This document shows positions 1 to 64,000 of a stretch of DNA of 64,000 bases, piece after piece (positions within the stretch are counted from its first letter, which is position 1; each line of letters opens with the position of its first letter). The DNA is from Pseudomonas saliphila (GTDB lineage: Bacteria > Pseudomonadota > Gammaproteobacteria > Pseudomonadales > Pseudomonadaceae): the NCBI RefSeq assembly GCF_008638345.1, contig NZ_VTVA01000002.1, positions 248,001 to 312,000 on the forward strand. The letters are read 5' to 3'. The notes under the pieces are model-generated. The model made no database searches, had not been told where the DNA came from, and was given only the letters and a program-made list of their open reading frames with translations. The position numbers were made by a program, and so were the translations under genes.

Positions 1-1024
1 TGAGCGTTGCAGGAATACCCCATTCAGCAGCCCATTGCAGAATCACTTGATGCGGATGAGCGGCGATGGGATTGTAGGTGGCCGCATAATGCATCGGGCC
101 CGCGCCCAGCCATGGATTTTCCCTCGCCATCTCCCAAGCCCAGAACCAGATACTCTCCCGCCCAGACAGACTGGTGCGCAAACTGTCCCGTAGGTCAGGG
201 GATATATCCAGCCATGCGGGTATCACGTGAAAAAGCAGAATGAACAGCACAACGCCGATCAAACCTGCGCAGGCTTGAACCGCCACTAGCTTCCATTGCC
301 GATGAGCGATCATAAGCAGAACGGCGGTAGATACGGCAAGACCCAGCCACAGGCCGCGACCGCCAAGTGTCAGCGCGATGCACCACTGCACTGACAAAGA
401 GGTAAAAATCACCACGCTGATTACAGGCCTCTTCGGCCTTAGGCACAAAATCAGAGAGGCCATAACCGGCATAAGAAGAATTTGAAATTGACCAAAAAAG
501 CGAGGATTTGAGAAACCATTGAAAAGCAGATCGGCATCAAGCATGTATATGCCAGTGAGAAATGCGGCCGAGTAATACACTACAAACTGAAACGCATGCA
601 GAAGACCAATGATGACCATAAGGCCAAGTAAAAAGAAAACGACAGATGACTTATGAGCAATCAACCCCAGCAACAAAACCAGGATTGCCAGCCCGGCATA
701 GCGCCCCCATTCCTTCAAAGCCCATAACGGCCACTCGGCGGACAAAGCGGAAACCAAGCCAATTAGAAACACTGCGACAACAAGAAAAAAACTCAATCGC
801 GGAAGACAAACTTGAGAATGAAAAATCAGAACTAATGCAGCGACACCTAATAATAAAATCTGATACACCCTGTGCTGATCGTGCCAGCTAAAATATGAGT
901 GCCATAGATAGATAGCGGACAGGCTAAACACCAATAAAGGCAATACCATAATACATTGCGAAACTCCGACAGAAAGTGACTTCGCCGATGTATTCGCCCG
1001 ACACTTAATATCCCTATCGAACAT
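1..1024 (-). CDS. O-antigen ligase / TfpO-like pilin glycosyltransferase, partial (3' end outside window)
   Basis: An open frame of 341 codons runs leftward from ATG 1022-1024 and off the window edge, so the C-terminus is missing. GAGG lies 7 bases before the ATG. The protein has about eight hydrophobic segments. Late in the visible part is the Wzy_C/O-antigen ligase signature: GRESIW, then WEMARENPWLGAGPMHY, then AAHPHQVILQWAAEWG, a periplasmic loop rich in R and H. Members of this family transfer lipid-linked glycans to protein or lipid A in the periplasm. It lies immediately downstream of pilA on the same strand, as tfpO (pilO) does in group I Pseudomonas aeruginosa strains, and this PilA ends in serine like the substrate of that enzyme. 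Pilin glycosylation is therefore an inference from position and family; a general WaaL or PglL ligase is the alternative. Confidence 0.75.
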   Translation of the reverse strand, partial: MFDRDIKCRANTSAKSLSVGVSQCIMVLPLLVFSLSAIYLWHSYFSWHDQHRVYQILLLGVAALVLIFHSQVCLPRLSFFLVVAVFLIGLVSALSAEWPLWALKEWGRYAGLAILVLLLGLIAHKSSVVFFLLGLMVIIGLLHAFQFVVYYSAAFLTGIYMLDADLLFNGFSNPRFFGQFQILLMPVMASLILCLRPKRPVISVVIFTSLSVQWCIALTLGGRGLWLGLAVSTAVLLMIAHRQWKLVAVQACAGLIGVVLFILLFHVIPAWLDISPDLRDSLRTSLSGRESIWFWAWEMARENPWLGAGPMHYAATYNPIAAHPHQVILQWAAEWGIPATL

Positions 1025-1050
1025 CTGTATTCCTCGACTCTGCACCCAAT

Positions 1051-1080
1051 AAAAAGCCCCGGCGGGCCGGGGCTTTCTTA
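1051..1080 (-). terminator. Rho-independent terminator after pilA
   Basis: Read on the minus strand, AGCCCCGG/CCGGGGCT forms a GC stem with a short CCG loop followed by TTTTTATT. It sits between the pilA stop (1156) and the ligase start (1024). It should end most pilA transcripts and leave the ligase dependent on readthrough or a local promoter. Confidence 0.8.
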
Positions 1081-1155
1081 CAACAATAACCTGGAACCAG
1101 ACCAAGACATTTATACGCTCATCTGATCCCGATTTATCGACCCTACCTCAGCGCA

Positions 1156-1605
1156 TTATGAAGCCGTACAGCCCGACGGGGTATAGGACTCCTTCCAGCC
1201 TGAAGTCGACTTCACAATATTACAAGACCAAGCACCTTTTTCGTCTCTAGCCATATGAATCTTCGCACCTGTTACGTTACTTCCTCCTTTCAGCTCACAA
1301 GTGAGCAAGTCTGTCTTAGCAGCGATTCCTGTGGCAGGAACGTATGCAGCAGAAGTCATCGTGCAGCGATCCGAGCTCTTCAAACCTAACTCATCGAGAG
1401 CATTGGCAGCTAATGCTCTACCATCATTTATCGCAAGTTCGTATGCTGTTTTAGCGGGCGCCACCTCAGCCAAACCGGCAGAAACTTGAGCTTTAGCCGT
1501 ATAATCCTGATAAGCCGGCAAAGCAATAGCCGCCAAAATACCAATGATCGCAACCACGATCATCAGTTCGATCAATGTAAAACCTTTCTGCATTTGAGCT
1601 TTCAT
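1156..1605 (-). CDS. pilA: type IVa major pilin PilA
   Basis: A 149-residue type IVa pilin. The leader MKAQMQKG ends in the G8/F9 cleavage site, followed by [20 protein letters not shown] with Glu at +5 of the mature protein, the classic pilin N-terminus. Four cysteines are present; the last two (C128, C146) enclose an 18-residue loop fitting the C-terminal disulfide-bonded loop of pseudomonad pilins. The protein ends CTAS, with a terminal Ser. I chose ATG 1605 because GGAG lies 6 bases upstream; ATGs at 1617 and 1608 are also in frame but badly spaced. PilD (4938-5810) should cleave and methylate it, PilB and PilC assemble it. Transcription is predicted from the sigma-54 site at 1651-1666. 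Confidence 0.95.
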
Positions 1606-1650
1606 CATGTACTCCATTATGTGATTTAGCCGTTGGGCTGGTAGTGACGT

Positions 1651-1666
1651 AGCACCGAGCGTGCCA
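1651..1666 (-). promoter_or_regulatory. sigma-54 (-24/-12) promoter of pilA
   Basis: On the minus strand, TGGCACGCTCGGTGCT matches the RpoN consensus TGGCACG-N4-TTGCW at all but one position, with GG and GC at the required spacing. A start near 1640 would leave a leader of about 35 bases. In pseudomonads pilA is RpoN/PilR-dependent. The rest of the 359-base pilA-pilB gap (1667-1964) must hold PilR sites and the pilB promoter; I could not identify either convincingly. Confidence 0.8.
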
Positions 1667-1964
1667 ACTCGCTAAAACGACCATCACGAAGTAACTGTAT
1701 TCGCTCTAACAGCGCGCATTCACGGGGCTCAGCTATTCGGCCAGGAGACTCAAAAGCGCTAACGCTCGCTCCATAGCAGGCATCTGTCCCCGCCCCGCTA
1801 CGACACGGAACCCAAATTCCGGCCAAACCTGACAATAAACGTCACCTGAGCACGTCAGCCCCCCGGCTTTTCATCCCCAACGGTGTGCACAGCCCTAAAC
1901 CTGTAATATAGTCAGCCGATAACACGCTATACAGCCAACACAGCTCCGAGACCAATAGTCGCCT

Positions 1965-3665
1965 ATGGATACCCCCGCGCTCTCTGGTCTGGCACGAAGG
2001 ATCGTTCAGGATCAGTTGCTGGACGCAACCGTTGCCAGCAAGGCCACCAAACAGGCCACGCTAGACAAGATTCCCCTCATTACCTATCTGGTACAGAAAA
2101 AGCTGGCCAGTGCCCGCGACCTGGCAATGGTCTGTGCTGATGAATTCGGTTACCCGTTCTTTGACCTTGGAGCGCTGGACAAGGATCACCAGCCGCAGGA
2201 TCTGGTCAGTGAGAAGCTGATCCGTCAGCATAATGTCCTGCCACTGTATAAACGCGGCTCCAGGCTGTTTCTGGCGATATCCGATCCGACCAACCAGCAG
2301 GCACTGAGCGATATCCAGTTCAATACCGGCCTGATGACCGATGCGGTCATGGTTGAGGACGACAAGCTTCAGGCCGCTATCGAGAAGTATCTTGAAAGCC
2401 CCACCGGCGGGCTCGGTGACATGAGCGACTCGGGCCTGGATGACCTGGAAGTTGAGTCAGTCAATGAGGATGACAAGACAACCGGCACCGGTGACTCCGA
2501 TGATGCGCCTATCGTGCGCTTCGTCAACAAGATGCTGCTGGACGCCGTGCGCATGGGCTCGTCGGACTTGCACTTCGAGCCCTACGAGAAGATGTACCGC
2601 GTGCGCTTTCGTACCGACGGCATTCTTCATGAAATGGCCAAACCGCCGGCACAGCTCGGCGTGCGCATTGCGGCGCGCTTGAAGGTCATGTCATCCATGG
2701 ATATGGCCGAGCGGCGCAAGCCGCAGGATGGCCGTATCAAGATGAAGATCTCGCGTAACAAATCCATCGACTTCCGGGTCAGTACGCTGCCGACTCTGTG
2801 GGGCGAGAAGGTCGTGCTGCGTATCCTCGATGCCGACAGCGCCAAGATGGGTATCGATGCGCTGGGTTATGAAGAAGATCAGAAGGAAATGTATCTCTCT
2901 GCGCTGGCTCGACCCCAGGGCATGATTCTGGTGACGGGCCCGACCGGCTCGGGCAAGACCGTGTCGCTGTATACCGGCCTGAACATTCTTAACACCATGG
3001 AGCGCAATATCTCCACGGCGGAAGACCCGGTCGAGATCAACCTGGAGGGTATCAATCAGGTCAACGTGAACCCCAAGCAGGGCCTGGATTTTGCCAAGGC
3101 GCTACGTGCGTTTCTGCGACAGGATCCGGACATCATCATGGTCGGTGAGATTCGCGATCTGGAAACCGCCGAAATCGCCATCAAGGCCGCGCAAACCGGT
3201 CACATGGTGCTTTCCACGTTGCACACCAACAGCGCAGCGGAGACACTCACGCGCTTGCGCAACATGGGGGTGCCCTCGTTCAACGTTGCCACCTCGGTTA
3301 ACCTCATCATTGCGCAGCGTCTGGCGCGCCGGCTCTGCAAGACCTGCAAGGCGCCCTTCGAGGTGCCGCGTGAGACCCTGCTGGAAGAAGGCTTCAGCGC
3401 TGAGAAAATTGATGCAGGGTTGACGATTTACGGGCCAGTGGGTTGCGAAAACTGCAAAGATGGTTATAAAGGGCGTGTTGGTATTTATGAAGTGGTAAGA
3501 ATTACGCCAGCCATGCAACGTATCATCATGGAAGACGGCAACTCTATTCAGATTTCAGACGTAGCCCAACAGGAAGGTTTCCGAAACTTGCGCCAGTCGG
3601 CCCTGATGAAGGCAGAACAGGGTGTTACCAGTCTGGCGGAAGTTAACCGAGTGACAAAGGATTAA
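1965..3665 (+). CDS. pilB: type IV pilus extension ATPase PilB
   Basis: A cytoplasmic hexameric ATPase that powers pilus extension, 566 residues as usual for PilB. Visible features in order: an N-terminal MshEN/T2SSE_N region (about 1-150); the GspE-type ATPase core with Walker A GPTGSGKT (325-332); Walker B around DIIMVGE (389-395); the His box TLHTN (about 418-422); and the C-terminal tetracysteine zinc motif CKTC (about 458) and CENC (about 494). It is the first gene of pilB-pilC-pilD, transcribed away from pilA, and ends three bases before pilC. The ribosome binding site before ATG 1965 is weak. Confidence 0.97.
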   Translation: MDTPALSGLARRIVQDQLLDATVASKATKQATLDKIPLITYLVQKKLASARDLAMVCADEFGYPFFDLGALDKDHQPQDLVSEKLIRQHNVLPLYKRGSRLFLAISDPTNQQALSDIQFNTGLMTDAVMVEDDKLQAAIEKYLESPTGGLGDMSDSGLDDLEVESVNEDDKTTGTGDSDDAPIVRFVNKMLLDAVRMGSSDLHFEPYEKMYRVRFRTDGILHEMAKPPAQLGVRIAARLKVMSSMDMAERRKPQDGRIKMKISRNKSIDFRVSTLPTLWGEKVVLRILDADSAKMGIDALGYEEDQKEMYLSALARPQGMILVTGPTGSGKTVSLYTGLNILNTMERNISTAEDPVEINLEGINQVNVNPKQGLDFAKALRAFLRQDPDIIMVGEIRDLETAEIAIKAAQTGHMVLSTLHTNSAAETLTRLRNMGVPSFNVATSVNLIIAQRLARRLCKTCKAPFEVPRETLLEEGFSAEKIDAGLTIYGPVGCENCKDGYKGRVGIYEVVRITPAMQRIIMEDGNSIQISDVAQQEGFRNLRQSALMKAEQGVTSLAEVNRVTKD

Positions 3666-3668
3666 GTC

Positions 3669-4934
3669 ATGGCTCAGCAAGCAGCAGCGCTAAAAAGGAA
3701 GACGGCCCCGGCGAAGAAGAAGGCCAAGGAACCCAAGATCTACCCCTTCAAATGGGAAGGCAAGGATCGCAAGGGAACCAAGATCTCCGGCGAGATGCAG
3801 GGAACCAACCCGGCCTTGATCAAGGCTCAGCTGCGCAAGCAGGGCATTCTCGTCACCAAGATCAACAAGTCCTCTACCCTGTTCGGCAAACGCAGCAAGG
3901 CGATCAAGCCGCTTGATATCGCCTTCTTTACCCGTCAGCTGGCGACTATGATGGCATCAGGCGTGCCGATCGTGCAGGCCTTCGAAATCATTGCCGAGGG
4001 TACCGAGAACCCCAGCCTGGCGAAGCTGGTCAATACCATCAAAACGGACGTGGCCGCGGGTAATACGCTGGCGGATTCGCTGCGTCAGCATCCGAAATAT
4101 TTCGATGACCTGTTCTGCAACCTGGTGGAATCCGGCGAGCAATCGGGTCGGCTGGAATCGTTGCTGGACCGGATCGCGACCTATAAGGAAAAGACCGAAG
4201 CGCTCAAGGCCAAGATCAAGAAGGCCATGACCTACCCAATCGCGGTGGTGGTGGTAGCGATCGTCGTAACGGCCATCCTGTTGTTGAAGGTTGTTCCGCA
4301 GTTCAAGGAAGTGTTTTCCAGTTTCGGTGCCGAGCTGCCGGCTTTTACCCTGTTCGTGATCGGCCTGTCTGAATGGCTGCAGGCATGGTGGTTTATTGTG
4401 CTGATAGGCTTGATCGCGCTGGGCTACGCTTATTCGCAAGTCAATCGAAGATCACTCAAATTCCGCGACGCCCAGGACCGCGCGCTGCTCAAGGCGCCGA
4501 TCGTCGGCAAGATCCTCTACGAAGCCGCCGTGGCCCGTTACGCTCGCACACTCTCCACGACGTTTGCTGCCGGTGTACCACTGGTTGATGCACTCGATTC
4601 AGTTGCGGGCGCCGTAGGTAACGTGGTCTTCCGCAATGCAGTACTGAAGGTCAAGGAAGACGTGTCGTCCGGTTCGCAGCTGAACTTCTCCATGCGCACC
4701 ACCAACGTATTCCCTTCGCTCGCCGTGCAAATGGCCGGAATTGGCGAGGAGTCCGGCAACTTGGATGGCATGCTGGAAAAGGTCGCCGACTATTACGAGG
4801 CCGAAGTGGATAACAAGGTCGACAACCTGACCACGCTGTTGGAGCCTCTAATCATGAGCGTTCTCGGGGTACTGGTCGGCGGCTTGATCATCGCCATGTA
4901 CCTGCCAATCTTCCAGCTGGGCTCCGTTGTCTAG
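3669..4934 (+). CDS. pilC: type IV pilus inner-membrane platform protein PilC
   Basis: A 421-residue GspF/PilC-family polytopic protein that forms the inner-membrane base on which pilin is polymerised. Two T2SSF repeats can be seen (about 84-206 and 287-409), each rich in helix-forming and acidic residues (for example ESGEQSGRL and IGEESGNLDGML, the duplicated signature). Three hydrophobic segments are present: TYPIAVVVVAIVVTAILLL, one near residues 225-260, and one at the C-terminus. The basic N-terminus (AALKRKTAPAKKKAKEP) is typical. It begins three bases after pilB and stops three bases before pilD, so the three are surely cotranscribed. Confidence 0.96.
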   Translation: MAQQAAALKRKTAPAKKKAKEPKIYPFKWEGKDRKGTKISGEMQGTNPALIKAQLRKQGILVTKINKSSTLFGKRSKAIKPLDIAFFTRQLATMMASGVPIVQAFEIIAEGTENPSLAKLVNTIKTDVAAGNTLADSLRQHPKYFDDLFCNLVESGEQSGRLESLLDRIATYKEKTEALKAKIKKAMTYPIAVVVVAIVVTAILLLKVVPQFKEVFSSFGAELPAFTLFVIGLSEWLQAWWFIVLIGLIALGYAYSQVNRRSLKFRDAQDRALLKAPIVGKILYEAAVARYARTLSTTFAAGVPLVDALDSVAGAVGNVVFRNAVLKVKEDVSSGSQLNFSMRTTNVFPSLAVQMAGIGEESGNLDGMLEKVADYYEAEVDNKVDNLTTLLEPLIMSVLGVLVGGLIIAMYLPIFQLGSVV

Positions 4935-4937
4935 AAT

Positions 4938-5810
4938 ATGACTCTTATCGATTACCTGGCCAGCCACGTGCTGGCCTTTGTTTTGCTCGCTGGTCTGCTT
5001 GGCCTGATTATCGGCAGCTTCCTCAACGTGGTGATCCACCGCCTGCCGCGCATGATGGAGCGGGACTGGCGCATCCAGGCAAGGGAAATCCTCGAGCCCG
5101 ACACTGAGCACACCGCCGAGTCGACCTATAATCTGGTTCTACCCCATTCCCATTGCCCGCATTGTGAGGTCGAGATCAAGGCCTGGCAGAACGTGCCGGT
5201 GGTGAGTTATGTATTCCTGCGGGGTCGCTGCGCCGAATGCAAAAGCCGGATCAGCCCGCGTTATCCACTGGTTGAATTGCTGACGGCTGCATTATCCATG
5301 GTCGTCGCCTGGCAGCTCGGCTTCGGCTGGGCCGCGGGCGGGTTGTTGCTGCTGACCTGGGGACTGATCGCGCTGAGCCTGATCGATGCCGACACCCAGC
5401 TATTGCCCGATGTAATCGTTTTGCCGCTGCTATGGCTTGGGCTGATTGTTAACAGCTTCGACGTCTATACCGACCTCAATACCGCCTTGTGGGGCGCCGT
5501 TTTCGGCTACCTCAGTCTGTGGTCAGTGTATTGGTTGTTCAAGCTGGTCACTGGCAAGGAAGGCATGGGGTATGGCGACTTCAAACTGCTGGCCGTGATT
5601 GGCGCCTGGGGTGGCTGGCAGGTATTGCCGCTGACCATTCTGCTGTCCTCACTGGTCGGCGCCATTCTCGGCATCATCATCCTCAAGTCCCGCGGCGATT
5701 CCAACGCCACGCCCCTGCCCTTCGGCCCCTACCTGGCCATTGCCGGGTGGATTGCCTTGATCTGGGGTGAGCAGATTACCGGGAGTTATCTGCGGTTTGC
5801 GGGGTTGTGA
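4938..5810 (+). CDS. pilD: prepilin peptidase / N-methyltransferase PilD
   Basis: A bifunctional inner-membrane A24 aspartic protease that cleaves prepilin leaders and methylates the new N-terminal residue. In 290 residues it shows the N-terminal methyltransferase domain with two CxxC pairs (HCPHCE and RCAECK) separated by about 20 residues. The peptidase half carries the two catalytic aspartates, in LIDADTQLLPD and in GMGYGDFKLL (the GxGD motif). About seven membrane segments are evident. It is the only prepilin peptidase gene in this window and should process every pilin-like protein encoded here: PilA, the canonical minor pilins, the second cluster at 46-50 kb and the lone FimT-like protein at 61.6 kb. 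Confidence 0.96.
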   Translation: MTLIDYLASHVLAFVLLAGLLGLIIGSFLNVVIHRLPRMMERDWRIQAREILEPDTEHTAESTYNLVLPHSHCPHCEVEIKAWQNVPVVSYVFLRGRCAECKSRISPRYPLVELLTAALSMVVAWQLGFGWAAGGLLLLTWGLIALSLIDADTQLLPDVIVLPLLWLGLIVNSFDVYTDLNTALWGAVFGYLSLWSVYWLFKLVTGKEGMGYGDFKLLAVIGAWGGWQVLPLTILLSSLVGAILGIIILKSRGDSNATPLPFGPYLAIAGWIALIWGEQITGSYLRFAGL

Positions 5811-5883
5811 TTGGGTTACGGCGAATTATGTAAGAGGTCTGACCGGATCACCTCTTTCAACAACCGAGCCACAGCGCCATATT

Positions 5884-5947
5884 TGTGGGAAGTGCGATCG
5901 GATCGCCGCACCGTCGCGGCGATGCTGGCCGACAGGCCAGCTTGGGG
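5884..5947. repeat. REP-like palindromic element downstream of pilD
   Basis: GC-rich imperfect palindromes: GATCGGATCGCC paired with a CGTCGCGGCGATG arm, followed by CTGGCCGACAGGCCAG. The CTGGCCG-n-AGGCCAGC part recurs at 14.97-15.34 kb and 31.8-32.0 kb, so this belongs to a dispersed repeat family. It occupies the space between pilD and the higBA pair. Confidence 0.6.
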
Positions 5948-6039
5948 TCTCTGGCTAAGCAGTAATCCCACCGTATTCCAACGGCCGCGTGTAATTTCAA
6001 TCTTCCATGGCATGCTGCTCGATCCTCTGGTCCAGAGGA

Positions 6040-6318
6040 TCAAGCAGCCTCAGCGATTCGCAGCTCCACATGCATTCCCGCAGTCGCCAACATATTAATC
6101 AGCATATCGATGCTGAAGAGATTGATCTTTCCACGGAGTAAATCGGAAATACGCGGCTGAGTGACACCAAACAGCTTGGCCGCCTGTGTTTGGGACAGGC
6201 CTTCGGTTTCGACGTGTTTCTTCAGCTCAATCATCAGCGCCGAACGCACTTTCATGTTTTCCGCTTGGGCGGGAGTGTCCTCAATAGCATCCCACACACT
6301 CTCAAAATGTTGGCTCAT
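6040..6318 (-). CDS. higA: XRE-family antitoxin (HigA-like)
   Basis: A 92-residue DNA-binding antitoxin. A helix-turn-helix of the XRE type is visible at about 35-75 (GLSQTQAAKLFGVTQPRISD, then LLRGK). The N-terminal region is acidic. The start ATG (6318) overlaps the toxin stop by four bases, so the toxin gene comes first, as in HigBA modules. The family antitoxin neutralises its partner and represses the operon, probably through the palindrome at 6666-6681. The exact subfamily (HigA versus other toxin-first XRE antitoxins) is uncertain. Confidence 0.85.
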   Translation of the reverse strand: MSQHFESVWDAIEDTPAQAENMKVRSALMIELKKHVETEGLSQTQAAKLFGVTQPRISDLLRGKINLFSIDMLINMLATAGMHVELRIAEAA

Positions 6319-6656
6319 GAGCCCGACTCCTTTATCAAGTATTTCAGTCGTTGGGTTGCCAGCGAAATGTCTTCCCGCCGGGTTTTCTGCGTCTTTTTCT
6401 GGAAGCAGTGAAGTACATAAATAGCGTCTTTAAGCTTAGTGATATAGATCACTCGAAAGGCGCCGGAGGCCTCACGAATGCGAATCTCCTTAACGCCGGC
6501 ACCGACACTGGACATTGGCTTCCAGTCGTCCGGTTCATATCCTTGCTGAACCTGGTCAAGCTGATGACCTGCCTCGCGTTTAGCCACCTCTGGAAACAAT
6601 CTCAAATCTTCCAGAGCTGTCCCACAGAAGCATATCGGTTTATGGTTTTTGTTCAT
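6315..6656 (-). CDS. higB: RelE/HigB-type toxin (phage-derived Gp49-like family)
   Basis: A 113-residue protein matching the Gp49-like/HigB toxin family, whose members are RelE-fold mRNA interferases that cut ribosome-bound mRNA. Recognisable features are the basic patch VGAGVKEIRIREASGAFRVI, then IYVLHCFQKKTQKT and a C-terminal ISLATQRLKYL helix. The HCFQKKTQKT segment is diagnostic of this family. It is translated just ahead of its antitoxin with a four-base overlap. The pair separates pilD from coaE, which are close neighbours in related genomes, so the module looks like an insertion in the pil locus. Confidence 0.85.
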   Translation of the reverse strand: MNKNHKPICFCGTALEDLRLFPEVAKREAGHQLDQVQQGYEPDDWKPMSSVGAGVKEIRIREASGAFRVIYITKLKDAIYVLHCFQKKTQKTRREDISLATQRLKYLIKESGS

Positions 6657-6665
6657 GACCTAAAT

Positions 6666-6681
6666 ATACAAAATATTGTAT
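6666..6681. promoter_or_regulatory. palindromic operator upstream of higBA
   Basis: ATACAAAATATTGTAT is a near-perfect inverted repeat (arms ATACAA and TTGTAT) centred about 17 bases before the toxin ATG at 6656. Toxin-antitoxin operators normally lie in this position and are bound by the antitoxin. Related TTGTAT/ATACAA arms occur upstream of hipB (61394-61413). Confidence 0.6.
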
Positions 6682-6781
6682 GGGCAGGCAACCGAATACT
6701 GAACCAGTCTCTACGCCGACTGCCTTAATGTCCGTATACTTGGCGTCCCCTGACGATCAGCTTCAAGGCTTTGATATTGCG

Positions 6782-7405
6782 ATGACTTCCTCGAACAAAC
6801 CCGTCATTGGATTGACCGGCGGTATCGGCAGCGGTAAAAGCGCCGCCGCCGACCGCTTTGCGCAGGCTCATGGTATTCATGTGGTGGACGCGGATGTTAA
6901 AGCGCGCGTCGTCGTCGAGCCGGGCCGTCCCGCGCTGGGCCAGATTGTTGATCGCTTCGGTGAACGCATGCTGCTGGAAGGCGGCTTTCTGGATCGCGCT
7001 GCACTACGTGAAGAGGTATTCAAGGATCCAGATCAACGTCTTTGGCTGGAACAGCTGCTGCATCCGCTGATTCGCGACGAAATTCTCCGCGACCTGGCGT
7101 CGGCTACCTCCCCCTACGCCTTGCTGGTATCGCCACTGCTGATAGAATCCGGCCAATACCAGATGACCCAGCGCGTGCTGGTCGTGGATGTGCCAGAGGC
7201 CGCACAGATTGCCCGCACGACACAGCGGGACCAGGTGTCAGAAGAACAGATCAAAGCCATCATGCAGGCACAGGCCAAGCGAGACGACCGCTTGCGCCAC
7301 GCCGATGACGTCATCACCAACGACAAGGATCTGGTCGCACTGCACGCGCAAGTGGACGCGCTTCATCAACGCTACCTGGCAATCGCCGAAGGAGCCCGCT
7401 CATGA
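6782..7405 (+). CDS. coaE: dephospho-CoA kinase
   Basis: Catalyses the last step of coenzyme A synthesis, ATP-dependent phosphorylation of the 3'-hydroxyl of dephospho-CoA, in the cytosol. The P-loop GGIGSGKS lies at residues 13-20, right after the first strand [19 protein letters not shown] and HPLIRDEI are the other CoaE signatures. An in-frame start 102 bases upstream (6680) would add 34 residues with no family support; ATG 6782 gives 207 residues, the usual length. The last four bases overlap yacG. Confidence 0.95.
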
Positions 7406-7593
7406 CCCTGACCGTAGAATGCCCCACCTGCAAAGCACCCGTAACCTGGGACGACAGCTTCCCGGATCGCCCCTTCTGCTCTCATCGCTGTCGCCTGATT
7501 GATTTGGGCGCATGGGCTTCGGAGGAGCATGCGATTCCGGGCAATGAACTGGAACAGGACCTGTTCTCCGAGGATTTCCCGGAGCGCGATTAA
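7402..7593 (+). CDS. yacG: DNA gyrase inhibitor / zinc-binding protein YacG
   Basis: A 63-residue protein with four zinc-ligand cysteines (C7, C10, C26, C30) in the YacG pattern CPTC-x15-CSHRC. The C-terminal tail is acidic ([13 protein letters not shown]). In E. coli YacG binds GyrB and inhibits gyrase. Its ATG overlaps the coaE stop (ATGA), and the coaE-yacG pairing is conserved in gammaproteobacteria. Confidence 0.93.
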
Positions 7594-7611
7594 TCTAGGG
7601 ATCACCTTCTG

Positions 7612-8556
7612 ATGCAGCGACTTCACGTGATGGCTGCGGTCATCTACAACCCTTCCGGTGACATTCTCATAGCCAAACGCCCCGATCATGCGCATCAGGG
7701 CGGACTGTGGGAGTTTCCCGGCGGAAAGCTGGACGAGGGTGAGTCACGCTTCGACGGGCTGCGGCGTGAGCTGCGTGAAGAGCTTGGGATCGAGATAACC
7801 GAGGCGCGCCCGCTGCTGGATATTCACCATGATTATCCGGATAAGTCGGTAAGGCTTGATGTGTGGCGGGTGAGCGCATTCACTGGCGAGGCGCATGGCG
7901 CAGAGGGTCAACCGGTGCGCTGGGTGGCGCCGGTCGAGCTCCGCGACTATTCCTTTCCTGAAGCGAATGTACCCATCGTTACCGCCGCGCAGCTACCGGA
8001 GCTGTATTTGATCACGCCCGATGTCTCCAGCCTGGAAGTGTTGATGGATGGGTTGGAGCGTGCGCGACGGCGAGGTGTTCGGCTGGTTCAGTTGCGGCAG
8101 ACGCAGTTGGCGGCGGATGAGTATCACGCTTGGGCGGACGCCGTTGTGGAGCGCTTTGGAGCGGATTTTACAATCATGCTCAAGGGTGATGCGCCGTCAT
8201 CCTGTACCGGCGCTGGATGGCATCTTACCGCGGCTCAGTTGCGTGATATGGCGGTGGCAGGCTGGGATCGAGCAACGTTCAAGGGCTGGCTGGCGGCGTC
8301 CTGTCATAACGCCGAGGAGCTTGAATTGGCTGCGCGGGTGGGGGTTGATTTTGTTAGCTTGTCGCCGGTACTGCCTACTCAGACGCACCCTGATGCGGAA
8401 CCGCTTGGGTGGGAGCGTGCTGCTGAGTTGATTGCCCGGGTGAATATGCCGGTGTACTTGCTTGGAGGGTTGGGGCCGGGGGATCTAAAGCGGGCGTTTG
8501 AAGTGGGTGGTCAGGGTGTTGCGGGTATCCGTGGGATTTGGGATTGGTCGGGCTAA
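7612..8556 (+). CDS. mutT: Nudix hydrolase with C-terminal thiamine-phosphate-synthase-like domain (MutT type)
   Basis: A 314-residue two-domain protein. Residues 1-130 form a Nudix/MutT domain with a perfect Nudix box: G38, E44, then R52-E53-L-R-E-E-L-G. This fits sanitation of oxidised nucleotides such as 8-oxo-dGTP. Residues 135-314 resemble ThiE/TenI TIM barrels (VRLVQLRQTQL, then a glycine-rich phosphate-binding stretch LLGGLGPGDLKRAFEVGGQGVAGI). Such fusions are standard in pseudomonads; whether the ThiE-like half is catalytic is unknown. It follows yacG by 18 bases. In E. coli the order secA-mutT-yacG is conserved, but here secA and argJ are 54 kb away. Confidence 0.9.
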   Translation: MQRLHVMAAVIYNPSGDILIAKRPDHAHQGGLWEFPGGKLDEGESRFDGLRRELREELGIEITEARPLLDIHHDYPDKSVRLDVWRVSAFTGEAHGAEGQPVRWVAPVELRDYSFPEANVPIVTAAQLPELYLITPDVSSLEVLMDGLERARRRGVRLVQLRQTQLAADEYHAWADAVVERFGADFTIMLKGDAPSSCTGAGWHLTAAQLRDMAVAGWDRATFKGWLAASCHNAEELELAARVGVDFVSLSPVLPTQTHPDAEPLGWERAAELIARVNMPVYLLGGLGPGDLKRAFEVGGQGVAGIRGIWDWSG

Positions 8557-8561
8557 CGGAA

Positions 8562-8593
8562 AATCCCCCTAGCCCCCTTTGTCAAAGGGGGGA
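8562..8593. repeat. C/G-rich dispersed palindromic repeat, copy 1
   Basis: AATCCCCCTAGCCCCC followed by TTTGTCAAAGGGGGG folds into a CCCCCTTT/AAAGGGGG hairpin six bases after the mutT stop, where it could act as a terminator. The same element occurs inverted at 8721-8753 and as variants at 10272-10307 and 22159-22196. Confidence 0.75.
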
Positions 8594-8720
8594 TCAATCC
8601 GTGTGTCTCTGAGACTTTGTGCTCTCAGCGAGTTCTGATGTGCTTGCAAGTCAGCTGTAGAAAACCGCGCGCCACAGCTCAGGTGACCAAATACACGGAC
8701 CAAGCACCGCGGCACGAACC

Positions 8721-8753
8721 ATTCCCCCTTTGACAAAGGGGGCTAGGGGGATT
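8721..8753. repeat. C/G-rich dispersed palindromic repeat, copy 2 (inverted)
   Basis: CCCCCTTTGACAAAGGGGG followed by CTAGGGGGATT is the reverse complement of copy 1. Together they bracket about 130 bases of otherwise featureless DNA between the convergent mutT and ispH genes. Confidence 0.75.
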
Positions 8754-8800
8754 CGGGGTGTCGCCGTGATCTGCCAAGCCAGAGAATCCAGCAATCAGCC

Positions 8801-9748
8801 CTACTCGACCTCCACAACCCGCAGTTCCTTGGGCATGCTGAACACTACGTTCTCCGGTCGCCCTTCGAGTTCCTGGGCATCGGTAGCGCCCAGCGCATGC
8901 AGATGATCAATTACCTGCCGCACCAGAATGCCCGGCGCCGACGCGCCAGCAGTAATACCTATCCTGTCGACCCCATCCAGCCACTCCGAGCGAATCTCTT
9001 CGGCGCCATCAATCAGGTAAGCAGGCGTGCCCATGCGCTCTGACAGCTCGCGCAGACGGTTCGAGTTTGAGCTGTTCGGGCTGCCTACTACCAGCACCAG
9101 ATCAGACTCCGCGGCAAGTTGCTTGACGGCGTCCTGGCGGTTCTGGGTGGCGTAGCAGATGTCGTCCTTGCGCGGGCCATCAATGGCGGGGAAACGCGCG
9201 CGCAGTGCATCGATGACCTTCGCAGTGTCATCCATGGACAAGGTGGTTTGCGTGACGAAAGCCAGACTCGAAGGATCACGTATGTCCAGTTCGGCGACGT
9301 CTGTTTCATCTTCGACCAGATAAATAGAGCCGCCTTTGCTGGTGTCGTATTGGCCCATGGTGCCTTCGACCTCAGGGTGCCCGGCGTGGCCGATGAGAAT
9401 GCATTCACGGCCGTCGCGGCTGTACTTGCTGACCTCGAGATGCACCTTGGTGACCAGCGGGCATGTAGCGTCAAACACCTTCAGGCCGCGGTCTTCGGCC
9501 TCCTGACGGACGGCCTGGGATACGCCGTGGGCGCTGAAAATAACGATGACGTCGTCGGGCACCTGATCCAGCTCTTCGACGAAGATGGCACCGCGATTAC
9601 GTAGATCTTCCACCACGAACTTGTTATGCACCACTTCATGCCGCACATAGATCGGCGGCCCGAAGACTTCAAGGGCGCGGTTGACAATCTCGATGGCGCG
9701 GTCGACGCCGGCGCAAAAGCCGCGGGGATTAGCCAGTTTGATCTGCAT
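8801..9748 (-). CDS. ispH: 4-hydroxy-3-methylbut-2-enyl diphosphate reductase
   Basis: The last enzyme of the MEP isoprenoid pathway, a cytosolic 4Fe-4S protein that reduces HMBPP to IPP and DMAPP. The three cluster cysteines are visible: C12 in [12 protein letters not shown], one in FDATCPLV (about 96) and one in [11 protein letters not shown] (about 197). The TQTTLS and NSSNS motifs are also present. The 315-residue length is typical. It is the last gene of the minus-strand run ileS-lspA-fkpB-ispH, 31 bases after fkpB, the same order as in P. aeruginosa. Confidence 0.97.
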
Positions 9749-9779
9749 GGGAGCCTCGGAAGTGGTTGGTGCGTACAGA

Positions 9780-10217
9780 TTACGCGGGTTTTACTGCAAT
9801 GATTTCGACATCGAAAGTGATGGTTTTGCCGGCGAGCGGATGGTTGAAGTCCACATCGACGGTGGTGTCGTTGACCGTTTTGACAACACCAGGCAGTTCA
9901 CCGCCGGCAGCGTCCTGAAAAATCACCAGCAGGCCGGGTTCAAGCTCCATCTCATCAAACTGGCCGCGGGGCACGGTCTGGATGTTGAGGGGATTGCCCG
10001 GTCCGAAGCCGCGCTCGGGGTCGATATCGAAGGAGCGTTTGTCGCCGGCCTTGAGGCCGAACAGGCTCTGTTCGAAACCCGGAAGCAGACTGCCATCGCC
10101 GACTTTGAAGGTGGCTGGGGATTTGTCGACGGTTGAATCAACCACTTCGCCGCTCGGTAGCTTGAGGGTGAAGTGCAAAGTGACTTCAGTGTCTTGGCTG
10201 ATGCGGATGTCGGTCAT
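9780..10217 (-). CDS. fkpB: FKBP-type peptidyl-prolyl isomerase (SlpA/FkpB type)
   Basis: A 145-residue SlyD/FkpB-class prolyl isomerase. Visible are an FKBP strand pattern ([18 protein letters not shown]), the flap-domain [15 protein letters not shown] and the closing strand [10 protein letters not shown]. There is no signal peptide, so it is cytosolic. I chose ATG 10217 rather than the in-frame upstream codon at 10340, because the extension would be translated from the dispersed C/G-rich repeat and is absent from the family. In pseudomonads and enterics fkpB lies between lspA and ispH, as here. Confidence 0.93.
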
Positions 10218-10271
10218 GGTTGTGTCTCTTGGTGGTTTGGCGGGGTTCGGTTTGGGCCTTGGGGTCCGCTG

Positions 10272-10307
10272 GAATCCCCCCCTGCCCCCCTTTTTCAAAG
10301 GGGGGAG
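10272..10307. repeat. C/G-rich dispersed palindromic repeat, copy 3
   Basis: A variant of the repeat at 8562: AATCCCCCCCTGCCCCCC, then TTTTTCAAAGGGGGG, in the same orientation as copy 1. It lies between lspA and fkpB inside what would be a transcribed spacer. Confidence 0.7.
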
Positions 10308-10394
10308 TATTGTTCGTGCTCGCTGGTTGTACGGCGTCAATCTGATACCACATAGTGCCTGATTATGCGCGAGCGGCCAGGCCTAGGCTGAAGT

Positions 10395-10889
10395 TCAGGC
10401 AGCTTTCTTCTCGGACCTGAACATATCAAATATCAACAACGCGGCTCCTACTGTAATCGCACTGTCGGCGACATTGAAAGCCGGAAAATACCAGCTGTTG
10501 TGCCAGTGGACCAGTATGAAGTCGACGACGTGGCCATGCACGATTCGATCGTAGAGGTTGCCGAGCGCTCCGCCTAACACCAGAACCAGGGCAACCGACT
10601 CGATGGTTTTCTCCCTGGGGAGCCTTGCCAGCCAGACCAGTAGCATGACGCTCACGCCCACGGCTATGGCGATAAAGAACCAGCGCTGCCAACCGCCGCC
10701 GTCAGCCAGGAAGCTGAACGCAGCGCCGGTGTTGAAGGCCAATGTAATCGCGAAAAAATCATCGATCAGATGGACTTTCTGGTACGGGATCAGCTGGCCG
10801 GCGACGATCCACTTGGTCAGTAGATCGAGCGCTATGACCACTACGGCAAGCCAAAGCCAGACCAACCCACTGCGCCGCCAATCAGGCAT
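10395..10889 (-). CDS. lspA: lipoprotein signal peptidase (signal peptidase II)
   Basis: An inner-membrane aspartic protease that removes signal peptides from diacylglyceryl-modified prolipoproteins. It has 164 residues and four membrane segments. Both catalytic aspartate motifs are present: [15 protein letters not shown] and FNVADSAI. It overlaps the ileS 3' end by eight bases, so the two are translationally coupled, a conserved arrangement. Lipoprotein substrates in this window include the PQQ-type dehydrogenase at 44.1 kb. Confidence 0.96.
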
Positions 10890-13713
10890 GCTGACGCACC
10901 TCGCCCGGACCTTCGATATTGCTTACGCAGCGGCCACAGATTTCCGGGTGTTCGGAATGCGTGCCGACGTCGGCCAGGAAGTGCCAGCAACGCGCGCACT
11001 TGCTGTGTCCGGATTTGACCAGGCTCAGCTTCAGGCCCGGCAGCTCGGTCGGGACAGCGCTCTCGCCAGCTTCGGTCAGCGGCGCCAGATCGGCACGCGA
11101 GGTGATGAGTACAAAGCGCAGCTCATCGCCGAGTTTCGCCAGGCTGGTGTGCAGCGCGTTATCAGCGAACAGGGTCACTTCGGCCTGCAGGTTGCCGCCA
11201 ATCACCTTGGCGTTACGCTGGGTCTCCATTTCCTTGTTGACCGCGATCTTGACCTCCATGACCTGCTCCCAGAAGGAGCGGTCCAGGGTGGCATCGGCGG
11301 GCAGCGCGCTCAGACCTTCATACCAGGTATTGAGCATGACCGATTCGCCATGCTCACCAGGCAGATACTGCCAGAGTTCTTCAGCAGTGAAGGACAGAAT
11401 GGGCGCGATCCAGCGTACCAGCGCTTCGGCGATGTGATACATCGCGGTCTGGCACGAACGACGCGCAGTGCTGTCGGCGCCGGTGGTGTACTGCCGGTCC
11501 TTGATGATATCCAGGTAGAAGCCGCCCAGTTCCTGCACACAGAAGTTGTGCACTTTCTGGTAGACGTTCCAGAACTTGTAGGTGTCGTAGGCTTCAATGA
11601 TTTCCTGCTGCAACAGGAGCGCGCGGTCTACTGCCCAGCGGTCCAGATCCAGCATCTGCTCGGGTGCAAGCAGATGCTCCTTCGGATCAAAACCGTTCAG
11701 GTTGGAGAGCAGGAAGCGTGCAGTGTTGCGGATGCGGCGATAGGCATCGGCGCTGCGCTGCAGGATCTGCTTGGAAACCGCCATCTCACCTGAGTAGTCA
11801 GTTGACGACACCCACAGACGCAGGATGTCGGCGCCCAGGCTGTCGTTGACTTCCTGCGGCGCAACCACGTTGCCCAGCGACTTGGACATCTTGCGGCCGT
11901 TCTCGTCGACCACAAAACCATGGGTCAACAAACCGCGATAGGGAGCCTGACCGTCAATGGCGCAGCCGGTCAGCAGTGAAGAGTGGAACCAGCCACGATG
12001 CTGATCCGAGCCTTCGAGATACAGATCTGCGCGCGGGCCCTGCTCGTGACCCATAGGGTGCGAGCCGCGCATCACGTGCCAATGGGTGGTGCCGGAATCA
12101 AACCAGACGTCCATCGTATCGTTGATCTTGTCGTACTGGTCGGCCTCGGCGCCCAGCAATTCTGCGGCGTCGAGTTTGAACCAGGCTTCGATGCCTGCCT
12201 GCTCGACACGCTTGGCCACTTCTTCCATCAAACCGATGGTACGTGGGTGCAGTTCGCCGCTTTCCTTATGCAGGAAGAACGGAATCGGCACGCCCCAGTT
12301 GCGCTGGCGTGAGATACACCAGTCCGGGCGGCCGGCGATCATGCCGTGCAGGCGCGCCTGGCCCCAGGCTGGGACGAAGTGTGTCTGTTCGATGGCATCC
12401 AGCGCGCGGCGGCGCAGCGAGCTGCCGTCACTGACCACCTTGTCCATTCCGACAAACCACTGCGCCGTTGCTCGGTAGATCAGCGGCGTCTTGTGACGCC
12501 AGCAATGCATGTAGCTGTGCTGGATCGACTCGTGCTTGAGTAACGCACCGACTTCGCGCAGCTTTTCGACGATGGCCGGATTGGCCTTCCAGATGAACTG
12601 GCCGCCGAAATACGGCAGATCCGCTACGTAAACGCCGTGGCTCTGCACGGGGCTAAGGATGTCATCGTTTTCCATGCCGTAGTGCTTGCAGGTCCGGAAG
12701 TCGTCTTCGCCGTAGGCCGGCGCCGAATGCACGATACCGGTACCGGAGCCGGTTTCGACGTACTCCGCCAGATAGACCGGCGAGAAACGCTCATAAAACG
12801 GATGCCGGAAGCGGATATTCTCCAGCGCTGTACCTTCGCAACGGGCGATGATTTCGCCCTGCAATTCGTAGCGCTGCAGGCAGGACTCGACCAGCTCTTC
12901 TGCCAGCACCAGCAACCGGTCGCCGGTATCAACCAGTGCGTAGATGAATTCGGGGTGGACGTTCAGGGCCTGGTTGGCCGGAATGGTCCAGGGGGTTGTG
13001 GTCCAGATAACCATGCTCGCAGACTTGCTCGGCGCGGCCTGACCGAAAGCAGCGGCCAGCTTGTCGGCGTCTTCTACTTCGAAGGCGACGTCGATGGCGT
13101 CGGACTGCTTGTCCTGGTATTCGACCTCAGCTTCAGCCAGGGCCGAGCCGCAATCGAAGCACCAGTTAACCGGTTTCAGGCCCTTAAATACAAAACCGCC
13201 TTCAACCATTTTCGCCAGCGCGCGGATCTGACCGGCTTCGTTGGGGAATTCCATGGTCTTGTAGGGGTTGTTCCATTCGCCGAGCACACCCAGACGGATA
13301 AAATCGGCCTTCTGACCTTCGATCTGCTTGGCCGCGTATTCACGGCTACGCTCGCGCGTCTTGTCTGCGGGTTGATTCTTGCCGAAGGTGATTTCCACCT
13401 TGTGCTCGATCGGTAGACCATGACAGTCCCAGCCAGGCACGTAGGGCGCATCGAAGCCGGACAGCGTCTTGGACCGGACGATCATGTCCTTGATGATTTT
13501 GTTGACCGCGTGGCCGATGTGAATGCTGCCGTTGGCATAGGGCGGGCCATCGTGCAGCACGAACTGCGGACGACCCTGGCTGATCTCGCGAATTTTCTGG
13601 TAGAGGTCAATGCTGTTCAGGCGCTCGAGGGTTTCCGGCTCGCGCACGGGCAAGCCAGCCTTCATTGGAAATGCCGTCTGGGGCAGGTTCAGCGTCGCTT
13701 TATAATCAGTCAT
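10882..13713 (-). CDS. ileS: isoleucyl-tRNA synthetase
   Basis: A class I aminoacyl-tRNA synthetase of 943 residues, full length for the bacterial enzyme. The HIGH motif is at 65-68 and KMSKS at 608-612. The CP1 editing domain lies between them ([14 protein letters not shown] and the [16 protein letters not shown] editing-site region). A C-terminal zinc finger has the pattern CARCW-x16-CGRC. It follows ribF closely (19-base gap) and overlaps lspA. The long antisense frame over its 3' half is a composition artefact. Confidence 0.98.
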
Positions 13714-13732
13714 TTAATCCACACTTGGTTCG

Positions 13733-14659
13733 TCAAAGGCCCCATTGGGCCCGGGCGGCGGCAAGATCAGCCTGGATTGCCAATTTCAAGGCTTCCAGCG
13801 ATTCGAATCGCTGTTCATCACGCAGTTTTTCATGAAACACCACGGTGACGCGGCGGCCATAGAGATCACCATCAAAATCAAACAGGTGAACCTCAAGATG
13901 CGGCTGGCCATCGCCTTCTACCGTGGGACGGGTACCGATATTGGCGACCCCTTTCTGAATCGTGCCGTCGAGCTCCATGCTGACGCGGTAGACACCGTTC
14001 AGTGGCGCGCGCAGGCGCTTGAGCTGGACATTGGCGGTGGGCGAACCGAGCTGGCGACCCAGCTTCTGGCCATGCAGAACACGACCGGTAATGCTGAATG
14101 GGCGGCCCAGCAAACGCTCGGCCAATTCAAAATCACCCTCTTCCAGCACCTGGCGCAACCGGGAGCTACTGATACGCTCGCCGCTCTCCGCCACAGTATG
14201 GGTGGACTCGACGGTAAAGCCGTGCCGTTTGCCGCTTTCCTGCAGGAAAGTGAAATCACCGGAACGGTCGCAGCCAAAGCGGAAATCGTCGCCCACCTCA
14301 AGATGCTTTACGCCCAGCCCGTCGACCAGCACCTGTTGCACAAACTCTTCAGCACTGAGTTCACGCAGGCGTCGATTGAAGGCGAGACAAAGCACGCGAT
14401 CGATGCCCCGCTCTTCCAACAGAGCGAGCTTGTCACGTAAGCGGGTGAGACGGGGCGGCGCTGCCTGGGGAGCAAAAAACTCCCGGGGCTGAGGCTCGAA
14501 TATCACCACACATCCGGGCAGACCAAGCCGCTCCGAATGCGAGCGCAAGCGCTCGAGAATGGCCTGATGCCCGGCGTGCACACCATCGAAGTTACCGATT
14601 GTTACCACGCAGCCCCGATGTCGGGGCCGCAGGTTATGTAGGCCGCGGACCAGTTCCAT
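13733..14659 (-). CDS. ribF: bifunctional riboflavin kinase / FAD synthetase
   Basis: Converts riboflavin to FMN and then to FAD. The N-terminal FAD-synthetase (nucleotidyltransferase) domain has the HxGH-like motif GNFDGVHAGHQAI, plus the later SSSRLR. The C-terminal flavokinase domain starts near residue 185 (RPFSITGRVLHGQKLGRQLG, then PTAN) and contains GVANIGTRPT. The 308-residue length is standard. It is the first gene of ribF-ileS-lspA-fkpB-ispH. The 771-base gap upstream to murJ is filled with repeats. Confidence 0.96.
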   Translation of the reverse strand: MELVRGLHNLRPRHRGCVVTIGNFDGVHAGHQAILERLRSHSERLGLPGCVVIFEPQPREFFAPQAAPPRLTRLRDKLALLEERGIDRVLCLAFNRRLRELSAEEFVQQVLVDGLGVKHLEVGDDFRFGCDRSGDFTFLQESGKRHGFTVESTHTVAESGERISSSRLRQVLEEGDFELAERLLGRPFSITGRVLHGQKLGRQLGSPTANVQLKRLRAPLNGVYRVSMELDGTIQKGVANIGTRPTVEGDGQPHLEVHLFDFDGDLYGRRVTVVFHEKLRDEQRFESLEALKLAIQADLAAARAQWGL

Positions 14660-14747
14660 AATGCTCGTTGATTGGTAGAGAGATCAAAGCCGGAAAGTAT
14701 ACAGGCTAACAAGGCCTTGCGTCATTGGCGACGACAGGGGAATCAAC

Positions 14748-14832
14748 GGCGTATGGAGGGCCGGGTTCCATCCCGGCCAGCGAGGTATCGGCCAACTCTT
14801 GTGGTCGAGACGGAGCTCGACCCTCCATAGCC
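14748..14832. repeat. TGGAGGG...TCGAC hairpin repeat, copy 1
   Basis: TGGAGGGCCGGGTTCCATCC then CGGCCAGCGA, closed by TGGTCGAGACGGAGCTCGACCCTCCA. The outer arms TGGAGGG and CCCTCCA pair, and two internal hairpins can form. The same element recurs at 63535-63612, with a half copy at 63642-63682. Confidence 0.7.
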
Positions 14833-14892
14833 CGCCATATTTCTGCAGTTACGAGAGCCTTCGGGCGCAGCGCTCACAAATCGACCCACACC

Positions 14893-15405
14893 CCAGGGCG
14901 TCCTGCGGACGCCGTCAGGCCGAGGGCGACCTTCCTACAATAGACGATGCAAACTTCGGATTCTTGAGTGGGAGGCGCGACCTCGCGGCGATCTGGCCGT
15001 AAGGCCAGCGCTTTAGGGGGCCAACTGGGCGGTATCGAAGTTCGACAACCCAAACCAAGGCGCCCTGCGGACGCCGTCGGGCCGGGGGCGACCTTCCTAC
15101 GATAGACGATGCAAACTTCGACTCTTGAGTGGGAGGCGCGACCTCGCGGCGATCTGGCCGTAAGGCCAGCGCTTTAGGGGGCCAACTGGGCGGTATCGAA
15201 GTTCGACAACCCAAACCAAGGCGCCCTGCGGACGCCGTCGGGCCGGGGGCGACCTTCCTACGATAGACGATGCAAACTTCGACTCTTGAGTGGGAGGCGC
15301 GACCTCGCGGCGATCTGGCCGTAAGGCCAGCGGTTAAGATGCTCGACCAGCTGCAGTCAAGACCCAAGGCGCCCTGCGGCCGCCGTCAGGCCGGGGGCGA
15401 CCTCC
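14893..15405. repeat. three-and-a-bit copies of a 161-bp tandem repeat
   Basis: The marker TAGACGATGCAAACTTCG starts at 14941, 15103 and 15264, a period of 161-162 bases. GGCGCCCTGCGGACGCCGTC-type blocks recur at about 14898, 15059, 15220 and 15368. Each unit holds two palindromic modules: a CCTGCGGACGCCGTC/GGCCGGGGGCGACC block, and a GCGACCTCGCGGCGATC block followed by TGGCCGTAAGGCCAGC. Copies 2 and 3 are nearly identical, implying recent amplification. It fills most of the ribF-murJ gap (14660-15430); I see no gene there. Confidence 0.9.
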
Positions 15406-15430
15406 CTACAATTACCAGTCCGCGAGCTGT

Positions 15431-16999
15431 TTACTGCCGCAGATGCCGGGGGCGCATGCCGGTCAGTAGTAGCGCGACTATAAAGGCAGCAATACCGGCC
15501 GTTACCAGAATCGCCATCTCTAGGGTCTTCTGCTGCCATTCCCAGGCGAACCATTGCTCGACATCCGGGACCAGCCACAGCACAACGCCAGACATGGCAA
15601 TGCACGCCAGCACCAGACGAATACCAAAGCCCGTCCAGCCCGGCTGCGCCTGGAAGATGCCGGCCTGGCGCAGCCCCCACCAGAGCAGCCCTGCGTTCAA
15701 TACTGCGGACAGCGAAGTCGCCAGCGCCAGCCCCACGTGCGCCAGCGGCCAGATCAGGATCAGGTTGAAGCCCATGTTGAAGATCATGCAGGTCACGGCA
15801 ATCTTGACCGGTGTTTTCATGTCCTGGCGAGCGAAGAAGCCGGGCGCCAATACCTTGATCAACATGAAAGTCATCACCCCCAGCGCATAGGCACGCAACG
15901 CGCCTGCGGCCTGGACCACGTCGCGCTCGGTCATGGCGCCGTAGTGAAACAGCGTCGCGATCAACGGCTCGGCCAATAGCAACAGCGCCAGGGCAGCCGG
16001 CACACCGACCAGCAGCACCATACGTACCGCCCAGTCCAGCGTCCGGGCAAAGGCCTTGGGATCATCGCTGGCATGCTGCCGAGACAGGGCCGGCAGAATC
16101 ACCGTACCGATAGCGATACCGAATGCGCCGAGCGGCAACTCCGACAGACGGTCGGCGTAATACAACCAGGAAATACTGCCGGTCTCCAGAAAGGACGCCA
16201 GTACGGTATCGAGCAGAAGATTGATCTGGCTGACCGACACACCGAACAGTGCAGGAAGCATCAGGGTCATGATGCGCTTGACCCCTTCATCCCTGCGATT
16301 CGGCCTGGGCACGGGCAGCAAGCGAATCTGCATGAGGAACGGCACCTGAAACAACAGCTGCGCCACGCCGGCAATGAATACACCCCAGGCTAGCGCCATG
16401 ATTGGCTGGTCGAAATAGGGCGTGAGGAACAGCGTCGCGCCGATCATGCTCAGATTCAGCAGAACCGGCGTGAAGGCCGGCACCGCAAAGCGTCCGTAGC
16501 TGTTCAGAATCGAGCCGCACAGCGCTGTAAGCGAGATCAGCAACAAATAGGGAAAAGTGATGCGCAGCATATCCGCTGCCAGCCCCAGCTTTTCAATATC
16601 ACCATGAAAGCCGGGAGCGAATAGCGTGATCAGCACGGGCGCGCCCGCTACCCCGATCGCGGTAATCGCCACCAGCGTTATGCCCAGCGTTCCGGCCACC
16701 CGATCCACCAGCTGCTTCACTTCGGCGAGGCTACGCCTGGATCGATACTCCGACAGAACCGGCACAAATGCCTGATTGAACGCGCCTTCAGCGAACAAAC
16801 GACGCATGAAATTGGGAATTTTGAAGGCAATGAAGAAGGCGTCGGCTTCTGATTGCGAGCCAAAATACGCCGCCACCACCACGTCGCGCACCATCCCCAG
16901 CACCCGCGACAGCATGGTCATGATGCTGACGACCATGCCTGAGCGCAGCAAACTGGGGGCCTTGGGGACGGGAGCAACCGGTGGAGTGGTATCAGTCAT
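15431..16999 (-). CDS. murJ: lipid II flippase MurJ (MviN)
   Basis: A 522-residue MOP-superfamily integral membrane protein with about 14 hydrophobic segments that moves lipid II across the inner membrane for peptidoglycan synthesis. The family signature near the N-terminus is clear ([21 protein letters not shown], then [13 protein letters not shown] and [15 protein letters not shown]). The proline-rich 15-residue N-terminal tail is longer than in some homologues. It is transcribed away from rpsT, and its position next to rpsT is conserved in pseudomonads. Confidence 0.96.
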
Positions 17000-17137
17000 G
17001 GAACGCGACGCCGAATAAAAGCGCGATCATAGCGTTCGAACGGCCGTCATGCGAGCGAACAAAACCTGACATCCATTGCGTACTGGATGTACAATGCGCG
17101 CCTTCCCGGTCTGACGTCTCAGAGCGCCTGACGGGTC

Positions 17138-17166
17138 TTGACAATACAGTAGGGCAGCGGCATAGT
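17138..17166 (+). promoter_or_regulatory. sigma-70 promoter of rpsT
   Basis: A perfect -35 TTGACA (17138-17143), a 17-base spacer and the -10-like CATAGT (17161-17166), about 50 bases upstream of the rpsT start. Confidence 0.6.
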
Positions 17167-17217
17167 ACGCGGCCTTATTTATACCTTATTCATCCAGATT
17201 TTCTGAGGAGCACGACG

Positions 17218-17490
17218 GTGGCCAACTCACCTCAAGCCAAGAAACGCGCCAAGCAGGCCGAGAAGCGCCGCACTCACAATGCAAGCCTGCGCTCCATGGT
17301 CCGTACCTATATCAAGAACGTCATCAAGGCAATTGATGCTAAAGATCTTGAGAAAGCACAAAGCGCCTACACTGCAGCTGTACCGGTCATCGACCGCATG
17401 GCTGACAAAGGCATCATCAACAAGAACAAGGCCGCTCGCCACAAGAGCCGCCTGAACGCACACATCAAGGCAATGGCTACCGCCGCTTGA
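17218..17490 (+). CDS. rpsT: 30S ribosomal protein S20
   Basis: A 90-residue basic ribosomal protein of the small subunit that binds 16S rRNA early in assembly. The N-terminus [20 protein letters not shown] is diagnostic. Translation starts at GTG 17218, seven bases after GAGGAG; in-frame codons further upstream have no family support. A non-ATG start is common for rpsT and linked to its autoregulation in E. coli. A strong hairpin terminator follows. Confidence 0.96.
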
Positions 17491-17510
17491 TATAGCGTTT
17501 AGTGTTGATG

Positions 17511-17540
17511 AAAAAACCGACTCATTGAGTCGGTTTTTTT
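17511..17540. terminator. bidirectional terminator between rpsT and proB
   Basis: AAAAAACCGACTC/GAGTCGGTTTTTTT: an eight-base stem with a short loop and A/T tracts on both sides, 20 bases after rpsT. It can serve rpsT (plus) and the convergent proB (minus). Confidence 0.85.
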
Positions 17541-17633
17541 ATGGGCGCAATTTGGTGACTTGAATAAATTAGCAGGCCGCCTGCTGCGCCGCAACCAGCT
17601 CGCGAGCCGGCTGCGACCGATCAGCAAACCAAT

Positions 17634-18752
17634 TTAGACCAGCACCATGTTATCCCGGTGCACCAGCTCAGGCTCGTCGATGTAGCCGAGGATCTGCTGT
17701 ACCGAGTCCGTGCACTGCCCGATGATCCGCATGGCATCCTGGGAGCTATAATTGACCAGACCGCGCGCCACTTCCCGCCCATCCGGCCCGACGCAGACGA
17801 CCATCTCGCCGCGGCGGAAGTTGCCCTCAACCGACGTCACCCCCACCGGCAACAGACTGCGACGACCAGACGCCAGCGCTGCCACTGCGCCTTTGTCGAT
17901 CAGCAATCGACCGCGAGTTTGCAGGTGCCCGGCTAGCCACTGCTTGCGTGCGGCGAGCATGCCCTTTTCCGGACGCAGCAAGGTACCCAGCTCCTCCCCC
18001 GCCTGCAGTCGCTCGATGACGCGCTCGATACGCCCGCCGACGATGACCGTCCCGGCACCCGAGCGTGCCGCCAGACGCGCCGCACGCAACTTGGTCTGCA
18101 TGCCACCGCGTCCGAGCGTGCCCGCGCTGCCGCCGGCCATGGCGTCAAGCTTGGGATCGTCAGCCATGGCTTCGGTTATCAGCTCGGCACCGGGATCCGT
18201 GCTCGGATCGGCAGTAAAAAGCCCGTCGCGGTCGGTAAGGATCACCAGCAGATCCGCCTCGACCAGATTGGTCACCAAGGCACCGAGGGTATCGTTATCA
18301 CCGAAGCGGATTTCATCCGTCACCACGGTATCGTTTTCATTGATCACCGGGATCACACCCAGATCCAGCAATGCCCGCAGGGTGCTGCGGGCATTGAGAT
18401 AGCGCTTGCGATCCGACAGATCATCGTGGGTCAGTAGCACCTGAGCCGTCGACAACCCATGCGCCTGGAAGCTCGACTCCCAGGCCTGTACCAGTCCCAT
18501 CTGACCAATAGCGGCAGCCGCCTGCATCTGATGGATGGTCTTGGGGCGCTCGGTCCAGCCCAGACGACTCATCCCCGCTGCCACGGCGCCGGATGACACC
18601 AGCACTAATTCCGCGCCGTTCTTGCGCAGCGCAACCAACTGATCGACCCATGTCGCCATGGCATTGTGATTGAGCCCTCGCCCATCATCGGTCAACAGAG
18701 CACTACCAATCTTGACCACCCAACGCCGCGCGTCGGCTACCTTCTCTCGCAT
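17634..18752 (-). CDS. proB: glutamate 5-kinase
   Basis: Phosphorylates glutamate to gamma-glutamyl phosphate, the first committed step of proline synthesis. The amino acid kinase domain (about 1-260) shows [34 protein letters not shown] and the GTGGMxTK-like [13 protein letters not shown] motif. A C-terminal PUA domain follows (about 280-365: [21 protein letters not shown]-like, [11 protein letters not shown]). The 372-residue length matches the family. It lies 51 bases after obgE on the same strand, the usual obgE-proB order. Confidence 0.96.
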
Positions 18753-18803
18753 GCTGCTTTTTCCGTTGTGAACAGAGAAGAAGCTGCCGAAGCAGCTTCC
18801 AAA

Positions 18804-20042
<1,239 letters not shown>

Positions 20043-20068
20043 TTAAGGAATCAAGCTACAAACAAAAA

Positions 20069-20096
20069 AGCCCCGTCGCAAGACGGGGCTTTCTCA
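20069..20096 (-). terminator. terminator between rpmA and obgE
   Basis: On the minus strand, AGCCCCGTC-ttgc-GACGGGGCT is followed by TTTTTTG. It lies about 20 bases past the rpmA stop, so obgE probably relies on partial readthrough or its own promoter. Confidence 0.85.
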
Positions 20097-20110
20097 AATC
20101 CATCAGGGGA

Positions 20111-20371
20111 TCAGCTAGCGGCTACGACATTCACGTAGCGGCGACCGAACTCACCCTTCACTTCGAATTTGATTACGCCGTCTGCCTTGGCAAACAGAGT
20201 GTGGTCCTTGCCAATACCGACGTTCTTGCCGGGGTGGAACTGAGTACCACGCTGGCGAACGATGATATTACCAGCTGTTGCTACCTGGCCGCCAAACAGC
20301 TTGACGCCCAATCGTTTGGATTCTGAATCGCGACCATTGCGCGTGGAACCGCCTGCTTTTTTGTGTGCCAT
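20111..20371 (-). CDS. rpmA: 50S ribosomal protein L27
   Basis: An 86-residue large-subunit protein whose N-terminal tail reaches the peptidyl transferase centre. The sequence begins [20 protein letters not shown] and contains [13 protein letters not shown], both invariant L27 features. It lies 23 bases after rplU. Confidence 0.97.
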
Positions 20372-20394
20372 GGGTGTTTATCTCCTCAATGGGC

Positions 20395-20706
20395 TTAGGC
20401 AGAGATGCCGGTGATCTTGATTTCGGTGTACCACTGACGGTGGCCCTGACGCTTCATGTGGTGCTTACGACGACGGAACTTGATGATCCGGATCTTATCG
20501 CCACGGCCATGGGCGCTGACTTCAGCAGTCACCTTGGCACCTTCAACAACCGGCGCGCCGATGTTGATGTCGTCGCCATTGCCGATCAGCAGTACGCGAT
20601 CGAAATCGATGCTGGCACCGGTTTCCACGTCCAGCTTCTCTACTCTCAGGTATTCACCTTCGGTGACCTTGTACTGCTTACCACCGGTAACAATCACTGC
20701 GTACAT
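20395..20706 (-). CDS. rplU: 50S ribosomal protein L21
   Basis: A 103-residue 23S rRNA-binding protein. [14 protein letters not shown] at the N-terminus and [20 protein letters not shown] near the C-terminus are diagnostic. GGAG precedes ATG 20706. It heads the rplU-rpmA pair and is divergent from ispB, an arrangement conserved in gammaproteobacteria. Confidence 0.97.
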
Positions 20707-21072
20707 GATGCTTTCTCCGTAATCCTGCTCACCCGGCGCTTAGGTATAATCGTTAGTGGCCGGCATGGCTGCAAGTGAACCCGCCTATCGGGCCCTACCT
20801 TGCCATTGTCAAAACAGGGATGCTGTAAATCTGGTTTTCAGGGGCGAAGATTCTACGCAAATGTCCCGTTGCGAGCAAGCGTTACCTTGAGCAAAGAACA
20901 TACTGCCGGCACCTGCGTGGTGACGGCACCCAATCAGCCATTTTCAACTCGTCCAGCGTGAATCTACAAACGCAACGGGCTGCGCCAGAAACCCCATTCC
21001 CAGCCGCTTTTCTTGACAGCGCAATGCCCGCCGCCTAGCATGCCGCGCAACACACCACAAAGCGTGCGGTCA
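20707..21072. other. intergenic region between divergent rplU and ispB
   Basis: 366 bases without a supported gene. It must contain the rplU and ispB promoters. A TATAAT is visible on the plus strand near 20744 and a TTATAC on the minus strand nearby, but neither has a good -35 at proper spacing, so no promoter is assigned. Confidence 0.5.
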
Positions 21073-22041
21073 ATGACAACCCTGCCTTTTTACACTGCTG
21101 TCACGGATGATTTCGAAGCCGTCAATCAACTGATCATGCGTCAGTTGCATTCACGCGTTCCGCTGGTAGAGAAAATAGGCAGCTATATTATCAGTGCCGG
21201 CGGCAAGCGCCTGCGACCACTGGTCGTGTTGTTGGCAGCCCGCGCCTGCGGCATGAATGACCCGCGCCAGCACAGCCTGGCGACCATCATCGAATTCCTG
21301 CATACCGCCACACTCCTGCATGACGACGTCGTGGACACCTCGGACCTGCGCCGCGGCCGCTCTACTGCCAACGCCTTGTGGGGCAATGCGCCGAGCGTGC
21401 TGGTTGGCGATTTCCTGTTTACCCGCGCCTTCGAACTGATGGTCGAAATGGGCAACATAGAGATCATGCGCGTGCTGGCCAACGCCACCAACGTGGTTGC
21501 CGAAGGCGAAGTACTGCAGCTGACCAAGGTGCGTGACGCCAATACTGACGAAGCGACCTACATGCAGGTCATCCGCAGCAAGACGGCAATGCTGTTTGAA
21601 GCTTCCGCGCACACCGGGGCCATGCTCGCCGGCGCAACGGACCAGCAGGTTGAAGCGCTGCGCCGTTACGGCGACGCCCTGGGCACCGCCTTTCAGTTGG
21701 TTGATGACGTGCTCGACTACAACGGCGACGCCGAGGCGATGGGCAAGAACGTGGGCGATGACCTGGCCGAAGGCAAACCCACCCTACCCCTTATCTTCAC
21801 CATGCGTGAAGGCACCGAAGAGCAGGCGAAACTGGTCCGCCAGGCCATCCAGAAAGGCGGCATGGATAATATCGCAGCGATTCAGGCAGCAGTACGCGAC
21901 AGCGGCGCGCTTGAATACACAGAGAATCTGGCCCGCGAGATGAGCGAAGAAGCCGTCAACCTGCTGCAGGTTCTCCCTGCATCAACATTCCGGGATTCCC
22001 TCGAGGAACTCGCACGCTTCGCCGTAGACCGTAAGTACTAA
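21073..22041 (+). CDS. ispB: all-trans polyprenyl diphosphate synthase (octaprenyl/solanesyl)
   Basis: A 322-residue trans-prenyltransferase making the ubiquinone side-chain precursor. Both aspartate-rich motifs are present: HDDVVDTS (D84, D85, D88) with the following RRGRSTAN, and LVDDVLDYNGD. GGKRLRP is the substrate-binding motif. An upstream in-frame ATG (21013) would add 20 residues without family support, so ATG 21073 was chosen. Chain length (C40 or C45) cannot be judged here; pseudomonads use Q9. It is divergent from rplU. Confidence 0.95.
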   Translation: MTTLPFYTAVTDDFEAVNQLIMRQLHSRVPLVEKIGSYIISAGGKRLRPLVVLLAARACGMNDPRQHSLATIIEFLHTATLLHDDVVDTSDLRRGRSTANALWGNAPSVLVGDFLFTRAFELMVEMGNIEIMRVLANATNVVAEGEVLQLTKVRDANTDEATYMQVIRSKTAMLFEASAHTGAMLAGATDQQVEALRRYGDALGTAFQLVDDVLDYNGDAEAMGKNVGDDLAEGKPTLPLIFTMREGTEEQAKLVRQAIQKGGMDNIAAIQAAVRDSGALEYTENLAREMSEEAVNLLQVLPASTFRDSLEELARFAVDRKY

Positions 22042-22158
22042 TCGCCGAAGCTAGTCAGCTACTAGCTGGTTGCTAGCGAACCACAACGGCGCCCCTGCCC
22101 GTCCCCGCACAGCAAACTGATCCGTCAGACACTCATCAGGAAACGCCGCCGTACGGAT

Positions 22159-22196
22159 ATCCCCCTCTTTGAAAAAGGGGGGGGGCTAGGGGGATT
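22159..22196. repeat. C/G-rich dispersed palindromic repeat, copy 4
   Basis: ATCCCCCTCTTTGAAAAAGG, then GGGGGGGCTAGGGGGATT, in the orientation of copy 2. It lies between the convergent ispB and fklB genes, where its hairpin may terminate either one. Confidence 0.7.
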
Positions 22197-22235
22197 CAGC
22201 GCAGCTCAACCACCACATTATCCCCCGCTATAACC

Positions 22236-22850
22236 TCAGAGCACCTTCAACAACTCGATATCAAACACCAGCGTGCTATGCGGCGGAATGCTGCCTGCGG
22301 CACGTTCGCCATACGCCAGATTGGAAGGGATATACAGGCGCCACTTGGCCCCTTCCTTCATCAGCTGCAACGCCTCGGTCCAGCCGGCAATCACGCCGCC
22401 GACGGGGAATTCAGCAGGCTGGCCACGCTTGTAGGAGCTGTCGAAGACTTCGCCGCTGATCAAGGTGCCTTCGTAATGGGTCTGTACCGTGGAGCTGGCG
22501 TCCGGCGTCGCGCCAGTACCTTCAGTAATGACTTCGTACTGCAGGCCTGACGGCAGCGTGACCACGCCTTCACGCTGTGCGTTCTGGTTCAGATAGTCAG
22601 TACCCGCCTGACCAGCAGCACGGGCGGACTCTTCAGCAACCACAGCCATCTTCTGCTGCAGACCCTGGAATGCCGTCTGCATGGTTTCCTCGTCCACCGG
22701 GCTGGGCTGCTGATTGAAGGCGTCGCGCAAGCCGGCGAGTACCAGATTAATATCCAGATCAGGAATACCACTGGATACCAGCTGATCACCCATCTGTCGG
22801 CCTATGCCATAGCTGACACGCTGTTCGTCTGTATTGATTTCGTTGCTCAT
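22236..22850 (-). CDS. fklB: FKBP-type peptidyl-prolyl cis-trans isomerase (FklB type)
   Basis: A 204-residue two-domain isomerase. An N-terminal helical dimerisation domain (about 1-90; VSYGIGRQMGDQL and QKMAVVAEE) precedes an FKBP domain (about 110-204; VQTHYEGTLISGEVFDSSYKR-type core, GVIAGWTEALQLMKEGAKW, IPSNLAYGERAAG). No signal peptide is seen from ATG 22850, which has GGAGA five bases upstream, so it is probably cytosolic like E. coli FklB; the 13-residue in-frame extension to 22889 is not a signal sequence either. A periplasmic Mip/FkpA role is less likely. Confidence 0.9.
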   Translation of the reverse strand: MSNEINTDEQRVSYGIGRQMGDQLVSSGIPDLDINLVLAGLRDAFNQQPSPVDEETMQTAFQGLQQKMAVVAEESARAAGQAGTDYLNQNAQREGVVTLPSGLQYEVITEGTGATPDASSTVQTHYEGTLISGEVFDSSYKRGQPAEFPVGGVIAGWTEALQLMKEGAKWRLYIPSNLAYGERAAGSIPPHSTLVFDIELLKVL

Positions 22851-23047
22851 GGCTGTCTCCGCCGATTGATTAGCCATAAAGCCTGACATAATCCGGAGCC
22901 AAATTCACCCGCACAAGGTGCCTGAACCCATCAACTACGCCGGACGCGTCTGCAGGTCGCCTGGCTCGAATGCCGTTTTGTTTCCTGTAGCGCACCCAAC
23001 TAGGCTAAAATGCCGCGTTTTTCGGCCCCACCTAACCGAGACTTCCC

Positions 23048-24340
23048 ATGCTGGAAAAGCTGTTCCAACTCAAAGCACACGGCACCACGGTTCGCACCGA
23101 AATTCTTGCCGGCGTAACCACCTTCCTGACCATGGCGTATATCGTCTTCGTCAACCCAATGATGATGGCCGATGCGGGCATTGACCCGGGCGCAGCCTTC
23201 GTCGCGACCTGCCTGGCCGCAGCAATCGGTTCGCTGATCATGGGTCTGTGGGCCAATTATCCGATTGCTCTGGCACCGGGCATGGGTCTGAACGCCTTCT
23301 TCAGCTATACCGTTGTCGGCTCCATGGGCTACAGCTGGCAGGTTGCACTTGGCGCGGTATTCATCTCCGGCTTTCTATTCTTTCTGCTGAGCATCTTCAA
23401 GGTCCGCGAATGGATCATCAACAGCATCCCGATGCCGCTGCGCTCGGCCATCGCTGCGGGCATCGGGCTGTTCCTGGCATTGATCGCCCTGAAAAACGCC
23501 GGTTTTGTAGTCGACCATCCGGCCACGCTGCTGACCCTGGGTGATCTCGGTCAGCCAGCGCCGCTATTGGCTGCGCTGGGCTTCGCCGTGATCGTCGCGT
23601 TGGCCTACCGCAAGGTAACCGGCGCGGTGATGATCGGCATTCTGCTGGTGACCGGGATCAGCCTGCTGACCGGACTGTCCCAGACTAACGGGCTGATGTC
23701 GGCTCCGCCCAGCCTGGCGCCGACTTTCATGGAACTGGATCTGCGCGGCGCGCTGGATATCGGCCTGGTCAGTGTGATTTTTGCCTTCCTGTTTGTTGAT
23801 CTGTTCGACACATCCGGAACACTGATCGGCGTGGCGCAACGTGCCAAGCTGGTCGACGAGAACGGTAACCTGCCGCGTCTCGGCCGCGCGTTGATGGCAG
23901 ACAGCACGGCGACCATGGCTGGCGCCATGCTCGGCACCTCAACCACCACCAGTTATGTGGAATCCGCAGCAGGCACCGCGGTGGGTGGCCGTACCGGCAT
24001 GACCGCCTGCGTTGTCGCCTTGCTGTTCCTGCTTTGCCTGTTCTTCTCGCCGCTGGCCAGCGCCGTACCGGCATTTGCAACGGCGCCAGCGCTGCTCTTC
24101 GTCGCTGTGCTGATGACCGGCGGACTGGTACAAGTCGACTGGGAAGATCTAACTGAAGCCGCTCCAGTGGTGATTACCGCGCTGGCTATGCCGCTGACCT
24201 TCTCCATTGCCAACGGCATCGCCCTGGGCTTTATCGCCTGGGTGGTGATCAAGCTGCTGGCCGGACGGCATCGTGACCTTAACTGGAGTCTCTATGCACT
24301 GGCCGGCCTGTTTGTGATCAAGCTCGCGGTGTTCAGCTAA
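23048..24340 (+). CDS. NCS2 purine permease, AzgA family (adenine/guanine/hypoxanthine)
   Basis: A 430-residue inner-membrane nucleobase transporter with about 12-14 hydrophobic segments. It belongs to the AzgA-like branch of NCS2 (E. coli PurP, GhxP, GhxQ), shown by [20 protein letters not shown], the GMGLNAFF segment, [13 protein letters not shown], and [21 protein letters not shown]. These proteins take up purine bases by proton symport. Which base is preferred cannot be told. Its stop shares a base with the trmA start (TAATG), so the two are cotranscribed. Confidence 0.92.
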
Positions 24341-25425
24341 TGGGCCTTCAATTCGACCCAGCCAACTACGACGCTCAACTCGCCGCCAAGCGCCAGCGCC
24401 TGGTGGATTTGCTCGCGCCCTTCGATGCGCCCGAGCCCCAGGTATTTACCTCACCACTGGAACACTTCCGGCTGCGCGCCGAGTTTCGCCTGTGGTATGA
24501 AGGCGGCGTGCCGCATTACGCCATGTTCGAACAGGGCGATAACCGCAATCCAATCCTGATTGAGCAGTTGCCGATCGCCAGCAAGCGCATCAACGAACTG
24601 ATGGGGCCGTTACTGGAAGCCTGCAAGGCTGACCCGCTGCTCGGCAAGAAGCTGTTCCAGGTCGAGTTCCTCACCACCCTGACCAACGAAGCCCTGGTCA
24701 CGCTGTGCTATCACCGGCCCATTGACGAGAAATGGGACGAGCCGGCCAAGCGTCTGGCCGAGCAGCTGGATATTCTGCTGATCGGTCGCAGCCGCGGGCG
24801 CAAGCGTGTGCTGGAACGCGACCACCTGTATGAAGAACTCAGCGTTGCCGGCCGCACCTGGCGCTACCAGCAGGTCGAGGGCGGCTTCACCCAGCCCAAT
24901 GGCCATGTGAATCAGCACATGCTGAGCTGGGCCGTTGAGGCTGCGGGACACAACGATGACGATCTGCTTGAGCTGTACTGCGGCAATGGCAACTTCACCC
25001 TGCCGCTGTCCACCTGTTTCCGCCGCGTGATGGCCACGGAGCTGGCCAAGCGTTCGGTGTACTCGGCCGTTGAGAACCTCGAAGCCAACGGCGTAGAAAA
25101 CGTCACGCTGGTGCGTTTGGCCAGCGAAGAAGTCACCGAGGCGCTGACCGGGGTACGTGAGTTCCGCCGTCTGCGCGGCATCGAGCTAAACGACTTCAAC
25201 TTCGGCACCGTCTTCGTCGACCCGCCCCGCGCAGGGCTTGATCCCGCTACGCTGGATCTGGTGAAGGGTTATCAGCGCATTCTGTATATCTCGTGCAATC
25301 CCGAAACGCTGGCTGCCAATCTGGAAGAGCTGAACGCCACCCACCGCATCACCCGCAGCGCACTGTTCGACCAGTTTCCCTATACGCACCATATGGAGTC
25401 CGGGGTTCTGCTGGAACGGCGTTGA
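24340..25425 (+). CDS. trmA: tRNA (uracil-54-C5)-methyltransferase
   Basis: An SAM-dependent enzyme forming ribothymidine 54 in the T-loop of tRNA (and base 341 of tmRNA in E. coli). It has 361 residues. A SAM-binding motif [15 protein letters not shown], the [10 protein letters not shown] loop and the catalytic nucleophile in YISCNPETL (C319) are present, as is the C-terminal base [11 protein letters not shown]. The start overlaps the permease stop. A terminator follows. Confidence 0.96.
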
Positions 25426-25445
25426 GTCGGTATTAACGCTGACGA

Positions 25446-25475
25446 AAAAAGGCAGCCCCAGAGGCTGCCTTTTTC
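25446..25475. terminator. bidirectional terminator between trmA and pchF
   Basis: AAAAAAGGCAGC-ccaga-GCTGCCTTTTT: a strong stem with A and T tracts on both sides, located between two convergent genes. Confidence 0.9.
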
Positions 25476-25496
25476 ATTACCGCACGCACTGAATGT

Positions 25497-27068
25497 TCAG
25501 GCCTTTTTGTAGGTATCCAGATCGATACCCGAGCGGCCTGGCGCCAGGATATTGTTCGGATCCAGAGCGCGTTTGATGGCGTGCTCCACGTCCCGTTTGA
25601 CCGGACCGTAACTCTGCGCAACGCGTTCCTGAAAGCGCGTATTCACACGGTACACCGCATAACCTTCCTTCTCGAACTCATCCAGCAGCTCGTTGAAGCA
25701 GGCGTCTGCACGCTTGGTTTCTTCTTCGTTGGTACGGTCGTACAGCACGTCGATGACGTGGTGCATATCACGTGGCGCGACGATGAACTCGGCCACGTAA
25801 TCCAGACCGTGCTTGTGCAGGATGCCCTTGGCTAGCGCCGCCTGCTTCTTGCACTCACTGCCGCGGGCTTCGCTCACCGGTGCGAACCACATGGAGCCAC
25901 CGCCCCCACGCCAGTTGTACAGACCGAATTCCTGCAGGTTCGGTACTCCGGACATCAGTTCGGCGCGGTATTTGAACGGCTGTTTATCACCGGCCTCTTC
26001 CTGGGTGACGATGCGCCCCTTGCCGTGCTGCTTGAACACGTCGGAGACGATCTTCCAGTTCACATCAACCTGCTCCTGGGTGCCGTACAGCGCGGCGTAG
26101 AGGTTCCAAGCGCCCATGCCAGTATCGTCCTGCATTTTCTTCAGGATTTCGTCAGGCGTATGCCCAGGTTCGGTGATGTACTGCTTGCGGGTCAGATGCG
26201 CGCTACCTGCTTCCCAGAGCACGTTGGCGATGACCACCGAGTTGGGAATGGTGCCGGACATGCGCAACGGACGCAGCAGGTCCACGATCTCGATGATGTC
26301 TTCTTCGTCCTCGAAGATCACTTCGAAGGGCTTGAACACCGGCGGCTTGGGCATCAGCCAGAAGCCCATCTTGGTGGTAATACCGTAGTTGGCCTGGGTG
26401 AACATGCCATCCAGGGTCGGGCCATAGCCCCACTTGAAGATCTGCCAGGTATTACTGCCTTCGACGCCGCCCATGCCGGTGCGATAGACGTCGCCATTGG
26501 CCATGACCACTTCCATGCCGCACTGCATCATGAAGTGCTCGCCATAGGGCGTGTAGCCCACGCCGCGGTCCATGGTATTACCCACCGGGCCAGCAATAGC
26601 CGACGGCGCCGAGAAGGACAGCATCAGCGGCAGGTCGTTCTCTTCGATGTAATCGTAGAGCTGACCAAAGGTCACGCCCGGCTCGACCAGCGCGGTGCAC
26701 ATCACCGGATCGATATTGATGATCTTGTTCATCTTTTTCAGATCGAGGATGACCTGACCGCGTGCCACTGGTGCGGCCGAGCCATAACCGAAGTTACGCC
26801 CGGTAGAAATGGTCCAGATCGGAATGCTGTGCTCGTTGCAGATCTTCACCACGCCCTGAACCTGCTCGACGGTGGTCGCGGTCAGCGCTGCCGAAGGCGC
26901 ATGCGCTGCGTTCTCAACTGGCATCATGATCTTGTTGTATGGCACCAGCTGGTCAGCCTTGACCAGCACGTTTTCGTCACCCAGCAACTCACGAAACTTC
27001 TCGACGGCCTTGTTGAATTCTTCCTGCACCACCCCTTTGGGCAATACAGCATTGTTTTGTTCAGACAT
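25497..27068 (-). CDS. pchF: 4-cresol dehydrogenase (hydroxylating), flavoprotein subunit
   Basis: The FAD subunit of p-cresol methylhydroxylase, which oxidises p-cresol through a quinone methide to 4-hydroxybenzyl alcohol and 4-hydroxybenzaldehyde. The 523-residue sequence is, from memory, very close to P. putida PchF throughout. The PP-loop FAD domain includes STGRNFGYGS with Tyr95. GLYNWRGGGGSMW contains Tyr384, the residue that carries 8-alpha-O-tyrosyl-FAD, with Glu380 just before; numbering coincides with the P. putida enzyme. No signal peptide is visible, although the enzyme is reported to be periplasmic. It is the last gene of pchA-pchC-pchX-pchF. Eugenol hydroxylase is the main alternative within this flavoprotein family, but the operon order favours PchF. 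Confidence 0.95.
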   Translation of the reverse strand: MSEQNNAVLPKGVVQEEFNKAVEKFRELLGDENVLVKADQLVPYNKIMMPVENAAHAPSAALTATTVEQVQGVVKICNEHSIPIWTISTGRNFGYGSAAPVARGQVILDLKKMNKIINIDPVMCTALVEPGVTFGQLYDYIEENDLPLMLSFSAPSAIAGPVGNTMDRGVGYTPYGEHFMMQCGMEVVMANGDVYRTGMGGVEGSNTWQIFKWGYGPTLDGMFTQANYGITTKMGFWLMPKPPVFKPFEVIFEDEEDIIEIVDLLRPLRMSGTIPNSVVIANVLWEAGSAHLTRKQYITEPGHTPDEILKKMQDDTGMGAWNLYAALYGTQEQVDVNWKIVSDVFKQHGKGRIVTQEEAGDKQPFKYRAELMSGVPNLQEFGLYNWRGGGGSMWFAPVSEARGSECKKQAALAKGILHKHGLDYVAEFIVAPRDMHHVIDVLYDRTNEEETKRADACFNELLDEFEKEGYAVYRVNTRFQERVAQSYGPVKRDVEHAIKRALDPNNILAPGRSGIDLDTYKKA

Positions 27069-27081
27069 TGATCAGACTCCT

Positions 27082-27774
27082 TCAGGCCTCGATCGAAAAA
27101 GAAACGTAGCTGCCAGTAAAGGGCATGCTCGTAGCGGGCGCACGTGGGGAAGACAACAGCTGGCGCGTGCCCAGTGAAGCCAGCAGATACCCCACACTGC
27201 TCGCCCACTGTCCGGACTGCTTGCCCTTGCGTGATGTCGCGGCTAGCTGGCGCGGCAGCGCAGCGCTGTTCTGGCGTTCCTCGCTCAGACTAAAGCCGGC
27301 ACCGCACGCATGCAGTTGCCTGCTGAGCTGGCGCGAGCACCCTTCGGCAATATCGGTATTAAGCAGGCGATGGCGGGTGAGTCCGGCTTCGGCGGTGTGT
27401 TGCCCAAGCCATTGCACGCGGGCGCCGGCACTGCGCGCCATATCCACAACCAATGCAGCCGAGGCGTCATCCAGCAGGCCTATCACCCGCAGGGGCTGAC
27501 CACTGCGCAGTTGGCGTTCAAAATCCAGCATGAAGGCAAGATCACTGCCCACGCGCTGGACCTGAACTTGCGCGCCGAGCGCTGCTCTGGCGCCATGCAG
27601 AAAGTCTGCTTCGGCTGCGCCGCCGTTCACCAGCACCCATGCCGGTAGCGCGACAGTGTTGCTCGCCGGCGCAGTGGCGAAGCCCGCCAATGCCTGAGCC
27701 GAGCCACCCAGCGCCAGGCCGGCGGCACTGCCCAGCGCCAGGCCTTTCAAGACGAAACGACGATTTACGCTCAT
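27082..27774 (-). CDS. pchX: PchX-like Tat-exported protein of the p-cresol operon
   Basis: A 230-residue protein of unknown function, positioned exactly as pchX in the P. putida pchACXF operon. It starts at ATG 27774 (GGAG six bases upstream) with MSVNRRFVLKGLALGSAAG, a clear twin-arginine signal (RRFVLK) followed by a hydrophobic stretch and a cleavage region near AQALA. The mature part is alanine- and arginine-rich without a motif I recognise. A longer in-frame extension to 28086 overlaps pchC and is rejected. As its neighbour PchF lacks any signal, an export or assembly chaperone role is an attractive inference, not shown. Confidence 0.8.
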   Translation of the reverse strand: MSVNRRFVLKGLALGSAAGLALGGSAQALAGFATAPASNTVALPAWVLVNGGAAEADFLHGARAALGAQVQVQRVGSDLAFMLDFERQLRSGQPLRVIGLLDDASAALVVDMARSAGARVQWLGQHTAEAGLTRHRLLNTDIAEGCSRQLSRQLHACGAGFSLSEERQNSAALPRQLAATSRKGKQSGQWASSVGYLLASLGTRQLLSSPRAPATSMPFTGSYVSFSIEA

Positions 27775-27784
27775 GACAGGCTCC

Positions 27785-28126
27785 TCAAGGCTGAGCTGCC
27801 GGCGCTGGCAGCGTCGACAGGTATTCCGCAACCTTGGCGATGGATTCGTCATCGACAAAAGATGCCGGAAAAGCGGGCATGGCGTTGAACCCATTGCGTA
27901 CGATGGCCTTGATATACACCTCTGGCAGGCCGCGACCTTCCAGCACCGGGCCCACCCCGACTTCGGGTTTATGACAATGGCCACAGACGCTGTCGTACAG
28001 ATGCTCGCCGCTTTTCCACTGGCTATCCTCCTGCGCCTGAGCCGCAGAGGCCAGCAGAGCGAAGGGAAGCACAGCTCCAGCAACAAGAATCCGTTTCGCA
28101 GCGGCGCTGCTCAATGGAAATGACAT
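27785..28126 (-). CDS. pchC: 4-cresol dehydrogenase, cytochrome c subunit
   Basis: The small c-type cytochrome that takes electrons from PchF. The 113-residue precursor has a Sec signal peptide (KRILVAGAVLPFALLASAAQAQ), leaving about 80 residues, which fits the roughly 9-kDa PchC. A single heme site CGHCH (C48, C51, H52) and a distal Met in GFNAMPAFP are visible. ATG 28126 is chosen because GGAG lies six bases upstream; the in-frame extension to 28288 overlaps pchA and lacks support. The gap to pchX is ten bases. Confidence 0.93.
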   Translation of the reverse strand: MSFPLSSAAAKRILVAGAVLPFALLASAAQAQEDSQWKSGEHLYDSVCGHCHKPEVGVGPVLEGRGLPEVYIKAIVRNGFNAMPAFPASFVDDESIAKVAEYLSTLPAPAAQP

Positions 28127-28215
28127 TTCATACTCCAATTCAATAGTCGTGTCCGTACTACTGCGAACCTTCAGTCTGAACCCGACAGGGTCAAAATCGA
28201 TGGGCCGCGGCCGGT

Positions 28216-29688
28216 TTAAAACGGATAGGGTCGCGGTGCATGCTGAACCGTAATCCAGTGATCTGTGGTGAATTCTTCGATAGCCCAATCACCATTGAAA
28301 CGGCCGAGTCCGGAGTTCTTCTCACCGCCAAAAGGCGCGTTCGGTTCGTCGTTCACCGGCATATCGTTGATATGCGTCATGCCCGCCCGAATGCGCTGGG
28401 CGAACTGCACGCCGCGGGAAATATCCTGCGTGAACACCGCGCTGGACAGGCCGTATTCGCTGCTATTGGCCAGTTCCAGCGCGTGATCTGCATCGCGGGC
28501 ACTCTGAATGCCAACCAGCGGTCCGAAGATTTCTTCGCGGGCGATCTCCATATCCGGCGTGACATTACCGAACACATGCGGCGGCATGACGTTGCCCTGG
28601 GCTTCGCCGCCAACCAGTTGGGATGCGCCTTCTTCCAGCGCCGTGGCTACCTTGGTTTTCAGGCCATCCAGCTGCTTAGCATTGATCACCGGGCCCACTA
28701 CGGTGCCCGGCTTGCTGGGATCGCCATAGGCCAGTGTCTTGACCCGCTCGACGAAGCGCTGGGTAAATTCTTCCAGCAACGGCGCCTCAACGATGATGCG
28801 GTTGATCGCCATGCAGATCTGGCCCTGATGCAGGAACTTGCCGACCACGGCGGCGTTCACCGCGGCATCTACATCCGCATCGGCCAGCACTACAAACGGG
28901 CTGTTGCCGCCCAGTTCCAGCGCAACGTGCTTCAGATGTTCACCGCCGCTAGCGATGCGGCCAATATTACGGCCAACAGGCGTGGAGCCGGTGAAGGAGA
29001 TGAATGACGGCACCGGATGCTCGACAAATGCATCGCCAATCTCGGAGCCGGCGCCGACCAACACACTCAGCACACCCGCGGGCAGACCGGCTTCTTCAAA
29101 GATATGCGCCAGCAGCAAACCACCGGTCACAGGCGTATCGCTGGCGGGCTTGATCACCACGGCGTTGCCCAGCGCCAAAGCTGGCGAGACGGAACGGGCA
29201 CTCAGATGCAGCGGAAAATTCCACGGGCTGATGACACCGACTACGCCAAGCGGCGCGCGGTAAACACGGCTCTCCTTGTTGGGCACATCGGAGGGCAGGA
29301 TGCGACCGTGGACGCGACCAGGCAGGCTGGCCGATTCCAGGGTAATGGCGCGCGCCGAACCCCATTCAATTTCAGCCTTGATGCGGGTACTCCCGGCTTC
29401 GCGAATCAGCCAGCTGACAATTTCGTCCTTGCGCTCGTCGAAGATTTCAACCGCCCGACGCATGACCTGGCCGCGTGCGCTGGGACCCATGGCAGCCCAT
29501 TCAGTCTGCGCCTGCTGGGCGGAACGAAAGGCTTCATCCAGGTCTTCACGGCTGGCCATCGGTAGCTTCAGTAAACTCTCACCGGTGAAGGGATCAGTAA
29601 CGTCGAGATTTCGCCCGGCGCGCCCTTCACGCCACTTACCGGCGATAGGCTGTAATTCGAGGTTCTGATAGGCAGGCTTGCTAGTCAT
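28216..29688 (-). CDS. pchA: 4-hydroxybenzaldehyde dehydrogenase
   Basis: An NAD(P)-dependent aldehyde dehydrogenase of 490 residues that in this operon should oxidise 4-hydroxybenzaldehyde to 4-hydroxybenzoate. It shows the catalytic Cys292 ([10 protein letters not shown]), general base Glu258 (ALELGGNSP), and Asn157 (SPWNF). The start is ATG 29688; the 28-residue extension to 29772 runs into the promoter region. It is related to benzaldehyde and vanillin dehydrogenases, so relaxed aromatic aldehyde specificity is likely. It is the first gene of the operon, with a sigma-54-like promoter upstream. The gene symbol follows the P. putida cresol operon and is unrelated to pyochelin pchA. Confidence 0.9.
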
Positions 29689-29777
29689 GGAAGATCTCTC
29701 TCTGTTCGGGGCCCCTGAAAATACGATAAGCCAGACCGCAGTGATCTGGGCTAAGTCGGAGGGGATGGGCAAGCTAT

Positions 29778-29793
29778 TTCAAGTTTTATGCCA
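29778..29793 (-). promoter_or_regulatory. candidate sigma-54 promoter of pchACXF
   Basis: On the minus strand, TGGCATAAAACTTGAA matches TGGCACG-N4-TTGCW with the right GG-to-G spacing; the -12 element is TTGA rather than TTGC. A start near 29766 leaves a leader of about 78 bases. TTGATGAG (29829) and its inverse TTCATCAA (29879) lie further upstream and are candidate activator half-sites. The neighbouring activator has a sigma-54 interaction domain, which supports the call. Confidence 0.55.
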
Positions 29794-29938
29794 TCTTGAG
29801 AATAGGCGACGATACGCCGCAGGGCCACTTGATGAGGTTCACACGCTGAGACCTTACTCCACCGGCAAGTGACTAAAATTCATCAAAGATGCATAATTAT
29901 CTACAGAGAATTTCACAAAGACGTGGTCCCCCCTGCCT

Positions 29939-31762
29939 ATGACAACGGTCCCTCCTGAGCAGCCTGATGTTCCTGATGACGTGATTCAGCGTCTGCTAGC
30001 CAACCGCAGAGACTTGCTAGTGGACTCATCCAGCCAGTTTGGTACGGGCTTCCCCAGCGCCCGGGAATTGGCCGAAACCGTTGCCTTTGCTCCCATGCAA
30101 GGCAACATCTGGCTATTCGGTAGACGCTACCTGCTTATGCAAGGGGCTGCCTTCGGCCAGATTCGCAGGGAACTTGTGAACGGGCTGGGCCTGGAGAAAG
30201 CCCGTGGCATCTATACCCGTACCGGTTGGCATGCCGGCGCCCGTCTGGCTGAACAGGTCGCCAAACAGTGGCCCGAAGGCGACCACGACAGCCTGTTTGC
30301 GGCGGGACCACGTCTTAACATGCTCGAAGGTATGGTCAACGTCGAACCGATCCGCTTCGAGATCGACAGCAATGCAGGCCTGTTTTACGCCGAGATGTTC
30401 TGGCACAACTCCCTCGAGGCTCAGGAGCATATTGCCCACCACGGCTCCGGCAGTGATTGCGTGTGCTGGATGCAGACCGGTTTCGCCAGCGGTTACGCGT
30501 CCGCCCTGCTGGGCCGCATGGTGGTATTCCGCGAAACAGAATGCCGGGCGAATGGCTACCCAGCCTGTCGCATTGTTGGCAAGCCTGCCGAGCAATGGAA
30601 TGATCTGGAAAGTGATACCTCTGACCCTGAAGCGGATATTTTCTTCAGTCATATTCTGCACGGCGTGCCCGAGCCGGACGGATACGACGAGTCATCAGAG
30701 CAGACCAGCACCCAGATCATGGTCGGCTCCTCGGCTGCCTTTGTGGCCGCGCAGAAGATGCTCCAGCGGGTCGCGCCCACTCAGGCTACGGTGCTGCTGA
30801 CCGGTGAATCCGGCGTGGGCAAAGAACTGTTCGCGCAATATCTGCATCGTCACAGCTCTCGAAAACAGGGTCCCCTGGTAACCCTGAATTGCGCTTCGTT
30901 ACCGGAACATCTGGTCGAGGCCGAGCTGTTCGGCGCCGAGCGCGGCGCCTATACCGGCGCAGATCGCACACGGCCCGGACGTTTCGAACGGGCCAATGGC
31001 GGCACCCTGTTTCTGGATGAAATCGCCTCGCTGAGCCTGGATGCGCAAAGCAAGATTCTGCGTGCGTTGCAGGAGGGTGAGATCGAGCGAGTCGGCGGCG
31101 ACAAACCCATCCGCGTCAATGTGCGCCTGGTAGCCGCCGCCAACGTGCAGCTGCGTGATGAGGTACAGGCCGGACGCTTCCGTGAGGACCTGTTCTACCG
31201 GCTGAACGTGTACCCGATCCACATACCCAGCCTGCGTGACCGGCGTGATGACATACCCGAATTGATGGAGCATTTTCTACGCCGCTATTGCCAGCGTCAT
31301 ACGCGAAACGTCGTGGGATTCACCAGTCGATTGGTCAATACGCTGCTGACCCACCCCTTTGCCGGCAATATTCGCGAACTGCAGAATCTGATCGAGCGCG
31401 GCGTGATCAGCTGTGACGATGGCGAGGCGATGGACCTGCGGCATATCGCGCTCAACGGTGATCTCGCCGACCAGCCTGTTCCACTTGGTCTGACCGCTGA
31501 AGGCAAACTGACAACCCCGTTCCCGGCCGAGGCCAAATCGAACGACACGGCGCGACCCAAGCCGCGCCCACTGCACCCGGCCGTTGAGCGTCTGAACGCC
31601 TTTCTCAGCGGCTCCGACGAGCAACTGCAAACCTCGCTTGAGGAGATCGAGCAGTTATTGGTATCCCAGGCACTGAACCGCACCGCAGGCAATGTCACCG
31701 CCGCCGCGCAACTGATAGGCATGAGCCGGGCACAGGTGAATTATCGCTTGAAGGGGAAATAG
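29939..31762 (+). CDS. XylR/DmpR-type sigma-54-dependent transcriptional activator
   Basis: A 607-residue enhancer-binding protein. Order of domains: XylR_N aromatic-effector domain (about 45-150), V4R domain with the conserved Cys pattern ([19 protein letters not shown], about 170-215), AAA+ domain (about 258-490) with Walker A GESGVGKE (289-296) and a GAYTGA loop that contacts sigma-54, then a Fis-type helix-turn-helix at the C-terminus ([20 protein letters not shown]). Relatives (DmpR, XylR, TouR) are activated by phenols or toluenes binding the N-terminal domains. It is divergent from pchA, so it most likely turns on the p-cresol operon and perhaps the alcohol dehydrogenase at 32.1 kb. 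The actual effector is unproven. Confidence 0.9.
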
Positions 31763-31794
31763 CGGGCTGGCGGCTGGACGCCTCGTGGTTTGGT

Positions 31795-32085
31795 TTGAGC
31801 TGTGCGACAAGCTGGCCTGTCGGCCAGCGTCGTGCCAAGGGCGACACTCCCACGGGTTGTGTGCAGTGGCAGCACTCGGCGTATAGCTCGACTCGGTATT
31901 GGCCACGACCCTGCACCAACTGTAGGAGGGGCGATCGGGGCGCCGAACCGTCGCCGCGATCGGCGGCCGCAGGACGCCCGGGGTTTGGTTCAAGCTGGCC
32001 TGTCGGCCAGATCGCCGCGGCGGTTCGGCGTTCCGATCGTGCCTCCCATTTGGAAATCCGGCGTTTGCACCGTTCTTGTAGGACG
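31795..32085. repeat. cluster of REP/BIME-like palindromes
   Basis: The 325-base gap between the regulator and the alcohol dehydrogenase is built of palindromes: CTGGCCTGTCGGCCAG at about 31811 and again near 31998, and CGATCGGGGCGCCGAACCGTCGCCGCGATCG matched by an inverse GATCGCCGCGGCGGTTCGGCG. The CTGGCCG/AGGCCAG core is shared with 5884-5947 and the 161-bp units near 15 kb. No gene is seen. Confidence 0.7.
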
Positions 32086-32087
32086 CC

Positions 32088-33176
32088 TCAAGCCAACTTA
32101 AGTATCGGCTTGACCGCAACACCGTTAGCAGAATCCTCAAAGGCCTGATTGATCTGGTCAAAGTTGTAGAATTTCACCAGCTTGTCGAAGGGGAATTTGC
32201 CAGCCTTGTAGAACTCCACCAGCTTGGGAATGAATACCCGCGGGACCGAGTCGCCCTCGATCACACCGATCATGCTTTTGCCTTCGGCCATCAGGTCGTT
32301 GTGCACGTCGATCTTCATCTCGGGGGTCACGCCCACTATGGCGGCAGTACCCAGTGGGCGCAGCGCATGCAGGCATTGGAGCACAACAGGCGGTACGCCC
32401 GTGCTCTCCACTGCGTAATGCGTCCCGCCACCGCTGGCCGCCTTGATCTCCTTGACCACATCCACCTGTTTACCATTCAGCGCGTGGGTGGCGCCCAGCT
32501 CCTTGGCCAGTTCCAGACGGCTATCGTGCACATCGACAGCGAAGATCTGCTGACACCCGGCAATCTTGGCCGCCATGATTGCGCTCAGGCCTACCGCGCC
32601 GCAGCCATAAATCGCAATGGATGTACCGAACTCCGGTTTCAGGCGATTGAGTACCGTACCGGCACCGGTCTGAATACCGCAGCCGAGCGGCCCCAGCAGC
32701 GCCAGATCCACATCCTTGTCGACTTTCACTACGTTGCGCTCATGCGCCACCACGTGGCTACCGAAGGAGGATTGCCCGAAGAAGGTGGCAAGCTCGGTCT
32801 CGCCCTGATGCAGGCGGCAGGTGCAGTCTTCCATGTGCCCGCCGAAGTTCAGCTCGTTGAAGCGCGAGCACACTGTAGGGTGCCCGGTGAGGCAGTTCTC
32901 ACACTGACCGCAATGCGCAAAAGACATCACCACGTGATCGCCTACAGCCAGACTGGTGACGTTCTCGCCAATCTGCTCGACGACCCCGGAGCCCTCATGG
33001 CCCAACACGATGGGGTACGGGGAAATACCCAGATCACGCGCCACGGCGTCGGTATGACACACGCCGGTCGCCACCACCTTGACCAGTACTTCATTTGATT
33101 TGGGCGCGGAAAGCGATACTTCCTCTATGGCGAAATCATCACCCTGGGCATGGGTTACTGCAGCTTGAATCTTCAT
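32088..33176 (-). CDS. zinc-dependent aryl-alcohol dehydrogenase (XylB-like)
   Basis: A medium-chain, zinc-containing, NAD-dependent alcohol dehydrogenase of 362 residues. Catalytic zinc ligands are in TGVCHTD, GHEGSG and GPLGCGIQTGAG; the structural zinc lobe has CGQCENC-x6-C; the Rossmann motif is YGCGAVGLSA. The sequence type matches benzyl/aryl alcohol dehydrogenases. Next to pchACXF it could oxidise 4-hydroxybenzyl alcohol, the intermediate of the cresol route, to the aldehyde used by PchA. A strong -24/-12 promoter lies upstream, suggesting shared sigma-54 control. ATG 33176 is chosen; in-frame codons further upstream run into that promoter. Confidence 0.88.
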   Translation of the reverse strand: MKIQAAVTHAQGDDFAIEEVSLSAPKSNEVLVKVVATGVCHTDAVARDLGISPYPIVLGHEGSGVVEQIGENVTSLAVGDHVVMSFAHCGQCENCLTGHPTVCSRFNELNFGGHMEDCTCRLHQGETELATFFGQSSFGSHVVAHERNVVKVDKDVDLALLGPLGCGIQTGAGTVLNRLKPEFGTSIAIYGCGAVGLSAIMAAKIAGCQQIFAVDVHDSRLELAKELGATHALNGKQVDVVKEIKAASGGGTHYAVESTGVPPVVLQCLHALRPLGTAAIVGVTPEMKIDVHNDLMAEGKSMIGVIEGDSVPRVFIPKLVEFYKAGKFPFDKLVKFYNFDQINQAFEDSANGVAVKPILKLA

Positions 33177-33224
33177 ATCTTCTGACTCCCGTATTCGTGT
33201 TGTGTGAAGAACATTGCCCTCCTT

Positions 33225-33240
33225 TGCAATCATCGGACCA
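33225..33240 (-). promoter_or_regulatory. sigma-54 promoter of the aryl-alcohol dehydrogenase
   Basis: On the minus strand, TGGTCCGATGATTGCA has GG at -24, a perfect TTGCA at -12 and exact spacing. The predicted start (about 33213) lies 37 bases before the ATG. Confidence 0.65.
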
Positions 33241-33506
33241 AACTGATGGTTTTGCATTGCCGAGCCCAGCGTCGGGTGGGCGGTCGCTGCTCAACACCTC
33301 CTGAACGACTCTAGCTCTTAGCCATCCCCTTTGCCCCCCAGCCGCTAAACTCCCATGGGATTTCGGAAAAAACATATCTACTTTACCGATCTTAAACCCG
33401 CAAATATCGCGCTTTTTATATCGGATTCCCTGTCTGATAATGACTCATCAATGCGAACAACCGAGTCGGTCAGCACCCTGCCCGACCTAAACGGAGACAG
33501 ACACCT
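33241..33506. other. intergenic region upstream of the divergent alcohol dehydrogenase and FMN reductase
   Basis: Together with the promoter above this makes a 330-base gene-free stretch. A TTGATGAGTCA (minus strand, about 33444-33454) resembles the half-sites upstream of pchA. Otherwise nothing recognisable is seen; AT-rich DNA at 33360-33430 may hold the reductase promoter. Confidence 0.4.
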
Positions 33507-34058
33507 ATGAACACTTATCACCTGGCCATTATTGTGGGCAGCAACCGCCGCGAATCCACCAATCGCCAACTCGCCGAAGCCATTGCCAAGCTACTGCCTG
33601 ACAACATCGAGGTCAGCTATCCGCAGATTGATGACCTGCCACTGTATAACCTGGATCTGGAAGGCGAGCGCCCAGCCAGCGTGAACCGGTTTACTGATGC
33701 AGTGCGCGCAGCCGATGCGGTGTTGATGGTTACCCCCGAGCACAACAGGTCACTGCCAGCAGTGCTGAAGAACGCCATCGACTGGGGTTCCAAGCCTATG
33801 GACAAGAACGTCTGGTTCGACAAGCCCGTCGCCATCACGGGCACGTCGCCTGGCGCCATTGGCACGGCGCTGGCGCAACAGCACCTTCGTCAGGTCATGG
33901 GTATTCTCGGCTCGGTGGTATTGGGCGGCGAAGCCTATCTGCAGTTCCGTCCCGGTCTGATCACTGAGAACGGTGAGATCGGCGAAGACAGCCATCAGTT
34001 CGTGAAGAACTACATGGACCGTTTCGTCAGCCTTGTTGGGAAGTTGGTACAGCGCTAA
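33507..34058 (+). CDS. NADPH-dependent FMN reductase family (ChrR-like quinone reductase)
   Basis: A 183-residue flavodoxin-fold protein. The N-terminal IVGSNRRESTNRQLAEAI is the FMN phosphate-binding loop and TPEHNRSLPAVLKNAIDW is the family signature shared with ChrR, YieF and azoreductase-like proteins. These enzymes reduce quinones, chromate or free FMN with NAD(P)H. A reading as detoxification of quinones made during aromatic catabolism is speculative. GGAG lies ten bases upstream of the ATG. Confidence 0.88.
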   Translation: MNTYHLAIIVGSNRRESTNRQLAEAIAKLLPDNIEVSYPQIDDLPLYNLDLEGERPASVNRFTDAVRAADAVLMVTPEHNRSLPAVLKNAIDWGSKPMDKNVWFDKPVAITGTSPGAIGTALAQQHLRQVMGILGSVVLGGEAYLQFRPGLITENGEIGEDSHQFVKNYMDRFVSLVGKLVQR

Positions 34059-34074
34059 GCAGCCTGCGCTGCCA

Positions 34075-34100
34075 CGCCAGGGTCGAAGAAGACCCTGGCG
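34075..34100. terminator. hairpin between convergent FMN reductase and tsdA
   Basis: CGCCAGGGTC-gaagaa-GACCCTGGCG: a perfect ten-base GC stem. There is no clear T tract on either side, so it may be a weak terminator or an mRNA-stabilising hairpin. Confidence 0.5.
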
Positions 34101-34114
34101 CAACTGCAATAATA

Positions 34115-35035
34115 CTAGTTCGTCCCCTGCCCCAGCACTACGCCGTCAACCTCGACACCATAGAGATTGACGCCATCATTGGCGTGATACTTCTTGCGGG
34201 TTTCCTCGATCGAGCCATCGATCAGGCGTGGATCCTGAGGACGTTCGTGACTGTTCATGAACGCGGCAACGTTCCAGGCCTGTTCATCGGTGAGTGATCC
34301 GCCTTTACCCAAGGGCATGCTTTCCTTGATGAAGGCCGCCGCGGTGTTGATGCGGTGCATGCCAGCGCCCCAGTTGAATGATTCCTTGCCCCATAGCGGC
34401 GGGAACACGAAATCCTCGCCTGATTTCTGCCCCTGACCTTCAGGTCCGTGGCAGACCGCGCACTGGGCATCATAGACTTGGCGGCCCTGAGCCAGGTCGT
34501 AGCCGCCAGCAGGCTCAGGCACTTCCGGATACGCTCGACCGGGAAGCACTTCTGCAACCGGTGCGCCGGTGGACAGCCAATAGGAATAGGCAGTGAGCGC
34601 ATTCAGTACGTGACTATCAGCCGGCGGCGGTGTGCCGTTCATGCTGAACTGGAAACACCCCTGCATACGTTCCGCGTAGGTATTAACCTTGTCGTTCTTC
34701 GAACGATAAGCCGGGTACATCGGGTACGCACCCCACAAGGGCGCCGAATTGGGCTTGCGGCCCTGATCCATATGACAATTGGCGCAGGTCATGCCATTAC
34801 CCACATATTCCGGAGCACGCTTACGGGTGTCGACAAAAATCGCGCGCCCTTCGCGTACCAGCTCACCGAATGCATTATCCGGCAAGTCACTTTCACTGGG
34901 TGGTTGGAAATATTCCGCGCCGGCAGCCGGCTGAGCGGAGGGCGCCAGTTGCGATTGATCATCCATAGGCACAGCTGTTTGCGCAGCGACTGGCAGCGAT
35001 AAAAAGGTCGCGGCCACGGCAAGATACATTCTCAT
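34115..35035 (-). CDS. tsdA: thiosulfate dehydrogenase (tetrathionate-forming), diheme cytochrome c
   Basis: A periplasmic diheme cytochrome c that joins two thiosulfates into tetrathionate. The 306-residue precursor has a signal peptide (MRMYLAVAATFLSLPVAAQTA). Two heme sites are present: CANCH (C84-H88) and CAVCH (C192-H196). Cys127 in RMQGCFQFSMNG sits where TsdA enzymes have the unusual axial heme cysteine, with the flanking S-M-N-G motif. An alternative GTG start at 35050 overlaps tsdB; ATG 35035 has AGGA nine bases upstream. The tsdB-tsdA order is as in P. stutzeri. Assignment rests on motif and context, so a related SoxA/TsdA-like cytochrome is possible. Confidence 0.82.
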   Translation of the reverse strand: MRMYLAVAATFLSLPVAAQTAVPMDDQSQLAPSAQPAAGAEYFQPPSESDLPDNAFGELVREGRAIFVDTRKRAPEYVGNGMTCANCHMDQGRKPNSAPLWGAYPMYPAYRSKNDKVNTYAERMQGCFQFSMNGTPPPADSHVLNALTAYSYWLSTGAPVAEVLPGRAYPEVPEPAGGYDLAQGRQVYDAQCAVCHGPEGQGQKSGEDFVFPPLWGKESFNWGAGMHRINTAAAFIKESMPLGKGGSLTDEQAWNVAAFMNSHERPQDPRLIDGSIEETRKKYHANDGVNLYGVEVDGVVLGQGTN

Positions 35036-35046
35036 GTTCAACGTCC

Positions 35047-35679
35047 TCACTTACCCAGGCCAGAAAAATAGTCGGATACTGCCGTGACCTCTTCGTCAGT
35101 CATACTCCTGGCAATATGTCCCATCAGATCATTGGGATCGTTCTGGCGGGTGCCCTCACGCCATGCAACCAACTGAGACGCCAGATAGTTTGAAGACTGA
35201 CCCACCAACGGAGGAAAAGCGTCACCTACCCCCACACCGCCCGGCCCGTGGCACGACACACACTCGGGAATATTGCGATCCCAGGCACCGCGCAGAGCCA
35301 ACTGCGCACCCAGCGAATCCACTTCACTGCTACGCTCGACGCGCGGATAGGAGGGTGTGGGCATATTCTCGATGTATTGCGAGACGCTTTGAATTTCCTC
35401 ATCGGTCAACGCATTTACGATCGGAGACATCACCGGGGCGACCCGCGAACCGGCCTTCAGGTCGTGCAGCTGCTTCTCCATATAAGTTGCCGATAGACCG
35501 GCCAGCCGAGGAAAACCTGAAGCCGCCATACCCAAGCCATCGGCTCCATGACAGGTCACACAGGCGAGCGCTGCGGCATTCGCACCGCCTTTGCTATAGA
35601 TATCCGCTCCAGCGTCAGCCTGAATAGACGTGGTTAACAGACAGGTCAGCAGTCCCGCCGCAACGCTTATTGTTTTCAT
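35047..35679 (-). CDS. tsdB: diheme cytochrome c4-type electron acceptor TsdB
   Basis: A 210-residue exported cytochrome with a Sec signal peptide (MKTISVAAGLLTCLLTTSIQA) and two homologous halves, each with a heme site (CVTCHGADG and CVSCHGPGG) and a downstream Met ligand region (PVMSPIVN, DLMGHIARSM), the pattern of cytochromes c4. In P. stutzeri the partner TsdB accepts electrons from TsdA and passes them on towards terminal oxidases. It ends 11 bases before tsdA. Confidence 0.82.
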   Translation of the reverse strand: MKTISVAAGLLTCLLTTSIQADAGADIYSKGGANAAALACVTCHGADGLGMAASGFPRLAGLSATYMEKQLHDLKAGSRVAPVMSPIVNALTDEEIQSVSQYIENMPTPSYPRVERSSEVDSLGAQLALRGAWDRNIPECVSCHGPGGVGVGDAFPPLVGQSSNYLASQLVAWREGTRQNDPNDLMGHIARSMTDEEVTAVSDYFSGLGK

Positions 35680-35830
35680 AGAACCTCAATACAAATGGGG
35701 TGACCACCGGCGATCAGCCGGCGCTCGATAACATTGGGGAAAGTAAGGATATTATGCCGACTGCGGCGAATTGTCACTGTGCAGAAAGGTGAATCAAGCA
35801 TTGCGAAGGGACTGGGGCCGCCGTTTTCCT

Positions 35831-36163
35831 TCAGTGCACAACCGCTTTGGAAAACACATTCAGCACAACCACCCCGGAAATGATCAAGCCCATGCCAATG
35901 AATGCCGGCAGATCCAGTTTCTGCCCGTACAGCAGCCAGGCCACCGCTGTAATCAGGACGATGCCGGCACCGGACCAGACAGCGTAGGCGATACCCACCG
36001 GGATGGTGCGCAGCGTGAGCGACAGCAGATAAAAAGCGATGCCGTAACCCACCGCGACCAGCACCGAAGGCCAGGGCTTGCTAAACCCTGCACTGGCCTT
36101 CAGTGCCGAGGTTGCAATGACCTCGGCGACGATCGCTACGGACAGGAATATCCAGTTTTTCAT
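35831..36163 (-). CDS. small multidrug resistance (SMR) efflux protein, EmrE/Qac type
   Basis: A 110-residue inner-membrane protein with four hydrophobic helices. The essential Glu14 is present in [12 protein letters not shown], followed by the [12 protein letters not shown] and [13 protein letters not shown] signatures of proton-coupled SMR exporters for quaternary ammonium and other lipophilic cations. A guanidinium exporter (Gdx/SugE) is less likely, given [10 protein letters not shown]. It appears to be a single-gene unit. Confidence 0.92.
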
Positions 36164-36219
36164 TATTTCGCGCTCGTTTGATTACCAGTGGGAATGATAG
36201 CAGCGCACGCGAATCATCC

Positions 36220-37341
36220 TTACGCCATTCCGGCGATGCTCTTGCGAAAGCGCCGCAGCGCTAGTGCAAAGAACAGCCCGCCGATGGCGGCAAGCGCCAG
36301 GAAACGGGGCCAGACTATGTCGAGCCCTGCTCCCCGAAACAGGATTGCCTGTGCCAGCGAGATGAAGTGCGTGGTTGGCGCTGCCTGCATGACCGCCTGC
36401 ACCAGTTCCGGCATATTCTCGAAGGGGGTCGAGCCGCCAGACAGCATCTGCAGGGGCATCAGTACCAGGATGATCAGCATGCCCAGCTGAGGCATGGAGC
36501 GGGCAATGGTCGCCATGAAAATGCCCATGGACGTGGTAGCAAAGAGGTGCAAGGCCGCCCCCACCAGAAACAGCGGTACCGAGCCTTCAATGGGTACCCG
36601 CATCAACCCCTGCACCAGCAGGACCAGGGACGCACTGGACACCAGAAGGACAACCAGGCCCATGGACCAGACCTTCGCCAGCATGATTTCCAATGGGGTC
36701 AGCGGCATCACCAGCAGGTGTTCGATGGTGCCGTGCTCGCGCTCGCGGATCAGCGCTGCGCCGGTGAGGATGATCGAGAGCATGGTGATGTTATCAATGA
36801 CCTTGACCACCGTCCCGAACCAGCTTTGAGTCAGCGAGGGGTTGAAGCGGTTACGTACCTGCAGCGCCACCGGCAGTTCGACGCTCTGTCCTCCCTGGGA
36901 AAAGGCCCGAGCCTCCATTGTGAGGATCGCCTGAATATAACTGGCCCCGAGAAAGGCCTGCATCAGTCGGGTGGCATCCACATTGAGTTGAATGGTTGGC
37001 TCTCTGCCCGCCAGCAGATCGCGTTGAAAGCCCGGAGGGAAATCCAGCACGAAGGTGTAGTCGCCCGCATCCATCAGCGGGTCGATCTGGCGCTGCTCGA
37101 CCATAGCCGGGCTGATGAAATACGGCGGGTAAAACGCAGCGACCATGCGCGTGGACAGTGGCGAACGGTCTTCATCCACTATCGCGATAGGCGCCATGTG
37201 CAGGGTTTCCGGAATACTGGAGCCGCTCACATAGACGCTGATACTGAAGGAGAACAGGATCAGGCCCAACATGATCTTGTCGCGCCACAGGCTGCGCCAT
37301 TCTTTTATCCCGAGATGGAAGACATTGCGTAGGCGATCCAT
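36220..37341 (-). CDS. yhhJ: ABC-2 type permease, YhhJ family
   Basis: A 373-residue ABC-2 membrane subunit: one N-terminal helix (MLGLILFSFSISVYV), a large periplasmic domain (about 45-175), then five C-terminal helices including REREHGTIEHLLVMPLTPLEI, the family signature. ATG 37341 is preferred, as GGAG lies eight bases upstream; the in-frame TTG at 37347 is too close to it. It starts two bases after the rbbA stop. The yhiI-rbbA-yhhJ order is the same as in E. coli. Confidence 0.9.
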   Translation of the reverse strand: MDRLRNVFHLGIKEWRSLWRDKIMLGLILFSFSISVYVSGSSIPETLHMAPIAIVDEDRSPLSTRMVAAFYPPYFISPAMVEQRQIDPLMDAGDYTFVLDFPPGFQRDLLAGREPTIQLNVDATRLMQAFLGASYIQAILTMEARAFSQGGQSVELPVALQVRNRFNPSLTQSWFGTVVKVIDNITMLSIILTGAALIREREHGTIEHLLVMPLTPLEIMLAKVWSMGLVVLLVSSASLVLLVQGLMRVPIEGSVPLFLVGAALHLFATTSMGIFMATIARSMPQLGMLIILVLMPLQMLSGGSTPFENMPELVQAVMQAAPTTHFISLAQAILFRGAGLDIVWPRFLALAAIGGLFFALALRRFRKSIAGMA

Positions 37342-37343
37342 TC

Positions 37344-40091
37344 TCAATGCTCCTGCTTCTTCAGTGACAGCAGGCTCAGCCCGAGAATCACCGGCACTGA
37401 CCAGGCGAGCGACCAGATTGAGCTGGACAGTTCAGCAAAGCCGAGTGCCTTGGAGAAGGCCCCGTTACTGATTGTCAGAAAGTGCGCGGTGGGATAGATC
37501 TCGCCAATCAACCGCGGGATCCCCTCAAGCGCGGAGACCGGCGTCAACATGCCTGAAAAGGTGACGGCGGGAATCAGCGTAACGATGGCGGTACCGAAGA
37601 TGGCAGCCGTCTGGCTGCGCATGAAACTGGAAACGAGCAAACCCAGGCCCGTGGCCGCCAGCACATAGAGCAGCGCCGCGATGAGATAGGCCAGATAGCT
37701 GCCCTTGAAGGGTACACCGAAGGCGAACACCGCCAACGCAGTCAGCAGCAGGAAATTTGCCATCGCCAGCGCCACATAGGGCAGCTGCTTTCCCAGCAAA
37801 AACTCCAGGCGCGTGACCGGCGTAACGTAGAAATTGATGATCGAGCCCAGCTCCTTCTCTCGCACCACACTCAGGGCGGTCAGCATGGCGGGGATCATCA
37901 TCAGCAAAAGGGGGACAACCATCGGGACGATGGCCACCAGACTGGCGATTTCAGGATTGTAGCGAAAGCGGGTCTCGACATTGATCATCGACGAGCGACT
38001 CGTCGGCATTGATTGAAAACGCACTTGCTCCTGCAGCCAGCTGCTATGCAGCAGTTGCAGATAGCCAGCAACGGTTTCTGCGCGACTGGGCATTGCCCCA
38101 TCAACCCAGGCGCCAATCTCCACCTGACGCCCATGTTGCAGATTCCGGGCAAATCCGGGGGGAATCTCCAACGCCATGGTCAGCTCACCGCTACGCATGC
38201 GCCGATCCAGATCCGCATAATCGCTAACCGGCAGGCGCTCGACAAAGTATTGGGAGCCACTCAGATTCAATATATATTGCCGACTGGTGCTGGTCTGGTC
38301 CCGGTCGAGGACGGCGAAACTGATATCTTCCACGTCCATGCTGATGCCGTAACCCATGATGACCAGCAGTATTACCGAGCCCAACAGCGCCAGCGTCGCG
38401 CGGATCGGGTCCCGCTGTAATTCCAGCCGTTCCCGACGGGCATAACTGAACAAACGCAGCAGACTGAAGCGTTTCGGCACCTGGCTTACCGCCCCCGCCT
38501 TGGCCACCGGCGGCGCGGCGGTATCGTTGGCCTTGCCGGCCGCTTCTTCCAGGTAGGCGACGAAGGCCGCATCCAGCGACGCCGCGCCCCGGGCGTCCCT
38601 CAGCGCCATGGGGGTATCGCTGGCCAGAATCTGCCCGGCGTGCATCAGCGAAACCCTGTCGCAACGTTCAGCCTCGTTCATGAAATGGGTCGAGATAAAA
38701 ATGGTGACCCTGTCCTGACGCGACAGGTCGATCAGCAATTGCCAGAACTGATCGCGGGCGATCGGGTCAACCCCGGAGGTGGGCTCGTCAAGAATCAGCA
38801 GCTCTGGTTTGTGGATCACCGCGACGGCTAGCGACAACCGCTGGCGGACACCCAGCGGCAGCGCGGATGGCTGCTCGTCGAATACGTCGGTCAGCCCGAA
38901 ACGCTCAAGCATGTCCTGTACGCGCGGCGCAATGGCCGTTTCCGGCATGTGAAACAGCCGCGCGTGCAGCTCCAGATTCTGGCGAACCGTGAGCTCCATA
39001 TACAGCGAAAAGGATTGGGACATGTAGCCAACCCGGCGGCGGGTGGCCAGATCGTTGGCGTCCACCAACTGTCCGAACAGCCGGGCCTGGCCTTCCGACG
39101 CCGGCAACAGCCCGGTGAGCATTTTCATCACGGTGGTCTTGCCGCAGCCGTTGGAGCCGAGAAAGCCGAAGATCTCGCCCCGCTCGACCCGCAGGTTGAC
39201 GTTCTTGACTGCCACAAAATCGCCAAAGCGCATGGTCAAGCCTTCCGCCTCGATGGCGATCTCAGGCTGGCCGTCCGCTGCTGGATGTCGGGGCGGGATA
39301 ACCACCGTCTGGTGTCGGCTGCTCTTATGCTCGGGCAACAGACCAATGAATGCAGCTTCCAGGGAATCGGTGCCGGTACGCTCGCGCAGCGCCTGGGCGG
39401 TGCCGGTTGCGAGGATGCGCCCTTCGTCCATGGCCACCAGCCAGTCGAAACCCTCGGCTTCCTCCATATAGGCGGTGGCAATCAGTACACTCATGCCGGG
39501 CCGGCGACTGCGCACTTTCTGGATCAACGTCCAGAATTGTGCCCGCGACAACGGATCGACGCCGGTGGTGGGTTCATCCAGCACCAGCAGATCCGGGTCG
39601 TGAATCAGCGCGCAGCACAGCCCCAGTTTTTGTTTCATGCCCCCGGAGAGCTTGCCGGCCGGTCGGTCGCGAAAACGCAGAAGATCCGTCGCGGCCAGCA
39701 ACTCCTCCATGCGCAGCGCCCGTTCCTGCTTGTCATGGCCGAACAGCCGCGCGAAGAAATCCAGATTCTCGTAAACCGACAAGGTGGGGTACAGGTTCTT
39801 GCCCAGCCCCTGCGGCATATAGGCGATGCGCGGTCCGGTCAGACGGCGATGCCGAGCATCGTCCATATCGCCACCCAGCACCTCAATCTGGCCCTGCTGT
39901 ATTCCCCGGGCGCCGCTGATCAGCGATAACAGACTGGATTTACCCACCCCATCCGGCCCGATCAGCCCCACCATGCGCCGTGCCGGAACCTCCAGACTGA
40001 TGTCCTGCAGCGCCGGCTTTTTGCCGTAGCGCAGGCTGACACCGTCCGACCGGATGACGGCCGGTGCATCCCCTTCAGTGTCATCACTCAT
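37344..40091 (-). CDS. rbbA: RbbA-type fused double ABC ATPase with ABC-2 permease domain
   Basis: A 915-residue fusion. The first ATPase has Walker [10 protein letters not shown] and signature LSGGMKQK. The second has GSNGCGKTT and a degenerate signature [10 protein letters not shown]-terminal ABC-2 permease half (about 560-915) contains [20 protein letters not shown] and six membrane segments. E. coli RbbA (ribosome-bound ATPase, 911 residues) has this layout, and the family is also treated as a multidrug/efflux exporter with YhiI and YhhJ. ATG 40091 is preferred: it lies 11 bases after the yhiI stop, whereas the upstream in-frame start (40139) would overlap yhiI. Confidence 0.9.
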
Positions 40092-40102
40092 CACGGGCAC
40101 CT

Positions 40103-41179
40103 TTACTGCACTTGCCGCATCTGCAGCATGGGTGGCCACTCTTCGGACTCGTCCAGGCGTACATAGGCCATTCCGGGCAACCCGGTCTTCACTTGCTGGG
40201 CATATTTTCTCAGCAGTTCGGGATCGATGCTGGCCTTGACCCGGAACATCAGCTTCAGCCGCTCGCTTTGGGTCTCCACGGTCTTGGGCGTGAACTGGGC
40301 CTGGCTGGCAACAAAGGATATTTTTGCCGGGATCACGACGTCCGGCGCTGCATCAAGCACCAGGCGTACTTCCGTTCCGAGCGCCACGCGCCCAGCGGCG
40401 GCGGTCGGCAGGTAAAAGGTCATATACACGTCGCTGACGTCGATCATGTTCAGCACACGCCCACCGGCGCCCAGCACCTCGCCGGGCTCTGCCACCCGAT
40501 ACTGCACGCGCCCGGCGCGGGGCGCGCGCAGATCAGCATCGTCTATTTCCACCTGCAACCGGGCGACTGTTGCTTCGGCCGCTGCAATCAACGATTGCGC
40601 CTGCACAACCTGCGCCCGGGCGGCGGCAATTGCCGCATCCATCGAAGACTCTTGAGCTTTTGCCGCATTCAACGCCGCCGCGCTGCCTTCCACCGCGGCC
40701 TGGTAATCCTCCAGTTGCTGCACCGAGATCGAGCCACGACTGGCCAACGTCTGGGAACGCTTGTAGCGGTTCCGAGCAGATGAGAGCTCAGTCTGTCGCT
40801 GGGCCACCACGGCTCTGGCAGCCGCTTTTTCACTCTCACGTTGCAGCACCATTGCCTCGGCCGCACTTTTTGCGTGTTCGGCCTGCTGGACCTGAGCCTG
40901 GGCTTCACGCAACGAAGCCTGGAGCGACTGTGTATCGACCTGCGCCAGCATCTCCCCTGCGTCGACAAACTCGCCTTCGCGCACCAACACTTCCAGAAGG
41001 CGACCACCGGATTTTGTCGCGATATCGATCTCCGTCGCTTCGATCCGGCCGTTGCCACTGGCAATGTTTGCCGGCAAGCCACTGGGGCGATATTGGTTCC
41101 AGGCCCAGATTGCCAACGCCGCGACAATTACTACTGCGACCCAGGGAAGCCACCTTTTGACCGACATATGCGCATCCAT
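40103..41179 (-). CDS. yhiI: HlyD-family membrane fusion protein (YhiI-like)
   Basis: A 358-residue periplasmic adaptor anchored by one N-terminal helix ([18 protein letters not shown]). A lipoyl half-motif ([20 protein letters not shown]) and a long alanine/glutamine-rich coiled-coil hairpin (about 75-210) follow, then the second lipoyl half and a beta-barrel ([20 protein letters not shown]). It should link the RbbA-YhhJ transporter to an outer-membrane channel not encoded nearby. The start is uncertain between 41179 (used) and the inner ATG at 41167; both retain the anchor. Confidence 0.88.
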
Positions 41180-41360
41180 CACCGTTCGCAGAATGAAACA
41201 GCAGTATGGCAGCTAGCCATTCCAGCGTCTTAACCTGTTCCAAGCAAAAGCCGAGAGCTTGATCAGGATCAATCCGGGGACAGATAACCGCGACGCGGTA
41301 GACACTGGATGGCTGCCCAGCCGGAGGGGAGCTTGCAAGCAGAACCTGGGAACGGCGCAC

Positions 41361-41394
41361 AAAAAGACGCCGGCCCGAGAGCGAAGCCGGCGTA
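41361..41394 (-). terminator. terminator after the TorF-like porin
   Basis: On the minus strand, ACGCCGGC pairs with GCCGGCGT around an 11-base loop and is followed by CTTTTTGT, 38 bases after the porin stop. Confidence 0.75.
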
Positions 41395-41431
41395 AATGCA
41401 GTCGAGAATGCAGCGCGTTAGCTGCCTCCAA

Positions 41432-42130
41432 TCAGAGCGTCTTGGATACCGAGAACGTTACGTTCGAGTCGCAGTTGCCATTGCAGCCGCCATCGATATC
41501 CGTGTTGGAATACATCAACGCCAGATCCAGCCCCAGCATGCTCTTACCCAGACTCACTGCCCAGTCGCTGTAGTTATCGACGTCGCTATCGTTGGCGTCC
41601 GCATAACCGTAGTGCAGACCGAGACCCATGTCATAGGGAAGGCTGAAACCGTAATCGAGGAAATAGTAGAGCGGCTCGGGATCTACTTCATACGCATATT
41701 TAACACCTGCGTTGAAACCATAGAACCCGAGGCTGCCGATGATTTCGTCAACATCCCAGGAGCTGTTTCCGGGATAGGTATAGGTAGCCCACTGCAGGTC
41801 GTAACTGATGTCATCGGTGATAGCGCCGCCGAAGCCGACGTAGTAATCAATCTCGATACTCGCGCCGTCGAAGCCTTCCTCGGAGCCATCGATGTTGGAT
41901 GCCCAGGCGCCGATATACAGGCCACTCTCGTGGGCGATATCCAGACTGCCCTGCACGGCGCCAGCACCATCAGTCTGTGACTGACCGCGCCAGATGTAAT
42001 CGGTGGCAAGCGTGGCGGTCATGCTGACATCCAGCTCACCCACGGCGGTATCAAAGGCTTCGGCTTGAGAAAGGCTGGCAAAACCGATCGAGCTGACAGC
42101 AGCAACGGCAAGGGCAATTTTTTTCATCAT
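41432..42130 (-). CDS. TorF-family putative outer-membrane porin
   Basis: A 232-residue exported beta-barrel protein: signal peptide MMKKIALAVAAVSSIGFASLSQAEA, then alternating aromatic and polar strands ending in VSKTL. The N-terminal mature motif ATLATDYIWRGQSQTD (T-x-D-Y-x-x-R-G) and the EIDYYVGFGG strand are typical of the TIGR02001/TorF family of putative porins, often linked to nitrogen or amino acid metabolism. Start 42130 has GGAG nine bases upstream. A -24/-12 promoter and a GGTGCA-rich palindrome upstream suggest sigma-54 and NtrC control. Confidence 0.82.
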   Translation of the reverse strand: MMKKIALAVAAVSSIGFASLSQAEAFDTAVGELDVSMTATLATDYIWRGQSQTDGAGAVQGSLDIAHESGLYIGAWASNIDGSEEGFDGASIEIDYYVGFGGAITDDISYDLQWATYTYPGNSSWDVDEIIGSLGFYGFNAGVKYAYEVDPEPLYYFLDYGFSLPYDMGLGLHYGYADANDSDVDNYSDWAVSLGKSMLGLDLALMYSNTDIDGGCNGNCDSNVTFSVSKTL

Positions 42131-42190
42131 CCGGTAGTACTCCATGTTTGCTTTAATCCAAAGTGCGAAGAAAGGTGGTATGGAGTACAT

Positions 42191-42206
42191 AGCATTAAGC
42201 TTGCCA
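42191..42206 (-). promoter_or_regulatory. candidate sigma-54 promoter of the TorF-like porin
   Basis: On the minus strand, TGGCAAGCTTAATGCT keeps the -24 GG and -12 GC of TGGCACG-N4-TTGCW at exact spacing. The predicted start (about 42180) is 50 bases before the porin ATG. Confidence 0.55.
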
Positions 42207-42292
42207 GTTTATAAATTATGTTATTTATCAAACACTTATCGTAATTTTTCTGCAGAGAAGTGAATCCTCCCTAGGCCGCCGCTGCGCTTGGG

Positions 42293-42320
42293 TGGTGCAC
42301 CAGGGTTTCGCTGTGGTGCA
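42293..42320. promoter_or_regulatory. NtrC-like enhancer palindrome upstream of the porin
   Basis: TGGTGCACCA (42293-42302, perfect palindrome) is followed by a second TGGTGCA at 42314-42320. The half-sites are those of NtrC (GCACC and GGTGC), though arm spacing differs from the textbook 4-5 bases. The site lies about 115-140 bases upstream of the predicted sigma-54 start, a normal enhancer distance. Confidence 0.4.
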
Positions 42321-42394
42321 AAGTGCCATGACAAAGACGGGCCGTTCGCCGTCCCGTCAGGTGGTGCGTAGCCCGCTAGAAGCGGGCTTTCACC

Positions 42395-42814
42395 TTACAG
42401 TTGGGGTTTGTTCGCCTGCTGCTGCAGCAGGTCACGAATATCGGTCAACAGCGCTTCTTCCTTGCTCGGCACAATAGACGCTGGAGGTGCTTCCTCTTCC
42501 TTGCGTTTGAGGCTATTCATCACCCGGATCGCAACGAAAATCGCCGCTGCAATGATCAGGAAATCAACCACACTCTGGACGAAAGCACCGTAACCTATGG
42601 TGACCGCTTCCAGTTCGCCCCGGGCTTCGCGCAATACGATAGCCAGATCACTAAAATCCACCCCACCGATCAACATTCCCAGCGGCGGCATAACGATGTT
42701 GTCGACGAAGGACGACACCACCCTACCGAAAGCCGCACCAATAATGATGCCCACCGCCATGTCGATCACATTGCCCCGCATTACAAACGTCTTGAACTCT
42801 TTTCCAATGCTCAT
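42395..42814 (-). CDS. mscL: large-conductance mechanosensitive channel MscL
   Basis: A 139-residue inner-membrane pore that opens on hypo-osmotic shock. It starts [20 protein letters not shown] with TM1 ([24 protein letters not shown]), then a periplasmic loop, TM2 ([18 protein letters not shown]) and the cytoplasmic helix bundle ([15 protein letters not shown]). It is a single-gene unit. Confidence 0.97.
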
Positions 42815-43065
42815 CTTTTGTTTCTCCGGTGAGGCCGAATGGCCGGCGTCAATCTAATCGTCCCAACCCATCAGTGCAACGGCTTAACAGTAGGGGAGCA
42901 TAGCTGATTACGGGGGTATCAGAGAGCAGGCGGAAGCATCGCTCATCAAGACTTCCCGGTTCATTAGCTGATTCGCACAAACTTGTGAGCAATTCCTCCG
43001 GCGGCATGGTCCAAGAACTTTGCTTACTGACTCCCGCAACAACTCCCGCAACAATAGGAACGCCC

Positions 43066-43440
43066 ATGTCGATCTTCAGAGCCACCATATCCACCGGACT
43101 TGCCCTTCTTTCTGGCCTGGTTCTGGCCTGCACCTTGAGTGTCAGCCACGCCCAGGACGAGCCACCCGTCGACGACTCAGGCATACAACTGGCCAAATTT
43201 GGTGGAGCAATGCATTTCACTGCTTCGACCTGCGGCGGATATTCCGAACAACAGCTTGAGGAGCTCAAGTCGCAACAGCAGGAAATGCTGGAGAAGAACG
43301 GCGTCGATGAGTACAGCTTCGATCAGGCGTATATGACCGGTATGCGTGAAGCAGAAGCGAGATGGGAAAGTCTGTCCCAGGAAGAGCAAAAAAAGGCCTG
43401 TGCTGAAATCCAGGATAAATCCAACGAGATGAGTGAATAG
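43066..43440 (+). CDS. small exported protein of unknown function
   Basis: A 124-residue protein not recognised. Residues 1-30 form a Sec signal peptide (ISTGLALLSGLVLACTLSVSHAQ). The mature part has a pair of cysteines (STCGGYSE and KKACAEIQD) that could form a disulfide and a charged, helical C-terminal half rich in E, Q and K. ATG 43066 has AGGA six bases upstream; a longer in-frame version from 42985 lacks a signal. It appears to be monocistronic. Confidence 0.75.
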   Translation: MSIFRATISTGLALLSGLVLACTLSVSHAQDEPPVDDSGIQLAKFGGAMHFTASTCGGYSEQQLEELKSQQQEMLEKNGVDEYSFDQAYMTGMREAEARWESLSQEEQKKACAEIQDKSNEMSE

Positions 43441-43647
43441 TCGATCAGACAACTCTGAACCTGAGTTTGGGTGCCGTCATCCAATGGCACTCGAACGCCC
43501 CTTTTAAAGCGACCGCATCCGCCTGGCCAGCGAGTCGCGGTGAACTATACTCCGGCAGTACGACGTCCTTGCAGGTACAACTTTGCGGTGTTCTGAAGCC
43601 GAATATCGCTTTAGCGCATCGCTAGAATCAGCAATGAGGAATCCGCC

Positions 43648-44076
43648 GTGACTGTTACTGCCCACCGCACCTATCACCACTCGCCGAACCCGCTGCACGC
43701 CACCCTACTCGCCGGTACCGTTCCTCTTTATCTAGGCGCGCTTTTAAGTGACGTCGCCTATTTCAATACCTTTCAGATCCAGTGGAGCAACTTCGCTTCC
43801 TGGCTAATCGCTGGTGGCCTGGTGTTCAACGGTCTGGCGCTTTTATGCGCACTACTTGGCCTGTTTCGCGCCGGCGGACGCGGGAGCAGATCCCTGATCT
43901 ATCTTCTTCTGCTGGTCGCGACCTGGATTCTGGGTTTCATCAACGCCCTGGTGCATGCCAAGGATGCCTGGGCGATCATGCCCGCCGGGCTGGTTCTTTC
44001 AATTATCGTCGCTGTACTCGCGTGCGTTGCCACCTGGATTGGCCTCACCACCACTCGTTCGGAGGTCGCAGAATGA
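43648..44076 (+). CDS. DUF2231-family membrane protein
   Basis: A 142-residue protein with four hydrophobic segments and an N-terminal histidine/proline motif (HHSPNPLHATLLAGTVPLYLGAL) typical of DUF2231, whose members may bind heme or copper. The last four bases overlap the PQQ-type dehydrogenase gene (ATGA), so the pair is translationally coupled. Such DUF2231-dehydrogenase pairs suggest a membrane electron acceptor, but this is an inference. Confidence 0.85.
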   Translation: MTVTAHRTYHHSPNPLHATLLAGTVPLYLGALLSDVAYFNTFQIQWSNFASWLIAGGLVFNGLALLCALLGLFRAGGRGSRSLIYLLLLVATWILGFINALVHAKDAWAIMPAGLVLSIIVAVLACVATWIGLTTTRSEVAE

Positions 44077-45368
44077 ATCATCCAAGAGTGCTATCGCTGA
44101 GTCTGATGACATTACTGTTGAGCGCATGTGGCGGTGATCCGCAGGAGGCAGCCGAGCTGTATGGCCCGGACCCACAGCTACCGGAACCGCAGCGCGGTCT
44201 GCTGCCCAGCATGGAGATTGCCGAACCAGAGCAATGGGGTGACAGGCAACCGACTGTGCCGGACGGATTCACGGTATCGGCTATTGCCACAGAACTGCAG
44301 ATTCCGCGACAGACGCTGGTTCTGCCCAACGGCGATATTCTGGTGGCCGAAGGCCGCGGAGGTAACGCAGCCAAACTTAAACCCAAAGACGTCATCGCCG
44401 GCTATATCAAGGCCAAGGGCAATACGTCGGTGGAGAGTGGCAATCGCCTGACATTGCTGCGAGACAGCAATGGGGATGGTGTTTATGAAGAACAGGGCAT
44501 ATTCGCAGACAACCTTAACGCGCCCTATGGTCTGGCGTTCTACGACGGCAACCTCTATGTCGCCAACCAGGACGCGCTGGTGCGCTTCGATTATGAAGAA
44601 GGTCAGACCACGGCCAGCGGTCCACCTGAAAAGATCACGGATCTGCCCTCCGAGATCAATCATCACTGGACCAAGGCGATGACCATCAGTCCCGACGGAC
44701 GTTTCCTATACGTTGGCATAGGCTCCAACAGCAATATCACCGAACGTGGAATGGAAGCAGAGGTCGATCGAGCGATGGTCTGGCAGATCGATGCCGAAAC
44801 TGGCCTCTACAAGCCCTATGCCACCGGCCTGCGCAATCCGACCGCGCTCGCCATCCAGCCGGGAACCGATGAGCTCTGGGCAGTAGTGAATGAGCGGGAC
44901 GAACTCGGACCGGACCTCGTGCCGGACTACCTGACGTCTGTGCAGGAAGACGGATTTTACGGTTGGCCCTACAGCTACTGGGGCCAGAATGTCGACACAC
45001 GGGTGCGCCCGCAGGATCCGGACAAGGTCGCCGCGACGATTACGCCTGACTACAGCCTGGGATCGCACGTGGCTGCGCTCGGTCTGGATTTCTCGTCAGA
45101 GGTGATGGGCCAGGAATTTGCCGAAGGCGTGTTCATTGGCGAACATGGCAGCTGGAACCGCAAGGACCCCGTCGGCTACAAAGTCATCTTTGTGCCCTTC
45201 AGTGATGGACGCCCGTCCGGTGAACCGATTGATTTCGTCACGGGCTTTCGCGATGACGACGGCAAAACGCGCGGCCGACCCGTTGGCGTGACCGTGGATC
45301 CGCGGGGTGCGCTTATTGTGGCGGATGACCTGTCGAATACAGTCTGGCGGGTTGTGCTGGCCGAGTAA
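44073..45368 (+). CDS. PQQ-dependent sugar dehydrogenase-like lipoprotein (L-sorbosone dehydrogenase family)
   Basis: A 431-residue six-bladed beta-propeller dehydrogenase. It is a lipoprotein, with a signal ending LLLSAC (lipobox Cys19). Propeller features include LPNGDILVAEGRGGN, FADNLNAPYGLAF, GLRNPTALAIQP and the final blade DPRGALIVADDLSNTVWRV; HGSWNRKDPVGYKV is the family's central motif. GGAGG lies seven bases before ATG 44073. Relatives oxidise aldoses or sorbosone with PQQ, but many have unknown substrates. A decayed fragment homologous to its last third lies at 51.7-51.86 kb. Confidence 0.87.
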   Translation: MNHPRVLSLSLMTLLLSACGGDPQEAAELYGPDPQLPEPQRGLLPSMEIAEPEQWGDRQPTVPDGFTVSAIATELQIPRQTLVLPNGDILVAEGRGGNAAKLKPKDVIAGYIKAKGNTSVESGNRLTLLRDSNGDGVYEEQGIFADNLNAPYGLAFYDGNLYVANQDALVRFDYEEGQTTASGPPEKITDLPSEINHHWTKAMTISPDGRFLYVGIGSNSNITERGMEAEVDRAMVWQIDAETGLYKPYATGLRNPTALAIQPGTDELWAVVNERDELGPDLVPDYLTSVQEDGFYGWPYSYWGQNVDTRVRPQDPDKVAATITPDYSLGSHVAALGLDFSSEVMGQEFAEGVFIGEHGSWNRKDPVGYKVIFVPFSDGRPSGEPIDFVTGFRDDDGKTRGRPVGVTVDPRGALIVADDLSNTVWRVVLAE

Positions 45369-45392
45369 TCAAGCGTCCATGAGTCCGTGGAT

Positions 45393-45420
45393 ATCAGCCG
45401 ACCCAGGGGTCGGCTGATTT
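45393..45420 (+). terminator. terminator after the PQQ-type dehydrogenase
   Basis: ATCAGCCGACCCCAGGGGTC then GGCTGAT: a long stem followed by TTTCGTT. A similar CAGCCGA/TCGGCTG hairpin follows the pseudogene remnant at 51.84 kb. Confidence 0.75.
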
Positions 45421-45538
45421 CGTTAAAGGTCATGCAATGTTCATCTGGCCCTGACTAACCAGAAAACCTTTCTCACGCACCCACTTAATAAACATAACGA
45501 CCAGCACCTTAACAGGGCATACTCGCGCACTTGAGCGC

Positions 45539-45559
45539 AAGCGGGATAGAAATCCCGCT
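45539..45559. other. hairpin in the leader of the small membrane protein gene
   Basis: AGCGGGA-tagaa-ATCCCGCT lies about 30 bases before the next gene and is flanked by complementary CTCGCG and CGAG blocks, so a longer stem can form. It has no T tract and may be a structured 5' leader. Confidence 0.45.
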
Positions 45560-45588
45560 GCGAGATCATGATAAAAATGGAGATGTAC

Positions 45589-45816
45589 ATGGCTACGGCT
45601 GAAGGTAACAACAATGTGGCAATCGTGGCGATTATTGTCGTCGGTGTATTGATTGCGGGCGCGGGCGTGCTTTATTACACAGGTGCCCTGGGTAACAAGA
45701 GCAGCACTAGCAACACCACCGTGATCGAAGCCCCCGCAGCGCCGAAGGAAGCGACCGGTATCAGTCTGAAATTCGAAGACAAAGACGGTACCAAGACCGA
45801 AATACAGGCTCCTTGA
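45589..45816 (+). CDS. small single-pass membrane protein, unknown function
   Basis: A 75-residue protein not recognised. One transmembrane helix near the N-terminus (VAIVAIIVVGVLIAGAGVLYY) is followed by a low-complexity Ser/Thr/Asn and Ala/Pro linker and a short charged tail (ISLKFEDKDGTKTEI). GGAG sits six bases before ATG 45589; an in-frame upstream ATG at 45568 is less likely. It is convergent with the pilin-like cluster that follows. Confidence 0.65.
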   Translation: MATAEGNNNVAIVAIIVVGVLIAGAGVLYYTGALGNKSSTSNTTVIEAPAAPKEATGISLKFEDKDGTKTEIQAP

Positions 45817-45921
45817 TCCTCAGTCTTGTCAGCATTGCTATGCAGAGCGAGCGCGCTCGGCATAGCAGCGTTACCCGCATTAAGACCTGAACTCTCCGCA
45901 ATATTTGCCTGGTCCGGCCTC

Positions 45922-48063
45922 CTACAAATAGCGTCCCCAGCGCAACTCAACACTGCCCGGCGTCCCTTCGCCAGGCGTTCCACCACTGCCGCCATCGCTG
46001 CCGATGATTGCACCTCCGGCCGGATCATAACGCTCCTGCAGTTCAACCGGGACCTGAAGGTTGATGGTCGTGCTGGCACCCATAATATTGATGGTCGTAC
46101 CGTTATTGCGCTGGGCCAGCGAGGAGACGTAGCCGTACAACTTCGCGTTACCCGAACTGCTGAACAGGTTGCCCGCCTTGGTTGCTCCGTATACCGACTT
46201 CTCAACACGGATATCGCCTCCCGCATACAGATTCTTCGCACAACCATCCACGCTGCCAGACGGGCAACTGCCAGCAAGTAACGCATAATTACCGATGCCG
46301 CCAAATGCCCGATGGTCGTAGCCGCCCGCATTGCAGAAGCCTTCCGGCATAAATGAATAGACGGCGTTGTTGCACACCCCCATGGCCGTATGGCCCTCAA
46401 CGGTAACGCCGTCGCGTCCCGCGTAGTTTGGAGCGAAGACTGCGCCACCGGCAGTCGTCACATGTATGTTGCCGGTGCTAATGAAAGTATTGGTGTAAGT
46501 GCCGCTGCCGATCTCGACATCACCCTCGGCCAGGACGATGCCCGGCGCATGGCTGAGTCCATTGAAATGCCATGCGTTGTCACGGCCAAACTCAGGGACC
46601 GGCGTCGAATTGTTGTTCGCCCGACCCAATTGAGCCAGACAATGTCCGTCAGTTTCGTCCCGGCGCGACGGAGCATTGTTATTGATGCAGGCATAACCGG
46701 CGACTTCACGGCTTGTCCAGCCAGGATTGCCGGGATCGATGATATTGGCAGTGCGGTAGAAGTAACCGTTTTGGCGGACCTCCTGCGAATTCAGCTCATC
46801 CGCAGAATCCCGTATCCCGTCCACGCCCTGCACTTTAACTCGCACTACACCATTCCTGAGCGAGTAAATGTAATGCGCCACGTCACGCAGCACATTGGCA
46901 TCGAAAACTTCCGGTTCCACTTCCACAGGCAGGACCGGGTCCAGCAGAACCGGTTGGGCCGAACGCGTGGCCGAGCGACTGCAACTGGGATTATTACCAA
47001 AGCTGCCGCCGTACGTAGCGGAGGACCATTCAGGCGAACAACCGTTGATAAGCAGATTGCCCTCCGCCTGAACGCGCCCTACGTTCACGCTGCTATTGAA
47101 CTCCACGTGATTCTTCGAGTAGATATTGCCGATACGAGGTGAGGGATGTGTTCGCACCCCGAATGAGGGACTGATAGAGCACAACTGCGCTGCCCCGGTA
47201 CTGCACTCGGCAACACCCGCCGGTTTGTTGGCGAGGGCACGAATATCCCCATGGGTACCGCCCGTGACCTCAACCGACCCGTTTGCAGTAATGGACTGAC
47301 TGTTGATGGTATTGGCCAGACACACGTTTCGCGTTGCCTTAACCGTGTTCACAGTAAAAGCACCGTTGCGGACCTCAACATCGCAATTGGCATGCATCTC
47401 TCTGAAATCAGTCGAGGAGCCGCCGACAAAACGGATCGACTTGGTCGAACGGATCACATCGATGCCGCCAGCGGACAAGCCCCCCAGATTCACATCGCCG
47501 TCCACGGTGATCTGGTAGCTTTCGCCGGGCAGGGTTAACACCTTCAAATCACCACTGATATTCAGACCGTCTCGAAACTGAATGGCCCGACGGTCCGATT
47601 GCGGCCCCTCCCCCTCACTCATGCCTGGCGGCGTTATCAGATACACCACCTCCAGCGTCGTTGACGCCGTGGCACGTGAATCGGGTGCTGCCGTGGCGGT
47701 GATATGAAGAGTCAATGCATGAGCAGCGGGCAGGCTGTCGTCATAGTTGGCGAGGCGTAGCGCCACCCCGTCCAGACCTTCGATCTGCAAGGAGTCGGGC
47801 TGCGTTTTGGCGGCCTCGTCGAAAGCCTGCCAATCATCTTGCCCCTGAATGACCTGAGTTAGAAAGTCGCCGAACGCATCGGCCGCCAACCACGCTCTTT
47901 TCTGCGCCATGGTCTGCGCGTGCAGGCTGGTGCTGAGCTCCTGGCTTGAGCGCAAATGCGAAACACCCACCAGGGTGGCGGCAGCAAGGGACAAGCCAAT
48001 CAACACCACGGTGAGTATCGTCGCGATGCCGTGTTCTTTTTTGGCCGAAGGAATTGGTTTCAC
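45922..48063 (-). CDS. large PilX/GspK-like exported protein of the second pilin cluster
   Basis: A 713-residue protein with a PilX-like N-terminus: short basic leader MKPIPSAKKEHG, then a hydrophobic helix (IATILTVVLIGLSLAAATLV) without Glu at +5, as in tip pilins. The rest has no resemblance to PilX. Residues about 150-330 and 500-660 are runs of short alternating strands with recurring G-x-I/V patterns (DGDVNLGG, VEVRNG, GSVEVTGG, AEGDVEIGSG), suggesting a beta-helix or bactofilin-like body, with about a dozen cysteines. It is the last and largest gene of five pilin-like genes, in the GspK position. It starts at GTG 48063, ten bases after the previous gene. A tip adhesin is an inference. 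Confidence 0.7.
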   Translation of the reverse strand: MKPIPSAKKEHGIATILTVVLIGLSLAAATLVGVSHLRSSQELSTSLHAQTMAQKRAWLAADAFGDFLTQVIQGQDDWQAFDEAAKTQPDSLQIEGLDGVALRLANYDDSLPAAHALTLHITATAAPDSRATASTTLEVVYLITPPGMSEGEGPQSDRRAIQFRDGLNISGDLKVLTLPGESYQITVDGDVNLGGLSAGGIDVIRSTKSIRFVGGSSTDFREMHANCDVEVRNGAFTVNTVKATRNVCLANTINSQSITANGSVEVTGGTHGDIRALANKPAGVAECSTGAAQLCSISPSFGVRTHPSPRIGNIYSKNHVEFNSSVNVGRVQAEGNLLINGCSPEWSSATYGGSFGNNPSCSRSATRSAQPVLLDPVLPVEVEPEVFDANVLRDVAHYIYSLRNGVVRVKVQGVDGIRDSADELNSQEVRQNGYFYRTANIIDPGNPGWTSREVAGYACINNNAPSRRDETDGHCLAQLGRANNNSTPVPEFGRDNAWHFNGLSHAPGIVLAEGDVEIGSGTYTNTFISTGNIHVTTAGGAVFAPNYAGRDGVTVEGHTAMGVCNNAVYSFMPEGFCNAGGYDHRAFGGIGNYALLAGSCPSGSVDGCAKNLYAGGDIRVEKSVYGATKAGNLFSSSGNAKLYGYVSSLAQRNNGTTINIMGASTTINLQVPVELQERYDPAGGAIIGSDGGSGGTPGEGTPGSVELRWGRYL

Positions 48064-48073
48064 GTTATTGGTT

Positions 48074-48769
48074 TCACCGGAAATTGATCAGACAGGTGCT
48101 GCTGTTGATCAGCAGGAAAGTGCTGGCGTCTGTGGCATCGTATTCTTCTGCCACGGGATGATGGGCCACCAGATTGACCTTGAGAGCCCCAGCGCCGGTG
48201 ACACCTAGCGCCTGGCAGCTTTCTTCTATTATTTCCATCGAGTCAAAAACCGCACCTTCCAGGCTCTTGGCATACAAACTGACCCGCTCCTGGGAAGGCC
48301 AGGAGCCTGAAAGCACTGCCCCTGCGCAGGGACGAGGTTGCAGATATTCCAATTCCCCAGCGGCATTGATATACAGCCCTGCACAGCGCTCGCCGACTGA
48401 CTGAGTGCGCCATAACAGCAGATCACCGCTGCGGTCGCTGGAGCAATTGCCAACTGCCAGTTGTCCTTGCGTCAGGTTAGCCGTGCAGAACGCCAAGTCT
48501 GTTGCCAGACTGGCGTTCTCGATCCCGAATCCCGCCTCCTGCAACTGCATATGTGCCGTCAATACAGCTGCCGAACGGTCACCCGTCATCCGGGCGTAAC
48601 TCCCGGACTCCGCCGTTGCGTGCACCACGGTGCGATACAGCGCCACCATGCCCATTACCGCGATGAGGGAAATGAGCATTCCGACCATCAAGCTGACAAG
48701 GGAAGCACCCTCTTGCCGCACCGGCCATTGCCCACCTGCAGGCTTAATACCCAAGTTGAAATCCCCCAT
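48074..48769 (-). CDS. PilW/GspJ-like minor pilin (second cluster)
   Basis: A 231-residue pilin-like protein. The leader MGDFNLGIKPAGGQWPVRQEG precedes ASLVSLMVGMLISLIAVMGMVALY. The helix and position fit GspJ/PilW, but the +5 residue is Ser instead of Glu, which is unusual. Several cysteines (AFCTANL, VGNCSSD, ERCAGLY, RPCAGA, ESCQALG, STCLINF) suggest a disulfide-stabilised head. It overlaps the upstream gene by 26 bases and is followed by the large PilX-like gene after ten bases. Confidence 0.78.
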   Translation of the reverse strand: MGDFNLGIKPAGGQWPVRQEGASLVSLMVGMLISLIAVMGMVALYRTVVHATAESGSYARMTGDRSAAVLTAHMQLQEAGFGIENASLATDLAFCTANLTQGQLAVGNCSSDRSGDLLLWRTQSVGERCAGLYINAAGELEYLQPRPCAGAVLSGSWPSQERVSLYAKSLEGAVFDSMEIIEESCQALGVTGAGALKVNLVAHHPVAEEYDATDASTFLLINSSTCLINFR

Positions 48770-49142
48770 CACCGCCAATCAGCCCATCAGGGTCATCGGT
48801 CACTACCAGCGTATTCGTCTCAAGGTTCACTGTCTTTTCCACGCTCCCCATACGCACCGTGAGCTGCAGCGTCTGCGGCTCACGGTTGAAACCGATAGTG
48901 CTTCCGGCCACGTTGATTGACGTCACGCCAGGGTCTTCAAGCAGCGCTTCGCGCAGGCCCAGCAGTACCTGATTCTCGGTCGTGGCATAGCGCTGTGTGG
49001 AGAGTACTTGTGAGGTGACGGCCACCAGACCCGCGCCAGTGATGCCCACCAGCAGAACGCTGACTAGCGCCTCGATGAGCGAAACTCCCTGCTGACGCAG
49101 CCGCTGTTTTACCGCCGACGCATTAATGGAATGGGTGTACAT
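48744..49142 (-). CDS. PilV/GspI-like minor pilin (second cluster)
   Basis: A 132-residue minor pilin: the leader ends in QQG, then VSLIEALVSVLLVGITGAGLVA with Glu at +5; the SLIEALV form is typical of GspI/PilV. The head is small and contains STQRYATTENQVLLGLREAL, the conserved region after the helix. GGGAGG lies before ATG 49142; the start overlaps the upstream GspH-like gene by 20 bases. Confidence 0.8.
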   Translation of the reverse strand: MYTHSINASAVKQRLRQQGVSLIEALVSVLLVGITGAGLVAVTSQVLSTQRYATTENQVLLGLREALLEDPGVTSINVAGSTIGFNREPQTLQLTVRMGSVEKTVNLETNTLVVTDDPDGLIGGDGGFQLGY

Positions 49143-49566
49143 CCGTCTCACCTCCCTTGGACAGGCGTGCAGTGAAGCCCGTGGCGTGCTGCCCACGATT
49201 GTTCAGCTCAATAGGAAAGCTTGCCCCCGTCAGGCTCAACTCCACCCCTGCCGGCAGCGTGGCTCGCCATAGGGTCTCATCGCAGACCCCAGAAGCGGTT
49301 TTGCACACCTTCAGCTGTCGGTCAGCAGTGTCATAGGCAATACGGGCTGCCGGCGCATCGCCAATAGCACCTAACGCGTTGCGCAGAGCCGCCGCCTTGG
49401 CATGACTGAACGCCTGGTTGATCTGACCGCCTGCGGTATGCAAATCCGCATTGGTCGTCCAGGAGGAAGTGAGCGGCGTGGCCGCCAGGGCCAGTAATGC
49501 GATGATCAACAGCACCACGGCCAGCTCGACCAAGGTCACACCGCTCTGCAGTCTGCAGCGCCTCAT
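49123..49566 (-). CDS. FimT/GspH-like minor pilin (second cluster)
   Basis: A 147-residue pilin-like protein. The leader MRRCRLQSG precedes VTLVELAVVLLIIALLALAATP, with Glu at +5. The head contains SHAKAAALRN, the GspH/FimT signature, and a Cys pair (KVCKTASGVCDE). The ATG (49566) overlaps the stop of the preceding pilin gene (TAATG), showing tight coupling. Confidence 0.82.
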   Translation of the reverse strand: MRRCRLQSGVTLVELAVVLLIIALLALAATPLTSSWTTNADLHTAGGQINQAFSHAKAAALRNALGAIGDAPAARIAYDTADRQLKVCKTASGVCDETLWRATLPAGVELSLTGASFPIELNNRGQHATGFTARLSKGGETDVHPFH

Positions 49567-50009
49567 TACCATGATGCAAAGCCACACTCTGACGTAGCAG
49601 AGCGCTGGTTCTCCCCGTCCAGGGTCAGGATGCAGCCTTGCATTGCACCGCTACCGGTCGCAGTCAGCCGATAAGGAGTGCTAGCAATGAACGCATGGGT
49701 GAAATGCTCAGACTGGGCAGGACGCCACTGACTGAATGCCGCCTTGAGCGCTGGGGTACCCGTGATATCCGCTGCCGGATAGGCGAGCGACCGCTGAAAG
49801 CGGCCCTCAACCACTGCGGCCAGCGATACGAGATCCGCGGCCGCCGTCTTGGCGCGACTCTTCTTGATGTAACCCTGATACGACGGCAAAGCGATAGCCG
49901 CGAGAATCCCGACGATCGCTATGACAACCATCAGCTCAATCAAGGTAAAACCACGGGTTTTGTAGGGGCGTACTCGTAGTGTCCGCTTGCAGTGCAACAT
50001 CGACCGCAT
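49566..50009 (-). CDS. PilE/PilA-like pilin heading the second cluster
   Basis: A 147-residue type IV pilin. The long basic leader [20 protein letters not shown] is cleaved before [20 protein letters not shown]. The head resembles PilE-type pilins ([20 protein letters not shown]) and has a C-terminal Cys pair ([16 protein letters not shown]) for a disulfide loop. Start 50009 has GGAG seven bases upstream. It could be a structural pilin for a distinct fibre or a PilE-like minor pilin; sequence alone does not decide. Confidence 0.8.
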
Positions 50010-50133
50010 ACATAAGCTCCGATTGGATGTAGGGAACACGACCAACAATCAGAATGCGTCGGACCTGAACCCAGTATCCGCACACATCCTTGATCAACCT
50101 GTACCGTTCTAGAGCGTTGCCAGAAGGATTCTG

Positions 50134-50161
50134 ACAATATTGGGGGAAAAGATCACGTCAA
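50134..50161 (-). promoter_or_regulatory. possible sigma-70 promoter of the second pilin cluster
   Basis: On the minus strand, TTGACG, a 16-base spacer, then TATTGT, about 125 bases before the first pilin gene. The match is moderate and the leader would be long. Confidence 0.35.
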
Positions 50162-50298
50162 AATAGAGCCAGAAAACGAGAGACAACTATACGTTATTTT
50201 GCCGCATGCGACCTGGCGAGTTAGCCGTGGTCAAACGACGCAGTAAAGGGATTGTTCGAAGGGCTTCGGCCCTCCGAATTGCGATAACACGACACGTA

Positions 50299-51594
50299 TC
50301 AGCCCGCGTTTATGCGTAACAGATCCGCCAACGCCTCCATCGCAGGGATAGTCACCGGCATTGTCTGCGCACTGGTCGCCACCGGGTGCGACGATAACCG
50401 CACCATCACCATTCCGACCGCCGGGTTGATGTGGATCATCTGCCCATGCACACCCAGCGCCTCATAGGCGCCATCCTTGTTATGGCTGATCCACCACTGG
50501 TTGCGATAGGAATAACCCGGCTGAAAATCCCGTCCGGCTGCCTTGAATGCCTCACGGTCGCCACCTTCGCGGAGCGTCTGTACCACAGCGGGACTCACTA
50601 TCTGCTGGCCGTTGAACTCTCCGTTTAGACGCACCATCTCGGCAAAGCGCGCCAGATCACGCAGCGTCACGTTGAAACCCGCGCCCGCCCATTCGGCACC
50701 CTTCGGATCCAGCAGCATATAACCGTCCTGCTCGGCACCCAGCTTGCTCCAGATACGCTGTTCAATCAGCGCCGCGGTGGACAAACCGGTCACTCGCCGG
50801 AGAATCCAACCCAGCGTCTCCGTATGTGTGGTGCGATAACGAAACGCATTGCCGTGCTCATCCACCCCAGGGCCGATGGTCGGCAGATAGCTATACAGAT
50901 CTCGCGCACCGGCATAATCCGGGTGTACCGGGCTCATGCCCGCGGCACGGGAATATCTGGCGACATCGGAGGTACGATCAGCGTAGACCTCGCTGTAATC
51001 GATATCCGCCGTCATGTTCAGCACCTGCTGCACTGTCGCCCCGCGCCAGCCGCTGTCCTCCAACTCCGGCAGATAGCGGGTAACCAGCGCGTTGGGGTCC
51101 AGCGCGCCCTCCTCGATCAACTGCGTGGCCAGCAGCCCCACTACCGACTTGGTCACAGACCAGAGAATATGCGGCTCATCCGCAGGCACTCCCGCCTCAT
51201 ATTGCTCAAAGATGACCTTGCCGTGCTGCATGATCAGCACGCCATCGACATAGGTTGAATCCAGATATTGGACAAAGCTCATCGGCTCGCCATCCGGCCC
51301 GACGAAGGTCAGCTCGCCAATCTTCTGCTCCAGACCATCAGCGCGTAGCAACGCAGATACACCTTCATTACCACGAGCCACACGCCGGGACGGAAACAGC
51401 TCCCGCGCATGGTGAAAGCTCCACCGGGGATTGGGATACGGCCGCATAAACCCGGCCATCGTGACTTGTTTATCCGCAGGCGGCGGGAAACCTTCCATCA
51501 ACTGCAAAGGCTCAAAACGCACCGACTCGGGATCGGGCAGCTCCACAGCAGCACCTTGCGCAGACAACAGGACAGTAGCCAATGTCACCTCCAT
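50299..51594 (-). CDS. serine hydrolase, beta-lactamase class C family
   Basis: A 431-residue member of the beta-lactamase/penicillin-binding-like serine hydrolase family (also includes 6-aminohexanoate-dimer hydrolases and esterases). The nucleophile motif SVTK is at 146-149, followed by a YRTTHTE motif near residue 240 and a late HGQ. Substrate unknown. The N-terminus is odd: MEVTLATVLLSAQGAAVELP looks like the end of a signal peptide lacking its basic start. GGAGG overlaps the ATG codon itself and is better spaced for the in-frame TTG at 51582. The gene may have lost its true 5' end when the adjacent DNA was rearranged. Confidence 0.8.
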   Translation of the reverse strand: MEVTLATVLLSAQGAAVELPDPESVRFEPLQLMEGFPPPADKQVTMAGFMRPYPNPRWSFHHARELFPSRRVARGNEGVSALLRADGLEQKIGELTFVGPDGEPMSFVQYLDSTYVDGVLIMQHGKVIFEQYEAGVPADEPHILWSVTKSVVGLLATQLIEEGALDPNALVTRYLPELEDSGWRGATVQQVLNMTADIDYSEVYADRTSDVARYSRAAGMSPVHPDYAGARDLYSYLPTIGPGVDEHGNAFRYRTTHTETLGWILRRVTGLSTAALIEQRIWSKLGAEQDGYMLLDPKGAEWAGAGFNVTLRDLARFAEMVRLNGEFNGQQIVSPAVVQTLREGGDREAFKAAGRDFQPGYSYRNQWWISHNKDGAYEALGVHGQMIHINPAVGMVMVRLSSHPVATSAQTMPVTIPAMEALADLLRINAG

Positions 51595-51710
51595 TAATGA
51601 TCATTTGTTCACGGCGTAAGCACGCTGGCTCGGTTTTGTTATGGCTTGAGACTATCCAAGCGGGGGTGATAGTGCCAATGAGGGAGGGGGTGGATTGGTT
51701 AGCTGAATGG

Positions 51711-51862
51711 TCGGGGATCAGGGTTGCGGCGAAAGCAGGCGGGGAGCCGATGGATTATGGCACGAGCTATCGCGACGAGAACGGTAAGACCCGCGGCCGG
51801 TCGATGAATCGACCGTGGATCCGCGGGGGTTCCGAATCAGCCGACTTTAGAATCGGCTGCTT
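51711..51862 (+). pseudogene. decayed 3' remnant of a PQQ-type sugar dehydrogenase gene with its terminator
   Basis: The plus strand encodes GGEPMDYGTSYRDENGKTRG in one frame, clearly related to SGEPIDFVTGFRDDDGKTRG of the intact dehydrogenase (45216-45275). DNA alignment by eye gives about 73% identity over 63 bases, then an identical 17-base ACCGTGGATCCGCGGGG block reached after a one-base deletion. A hairpin CAGCCGA/TCGGCTG with CTTT follows (51838-51862), like the terminator of the intact gene. No functional protein is expected. This accounts for the 305-base gap between the serine hydrolase and pilE; the left half (51600-51700) shows nothing recognisable. Confidence 0.75.
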
Positions 51863-51899
51863 TCAGTAGAATCTGGCGAGACTCATCTGATCCAAATGG

Positions 51900-52328
51900 C
51901 TACCAGCACGCATCAACAGATGTTGCAGACTTATCACCGGTATGGGACAAGCGGAGCTCGCCACAAGTGGTGTCATTTGCGAGTTGTACGTTGATAGGTT
52001 CGGCAACGACCGTATAGCTGCGTTGCGCCAAATTATCCAAGCTAATGGTATACCGAGTATCGAGATTACTTGCGCTAGAGCAGTTTAGGGCGGGCACGGC
52101 ACCTGCATCTATATCGTATGTCAGGTTCGTGCTGTAGTACCGCTCCATAAATTGCGCATATTCCGACATACAGGCTTTTGCTGCCTCACGGTATGTTCTC
52201 GTCACATGGTTAACGTAAGACGGATAAGCGATAGCCGCCAATATACCGATGATCACTACCACAATCATTACTTCGATCAGCGTAAAGCCAACCTGCTTCC
52301 TGACGCTTGAACCGTTTCCCTTGCGCAT
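51900..52328 (-). CDS. pilE: type IV pilus minor pilin PilE
   Basis: A 142-residue minor pilin. The leader MRKGNGSSVRKQVG precedes [20 protein letters not shown] with Glu at +5. YREAAKACMSEYAQFMERYY after the helix and the C-terminal Cys pair (TTCGELRL, DACW) match PilE proteins. It is last in the operon, nine bases after pilY1 if ATG 52328 is used (an overlapping GTG at 52340 is possible). Confidence 0.92.
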   Translation of the reverse strand: MRKGNGSSVRKQVGFTLIEVMIVVVIIGILAAIAYPSYVNHVTRTYREAAKACMSEYAQFMERYYSTNLTYDIDAGAVPALNCSSASNLDTRYTISLDNLAQRSYTVVAEPINVQLANDTTCGELRLSHTGDKSATSVDACW

Positions 52329-52336
52329 AATTCTTC

Positions 52337-55300
52337 TCACTGTCCTGTGTTAATCAGTTCACGCCAAGAGGTGCGGCCGGCACCCGTCGAAAACGGATTG
52401 ATATCAATCTGCCGGATCTTTCCATCGTCAGTTGGAATTAGCATTTCCTCATCAAGGAATGAAGGGTTACTGAAACCAGTATCAAGACCCACCCCAGAGG
52501 CAGGCACCTCTTCCCCTCCGACCGTAACGAGATCCCCCGCTGTGAATAGAGAGTCCCCATTCAGATCAAAATAGGTATCGACCAGCCTCGCGCCAGTAAA
52601 AGGATCGATCGCCATGATGACACCTCGCCCTGAGGGAGCACAAGGATCGCTAGCATCAGGGATTCGAGTGTTACCAATCAACGCGCTACCTTGGAACTGG
52701 TTCGGCGTTACCATTCTTTCGCCTAAAGCATCAGAGCCGACAATCAGGTCTATAAACCATCCAGCTTTATCATTGAGATCCTCCCGGGCGCCCTCTTCGA
52801 TTACCCGAGCTGTAAGGCCGTTACCAACAGGAACGTCCGCCAGGATCTTGCGCTCAAGAAGGTCATCTCGATCAACCGATATGCCAGTGTCCTTTACGCC
52901 ATACCAGGACTGCACAGTGAAGTCACTCAGATCACCCGTATTGACGTAACTACCGGTTCCAAAAAATAACCACAACTGCTGGTTGTAGGGCGAGCGGCCA
53001 ACGAGCGGCATAGCAGTGATCGGCTGGATGGCTCCGCTAGGATTTATACTCGCTGCGGTGAATAACGATGTTGCCGTGGGGCTATCGGTGCCAACTGCAC
53101 CGATCTTCCACAGGTTGCCCTGCCAGTCACCCGCATAAACGGTGTCAGTGAATCCATCTCCATCACTGTCCCATGCTCGCACGCCCGATAACCCGTTTTC
53201 GGTGGCTGCGGAAACTGCAAAGGATTGAGGTGCCCCATCAAACAAACCGACAGAGATTAGATTCGCTATACCGCTTTCACTATTAGGACCATTTCCAAGA
53301 AGAACGGCCCATTTTCCATTAGCGACCTGCGCTATCACTGGTCTCCCAGAATTAACACCGAGCGCCGGGATATCGGTAGAGTCCTTTTCCCACATAAATT
53401 GGACGTTAGCCGGATCGGTAATATCAAGCGCAAAAACCGCGTTATTAGTCTCGCCTTCCTGATCAACCCCACCCGCTCCCAAGGTCCCTATCAAGACCGT
53501 ACGCCAGTTGGTGCCATCGTAGGCATCTGCGACAGTCAACTCACCGTCGACAAAATAACGGTGTTCATAATCGTTTCGCGCGAGCACGCCTAAGCCATTC
53601 TGAACGACCGTATGAGGGATATAGGCGAAAACTTCCTTCCCGCTAGCATCCTCTCCAACTGAGGCGTCAAAACCATGCAACATGCCATCGTTAGATCCTA
53701 CATATACGACCGCGTCCCTGTCAGATTTGCCCGCTGCCCAAGATGCATATTCTTCAGAACCATTAAAAGTGCGATTTCTGAATAACGTCGTACTAGGGGC
53801 GCCCACATATACGGGTTGCGAATTTACGATATCCCCGAGAACTCCCTGTCTAATGCGAAAACCGTTCCCCTTGTTTTCATTGCTACTGTCACCGCGAAGA
53901 TAATTAATCAAATCCGCCGTGCGATTCGCGTCGACTCCAGCGGCGTTCCTCAGCGCATCTTTTATTGTTGCGGGGAGCGTTGTGTTGGTGGAAATGAAAT
54001 TCATCATTTCAGTCCCAGTCCCAACCCTTATAGAACGCGCGTCGTGTGAAGGCAATTGACTGGCAGCACTCCAAGCAGGAGTCAGATTCACTTCACCTGT
54101 ATCTGCATCAATGATGTACGCGTTTAGATTTCCGGTCCAAGAGCCGCTAGTGTACTCAGCCTGGAAGGTAGCTGCGCCCTCCTTCAGCACCGTCGAGTTC
54201 AACGCAAGAGAAGAGCGGTTCCCTTGTCGCTCACTCTGAATATCCGAAAAGGCTTGAGTGAGACTGGCCACCAGATCCGCAGCCTTGTTTACCGTATAGA
54301 AATTGTCAGGTTTTTGCATGCTGACAGTATCAGATTCATTAGGGGATAGGGTCCCCCCATTTGTATACCACCACTCCAAAGGCAACACAGCACTTCGAGT
54401 CGCGGGATCATAGTCCTCTGGAACCTTCAAGCCACCGTACTTAGCCGCCAGCCAATACTGGTTCGCACTCTTCCCTTTCAGCTTCCCATACTCCTGAATA
54501 TCGATCCAATAGGTAGACATTGTTTGCTTACCATCTATATCAGACCGCAAATCCTGAGTATTAGCGTTATAGGCTAACGCAGCAATATATGCCGATCTAT
54601 GACCATTAACCAGATCACCATGCAAAGCGAATCCACCATTCTCTTTATTTTGGAGCGAAACAATTCTGGTCAATTCTGTCTCAACATTCACATCATCATC
54701 GGAAGGCGGGGTCCCTTTTCCACTGCCACTACCGCCTGGCAGCGTCCTATCATAATGGGTATTGGTATCTCCAATTCCAAGTGCGAAGTTCTTTTGGCAT
54801 GAAAACTGGACAGGATCGGAGAAGCCATCCCTGTCTGGATGCCAATCCCTTATCACAGGAAGACCGTCAACCAAGACACCCACATTAGAGCTACTTTCAA
54901 TGCTGCCATAATTTGTAGGGGAAGAAAGTTTTTTAAGATACCTGTACGCCAAGTAGTAAAGTTCACTGACCGTATCATATTTCTTGTAGCGCGCATCATC
55001 CACTATCATGCCTGCGTTATTAATAGTGTTAATAACTCCGCTAGAAACTACGGTCCCTATAGAATTCTGTGCATCAACGGGGTCTGGATTTTGGTCAAAC
55101 ACACCGTCATCATTCCATTCTCTATTTGGGTTCGCTTCCCAAATATTATCTTCATTCAGGCGCTTCGGGCCAACATATTTCATACGGGCGCGCATACCTA
55201 CGCCTTCAAACTCATTGAAAGCGCCCTCGCCATCTCCGAGATAAGAAAAATGGCTAAAACGCATGCTGTCCGAATATTCCTGAATAAGTCCCTCAGGCTT

Positions 55301-56113
55301 ACTATTTCCTCCATACTCGTTGCAATTCAGCTCTTCTAGCCCCTTGACACAAACTTTTACACGGACAGTTGCAATATATTCCTTTTCGGCGTGGCCACTC
55401 CAACCTCCCTTGCTTGAGTCACCGTTATGCACGGTATAGTTTTTATGCTCACTAGGATTATAATCAACCTTATCACCGCCCCATACATTTCCGCTGATAA
55501 AATACAGCTTATTTCCCAGGCGCTTGACACTAGCAGTCAACGTTGCAAATGGGAGTGGAGTTAGTTTTTTTATTAAATCCTTATTTGAGTTTATCTGGCT
55601 ATCCGGAAAGTTTTCATCACTTCCTTGCCCTGTATCCCAGCCTTTTTCTAGCCAAGTCTCTCCATCTGTATCACGAGCTCGATGACCACCTGTCAGGACG
55701 CTTCGGAACACATCGATAGCTTGGCTTGTAGACCAGTTAAGGAAATGACCGCTCCAGTAAAGACCTTGACAGTCACTGCCGCTCCAGTTTACAGGCTTAA
55801 AGTGTCTATTCTCTTCATTTTGATCATAGACATACTCATAGCATTTTTTGCTATCGAAGTAGCCCACGTATTCGTCACTCGAGCTGTAGCTCGTATCTAT
55901 TTTTTGTCCAGGTGCACCGTTGTTGGCTTTCGAAACCATTGTTGGGAATTCGAACGAACCGATTATCGCCATGTTCCCTGGCACCGGCTTGGCCACAAGG
56001 AGTGGTTGCTGATCGATGCCAACGGCAGCCGTGGCGGTCCCAGTGGACAGAACCAAGCTCAATGCAAAAGGGGTAAAGCCCGACAAGGTCGAGCGAAGGC
56101 GGCGGCTGTCCAT
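52337..56113 (-). CDS. pilY1: type IV pilus tip-associated protein PilY1
   Basis: A 1258-residue exported protein that with minor pilins primes and caps the pilus and can act as adhesin and surface sensor. A signal peptide is evident (GFTPFALSLVLSTGTATAA). The C-terminal half is the PilY1 beta-propeller (GNFRIRQG-like region at about 770, DAVVYVGSNDGMLHGFDASV, RTVLIGTLGAGG) with a calcium-loop-like DSDGDGFTD near residue 980 and a second acidic loop DLNGDSLFTAGD near 1205. The N-terminal half has GNMAIIGSFEFPTM where vWA-type PilY1 proteins carry a DxSxS metal site, so no MIDAS is visible. The N-terminal half is much more AT-rich than its neighbours. ATG 56113 is chosen over GTG 56137. Confidence 0.92.
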   Translation of the reverse strand: MDSRRLRSTLSGFTPFALSLVLSTGTATAAVGIDQQPLLVAKPVPGNMAIIGSFEFPTMVSKANNGAPGQKIDTSYSSSDEYVGYFDSKKCYEYVYDQNEENRHFKPVNWSGSDCQGLYWSGHFLNWSTSQAIDVFRSVLTGGHRARDTDGETWLEKGWDTGQGSDENFPDSQINSNKDLIKKLTPLPFATLTASVKRLGNKLYFISGNVWGGDKVDYNPSEHKNYTVHNGDSSKGGWSGHAEKEYIATVRVKVCVKGLEELNCNEYGGNSKPEGLIQEYSDSMRFSHFSYLGDGEGAFNEFEGVGMRARMKYVGPKRLNEDNIWEANPNREWNDDGVFDQNPDPVDAQNSIGTVVSSGVINTINNAGMIVDDARYKKYDTVSELYYLAYRYLKKLSSPTNYGSIESSSNVGVLVDGLPVIRDWHPDRDGFSDPVQFSCQKNFALGIGDTNTHYDRTLPGGSGSGKGTPPSDDDVNVETELTRIVSLQNKENGGFALHGDLVNGHRSAYIAALAYNANTQDLRSDIDGKQTMSTYWIDIQEYGKLKGKSANQYWLAAKYGGLKVPEDYDPATRSAVLPLEWWYTNGGTLSPNESDTVSMQKPDNFYTVNKAADLVASLTQAFSDIQSERQGNRSSLALNSTVLKEGAATFQAEYTSGSWTGNLNAYIIDADTGEVNLTPAWSAASQLPSHDARSIRVGTGTEMMNFISTNTTLPATIKDALRNAAGVDANRTADLINYLRGDSSNENKGNGFRIRQGVLGDIVNSQPVYVGAPSTTLFRNRTFNGSEEYASWAAGKSDRDAVVYVGSNDGMLHGFDASVGEDASGKEVFAYIPHTVVQNGLGVLARNDYEHRYFVDGELTVADAYDGTNWRTVLIGTLGAGGVDQEGETNNAVFALDITDPANVQFMWEKDSTDIPALGVNSGRPVIAQVANGKWAVLLGNGPNSESGIANLISVGLFDGAPQSFAVSAATENGLSGVRAWDSDGDGFTDTVYAGDWQGNLWKIGAVGTDSPTATSLFTAASINPSGAIQPITAMPLVGRSPYNQQLWLFFGTGSYVNTGDLSDFTVQSWYGVKDTGISVDRDDLLERKILADVPVGNGLTARVIEEGAREDLNDKAGWFIDLIVGSDALGERMVTPNQFQGSALIGNTRIPDASDPCAPSGRGVIMAIDPFTGARLVDTYFDLNGDSLFTAGDLVTVGGEEVPASGVGLDTGFSNPSFLDEEMLIPTDDGKIRQIDINPFSTGAGRTSWRELINTGQ

Positions 56114-56133
56114 AGTCCAGTTTCCTTTCCGGT

Positions 56134-56703
56134 TCACAGGTTTTGCTTAACAGTTATTTGCAGAGCCACGACGGAGCGACCATCATCGCCTCTTACCGTG
56201 CTACGGCCAGTAATACGATAGAGTTCAGCGCTAGGCGGCGTTTCATCACAACCAGCGTAGTTTGCGCAATTTGCGCTGTCCGCGAGGCCAAATTCGTCGG
56301 TTCCCCCGATCTCGCCCATTTTTTCTACATAGTACTGAGGGCTACCTGCCATCAAATCAGTATTTACTAGGTAGCTGCTGCCAACATTATTCCACCCTGA
56401 ATTACTATTCGGTTCAAAGGTATTGCGCGGTGTGGGTGGGCAACCATGAGTGGCAGGATTGAAAGTGGAGGGATCTACGATAACACAATCAATTGGCGTC
56501 GCGGCTCCCGACTCCAGCGCCGCTTCTCCCGCTCTCAACGCCGATTCAGCAGCCTGGTAAGCGAGCGAGCGATCGTAGAGGTTACCTGTCATTTTTTCGC
56601 TTAAAGTGGCACCCCGAATCGCTGCAAGCCCGATTGTTGTAGAAATTAATAGCATAATCAGGGCGATCAGTAACGCCGCGCCAGATTGTTGATGTCTTTT
56701 CAT
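56134..56703 (-). CDS. pilX: type IV pilus minor pilin PilX
   Basis: A 189-residue PilX/GspK homologue. The leader MKRHQQSG precedes AALLIALIMLLISTTIGLAAIRG, lacking the +5 Glu as usual in PilX. The conserved ATLSEKMTGNLYDRSLAYQAAESALRAGEAAL block is the PilX_N/PilX signature, split here by residue: ATLSEKMTGN then AYQAAESALR. It overlaps pilW by four bases (ATGA) and is followed by pilY1 after 20 bases. Confidence 0.92.
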   Translation of the reverse strand: MKRHQQSGAALLIALIMLLISTTIGLAAIRGATLSEKMTGNLYDRSLAYQAAESALRAGEAALESGAATPIDCVIVDPSTFNPATHGCPPTPRNTFEPNSNSGWNNVGSSYLVNTDLMAGSPQYYVEKMGEIGGTDEFGLADSANCANYAGCDETPPSAELYRITGRSTVRGDDGRSVVALQITVKQNL

Positions 56704-57770
56704 AGCGAGCGATTCCTGATTGCAATGACACTGGTCAATTCTCGGGAGAGACGCCCGTCATTCTCGCTAGCATCGGTAGAAATATTCCTATCCAGAGTCG
56801 CCAGCTTCAACGAGACCTCTACTGCATTCACATCGGCCCAGTTCGTGACTTCACCTGCATTGACGAAGCTGGATGTATCGACAAGCCTGTACCTCAAGTT
56901 CACGTCAATCACACCGGTAGCTATTTCTATTTGCGTCAAACTATTACCGGTCGAATCTAGTCTTGCCATAAACAAAGAACGCCCGCCCTCACCTGCACGA
57001 CCTGTGTCTCCAATATACCAGGCCACTGATTCAAACTTAGCGACAACCGTATTCGGCCCATACGGCCCTCTATTACCATTTATATCGCACGGCTGATTAT
57101 CGTTATTTCCCGGAATAATCGGACCCAACCCTTTAGTGCAGTTTCCAGGCTCCTGCTTATCACCTGTATTTGCAACAATTGTTCCAGAACCTTGACCACT
57201 TCCGTTTGTCATTTGAAATATGGTGCCTTGCTTTGCGTTACAAACCAGCAATATCTCTCCATCTTGCAGCCCATGCGGATCCCCATCAGCGGTACCAACC
57301 GTGAAGTTAGCAGAGCTATTATCGTCATCATATGTCGCCATATATATATTTCCGACTACACCTGAGACAAGTATCAGAGCCTCTGTGCCATCAACCCGGT
57401 TATCGACACCATTAAGCACCTTATCGGCGGCCACCCCGTGTATTCCGTCAGCAAAATCATACTGCCAGGGGGTTTCACCCTCCGTGTTTGCCGGCATAAG
57501 AATATTGACCAGGTCAATATCCTTTCCACAAGGTACGTTTCCAGCCTGCCGGATATCCCTTGCCAGCAGTTCATAACCGACTCGCAAGCTATCTTGAATT
57601 TGAGACAATCCTTTTGTAGTTCTAAAGCTCTGCATATTGGACAGCATAATCCCGGTTACAGCGCCGATTATAACTAGCCCTAGCACTAAAGAAATCATCA
57701 GTTCGATTAATGCGAGCCCTTGCTCTCGGAGACGCCCCACCAGGATTATTTGGCTTATAGCTTTTCTCAT
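56700..57770 (-). CDS. pilW: type IV pilus minor pilin PilW
   Basis: A 356-residue PilW/GspJ homologue with leader MRKAISQIILVGRLREQG and helix LALIELMISLVLGLVIIGAV (Glu at +5). The post-helix QSFRTTKGLSQIQDSLRVGY and LLARDIRQAG are the PilW signature. The large head contains NGSGQGSGTIV and Cys pairs. ATG 57770 overlaps the pilV stop (ATGA); the longer in-frame version to 57920 is rejected. AT content is higher than in neighbouring chromosome genes. Confidence 0.92.
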   Translation of the reverse strand: MRKAISQIILVGRLREQGLALIELMISLVLGLVIIGAVTGIMLSNMQSFRTTKGLSQIQDSLRVGYELLARDIRQAGNVPCGKDIDLVNILMPANTEGETPWQYDFADGIHGVAADKVLNGVDNRVDGTEALILVSGVVGNIYMATYDDDNSSANFTVGTADGDPHGLQDGEILLVCNAKQGTIFQMTNGSGQGSGTIVANTGDKQEPGNCTKGLGPIIPGNNDNQPCDINGNRGPYGPNTVVAKFESVAWYIGDTGRAGEGGRSLFMARLDSTGNSLTQIEIATGVIDVNLRYRLVDTSSFVNAGEVTNWADVNAVEVSLKLATLDRNISTDASENDGRLSRELTSVIAIRNRSL

Positions 57771-58213
57771 AACCTTACCTCGGTCACTATCTTCTGCTTT
57801 CCACTTCCATCGAACGCACGAGGATCTTCCCATTGCACCGTTACCGTGCAGCCAGTACTGCTGCAGGCGACTGAGCCCGCCGCAGTCTCGCCGAGGTTCA
57901 GTGCCAACTGTTCCCGCCATGAGATGAGTGCTTGCGCCGGAAAGGTACTTCCGCTGGGAGCGCTGCCCAGTTCCACGTTGAAGCGACCACTTTTCGCAGA
58001 GTCGGCATCTGCACGAATCGCCTCAATAATGGAGTAACTTTGTACAACTGCCACCGAGCGCTCCATCGCGTTCTGATTATTTCGCAAAGACGTCAGCTGC
58101 AAGCCGGCAAGACCAAGTAATCCGATAGCGAGCACCAGTACGGTAATCAATATCTCGATAAGACTGATCCCACCTTGCAGGCGTCGCGCAGTGAACCGTT
58201 GGCCAATAATCAT
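57767..58213 (-). CDS. pilV: type IV pilus minor pilin PilV
   Basis: A 148-residue PilV/GspI homologue: leader MIIGQRFTARRLQGG, helix ISLIEILITVLVLAIGLLGL with Glu at +5, then the signature GLQLTSLRNNQNAMERSVAV and ARWR-like SWREQLAL. A Cys pair lies near the C-terminus (VACSSTGCTVTV). ATG 58213 overlaps the fimT stop (ATGA). Confidence 0.92.
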   Translation of the reverse strand: MIIGQRFTARRLQGGISLIEILITVLVLAIGLLGLAGLQLTSLRNNQNAMERSVAVVQSYSIIEAIRADADSAKSGRFNVELGSAPSGSTFPAQALISWREQLALNLGETAAGSVACSSTGCTVTVQWEDPRAFDGSGKQKIVTEVRL

Positions 58214-58743
58214 GGACACACCCCCGCCACACGGGTTACAGACACCCGGCCTGCCGCTCCAAAACTAACCGTTCGCTTTTTTTCCCCAGATCCACTCGTG
58301 GCGCAAACCGTAATTACAGCCTCGTCAATTAGGGTGTTATTGGTTCGGGCCAGCCCATCTCCCGCAAAAACCGCGGTCTGGCTCGCCAAATCGGATTTAA
58401 CCTTAACCGTGCCTCCAAAGGTGTTAATTCTTCCTATCCTAAGAACCTTTTTTCCGGCATCCATCGAATTATCCAGAACGGCCCAGTGCAACCAGTCTCC
58501 ACCTGCAGCGCACTTTTCGCGGTCAGCTTCATCAACCTGGCAAAGCAATACGGGGCGATTTCGAGAGAGCGCTTCAGACCGTGCGAGGCTGATGGACTCA
58601 GCCAGCTCAGCAGCAATGGTATCAAGGCGGGAATTGATAATGAGATTTCGAAATGAGGGTACCGCTATGCTGATCAAGATGGCGGCGATTGCCACAGTGA
58701 TCATTAACTCAATTAGTGTGAATCCCTTCAACCGATGTTCCAT
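58210..58743 (-). CDS. fimT: type IV pilus minor pilin FimT/FimU (GspH-like)
   Basis: A 177-residue GspH/FimT homologue and first gene of the operon. The leader MEHRLKG precedes [35 protein letters not shown] is the GspH/FimT signature, and Cys residues at CQVDEADREKC and the C-terminal VAGVCP are present. AGGAGG lies seven bases before ATG 58743. Only one GspH-type gene is present here, whereas P. aeruginosa has fimT and fimU; the lone gene at 61.6 kb could be the counterpart. Confidence 0.9.
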   Translation of the reverse strand: MEHRLKGFTLIELMITVAIAAILISIAVPSFRNLIINSRLDTIAAELAESISLARSEALSRNRPVLLCQVDEADREKCAAGGDWLHWAVLDNSMDAGKKVLRIGRINTFGGTVKVKSDLASQTAVFAGDGLARTNNTLIDEAVITVCATSGSGEKKRTVSFGAAGRVSVTRVAGVCP

Positions 58744-58929
58744 CAATCATCCTCCTGATAGTCATGACACTATGATCGAACGCTCATCAAACGTCTTGTC
58801 GCTGGAGACGAGTGGCACATTCCTGGGGATGAAGTGGTTAGTGAGGAAGACAGGCAAGCATTACCGGCTTCAGAGCGATAGGCTTTCACTGGCACGAACT
58901 GAACCCGACCTACCGCCAGGGCGCTTATA

Positions 58930-59688
58930 TTAGCGCTCAGCCCCTGCCACCGGCTCACCCCACCCAACCAACAAATCCCCAGCCTGATGCACGTCATCCC
59001 GCGTACTTCCGATCACCCGCACCGCGCTGGCAGCCCGCTCAGGCTGGAACACAAAACAGGCTCCGGAACGTGCTTTCAATACCTGGCCCGCATCCCGGAT
59101 CTGGTCCAGATCAAATCCCTTGCTTGTTGCGACCATAACTGCACGTCGTTGGACGTATAGCGCTTCGAGGGTTTGATCATCGAGTGTATCTTCCGCCCAG
59201 GGCAGGATGTTGCGCAGGTCTTTTTGGTCGAGCTGATCGGTGCTATCGATGAGCGTGCCGCGCAATCGCCAATCCAATAATTTCTCACCGTCGAGCCACA
59301 GCTCCGCACGCCGATGCTCGTGCATGGCGCCAATCACTTTCGCTATGTACTCGCGTCGCCCAGGGCGTCGCGCCTGGGAGAGCGCAACCATCAGCAGGTC
59401 GTACTGGTGGGTGCATTGCTGTTTACCATCAATATCCGCCAGGTTGACGGCGATGCGTTGACGCAGTGGTTGACCAACGAACTCCTGCAGCTTGGCCGCG
59501 GCCTGTGGGCAGATGGTCCATGGGGTGCGGCGGGATGTGCTGTCAACCGAGGTGATGCGCTCGCCATCGTGCCCAACATTGATCAGGAAGTAATGGTGCT
59601 CATCCTCCATCGCGACCTGGCATTCGGTGGCCGTTACCTCAAAGATCACACGGCGGAAGAATATATGGGGAGATTGCAGAGCTTGCAT
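58930..59688 (-). CDS. DUF2889-family protein
   Basis: A 252-residue cytosolic protein with the DUF2889 pattern: SPHIFFRRVIFEVTATECQV near the start, EDEHHYFLINVGHDGERIT, then RRTPWTICPQAAAKLQEFVG and PL. Function is unknown; family members sometimes neighbour aromatic-degradation genes. ATG 59688 has GAGGC eight bases upstream; 59706 is an alternative. It lies alone between fimT and hipA. Confidence 0.8.
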   Translation of the reverse strand: MQALQSPHIFFRRVIFEVTATECQVAMEDEHHYFLINVGHDGERITSVDSTSRRTPWTICPQAAAKLQEFVGQPLRQRIAVNLADIDGKQQCTHQYDLLMVALSQARRPGRREYIAKVIGAMHEHRRAELWLDGEKLLDWRLRGTLIDSTDQLDQKDLRNILPWAEDTLDDQTLEALYVQRRAVMVATSKGFDLDQIRDAGQVLKARSGACFVFQPERAASAVRVIGSTRDDVHQAGDLLVGWGEPVAGAER

Positions 59689-59820
59689 CGGTGCGCCTCG
59701 GAACATGTTTTTATTCGAACTCAGTCACAGAATACCCTGATCGGAATGGGGGAGAAATGCCGTTGGCTGATCCGCAGTGTCCTATCGTCTAGCAAGTGCA
59801 GAGAAGCGACTACAGGCAGC

Positions 59821-61104
59821 TCAGACATTCGCCAGACTCACCCACCTCCGCTTGTCGTCCAGTAAGCTCCGCATGGTTCCTTTATCCCAGGCACTGAGCA
59901 TTTTGGTCCCAATATCGGCAAAAGAGTCTGCTTCGCGCATGTGCTGGCGCAGCTCGGCGGCGGCTTTACTGATTCCGTCCGCCACCAATTCAAGCAGCTG
60001 CGCGACCTGTGCTTCGCCCAGGCCGCAGGATATTCTGCCGAAGTTATAAAGGAGCTTGTGCTTTGGCCAGTTCTTGGAGCCGGCCAGCATCAATGCCATA
60101 TGGTCTTTGGGCAGATACGCGGTGGTGGTAATGAGGTCAAACGCCGGTGCCAGTCGGATGTCAGCATCAACACCCGTATGGTCGTAAAGCAGGCCAAAGT
60201 TTTTCAGATGAGCGTCGCCGTTCTGTATCGCCGTGGTAAGCGCAACACTCACAAACAACTCTTGCAGCGCGCGGGCTCTGCGCTCTACGGGCAGGTAAGC
60301 GTTGATGATTCGCGCGCAGGCTTCGTAGCTTGAGTCATATTTTTCGTCGCTTACCTTGCCACTGAGTACGCAGAAGTCCTCAAAGCCCAGGTAGCCCCCT
60401 TCAGCCACATCAAAACGCTCGACTATTAGAAACTTGCCGCCTGAGCTGAGCTCATGCTTGGCCACATCGAGTCCTGCATAGGTGGCTGCGCGCAGACAAA
60501 AGAATTCATTGGTCGCCAATTCAGGGTACTGGTTGGCCTGCCACGCCTTGACGATGTGTGTTGCGCCGCGATGGGACAGGCGGGTCACGTCGCCGCCTGA
60601 GTCAGCACGTACCAAGACCTTGGGTTGCACACCGGACACTCCGGAGTAAGCAGCATAGGTCTCTAAAAGATCATCGAACAAATCCTGCGCGCCATCATGC
60701 ACCAGCAGCTCCTGAATCGAAGTGCCAGGCATGGGCTTGTCCCGCTTTTGGCCGAGGGTAATACGACCCAGCTGATAGGGCCCGATCACACGCAACAATT
60801 GCAGCGCGTCAAAACCGGCGACGGCTTTGCGAAACATGTTCATGAGCGCCATACGTAGATGACCCTCTGGCATGTTCATGTCAAAAATGGGGTGAATACC
60901 TTCATATGTGTAAGGTTGCGCACGAACGGGCATGTTCAACGAGACCGCTAGCCGCTCCGAGATTGCCGGCTCATACCTGAACAGGTGTTCTCGGTGCTTT
61001 CCACGGCCGGACGCAGACTCGAGATACCCGACCGCCACGCCAGAAACACGCACCGGCAGCCTCTCGTAGCTGACGCCTTTGTTTGCAGCAGTGAGTTCAA
61101 TCAT
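59821..61104 (-). CDS. hipA: HipA-type serine/threonine kinase toxin
   Basis: A 427-residue HipA-family kinase. N-subdomain (about 10-110; HPIFDMNMPEGHLRMAL) with GVSGVQPKVLV in the ATP-binding loop and HIVKAW carrying the ATP-binding lysine. The catalytic segment QNGDAHLKNFGLLYD and PAFDLITTTAY metal-binding motif are intact. HipA proteins phosphorylate targets such as GltX and cause growth arrest unless bound by HipB. The start overlaps hipB by eight bases. A full catalytic motif set suggests an active enzyme. Confidence 0.9.
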   Translation of the reverse strand: MIELTAANKGVSYERLPVRVSGVAVGYLESASGRGKHREHLFRYEPAISERLAVSLNMPVRAQPYTYEGIHPIFDMNMPEGHLRMALMNMFRKAVAGFDALQLLRVIGPYQLGRITLGQKRDKPMPGTSIQELLVHDGAQDLFDDLLETYAAYSGVSGVQPKVLVRADSGGDVTRLSHRGATHIVKAWQANQYPELATNEFFCLRAATYAGLDVAKHELSSGGKFLIVERFDVAEGGYLGFEDFCVLSGKVSDEKYDSSYEACARIINAYLPVERRARALQELFVSVALTTAIQNGDAHLKNFGLLYDHTGVDADIRLAPAFDLITTTAYLPKDHMALMLAGSKNWPKHKLLYNFGRISCGLGEAQVAQLLELVADGISKAAAELRQHMREADSFADIGTKMLSAWDKGTMRSLLDDKRRWVSLANV

Positions 61105-61348
61105 CAAAGCCCCGCTCCTTCAGCTCATCCAGCGTGGGTCGGCCGCTTTGTGTTTTTACTGAGAGGGTATGCCCAAGCGCATTCAGCAGCCGCTCATATT
61201 TGCGTATGCCGAGCTCCAATACCGTGTTGTTCTCGATACCCGATACGGTTGCTCGACTGATACCCACCTGCGTCGCAAGCTCAGCCTGGGTGAAGCCGCG
61301 TTCCTTACGCAACCGGCGGATGGTTTTGCCGAGCTCTTCGACGCTCAT
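61097..61348 (-). CDS. hipB: HipB-type XRE antitoxin
   Basis: An 83-residue DNA-binding antitoxin with an XRE helix-turn-helix (GFTQAELATQVGISRATVSG, then IENN) and the HipB-like C-terminal strand region LGHTLSVKTQ. It precedes and overlaps hipA in the classical antitoxin-first order. It should repress its own promoter via palindromes just upstream. Confidence 0.88.
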   Translation of the reverse strand: MSVEELGKTIRRLRKERGFTQAELATQVGISRATVSGIENNTVLELGIRKYERLLNALGHTLSVKTQSGRPTLDELKERGFDD

Positions 61349-61393
61349 ATGTCATATATCCAATGCAATCGTGGCCGTTGAGCCCATTATGCA

Positions 61394-61413
61394 TTGTATA
61401 TTCCACAATACAA
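61394..61413. promoter_or_regulatory. candidate HipB operator
   Basis: TTGTATATTCCACAATACAA: inverted TTGTAT/ATACAA arms separated by eight bases, about 45 bases upstream of the hipB start. The arms match those of the higBA operator at 6666-6681. Confidence 0.5.
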
Positions 61414-61589
61414 GATGGCGTTGCAAGGGTCAGGTTTACTGGCAGACCCTCTCCCAACGTGAACCTGCGCGCAAATTCAGACTACAGTCAGGTCTATAAC
61501 GAACCGCTGACCTACAATTCCCGTATCGAACCGCTCAGGTTCATTTCGGGCGCATGGCTGTAGCCCGCTTACGTCAAGGAGGACGGGCC

Positions 61590-62108
61590 ATGCGGTCCTA
61601 TGGATTTACTTTATTGGAGTTGATGGTGGCGCTCGCCATTCTCGGCATCATGTTGGCGATCGGTGTGCCTGCCTTTGGCACGGTGATCGATAGCCAGCGG
61701 ATGGACGATGGCGTCAACGGACTGGTACGCGGCTTGAACTACACCCGTACCGAAGCGGTACGCCGCAACCGTCCGGTAACGGTGTCACCGATAGACGCCG
61801 ACTGGAACGCAGGCTGGCGCATTTTTCTGGACCATAATACCAACGGCGTTTATGACGACGGCGAAACGTTGCTCCGTGAAGACATTCCCGCCGATGTCGC
61901 CTACGTGCACGCCAACACCCATGTCGCCAGCTATGTGCGTTACAACCCGCACGGCGAATCGGTATTGCTCAATGGCGGCTTTCAAGCAGGAACCTTCCGC
62001 TTCTGTCCGCGCAAGGTCGAGGCAGAGGGGCGAAAGCTGATCATCAACCGGATCGGACGTGTGCGCTTGGAGCGTGCAGTGATAGATGCGCGGTATTGCA
62101 CCAGCTGA
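61590..62108 (+). CDS. lone FimT/GspH-like pilin
   Basis: A 172-residue GspH/FimT-type prepilin with a very short leader, MRSYG, then FTLLELMVALAILGIMLAIG with Glu at +5. The signature NYTRTEAVRRNRPVTV follows. The head contains a possible Asp-rich loop (LDHNTNGVYDDGE) and a C-terminal Cys pair (RFCPRK, RYCTS). AAGGAGG precedes ATG 61590, and the upstream in-frame start (61554) would hide the leader. It stands outside both pilin clusters and is convergent with argJ, a possible FimU/FimT paralogue. Confidence 0.88.
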   Translation: MRSYGFTLLELMVALAILGIMLAIGVPAFGTVIDSQRMDDGVNGLVRGLNYTRTEAVRRNRPVTVSPIDADWNAGWRIFLDHNTNGVYDDGETLLREDIPADVAYVHANTHVASYVRYNPHGESVLLNGGFQAGTFRFCPRKVEAEGRKLIINRIGRVRLERAVIDARYCTS

Positions 62109-62158
62109 CAGCAAACGAACATGCAGCGAGGCCCTCGTCTGAGAGCCCCGGTTGGCGT

Positions 62159-63376
62159 TCAGGTACGGTATTCGGCGTTGATGCGTACATACTCATGCGA
62201 CAGGTCGGTGGTCCACAGGGTTTCGCTGACATCTCCCCGGCCCAGTTCGATGCGTATGGTGATTTCAGCCTGAGCCATCACCTTGGCGCCCTGTTCTTCA
62301 CGATATTCTTCTGCGCGCCCGCCGTTGCGGGTGATGCAGATATCGTCCAGATAGACATCAATCCTTTCCACATCCAGATCCGGCACGCCAGCGCGCCCCA
62401 CCGCAGCAAGAATACGCCCCCAGTTCGGATCGGACGCGAACAAGGCGGTCTTGATCAACGGTGAATGGGCTACTGCGTATCCGACATCCAGACACTCATC
62501 GCGATTGCCGCCACCGTTGACCTGAACCGTAACGAACTTGGTCGCGCCCTCACCGTCCCGGACAATCGCCTGGGCCAGTTCCAGCATGATGGATTTGATC
62601 GCCTCGGCCAGCACTTGATACTCCGCACCGGCGGTATCGCTGATGGACGACATCGCGGCCTGCCCTGTCGCGATCAACATGCAGCAATCGTTGGTCGAGG
62701 TATCGCCATCAATGGTGATTCGGTTGAACGATAGATCAGCGGCTTCGCGCAGCAGGCTTTGCAGTACTGGTCGTGTGATTTTGGCGTCGGTGGCTACGTA
62801 CGCAAGCATGGTCGCCATGTTGGGCTTGATCATCCCCGCACCCTTGGAGATACCGGTGATGGTGACGGTTTGCCCGGCAAGCTGCAGTTGCCTGCTTGCG
62901 CCCTTGGGCAGGGTGTCGGTGGTCATGATGCCCGAGGCGGCCGCGGCCCAGTTATCCGGGCTCAGATCCTCCAGGGCAGCCGGCAGCGCGCTAATTACCT
63001 TGTCTGCCGGTAACAGTTCACCAATCACCCCGGTGCTGAAGGGCAACACCTGCTCTGGAGCAACCTTCACCAACTCGGCCAAAGCCTCACAGGTCTGCTG
63101 CGCGGCCTGCATGCCAGGTTTGCCCGTTCCGGCATTGGCATTGCCGGTGTTGACCAGCAGATAGCGTGGCGCGGACTGCAGGCGCTGCTTGGCCAGCGTA
63201 ACGGGGGCGGCGCAGAAGGCATTGGTGGTGAACACTCCGGCGATCGTCGAGCCTTCGACTGCTTCCATTACCACTACGTCTTTGCGGCCGGGCTTTTTAA
63301 TGCCTGCCGAGGCGATACCAAGACGAAAACCAGGGACCGGATGAAGGGTCGGGAGCGGGCCGAGTCCGACTGCCAT
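62159..63376 (-). CDS. argJ: bifunctional glutamate N-acetyltransferase / amino-acid acetyltransferase ArgJ
   Basis: Transfers acetyl from N-acetylornithine to glutamate in the cyclic arginine pathway. The precursor of 405 residues self-cleaves at the conserved KPNMA/TML site, making Thr the new N-terminus and nucleophile. [33 protein letters not shown] and the TSTNDCCML segment are all typical. ATG 63376 has GGAG nine bases upstream; an extra five-residue start (63391) is less likely. The argJ-secA pairing is the Pseudomonas norm. Confidence 0.96.
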
Positions 63377-63529
63377 GGGGTGTATCTCCAAGTGGGATGC
63401 AAAGCAGGGATGATACAGCTGAGCGGGTTGTGGCGCATAGAGCGGGTGGTGGATTGTCGCTTGTTAGGGCTTGCTTGGTGGGTATTCTGCGGGGAGTCGT
63501 GCTTGCGGAGATTACCGTTGAGACTGCAC

Positions 63530-63612
63530 GTCAGATGGAGGGCTGGGTTCCATCCCGGCCAAAGTGGCTGCCGGGGACATTGCTGGTCGAGATGGAACTC
63601 GACCTTCCATCG
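63530..63612. repeat. TGGAGGG...TCGAC hairpin repeat, copy 2
   Basis: TGGAGGGCTGGGTTCCATCC, CGGCCA, then CTGGTCGAGATGGAACTCGA CCTTCCA. It corresponds to 14748-14832, with the same internal hairpins and outer arms. It lies in the 333-base argJ-secA gap, where no gene is seen. Confidence 0.75.
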
Positions 63613-63641
63613 TTTGGCTTCATTATGCCCGGGGGTGCGTG

Positions 63642-63682
63642 CTGGGAACTCTGCTGGTCGAGATTAAACTCGACCTTCCCAG
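63642..63682. repeat. half copy of the TCGAC hairpin repeat
   Basis: CTGGGAA and TTCCCAG arms enclose GGTCGAGATTAAACTCGACC, a palindrome, 28 bases past the secA stop, where it may act as terminator or mRNA-protecting hairpin. Confidence 0.65.
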
Positions 63683-63709
63683 GGCATGCAGCGACTTAGA
63701 CGGATCGGT

Positions 63710-64000
63710 TCAGATCTGGCCGTGGCAGTGCTTGTACTTCTTGCCGGAGCCACAGGGACAGGGATCGTTGCGCCCTACCTTTGGGCCTTCCCGGGTAACG
63801 GGAGCGCCTGTGGGCGCTGCGGCGCTCGGTTGTTCCTCGTCAAGCGGCTCCCCAACAGGTGCGACTTCTTCATGTTTGAACTGCATGCGCTTGGCCATTT
63901 CTTCGGCGCGTTGGCGCTGGCGCGCTTCCTCTTCAGCCGGATCTTCCCGACGTACCTGAACGTGACTGAGGATGCGGATGGTGTCGTGTTTCATTGACTC
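63710..64000 (-). CDS. secA: preprotein translocase ATPase SecA, C-terminal end (partial)
   Basis: The last 96 codons of secA; the gene continues off the right edge, since the frame is open upstream of the internal Met at 63994. The sequence [20 protein letters not shown] is the helical-scaffold end of SecA, followed by a charged linker and the C-terminal zinc site [14 protein letters not shown] that binds SecB and ribosomes. SecA drives post-translational export through SecYEG. It lies upstream of argJ on the same strand. Confidence 0.95.

Follow-up and report, generated by a model that had tools for sequence, protein, structure and literature searches.

We identified a gene for a 713-residue modular minor pilin, here called bigX (45922..48063, minus strand), in the 64,000-nucleotide stretch of DNA analysed (the window). 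It closes a tight five-gene minus-strand operon that encodes pilE-, fimT-, pilV- and pilW-like pilins followed by bigX. Its product probably caps an alternative priming or tip complex of type IV pili and may serve as a ligand-binding add-on tip that can move on plasmids. The five-gene arrangement (the cassette) is present, complete or nearly so, at 27 loci in Halopseudomonas, other Pseudomonadales, one other gammaproteobacterial family, and small plasmids of Acinetobacter and Psychrobacter.

A large minor pilin without Glu5

The bigX open reading frame (ORF) begins with a GTG start codon, and the plus-strand reading of the same interval is broken by stops. Residues 1-12 (48028..48063) form a class III leader ending in KKEHG, with predicted cleavage after Gly12 (junction KPIPSAKKEHG^IATIL; Gly12 at -1, mature start IATIL, Leu at +5). 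A leader of this kind (basic n-region, Gly or Ala at -1, about 20 hydrophobic residues) is readable in all 25 family members used; the N_methyl Pfam profile does not match the window protein. The residue at +5 is Leu in 24 of these members and Val in one, and never Glu, as in PilX/GspK capping pilins. This count (n=25) omits L061 and L077, whose ORFs have no readable N-terminus, and also L060, since L060 and L075 are one plasmid. Glu5 normally pairs with the N-terminus of the preceding pilin.

The leader is followed by the N-terminal pilin helix (residues 13-71, 47851..48027; modelled as a helix over residues 14-71, with low confidence in the first half) and a pilin head with three predicted strands (residues 100-143, 47635..47766; model pLDDT about 57-70, with fold matches to ComZ and pseudopilins). 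The C-terminal tail ending in WGRYL (residues 700-713, 45925..45966) is proposed, from its conservation, to be the last strand of the pilin domain; this strand is absent from the model. The protein ends in [RK]-Y-x in 25/25 members and in W-x-R-Y-x in 23/25. Family lengths range from 487 to 946 residues, with a variable body and both ends kept. The window protein has exactly 12 cysteines, all kept across six close Halopseudomonas sequences (window included), and the number of cysteines in the mature protein is even in 25/25 members.

The first-pass annotation had described a 713-residue ORF at this position, leaving its strand unstated, with an N-terminus lacking Glu at +5, about a dozen cysteines and about four times the size of PilX. 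All of these hold; the canonical PilX of the same window has 189 residues, giving a ratio of 3.8. PilX_N and GspK sequence models did not match the window protein at E<=1, and NCBIfam GspK matched 2 of 19 members weakly (best E 0.043). The PilY1 beta-propeller (PF05567) was not found in the 713-residue protein; it matches the neighbouring PilY1 at 1.1e-40.

Partner pilins and the resident pilus genes

The other cassette genes encode a PilE/ComP-like pilin (49566..50048; PilE/ComP_DUS type), a FimT/GspH-like pilin (49123..49587; Glu at +5), a PilV-like pilin (48744..49196; Glu at +5) and a PilW-like pilin (48074..48778; Ser at +5), all on the minus strand. These four ORFs overlap, and 10 bases separate the pilW-like gene from bigX. 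A scan with a loose motif script, whose calls include one doubtful ORF each at L054 and L078, found four prepilin-like ORFs upstream of bigX on the same strand at 24 of the 27 loci and three at the others (L036, which lacks FimT, L054 and L077). The PilW-like partner lacks Glu5 in 17 of 23 cases (Ser in 16, Gly in one) and has it in four; the two remaining rows (L079 and L082) were not parsed, and their motifs read Glu. The PilE of L013 is left out of the +5 results, its cleavage site having been misplaced by the script. Two cassette subunits without Glu5, bigX and the PilW-like pilin, fit no simple tip model. The earlier proposal that a single polypeptide may merge the tip pilin and adhesin roles is upheld in part.

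The window also encodes, for context, a canonical minor-pilin operon (51900..58746, minus strand; FimT, PilV, PilW, PilX, PilY1 and PilE), including FimT (58210-58746), PilX (56134-56703), PilY1 (52337-56137) and PilE (51900-52340). A serine-hydrolase gene (PF00144; 50299-51594, minus strand) lies between this operon and the cassette, and by eye serine-hydrolase-like ORFs also occur near the cassette in L013-L016. The prepilin peptidase PilD (PF06750) is encoded within 1965..5810 on the plus strand, together with genes that we take to be pilB and pilC; the gene at 1156..1617 (minus strand) presumably encodes a PilA-like major pilin. PilQ is present in the same genome. From this gene set, we conclude that the cell has pilus machinery and that bigX is part of a second tip set. 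A lone FimT/GspH-like prepilin gene (61554-62108, plus strand) encodes a protein with a C-terminal GRVR; motifs of this kind are reported from FimT proteins that bind DNA.

The repeat body

The region between the pilin head and the C-terminal tail can be divided into an N-terminal solenoid-like half (residues 157-372, 46948..47595), a less regular middle part (residues 373-490, 46594..46947) and a C-terminal solenoid-like half (residues 491-690, 45994..46593). Hydrophobicity autocorrelation was calculated over 18 of 19 aligned members, one being too short. Over residues 150-345 it is raised at lags 6, 11 and 17 (mean z 2.2, 1.2 and 1.5) and lowered at lags 1, 3, 5 and 7; lag 17 is positive in 17/18 members, which are not independent rows because they are related, and the window protein by itself reaches a lag-17 z of only 1.4. 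Elsewhere, the pilin part has lag 6 (1.0) and not 11 or 17, the middle part has none of the three, and the C-terminal part has weak signals at lags 6 and 18 (1.0 each). The FapA beta-solenoid domain is the sole recurring Pfam family, found in 5/19 members (best E 0.0012); in the window protein its match (E 0.016, 15.3 bits) is under the 31-bit cut-off.

AlphaFold2 models of the full-length protein (alignment of four sequences; mean pLDDT 35.3, pTM 0.26) and of residues 150-372 (mean pLDDT 40.0) are too weak to settle the fold. With the low-confidence full-length model as query, ComZ (PDB 6qvi) was the best of 913 structural matches, Xcp pseudopilins were among the best, and residues 487-615 matched beta-helix proteins. 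The fragment model gave no Foldseek match at E 0.001; it shows a weak fold resemblance to ice-binding proteins. ComZ was absent from PDB sequence searches at E<=10. Other weak PDB and NCBIfam matches (Ika8, 6js9, 3nqi, cyclopropane synthase and others) were taken as chance.

The leader, the helix and a large body are clear, and the body has no assigned domain. The periodicity and the FapA and beta-helix matches point weakly to a solenoid fold, and the structural matches, with the conserved tail that follows the body, point weakly to a ComZ-like layout; the protein probably carries a long coiled body of beta-strands. The first-pass annotation likened the body to bactofilins or beta-helices and expected modelling to return a pilin helix plus a right-handed beta-helix. 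The repeats are borne out; there is no bactofilin Pfam match. The model has the helix and three head strands and does not settle the beta-helix.

The Xcp matches bear on the idea that the cassette is a set of pseudopilins (GspH-I-J-K-like) for secretion or periplasmic assembly rather than an extracellular tip. GspK is likewise a tip pseudopilin enlarged by a domain insertion, and it gave the weak matches in 2/19 members mentioned above. However, the cassette begins with a PilE/ComP_DUS-type pilin, in Halopseudomonas it usually adjoins canonical type IV pilus genes, and no other secretion-system genes were found in the locus ORF lists, read by eye. We consider this very improbable, the least probable of the readings weighed here.

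Comparison with known tip pilins

The closest likeness is to ComZ of Thermus thermophilus, a large minor pilin with a GspK-like head and a beta-solenoid inserted in the pilin domain (PDB 6qvi; PMC6561018). BigX is likewise a large minor pilin and may share this head and this insertion. As in the cassette, the Thermus comZ locus has four pilins plus a large one, with a proposed tip location. Steric grounds were given for placing ComZ at the tip only (PMC6561018); the same argument would apply to bigX. There is no detectable sequence similarity between the two proteins. Members of the bigX family have about 700 residues and 6-12 cysteines, whereas the word 'disulfide' does not appear in the text of the ComZ paper (PMC6561018). 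Also unlike ComZ are the FimT, PilV, PilW and PilE partners of proteobacterial type and the plasmid copies.

PilB of Streptococcus sanguinis (PMC8179133) combines a pilin module with a bulky ligand-binding module, likely at the tip, a design that bigX may share. The vWA module of PilB is fused C-terminally (PMC8179133), whereas the body of bigX appears to be inserted, with the proposed pilin tail after it. Modelling of Vibrio cholerae and S. pneumoniae tips makes the pilin without Glu5 the cap, with the V. cholerae order PilX > PilV > PilW > FimT (PMC12040237). Like the PilX/GspK capping pilins and the VC0857-0861-type tip complex, bigX has lost Glu5, holds the same operon position and has FimT/PilV/PilW-type partners. 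It differs from them in being three to four times larger and in lacking a PilX_N match, and most cassettes have a PilW without Glu5 as well. The FapA, bactofilin, MinC and ice-binding beta-solenoids resemble the body through the weak FapA profile and weak fold likeness; unlike bigX, they have no pilin helix.

The ComZ precedent raises the alternative that bigX is a dedicated DNA receptor, with a solenoid tip that binds DNA and is retracted for natural transformation. ComZ binds DNA, and cells that lose it remain piliated but no longer transform (PMC6561018), and the five-gene Thermus locus resembles the cassette. A further point in favour is the major-pilin-like gene that follows the cassette in genome G003. 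ComEC is present in 36/37 Halopseudomonas genomes; however, it is equally present in those without the cassette and does not discriminate, and competence was ruled out as a predictor of the cassette. Ten of 12 members have a body with net negative charge, one is neutral and one positive, but according to its authors ComZ has no positive patch either (PMC6561018). The DNA-binding motif G[RK]x[RK] is missing from all 14 cassette FimT proteins checked; the one in the window has none near its C-terminus, and the canonical FimT at 58210 also lacks it, whereas the lone FimT-like protein has GRVR. We regard a dedicated DNA receptor as unlikely, and a surface or polymer ligand would fit at least as well as DNA.

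Distribution and conservation

We identified bigX in 7 of 37 Halopseudomonas genomes, its own included, with identities to the window protein of 65-82% in five others and about 27% in G003. Full-length PilW-like partners are present in exactly these seven genomes (E 1.8e-66 or better), and other matches are partial (best 1.2e-10). Within the genus, the cassette is thus gained or lost as a whole. Beyond the genus, in samples that are even draws from larger groups, it was found in 6/293 genomes of the order (own included), 3/369 of the class (own and one weak N-terminal match included), 9/249 of the family of G272, inferred to be Moraxellaceae, and 3/398 of the phylum (own and one weak partial match included). 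G531, which matches at the N-terminus only (E 8.2e-4), and G1241, with a partial match (E 3.6e-5), were not counted as members; the short, distant versions in G292 (499 residues) and G895 (487 residues) were kept.

Among the six close sequences, mean pairwise identity is 89.5% in the helix, 83.8% over residues 161-280 and 58.4% in the pilin head. Five ortholog pairs have whole-gene dN/dS values of 0.07-0.16, which indicates purifying selection; dS approaches saturation in some of them. In a phylogenetic tree, all seven plasmid rows group together (98/98) and Halopseudomonas falls in two parts, with G003 placed with G491 from another family of the class (100/99). The supported branches force at least two changes; the deeper order is unsafe because the program flagged long branches that join (L012/L054 with L037).

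Several loci have other neighbours. In G003 (L012:13272-15102), the cassette is followed by one Sel1-repeat ORF and then by the major-pilin-like gene and a Wzy_C-type ligase, possibly with a role in pilin glycosylation. Cassettes with 832-946-residue caps occupy one conserved site, by eye between dus-like and ffh-like ORFs, on Acinetobacter-like chromosomes (L076, L078, L079 and L080). In L077 (4895-8379), transposase-like ORFs separate pilW from the big pilin, and the usual N-terminus is missing from the ORF of the latter.

Cassettes on small plasmids

A tblastn search of 72,556 plasmid records returned the same six records from five of six family queries, and none from the short member L037. 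The plasmids (8.5-31 kb) are Psychrobacter pA42P4 (8.5 kb) and pA59P4 (12.4 kb), Acinetobacter lwoffii pALWED3.2, A. schindleri pHZE33-1-2 and pBDT2091-2, and A. wuhouensis p2_010060 (30,787). Five are typed as mobilizable; pA59P4 is typed as non-mobilizable despite an annotated relaxase and mobC. The nine annotated genes of pA42P4 comprise two for replication, two for mobilization and the five of the cassette; the PLSDB gene table is incomplete and further genes may exist. The other plasmids have more genes, many of them hypothetical, and some have toxin-antitoxin pairs and IS elements. Cassettes also occur on plasmid-like genome contigs, L035 with Rep3 and MobA/MobL (Pfam) and L081 with a RepM-like ORF (by eye).

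Among the displayed plasmid features (26 of 42 for p2_010060), none is annotated as pilus machinery, so the cassette would have to use the machine of its host. PilQ scored over the curated cut-off in 14/14 other cassette-bearing genomes tested. From the location on small plasmids, it seems that bacteria can take on new pilus tips in the form of ready-made sets.

The patchy presence of the cassette and its location on small plasmids that have few other annotated genes could also reflect an interference device, borne by plasmid or host, that re-tips or poisons resident pili and so excludes pilus-using phages, DNA uptake or competing plasmids. However, the chromosomal Halopseudomonas copies are old enough for 65-82% identity and are under purifying selection, and we judge such a device quite improbable. 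A viral-contig scan and a phage-record search with one plasmid member as query gave no match that would indicate a viral origin, nor did PHROGs with five proteins.

Type IV pilin genes as plasmid cargo have a precedent in the PIL modules of Antarctic Pseudomonas plasmids, reported to enhance biofilm formation (PMC6896180). Those modules are described there as major pilin (PilA) genes (PMC6896180), whereas the cassette is a five-gene minor-pilin tip set. Literature searches on plasmid-borne minor pilins and the plasmid names, which covered neither bioRxiv nor most subscription papers, gave no description of the cassette among the papers listed, and the word pilin is absent from the main text of three Acinetobacter plasmid papers naming pALWED3.2. 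Searches on minor pilins with a beta-solenoid or bactofilin and on Halopseudomonas pili returned ComZ, modular pilins and unrelated papers. The bigX family and a tip set as plasmid cargo are both apparently new.

Proposed role and implications

The cassette has each part of a V. cholerae-type tip, and it is most simply read as a set that primes pili with a solenoid cap. Once the cassette is expressed, prepilin peptidase would cleave the bigX leader after Gly12, and the helix without Glu5 would sit first, at the distal end of the filament, with the PilV-, PilW-, FimT- and PilE-like pilins beneath it. A disulphide-rich beta body of ~550 residues, solenoidal for the most part, would split the pilin head, and the conserved C-terminal WGRYL strand would complete the head, as in the layout of Thermus ComZ. 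The body would be displayed at the tip because it is too bulky for the shaft. There it may bind an extracellular ligand, most likely a surface or cell-surface polymer and possibly DNA, which retraction of the pilus would pull in. A set of tip subunits only would rely on the resident PilB/C/D/Q machine, and could therefore work as an add-on tip and travel on plasmids. We view bigX as a probable variant of the known modular, ComZ-like tip pilin in an unexpected, mobile five-gene context. We propose, more tentatively, that the complete five-subunit tip set of small plasmids, with a ComZ-like solenoid cap, settles on the type IV pili of the host and alters their binding. The plasmid or its host would thereby gain a new phenotype in adhesion, DNA capture or phage escape.

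ComZ has so far been an unusual protein of Thermus. A separate gammaproteobacterial family that appears to be built alike would point to solenoid-capped tips as a recurring solution among pili. With the plasmid copies comes the testable question of whether a mobile tip set can retarget the resident pilus, and these copies are natural, self-contained sets in which to study minor-pilin priming and ligand choice. If the proposal is true, the pilus tip would be a mobile, exchangeable module.
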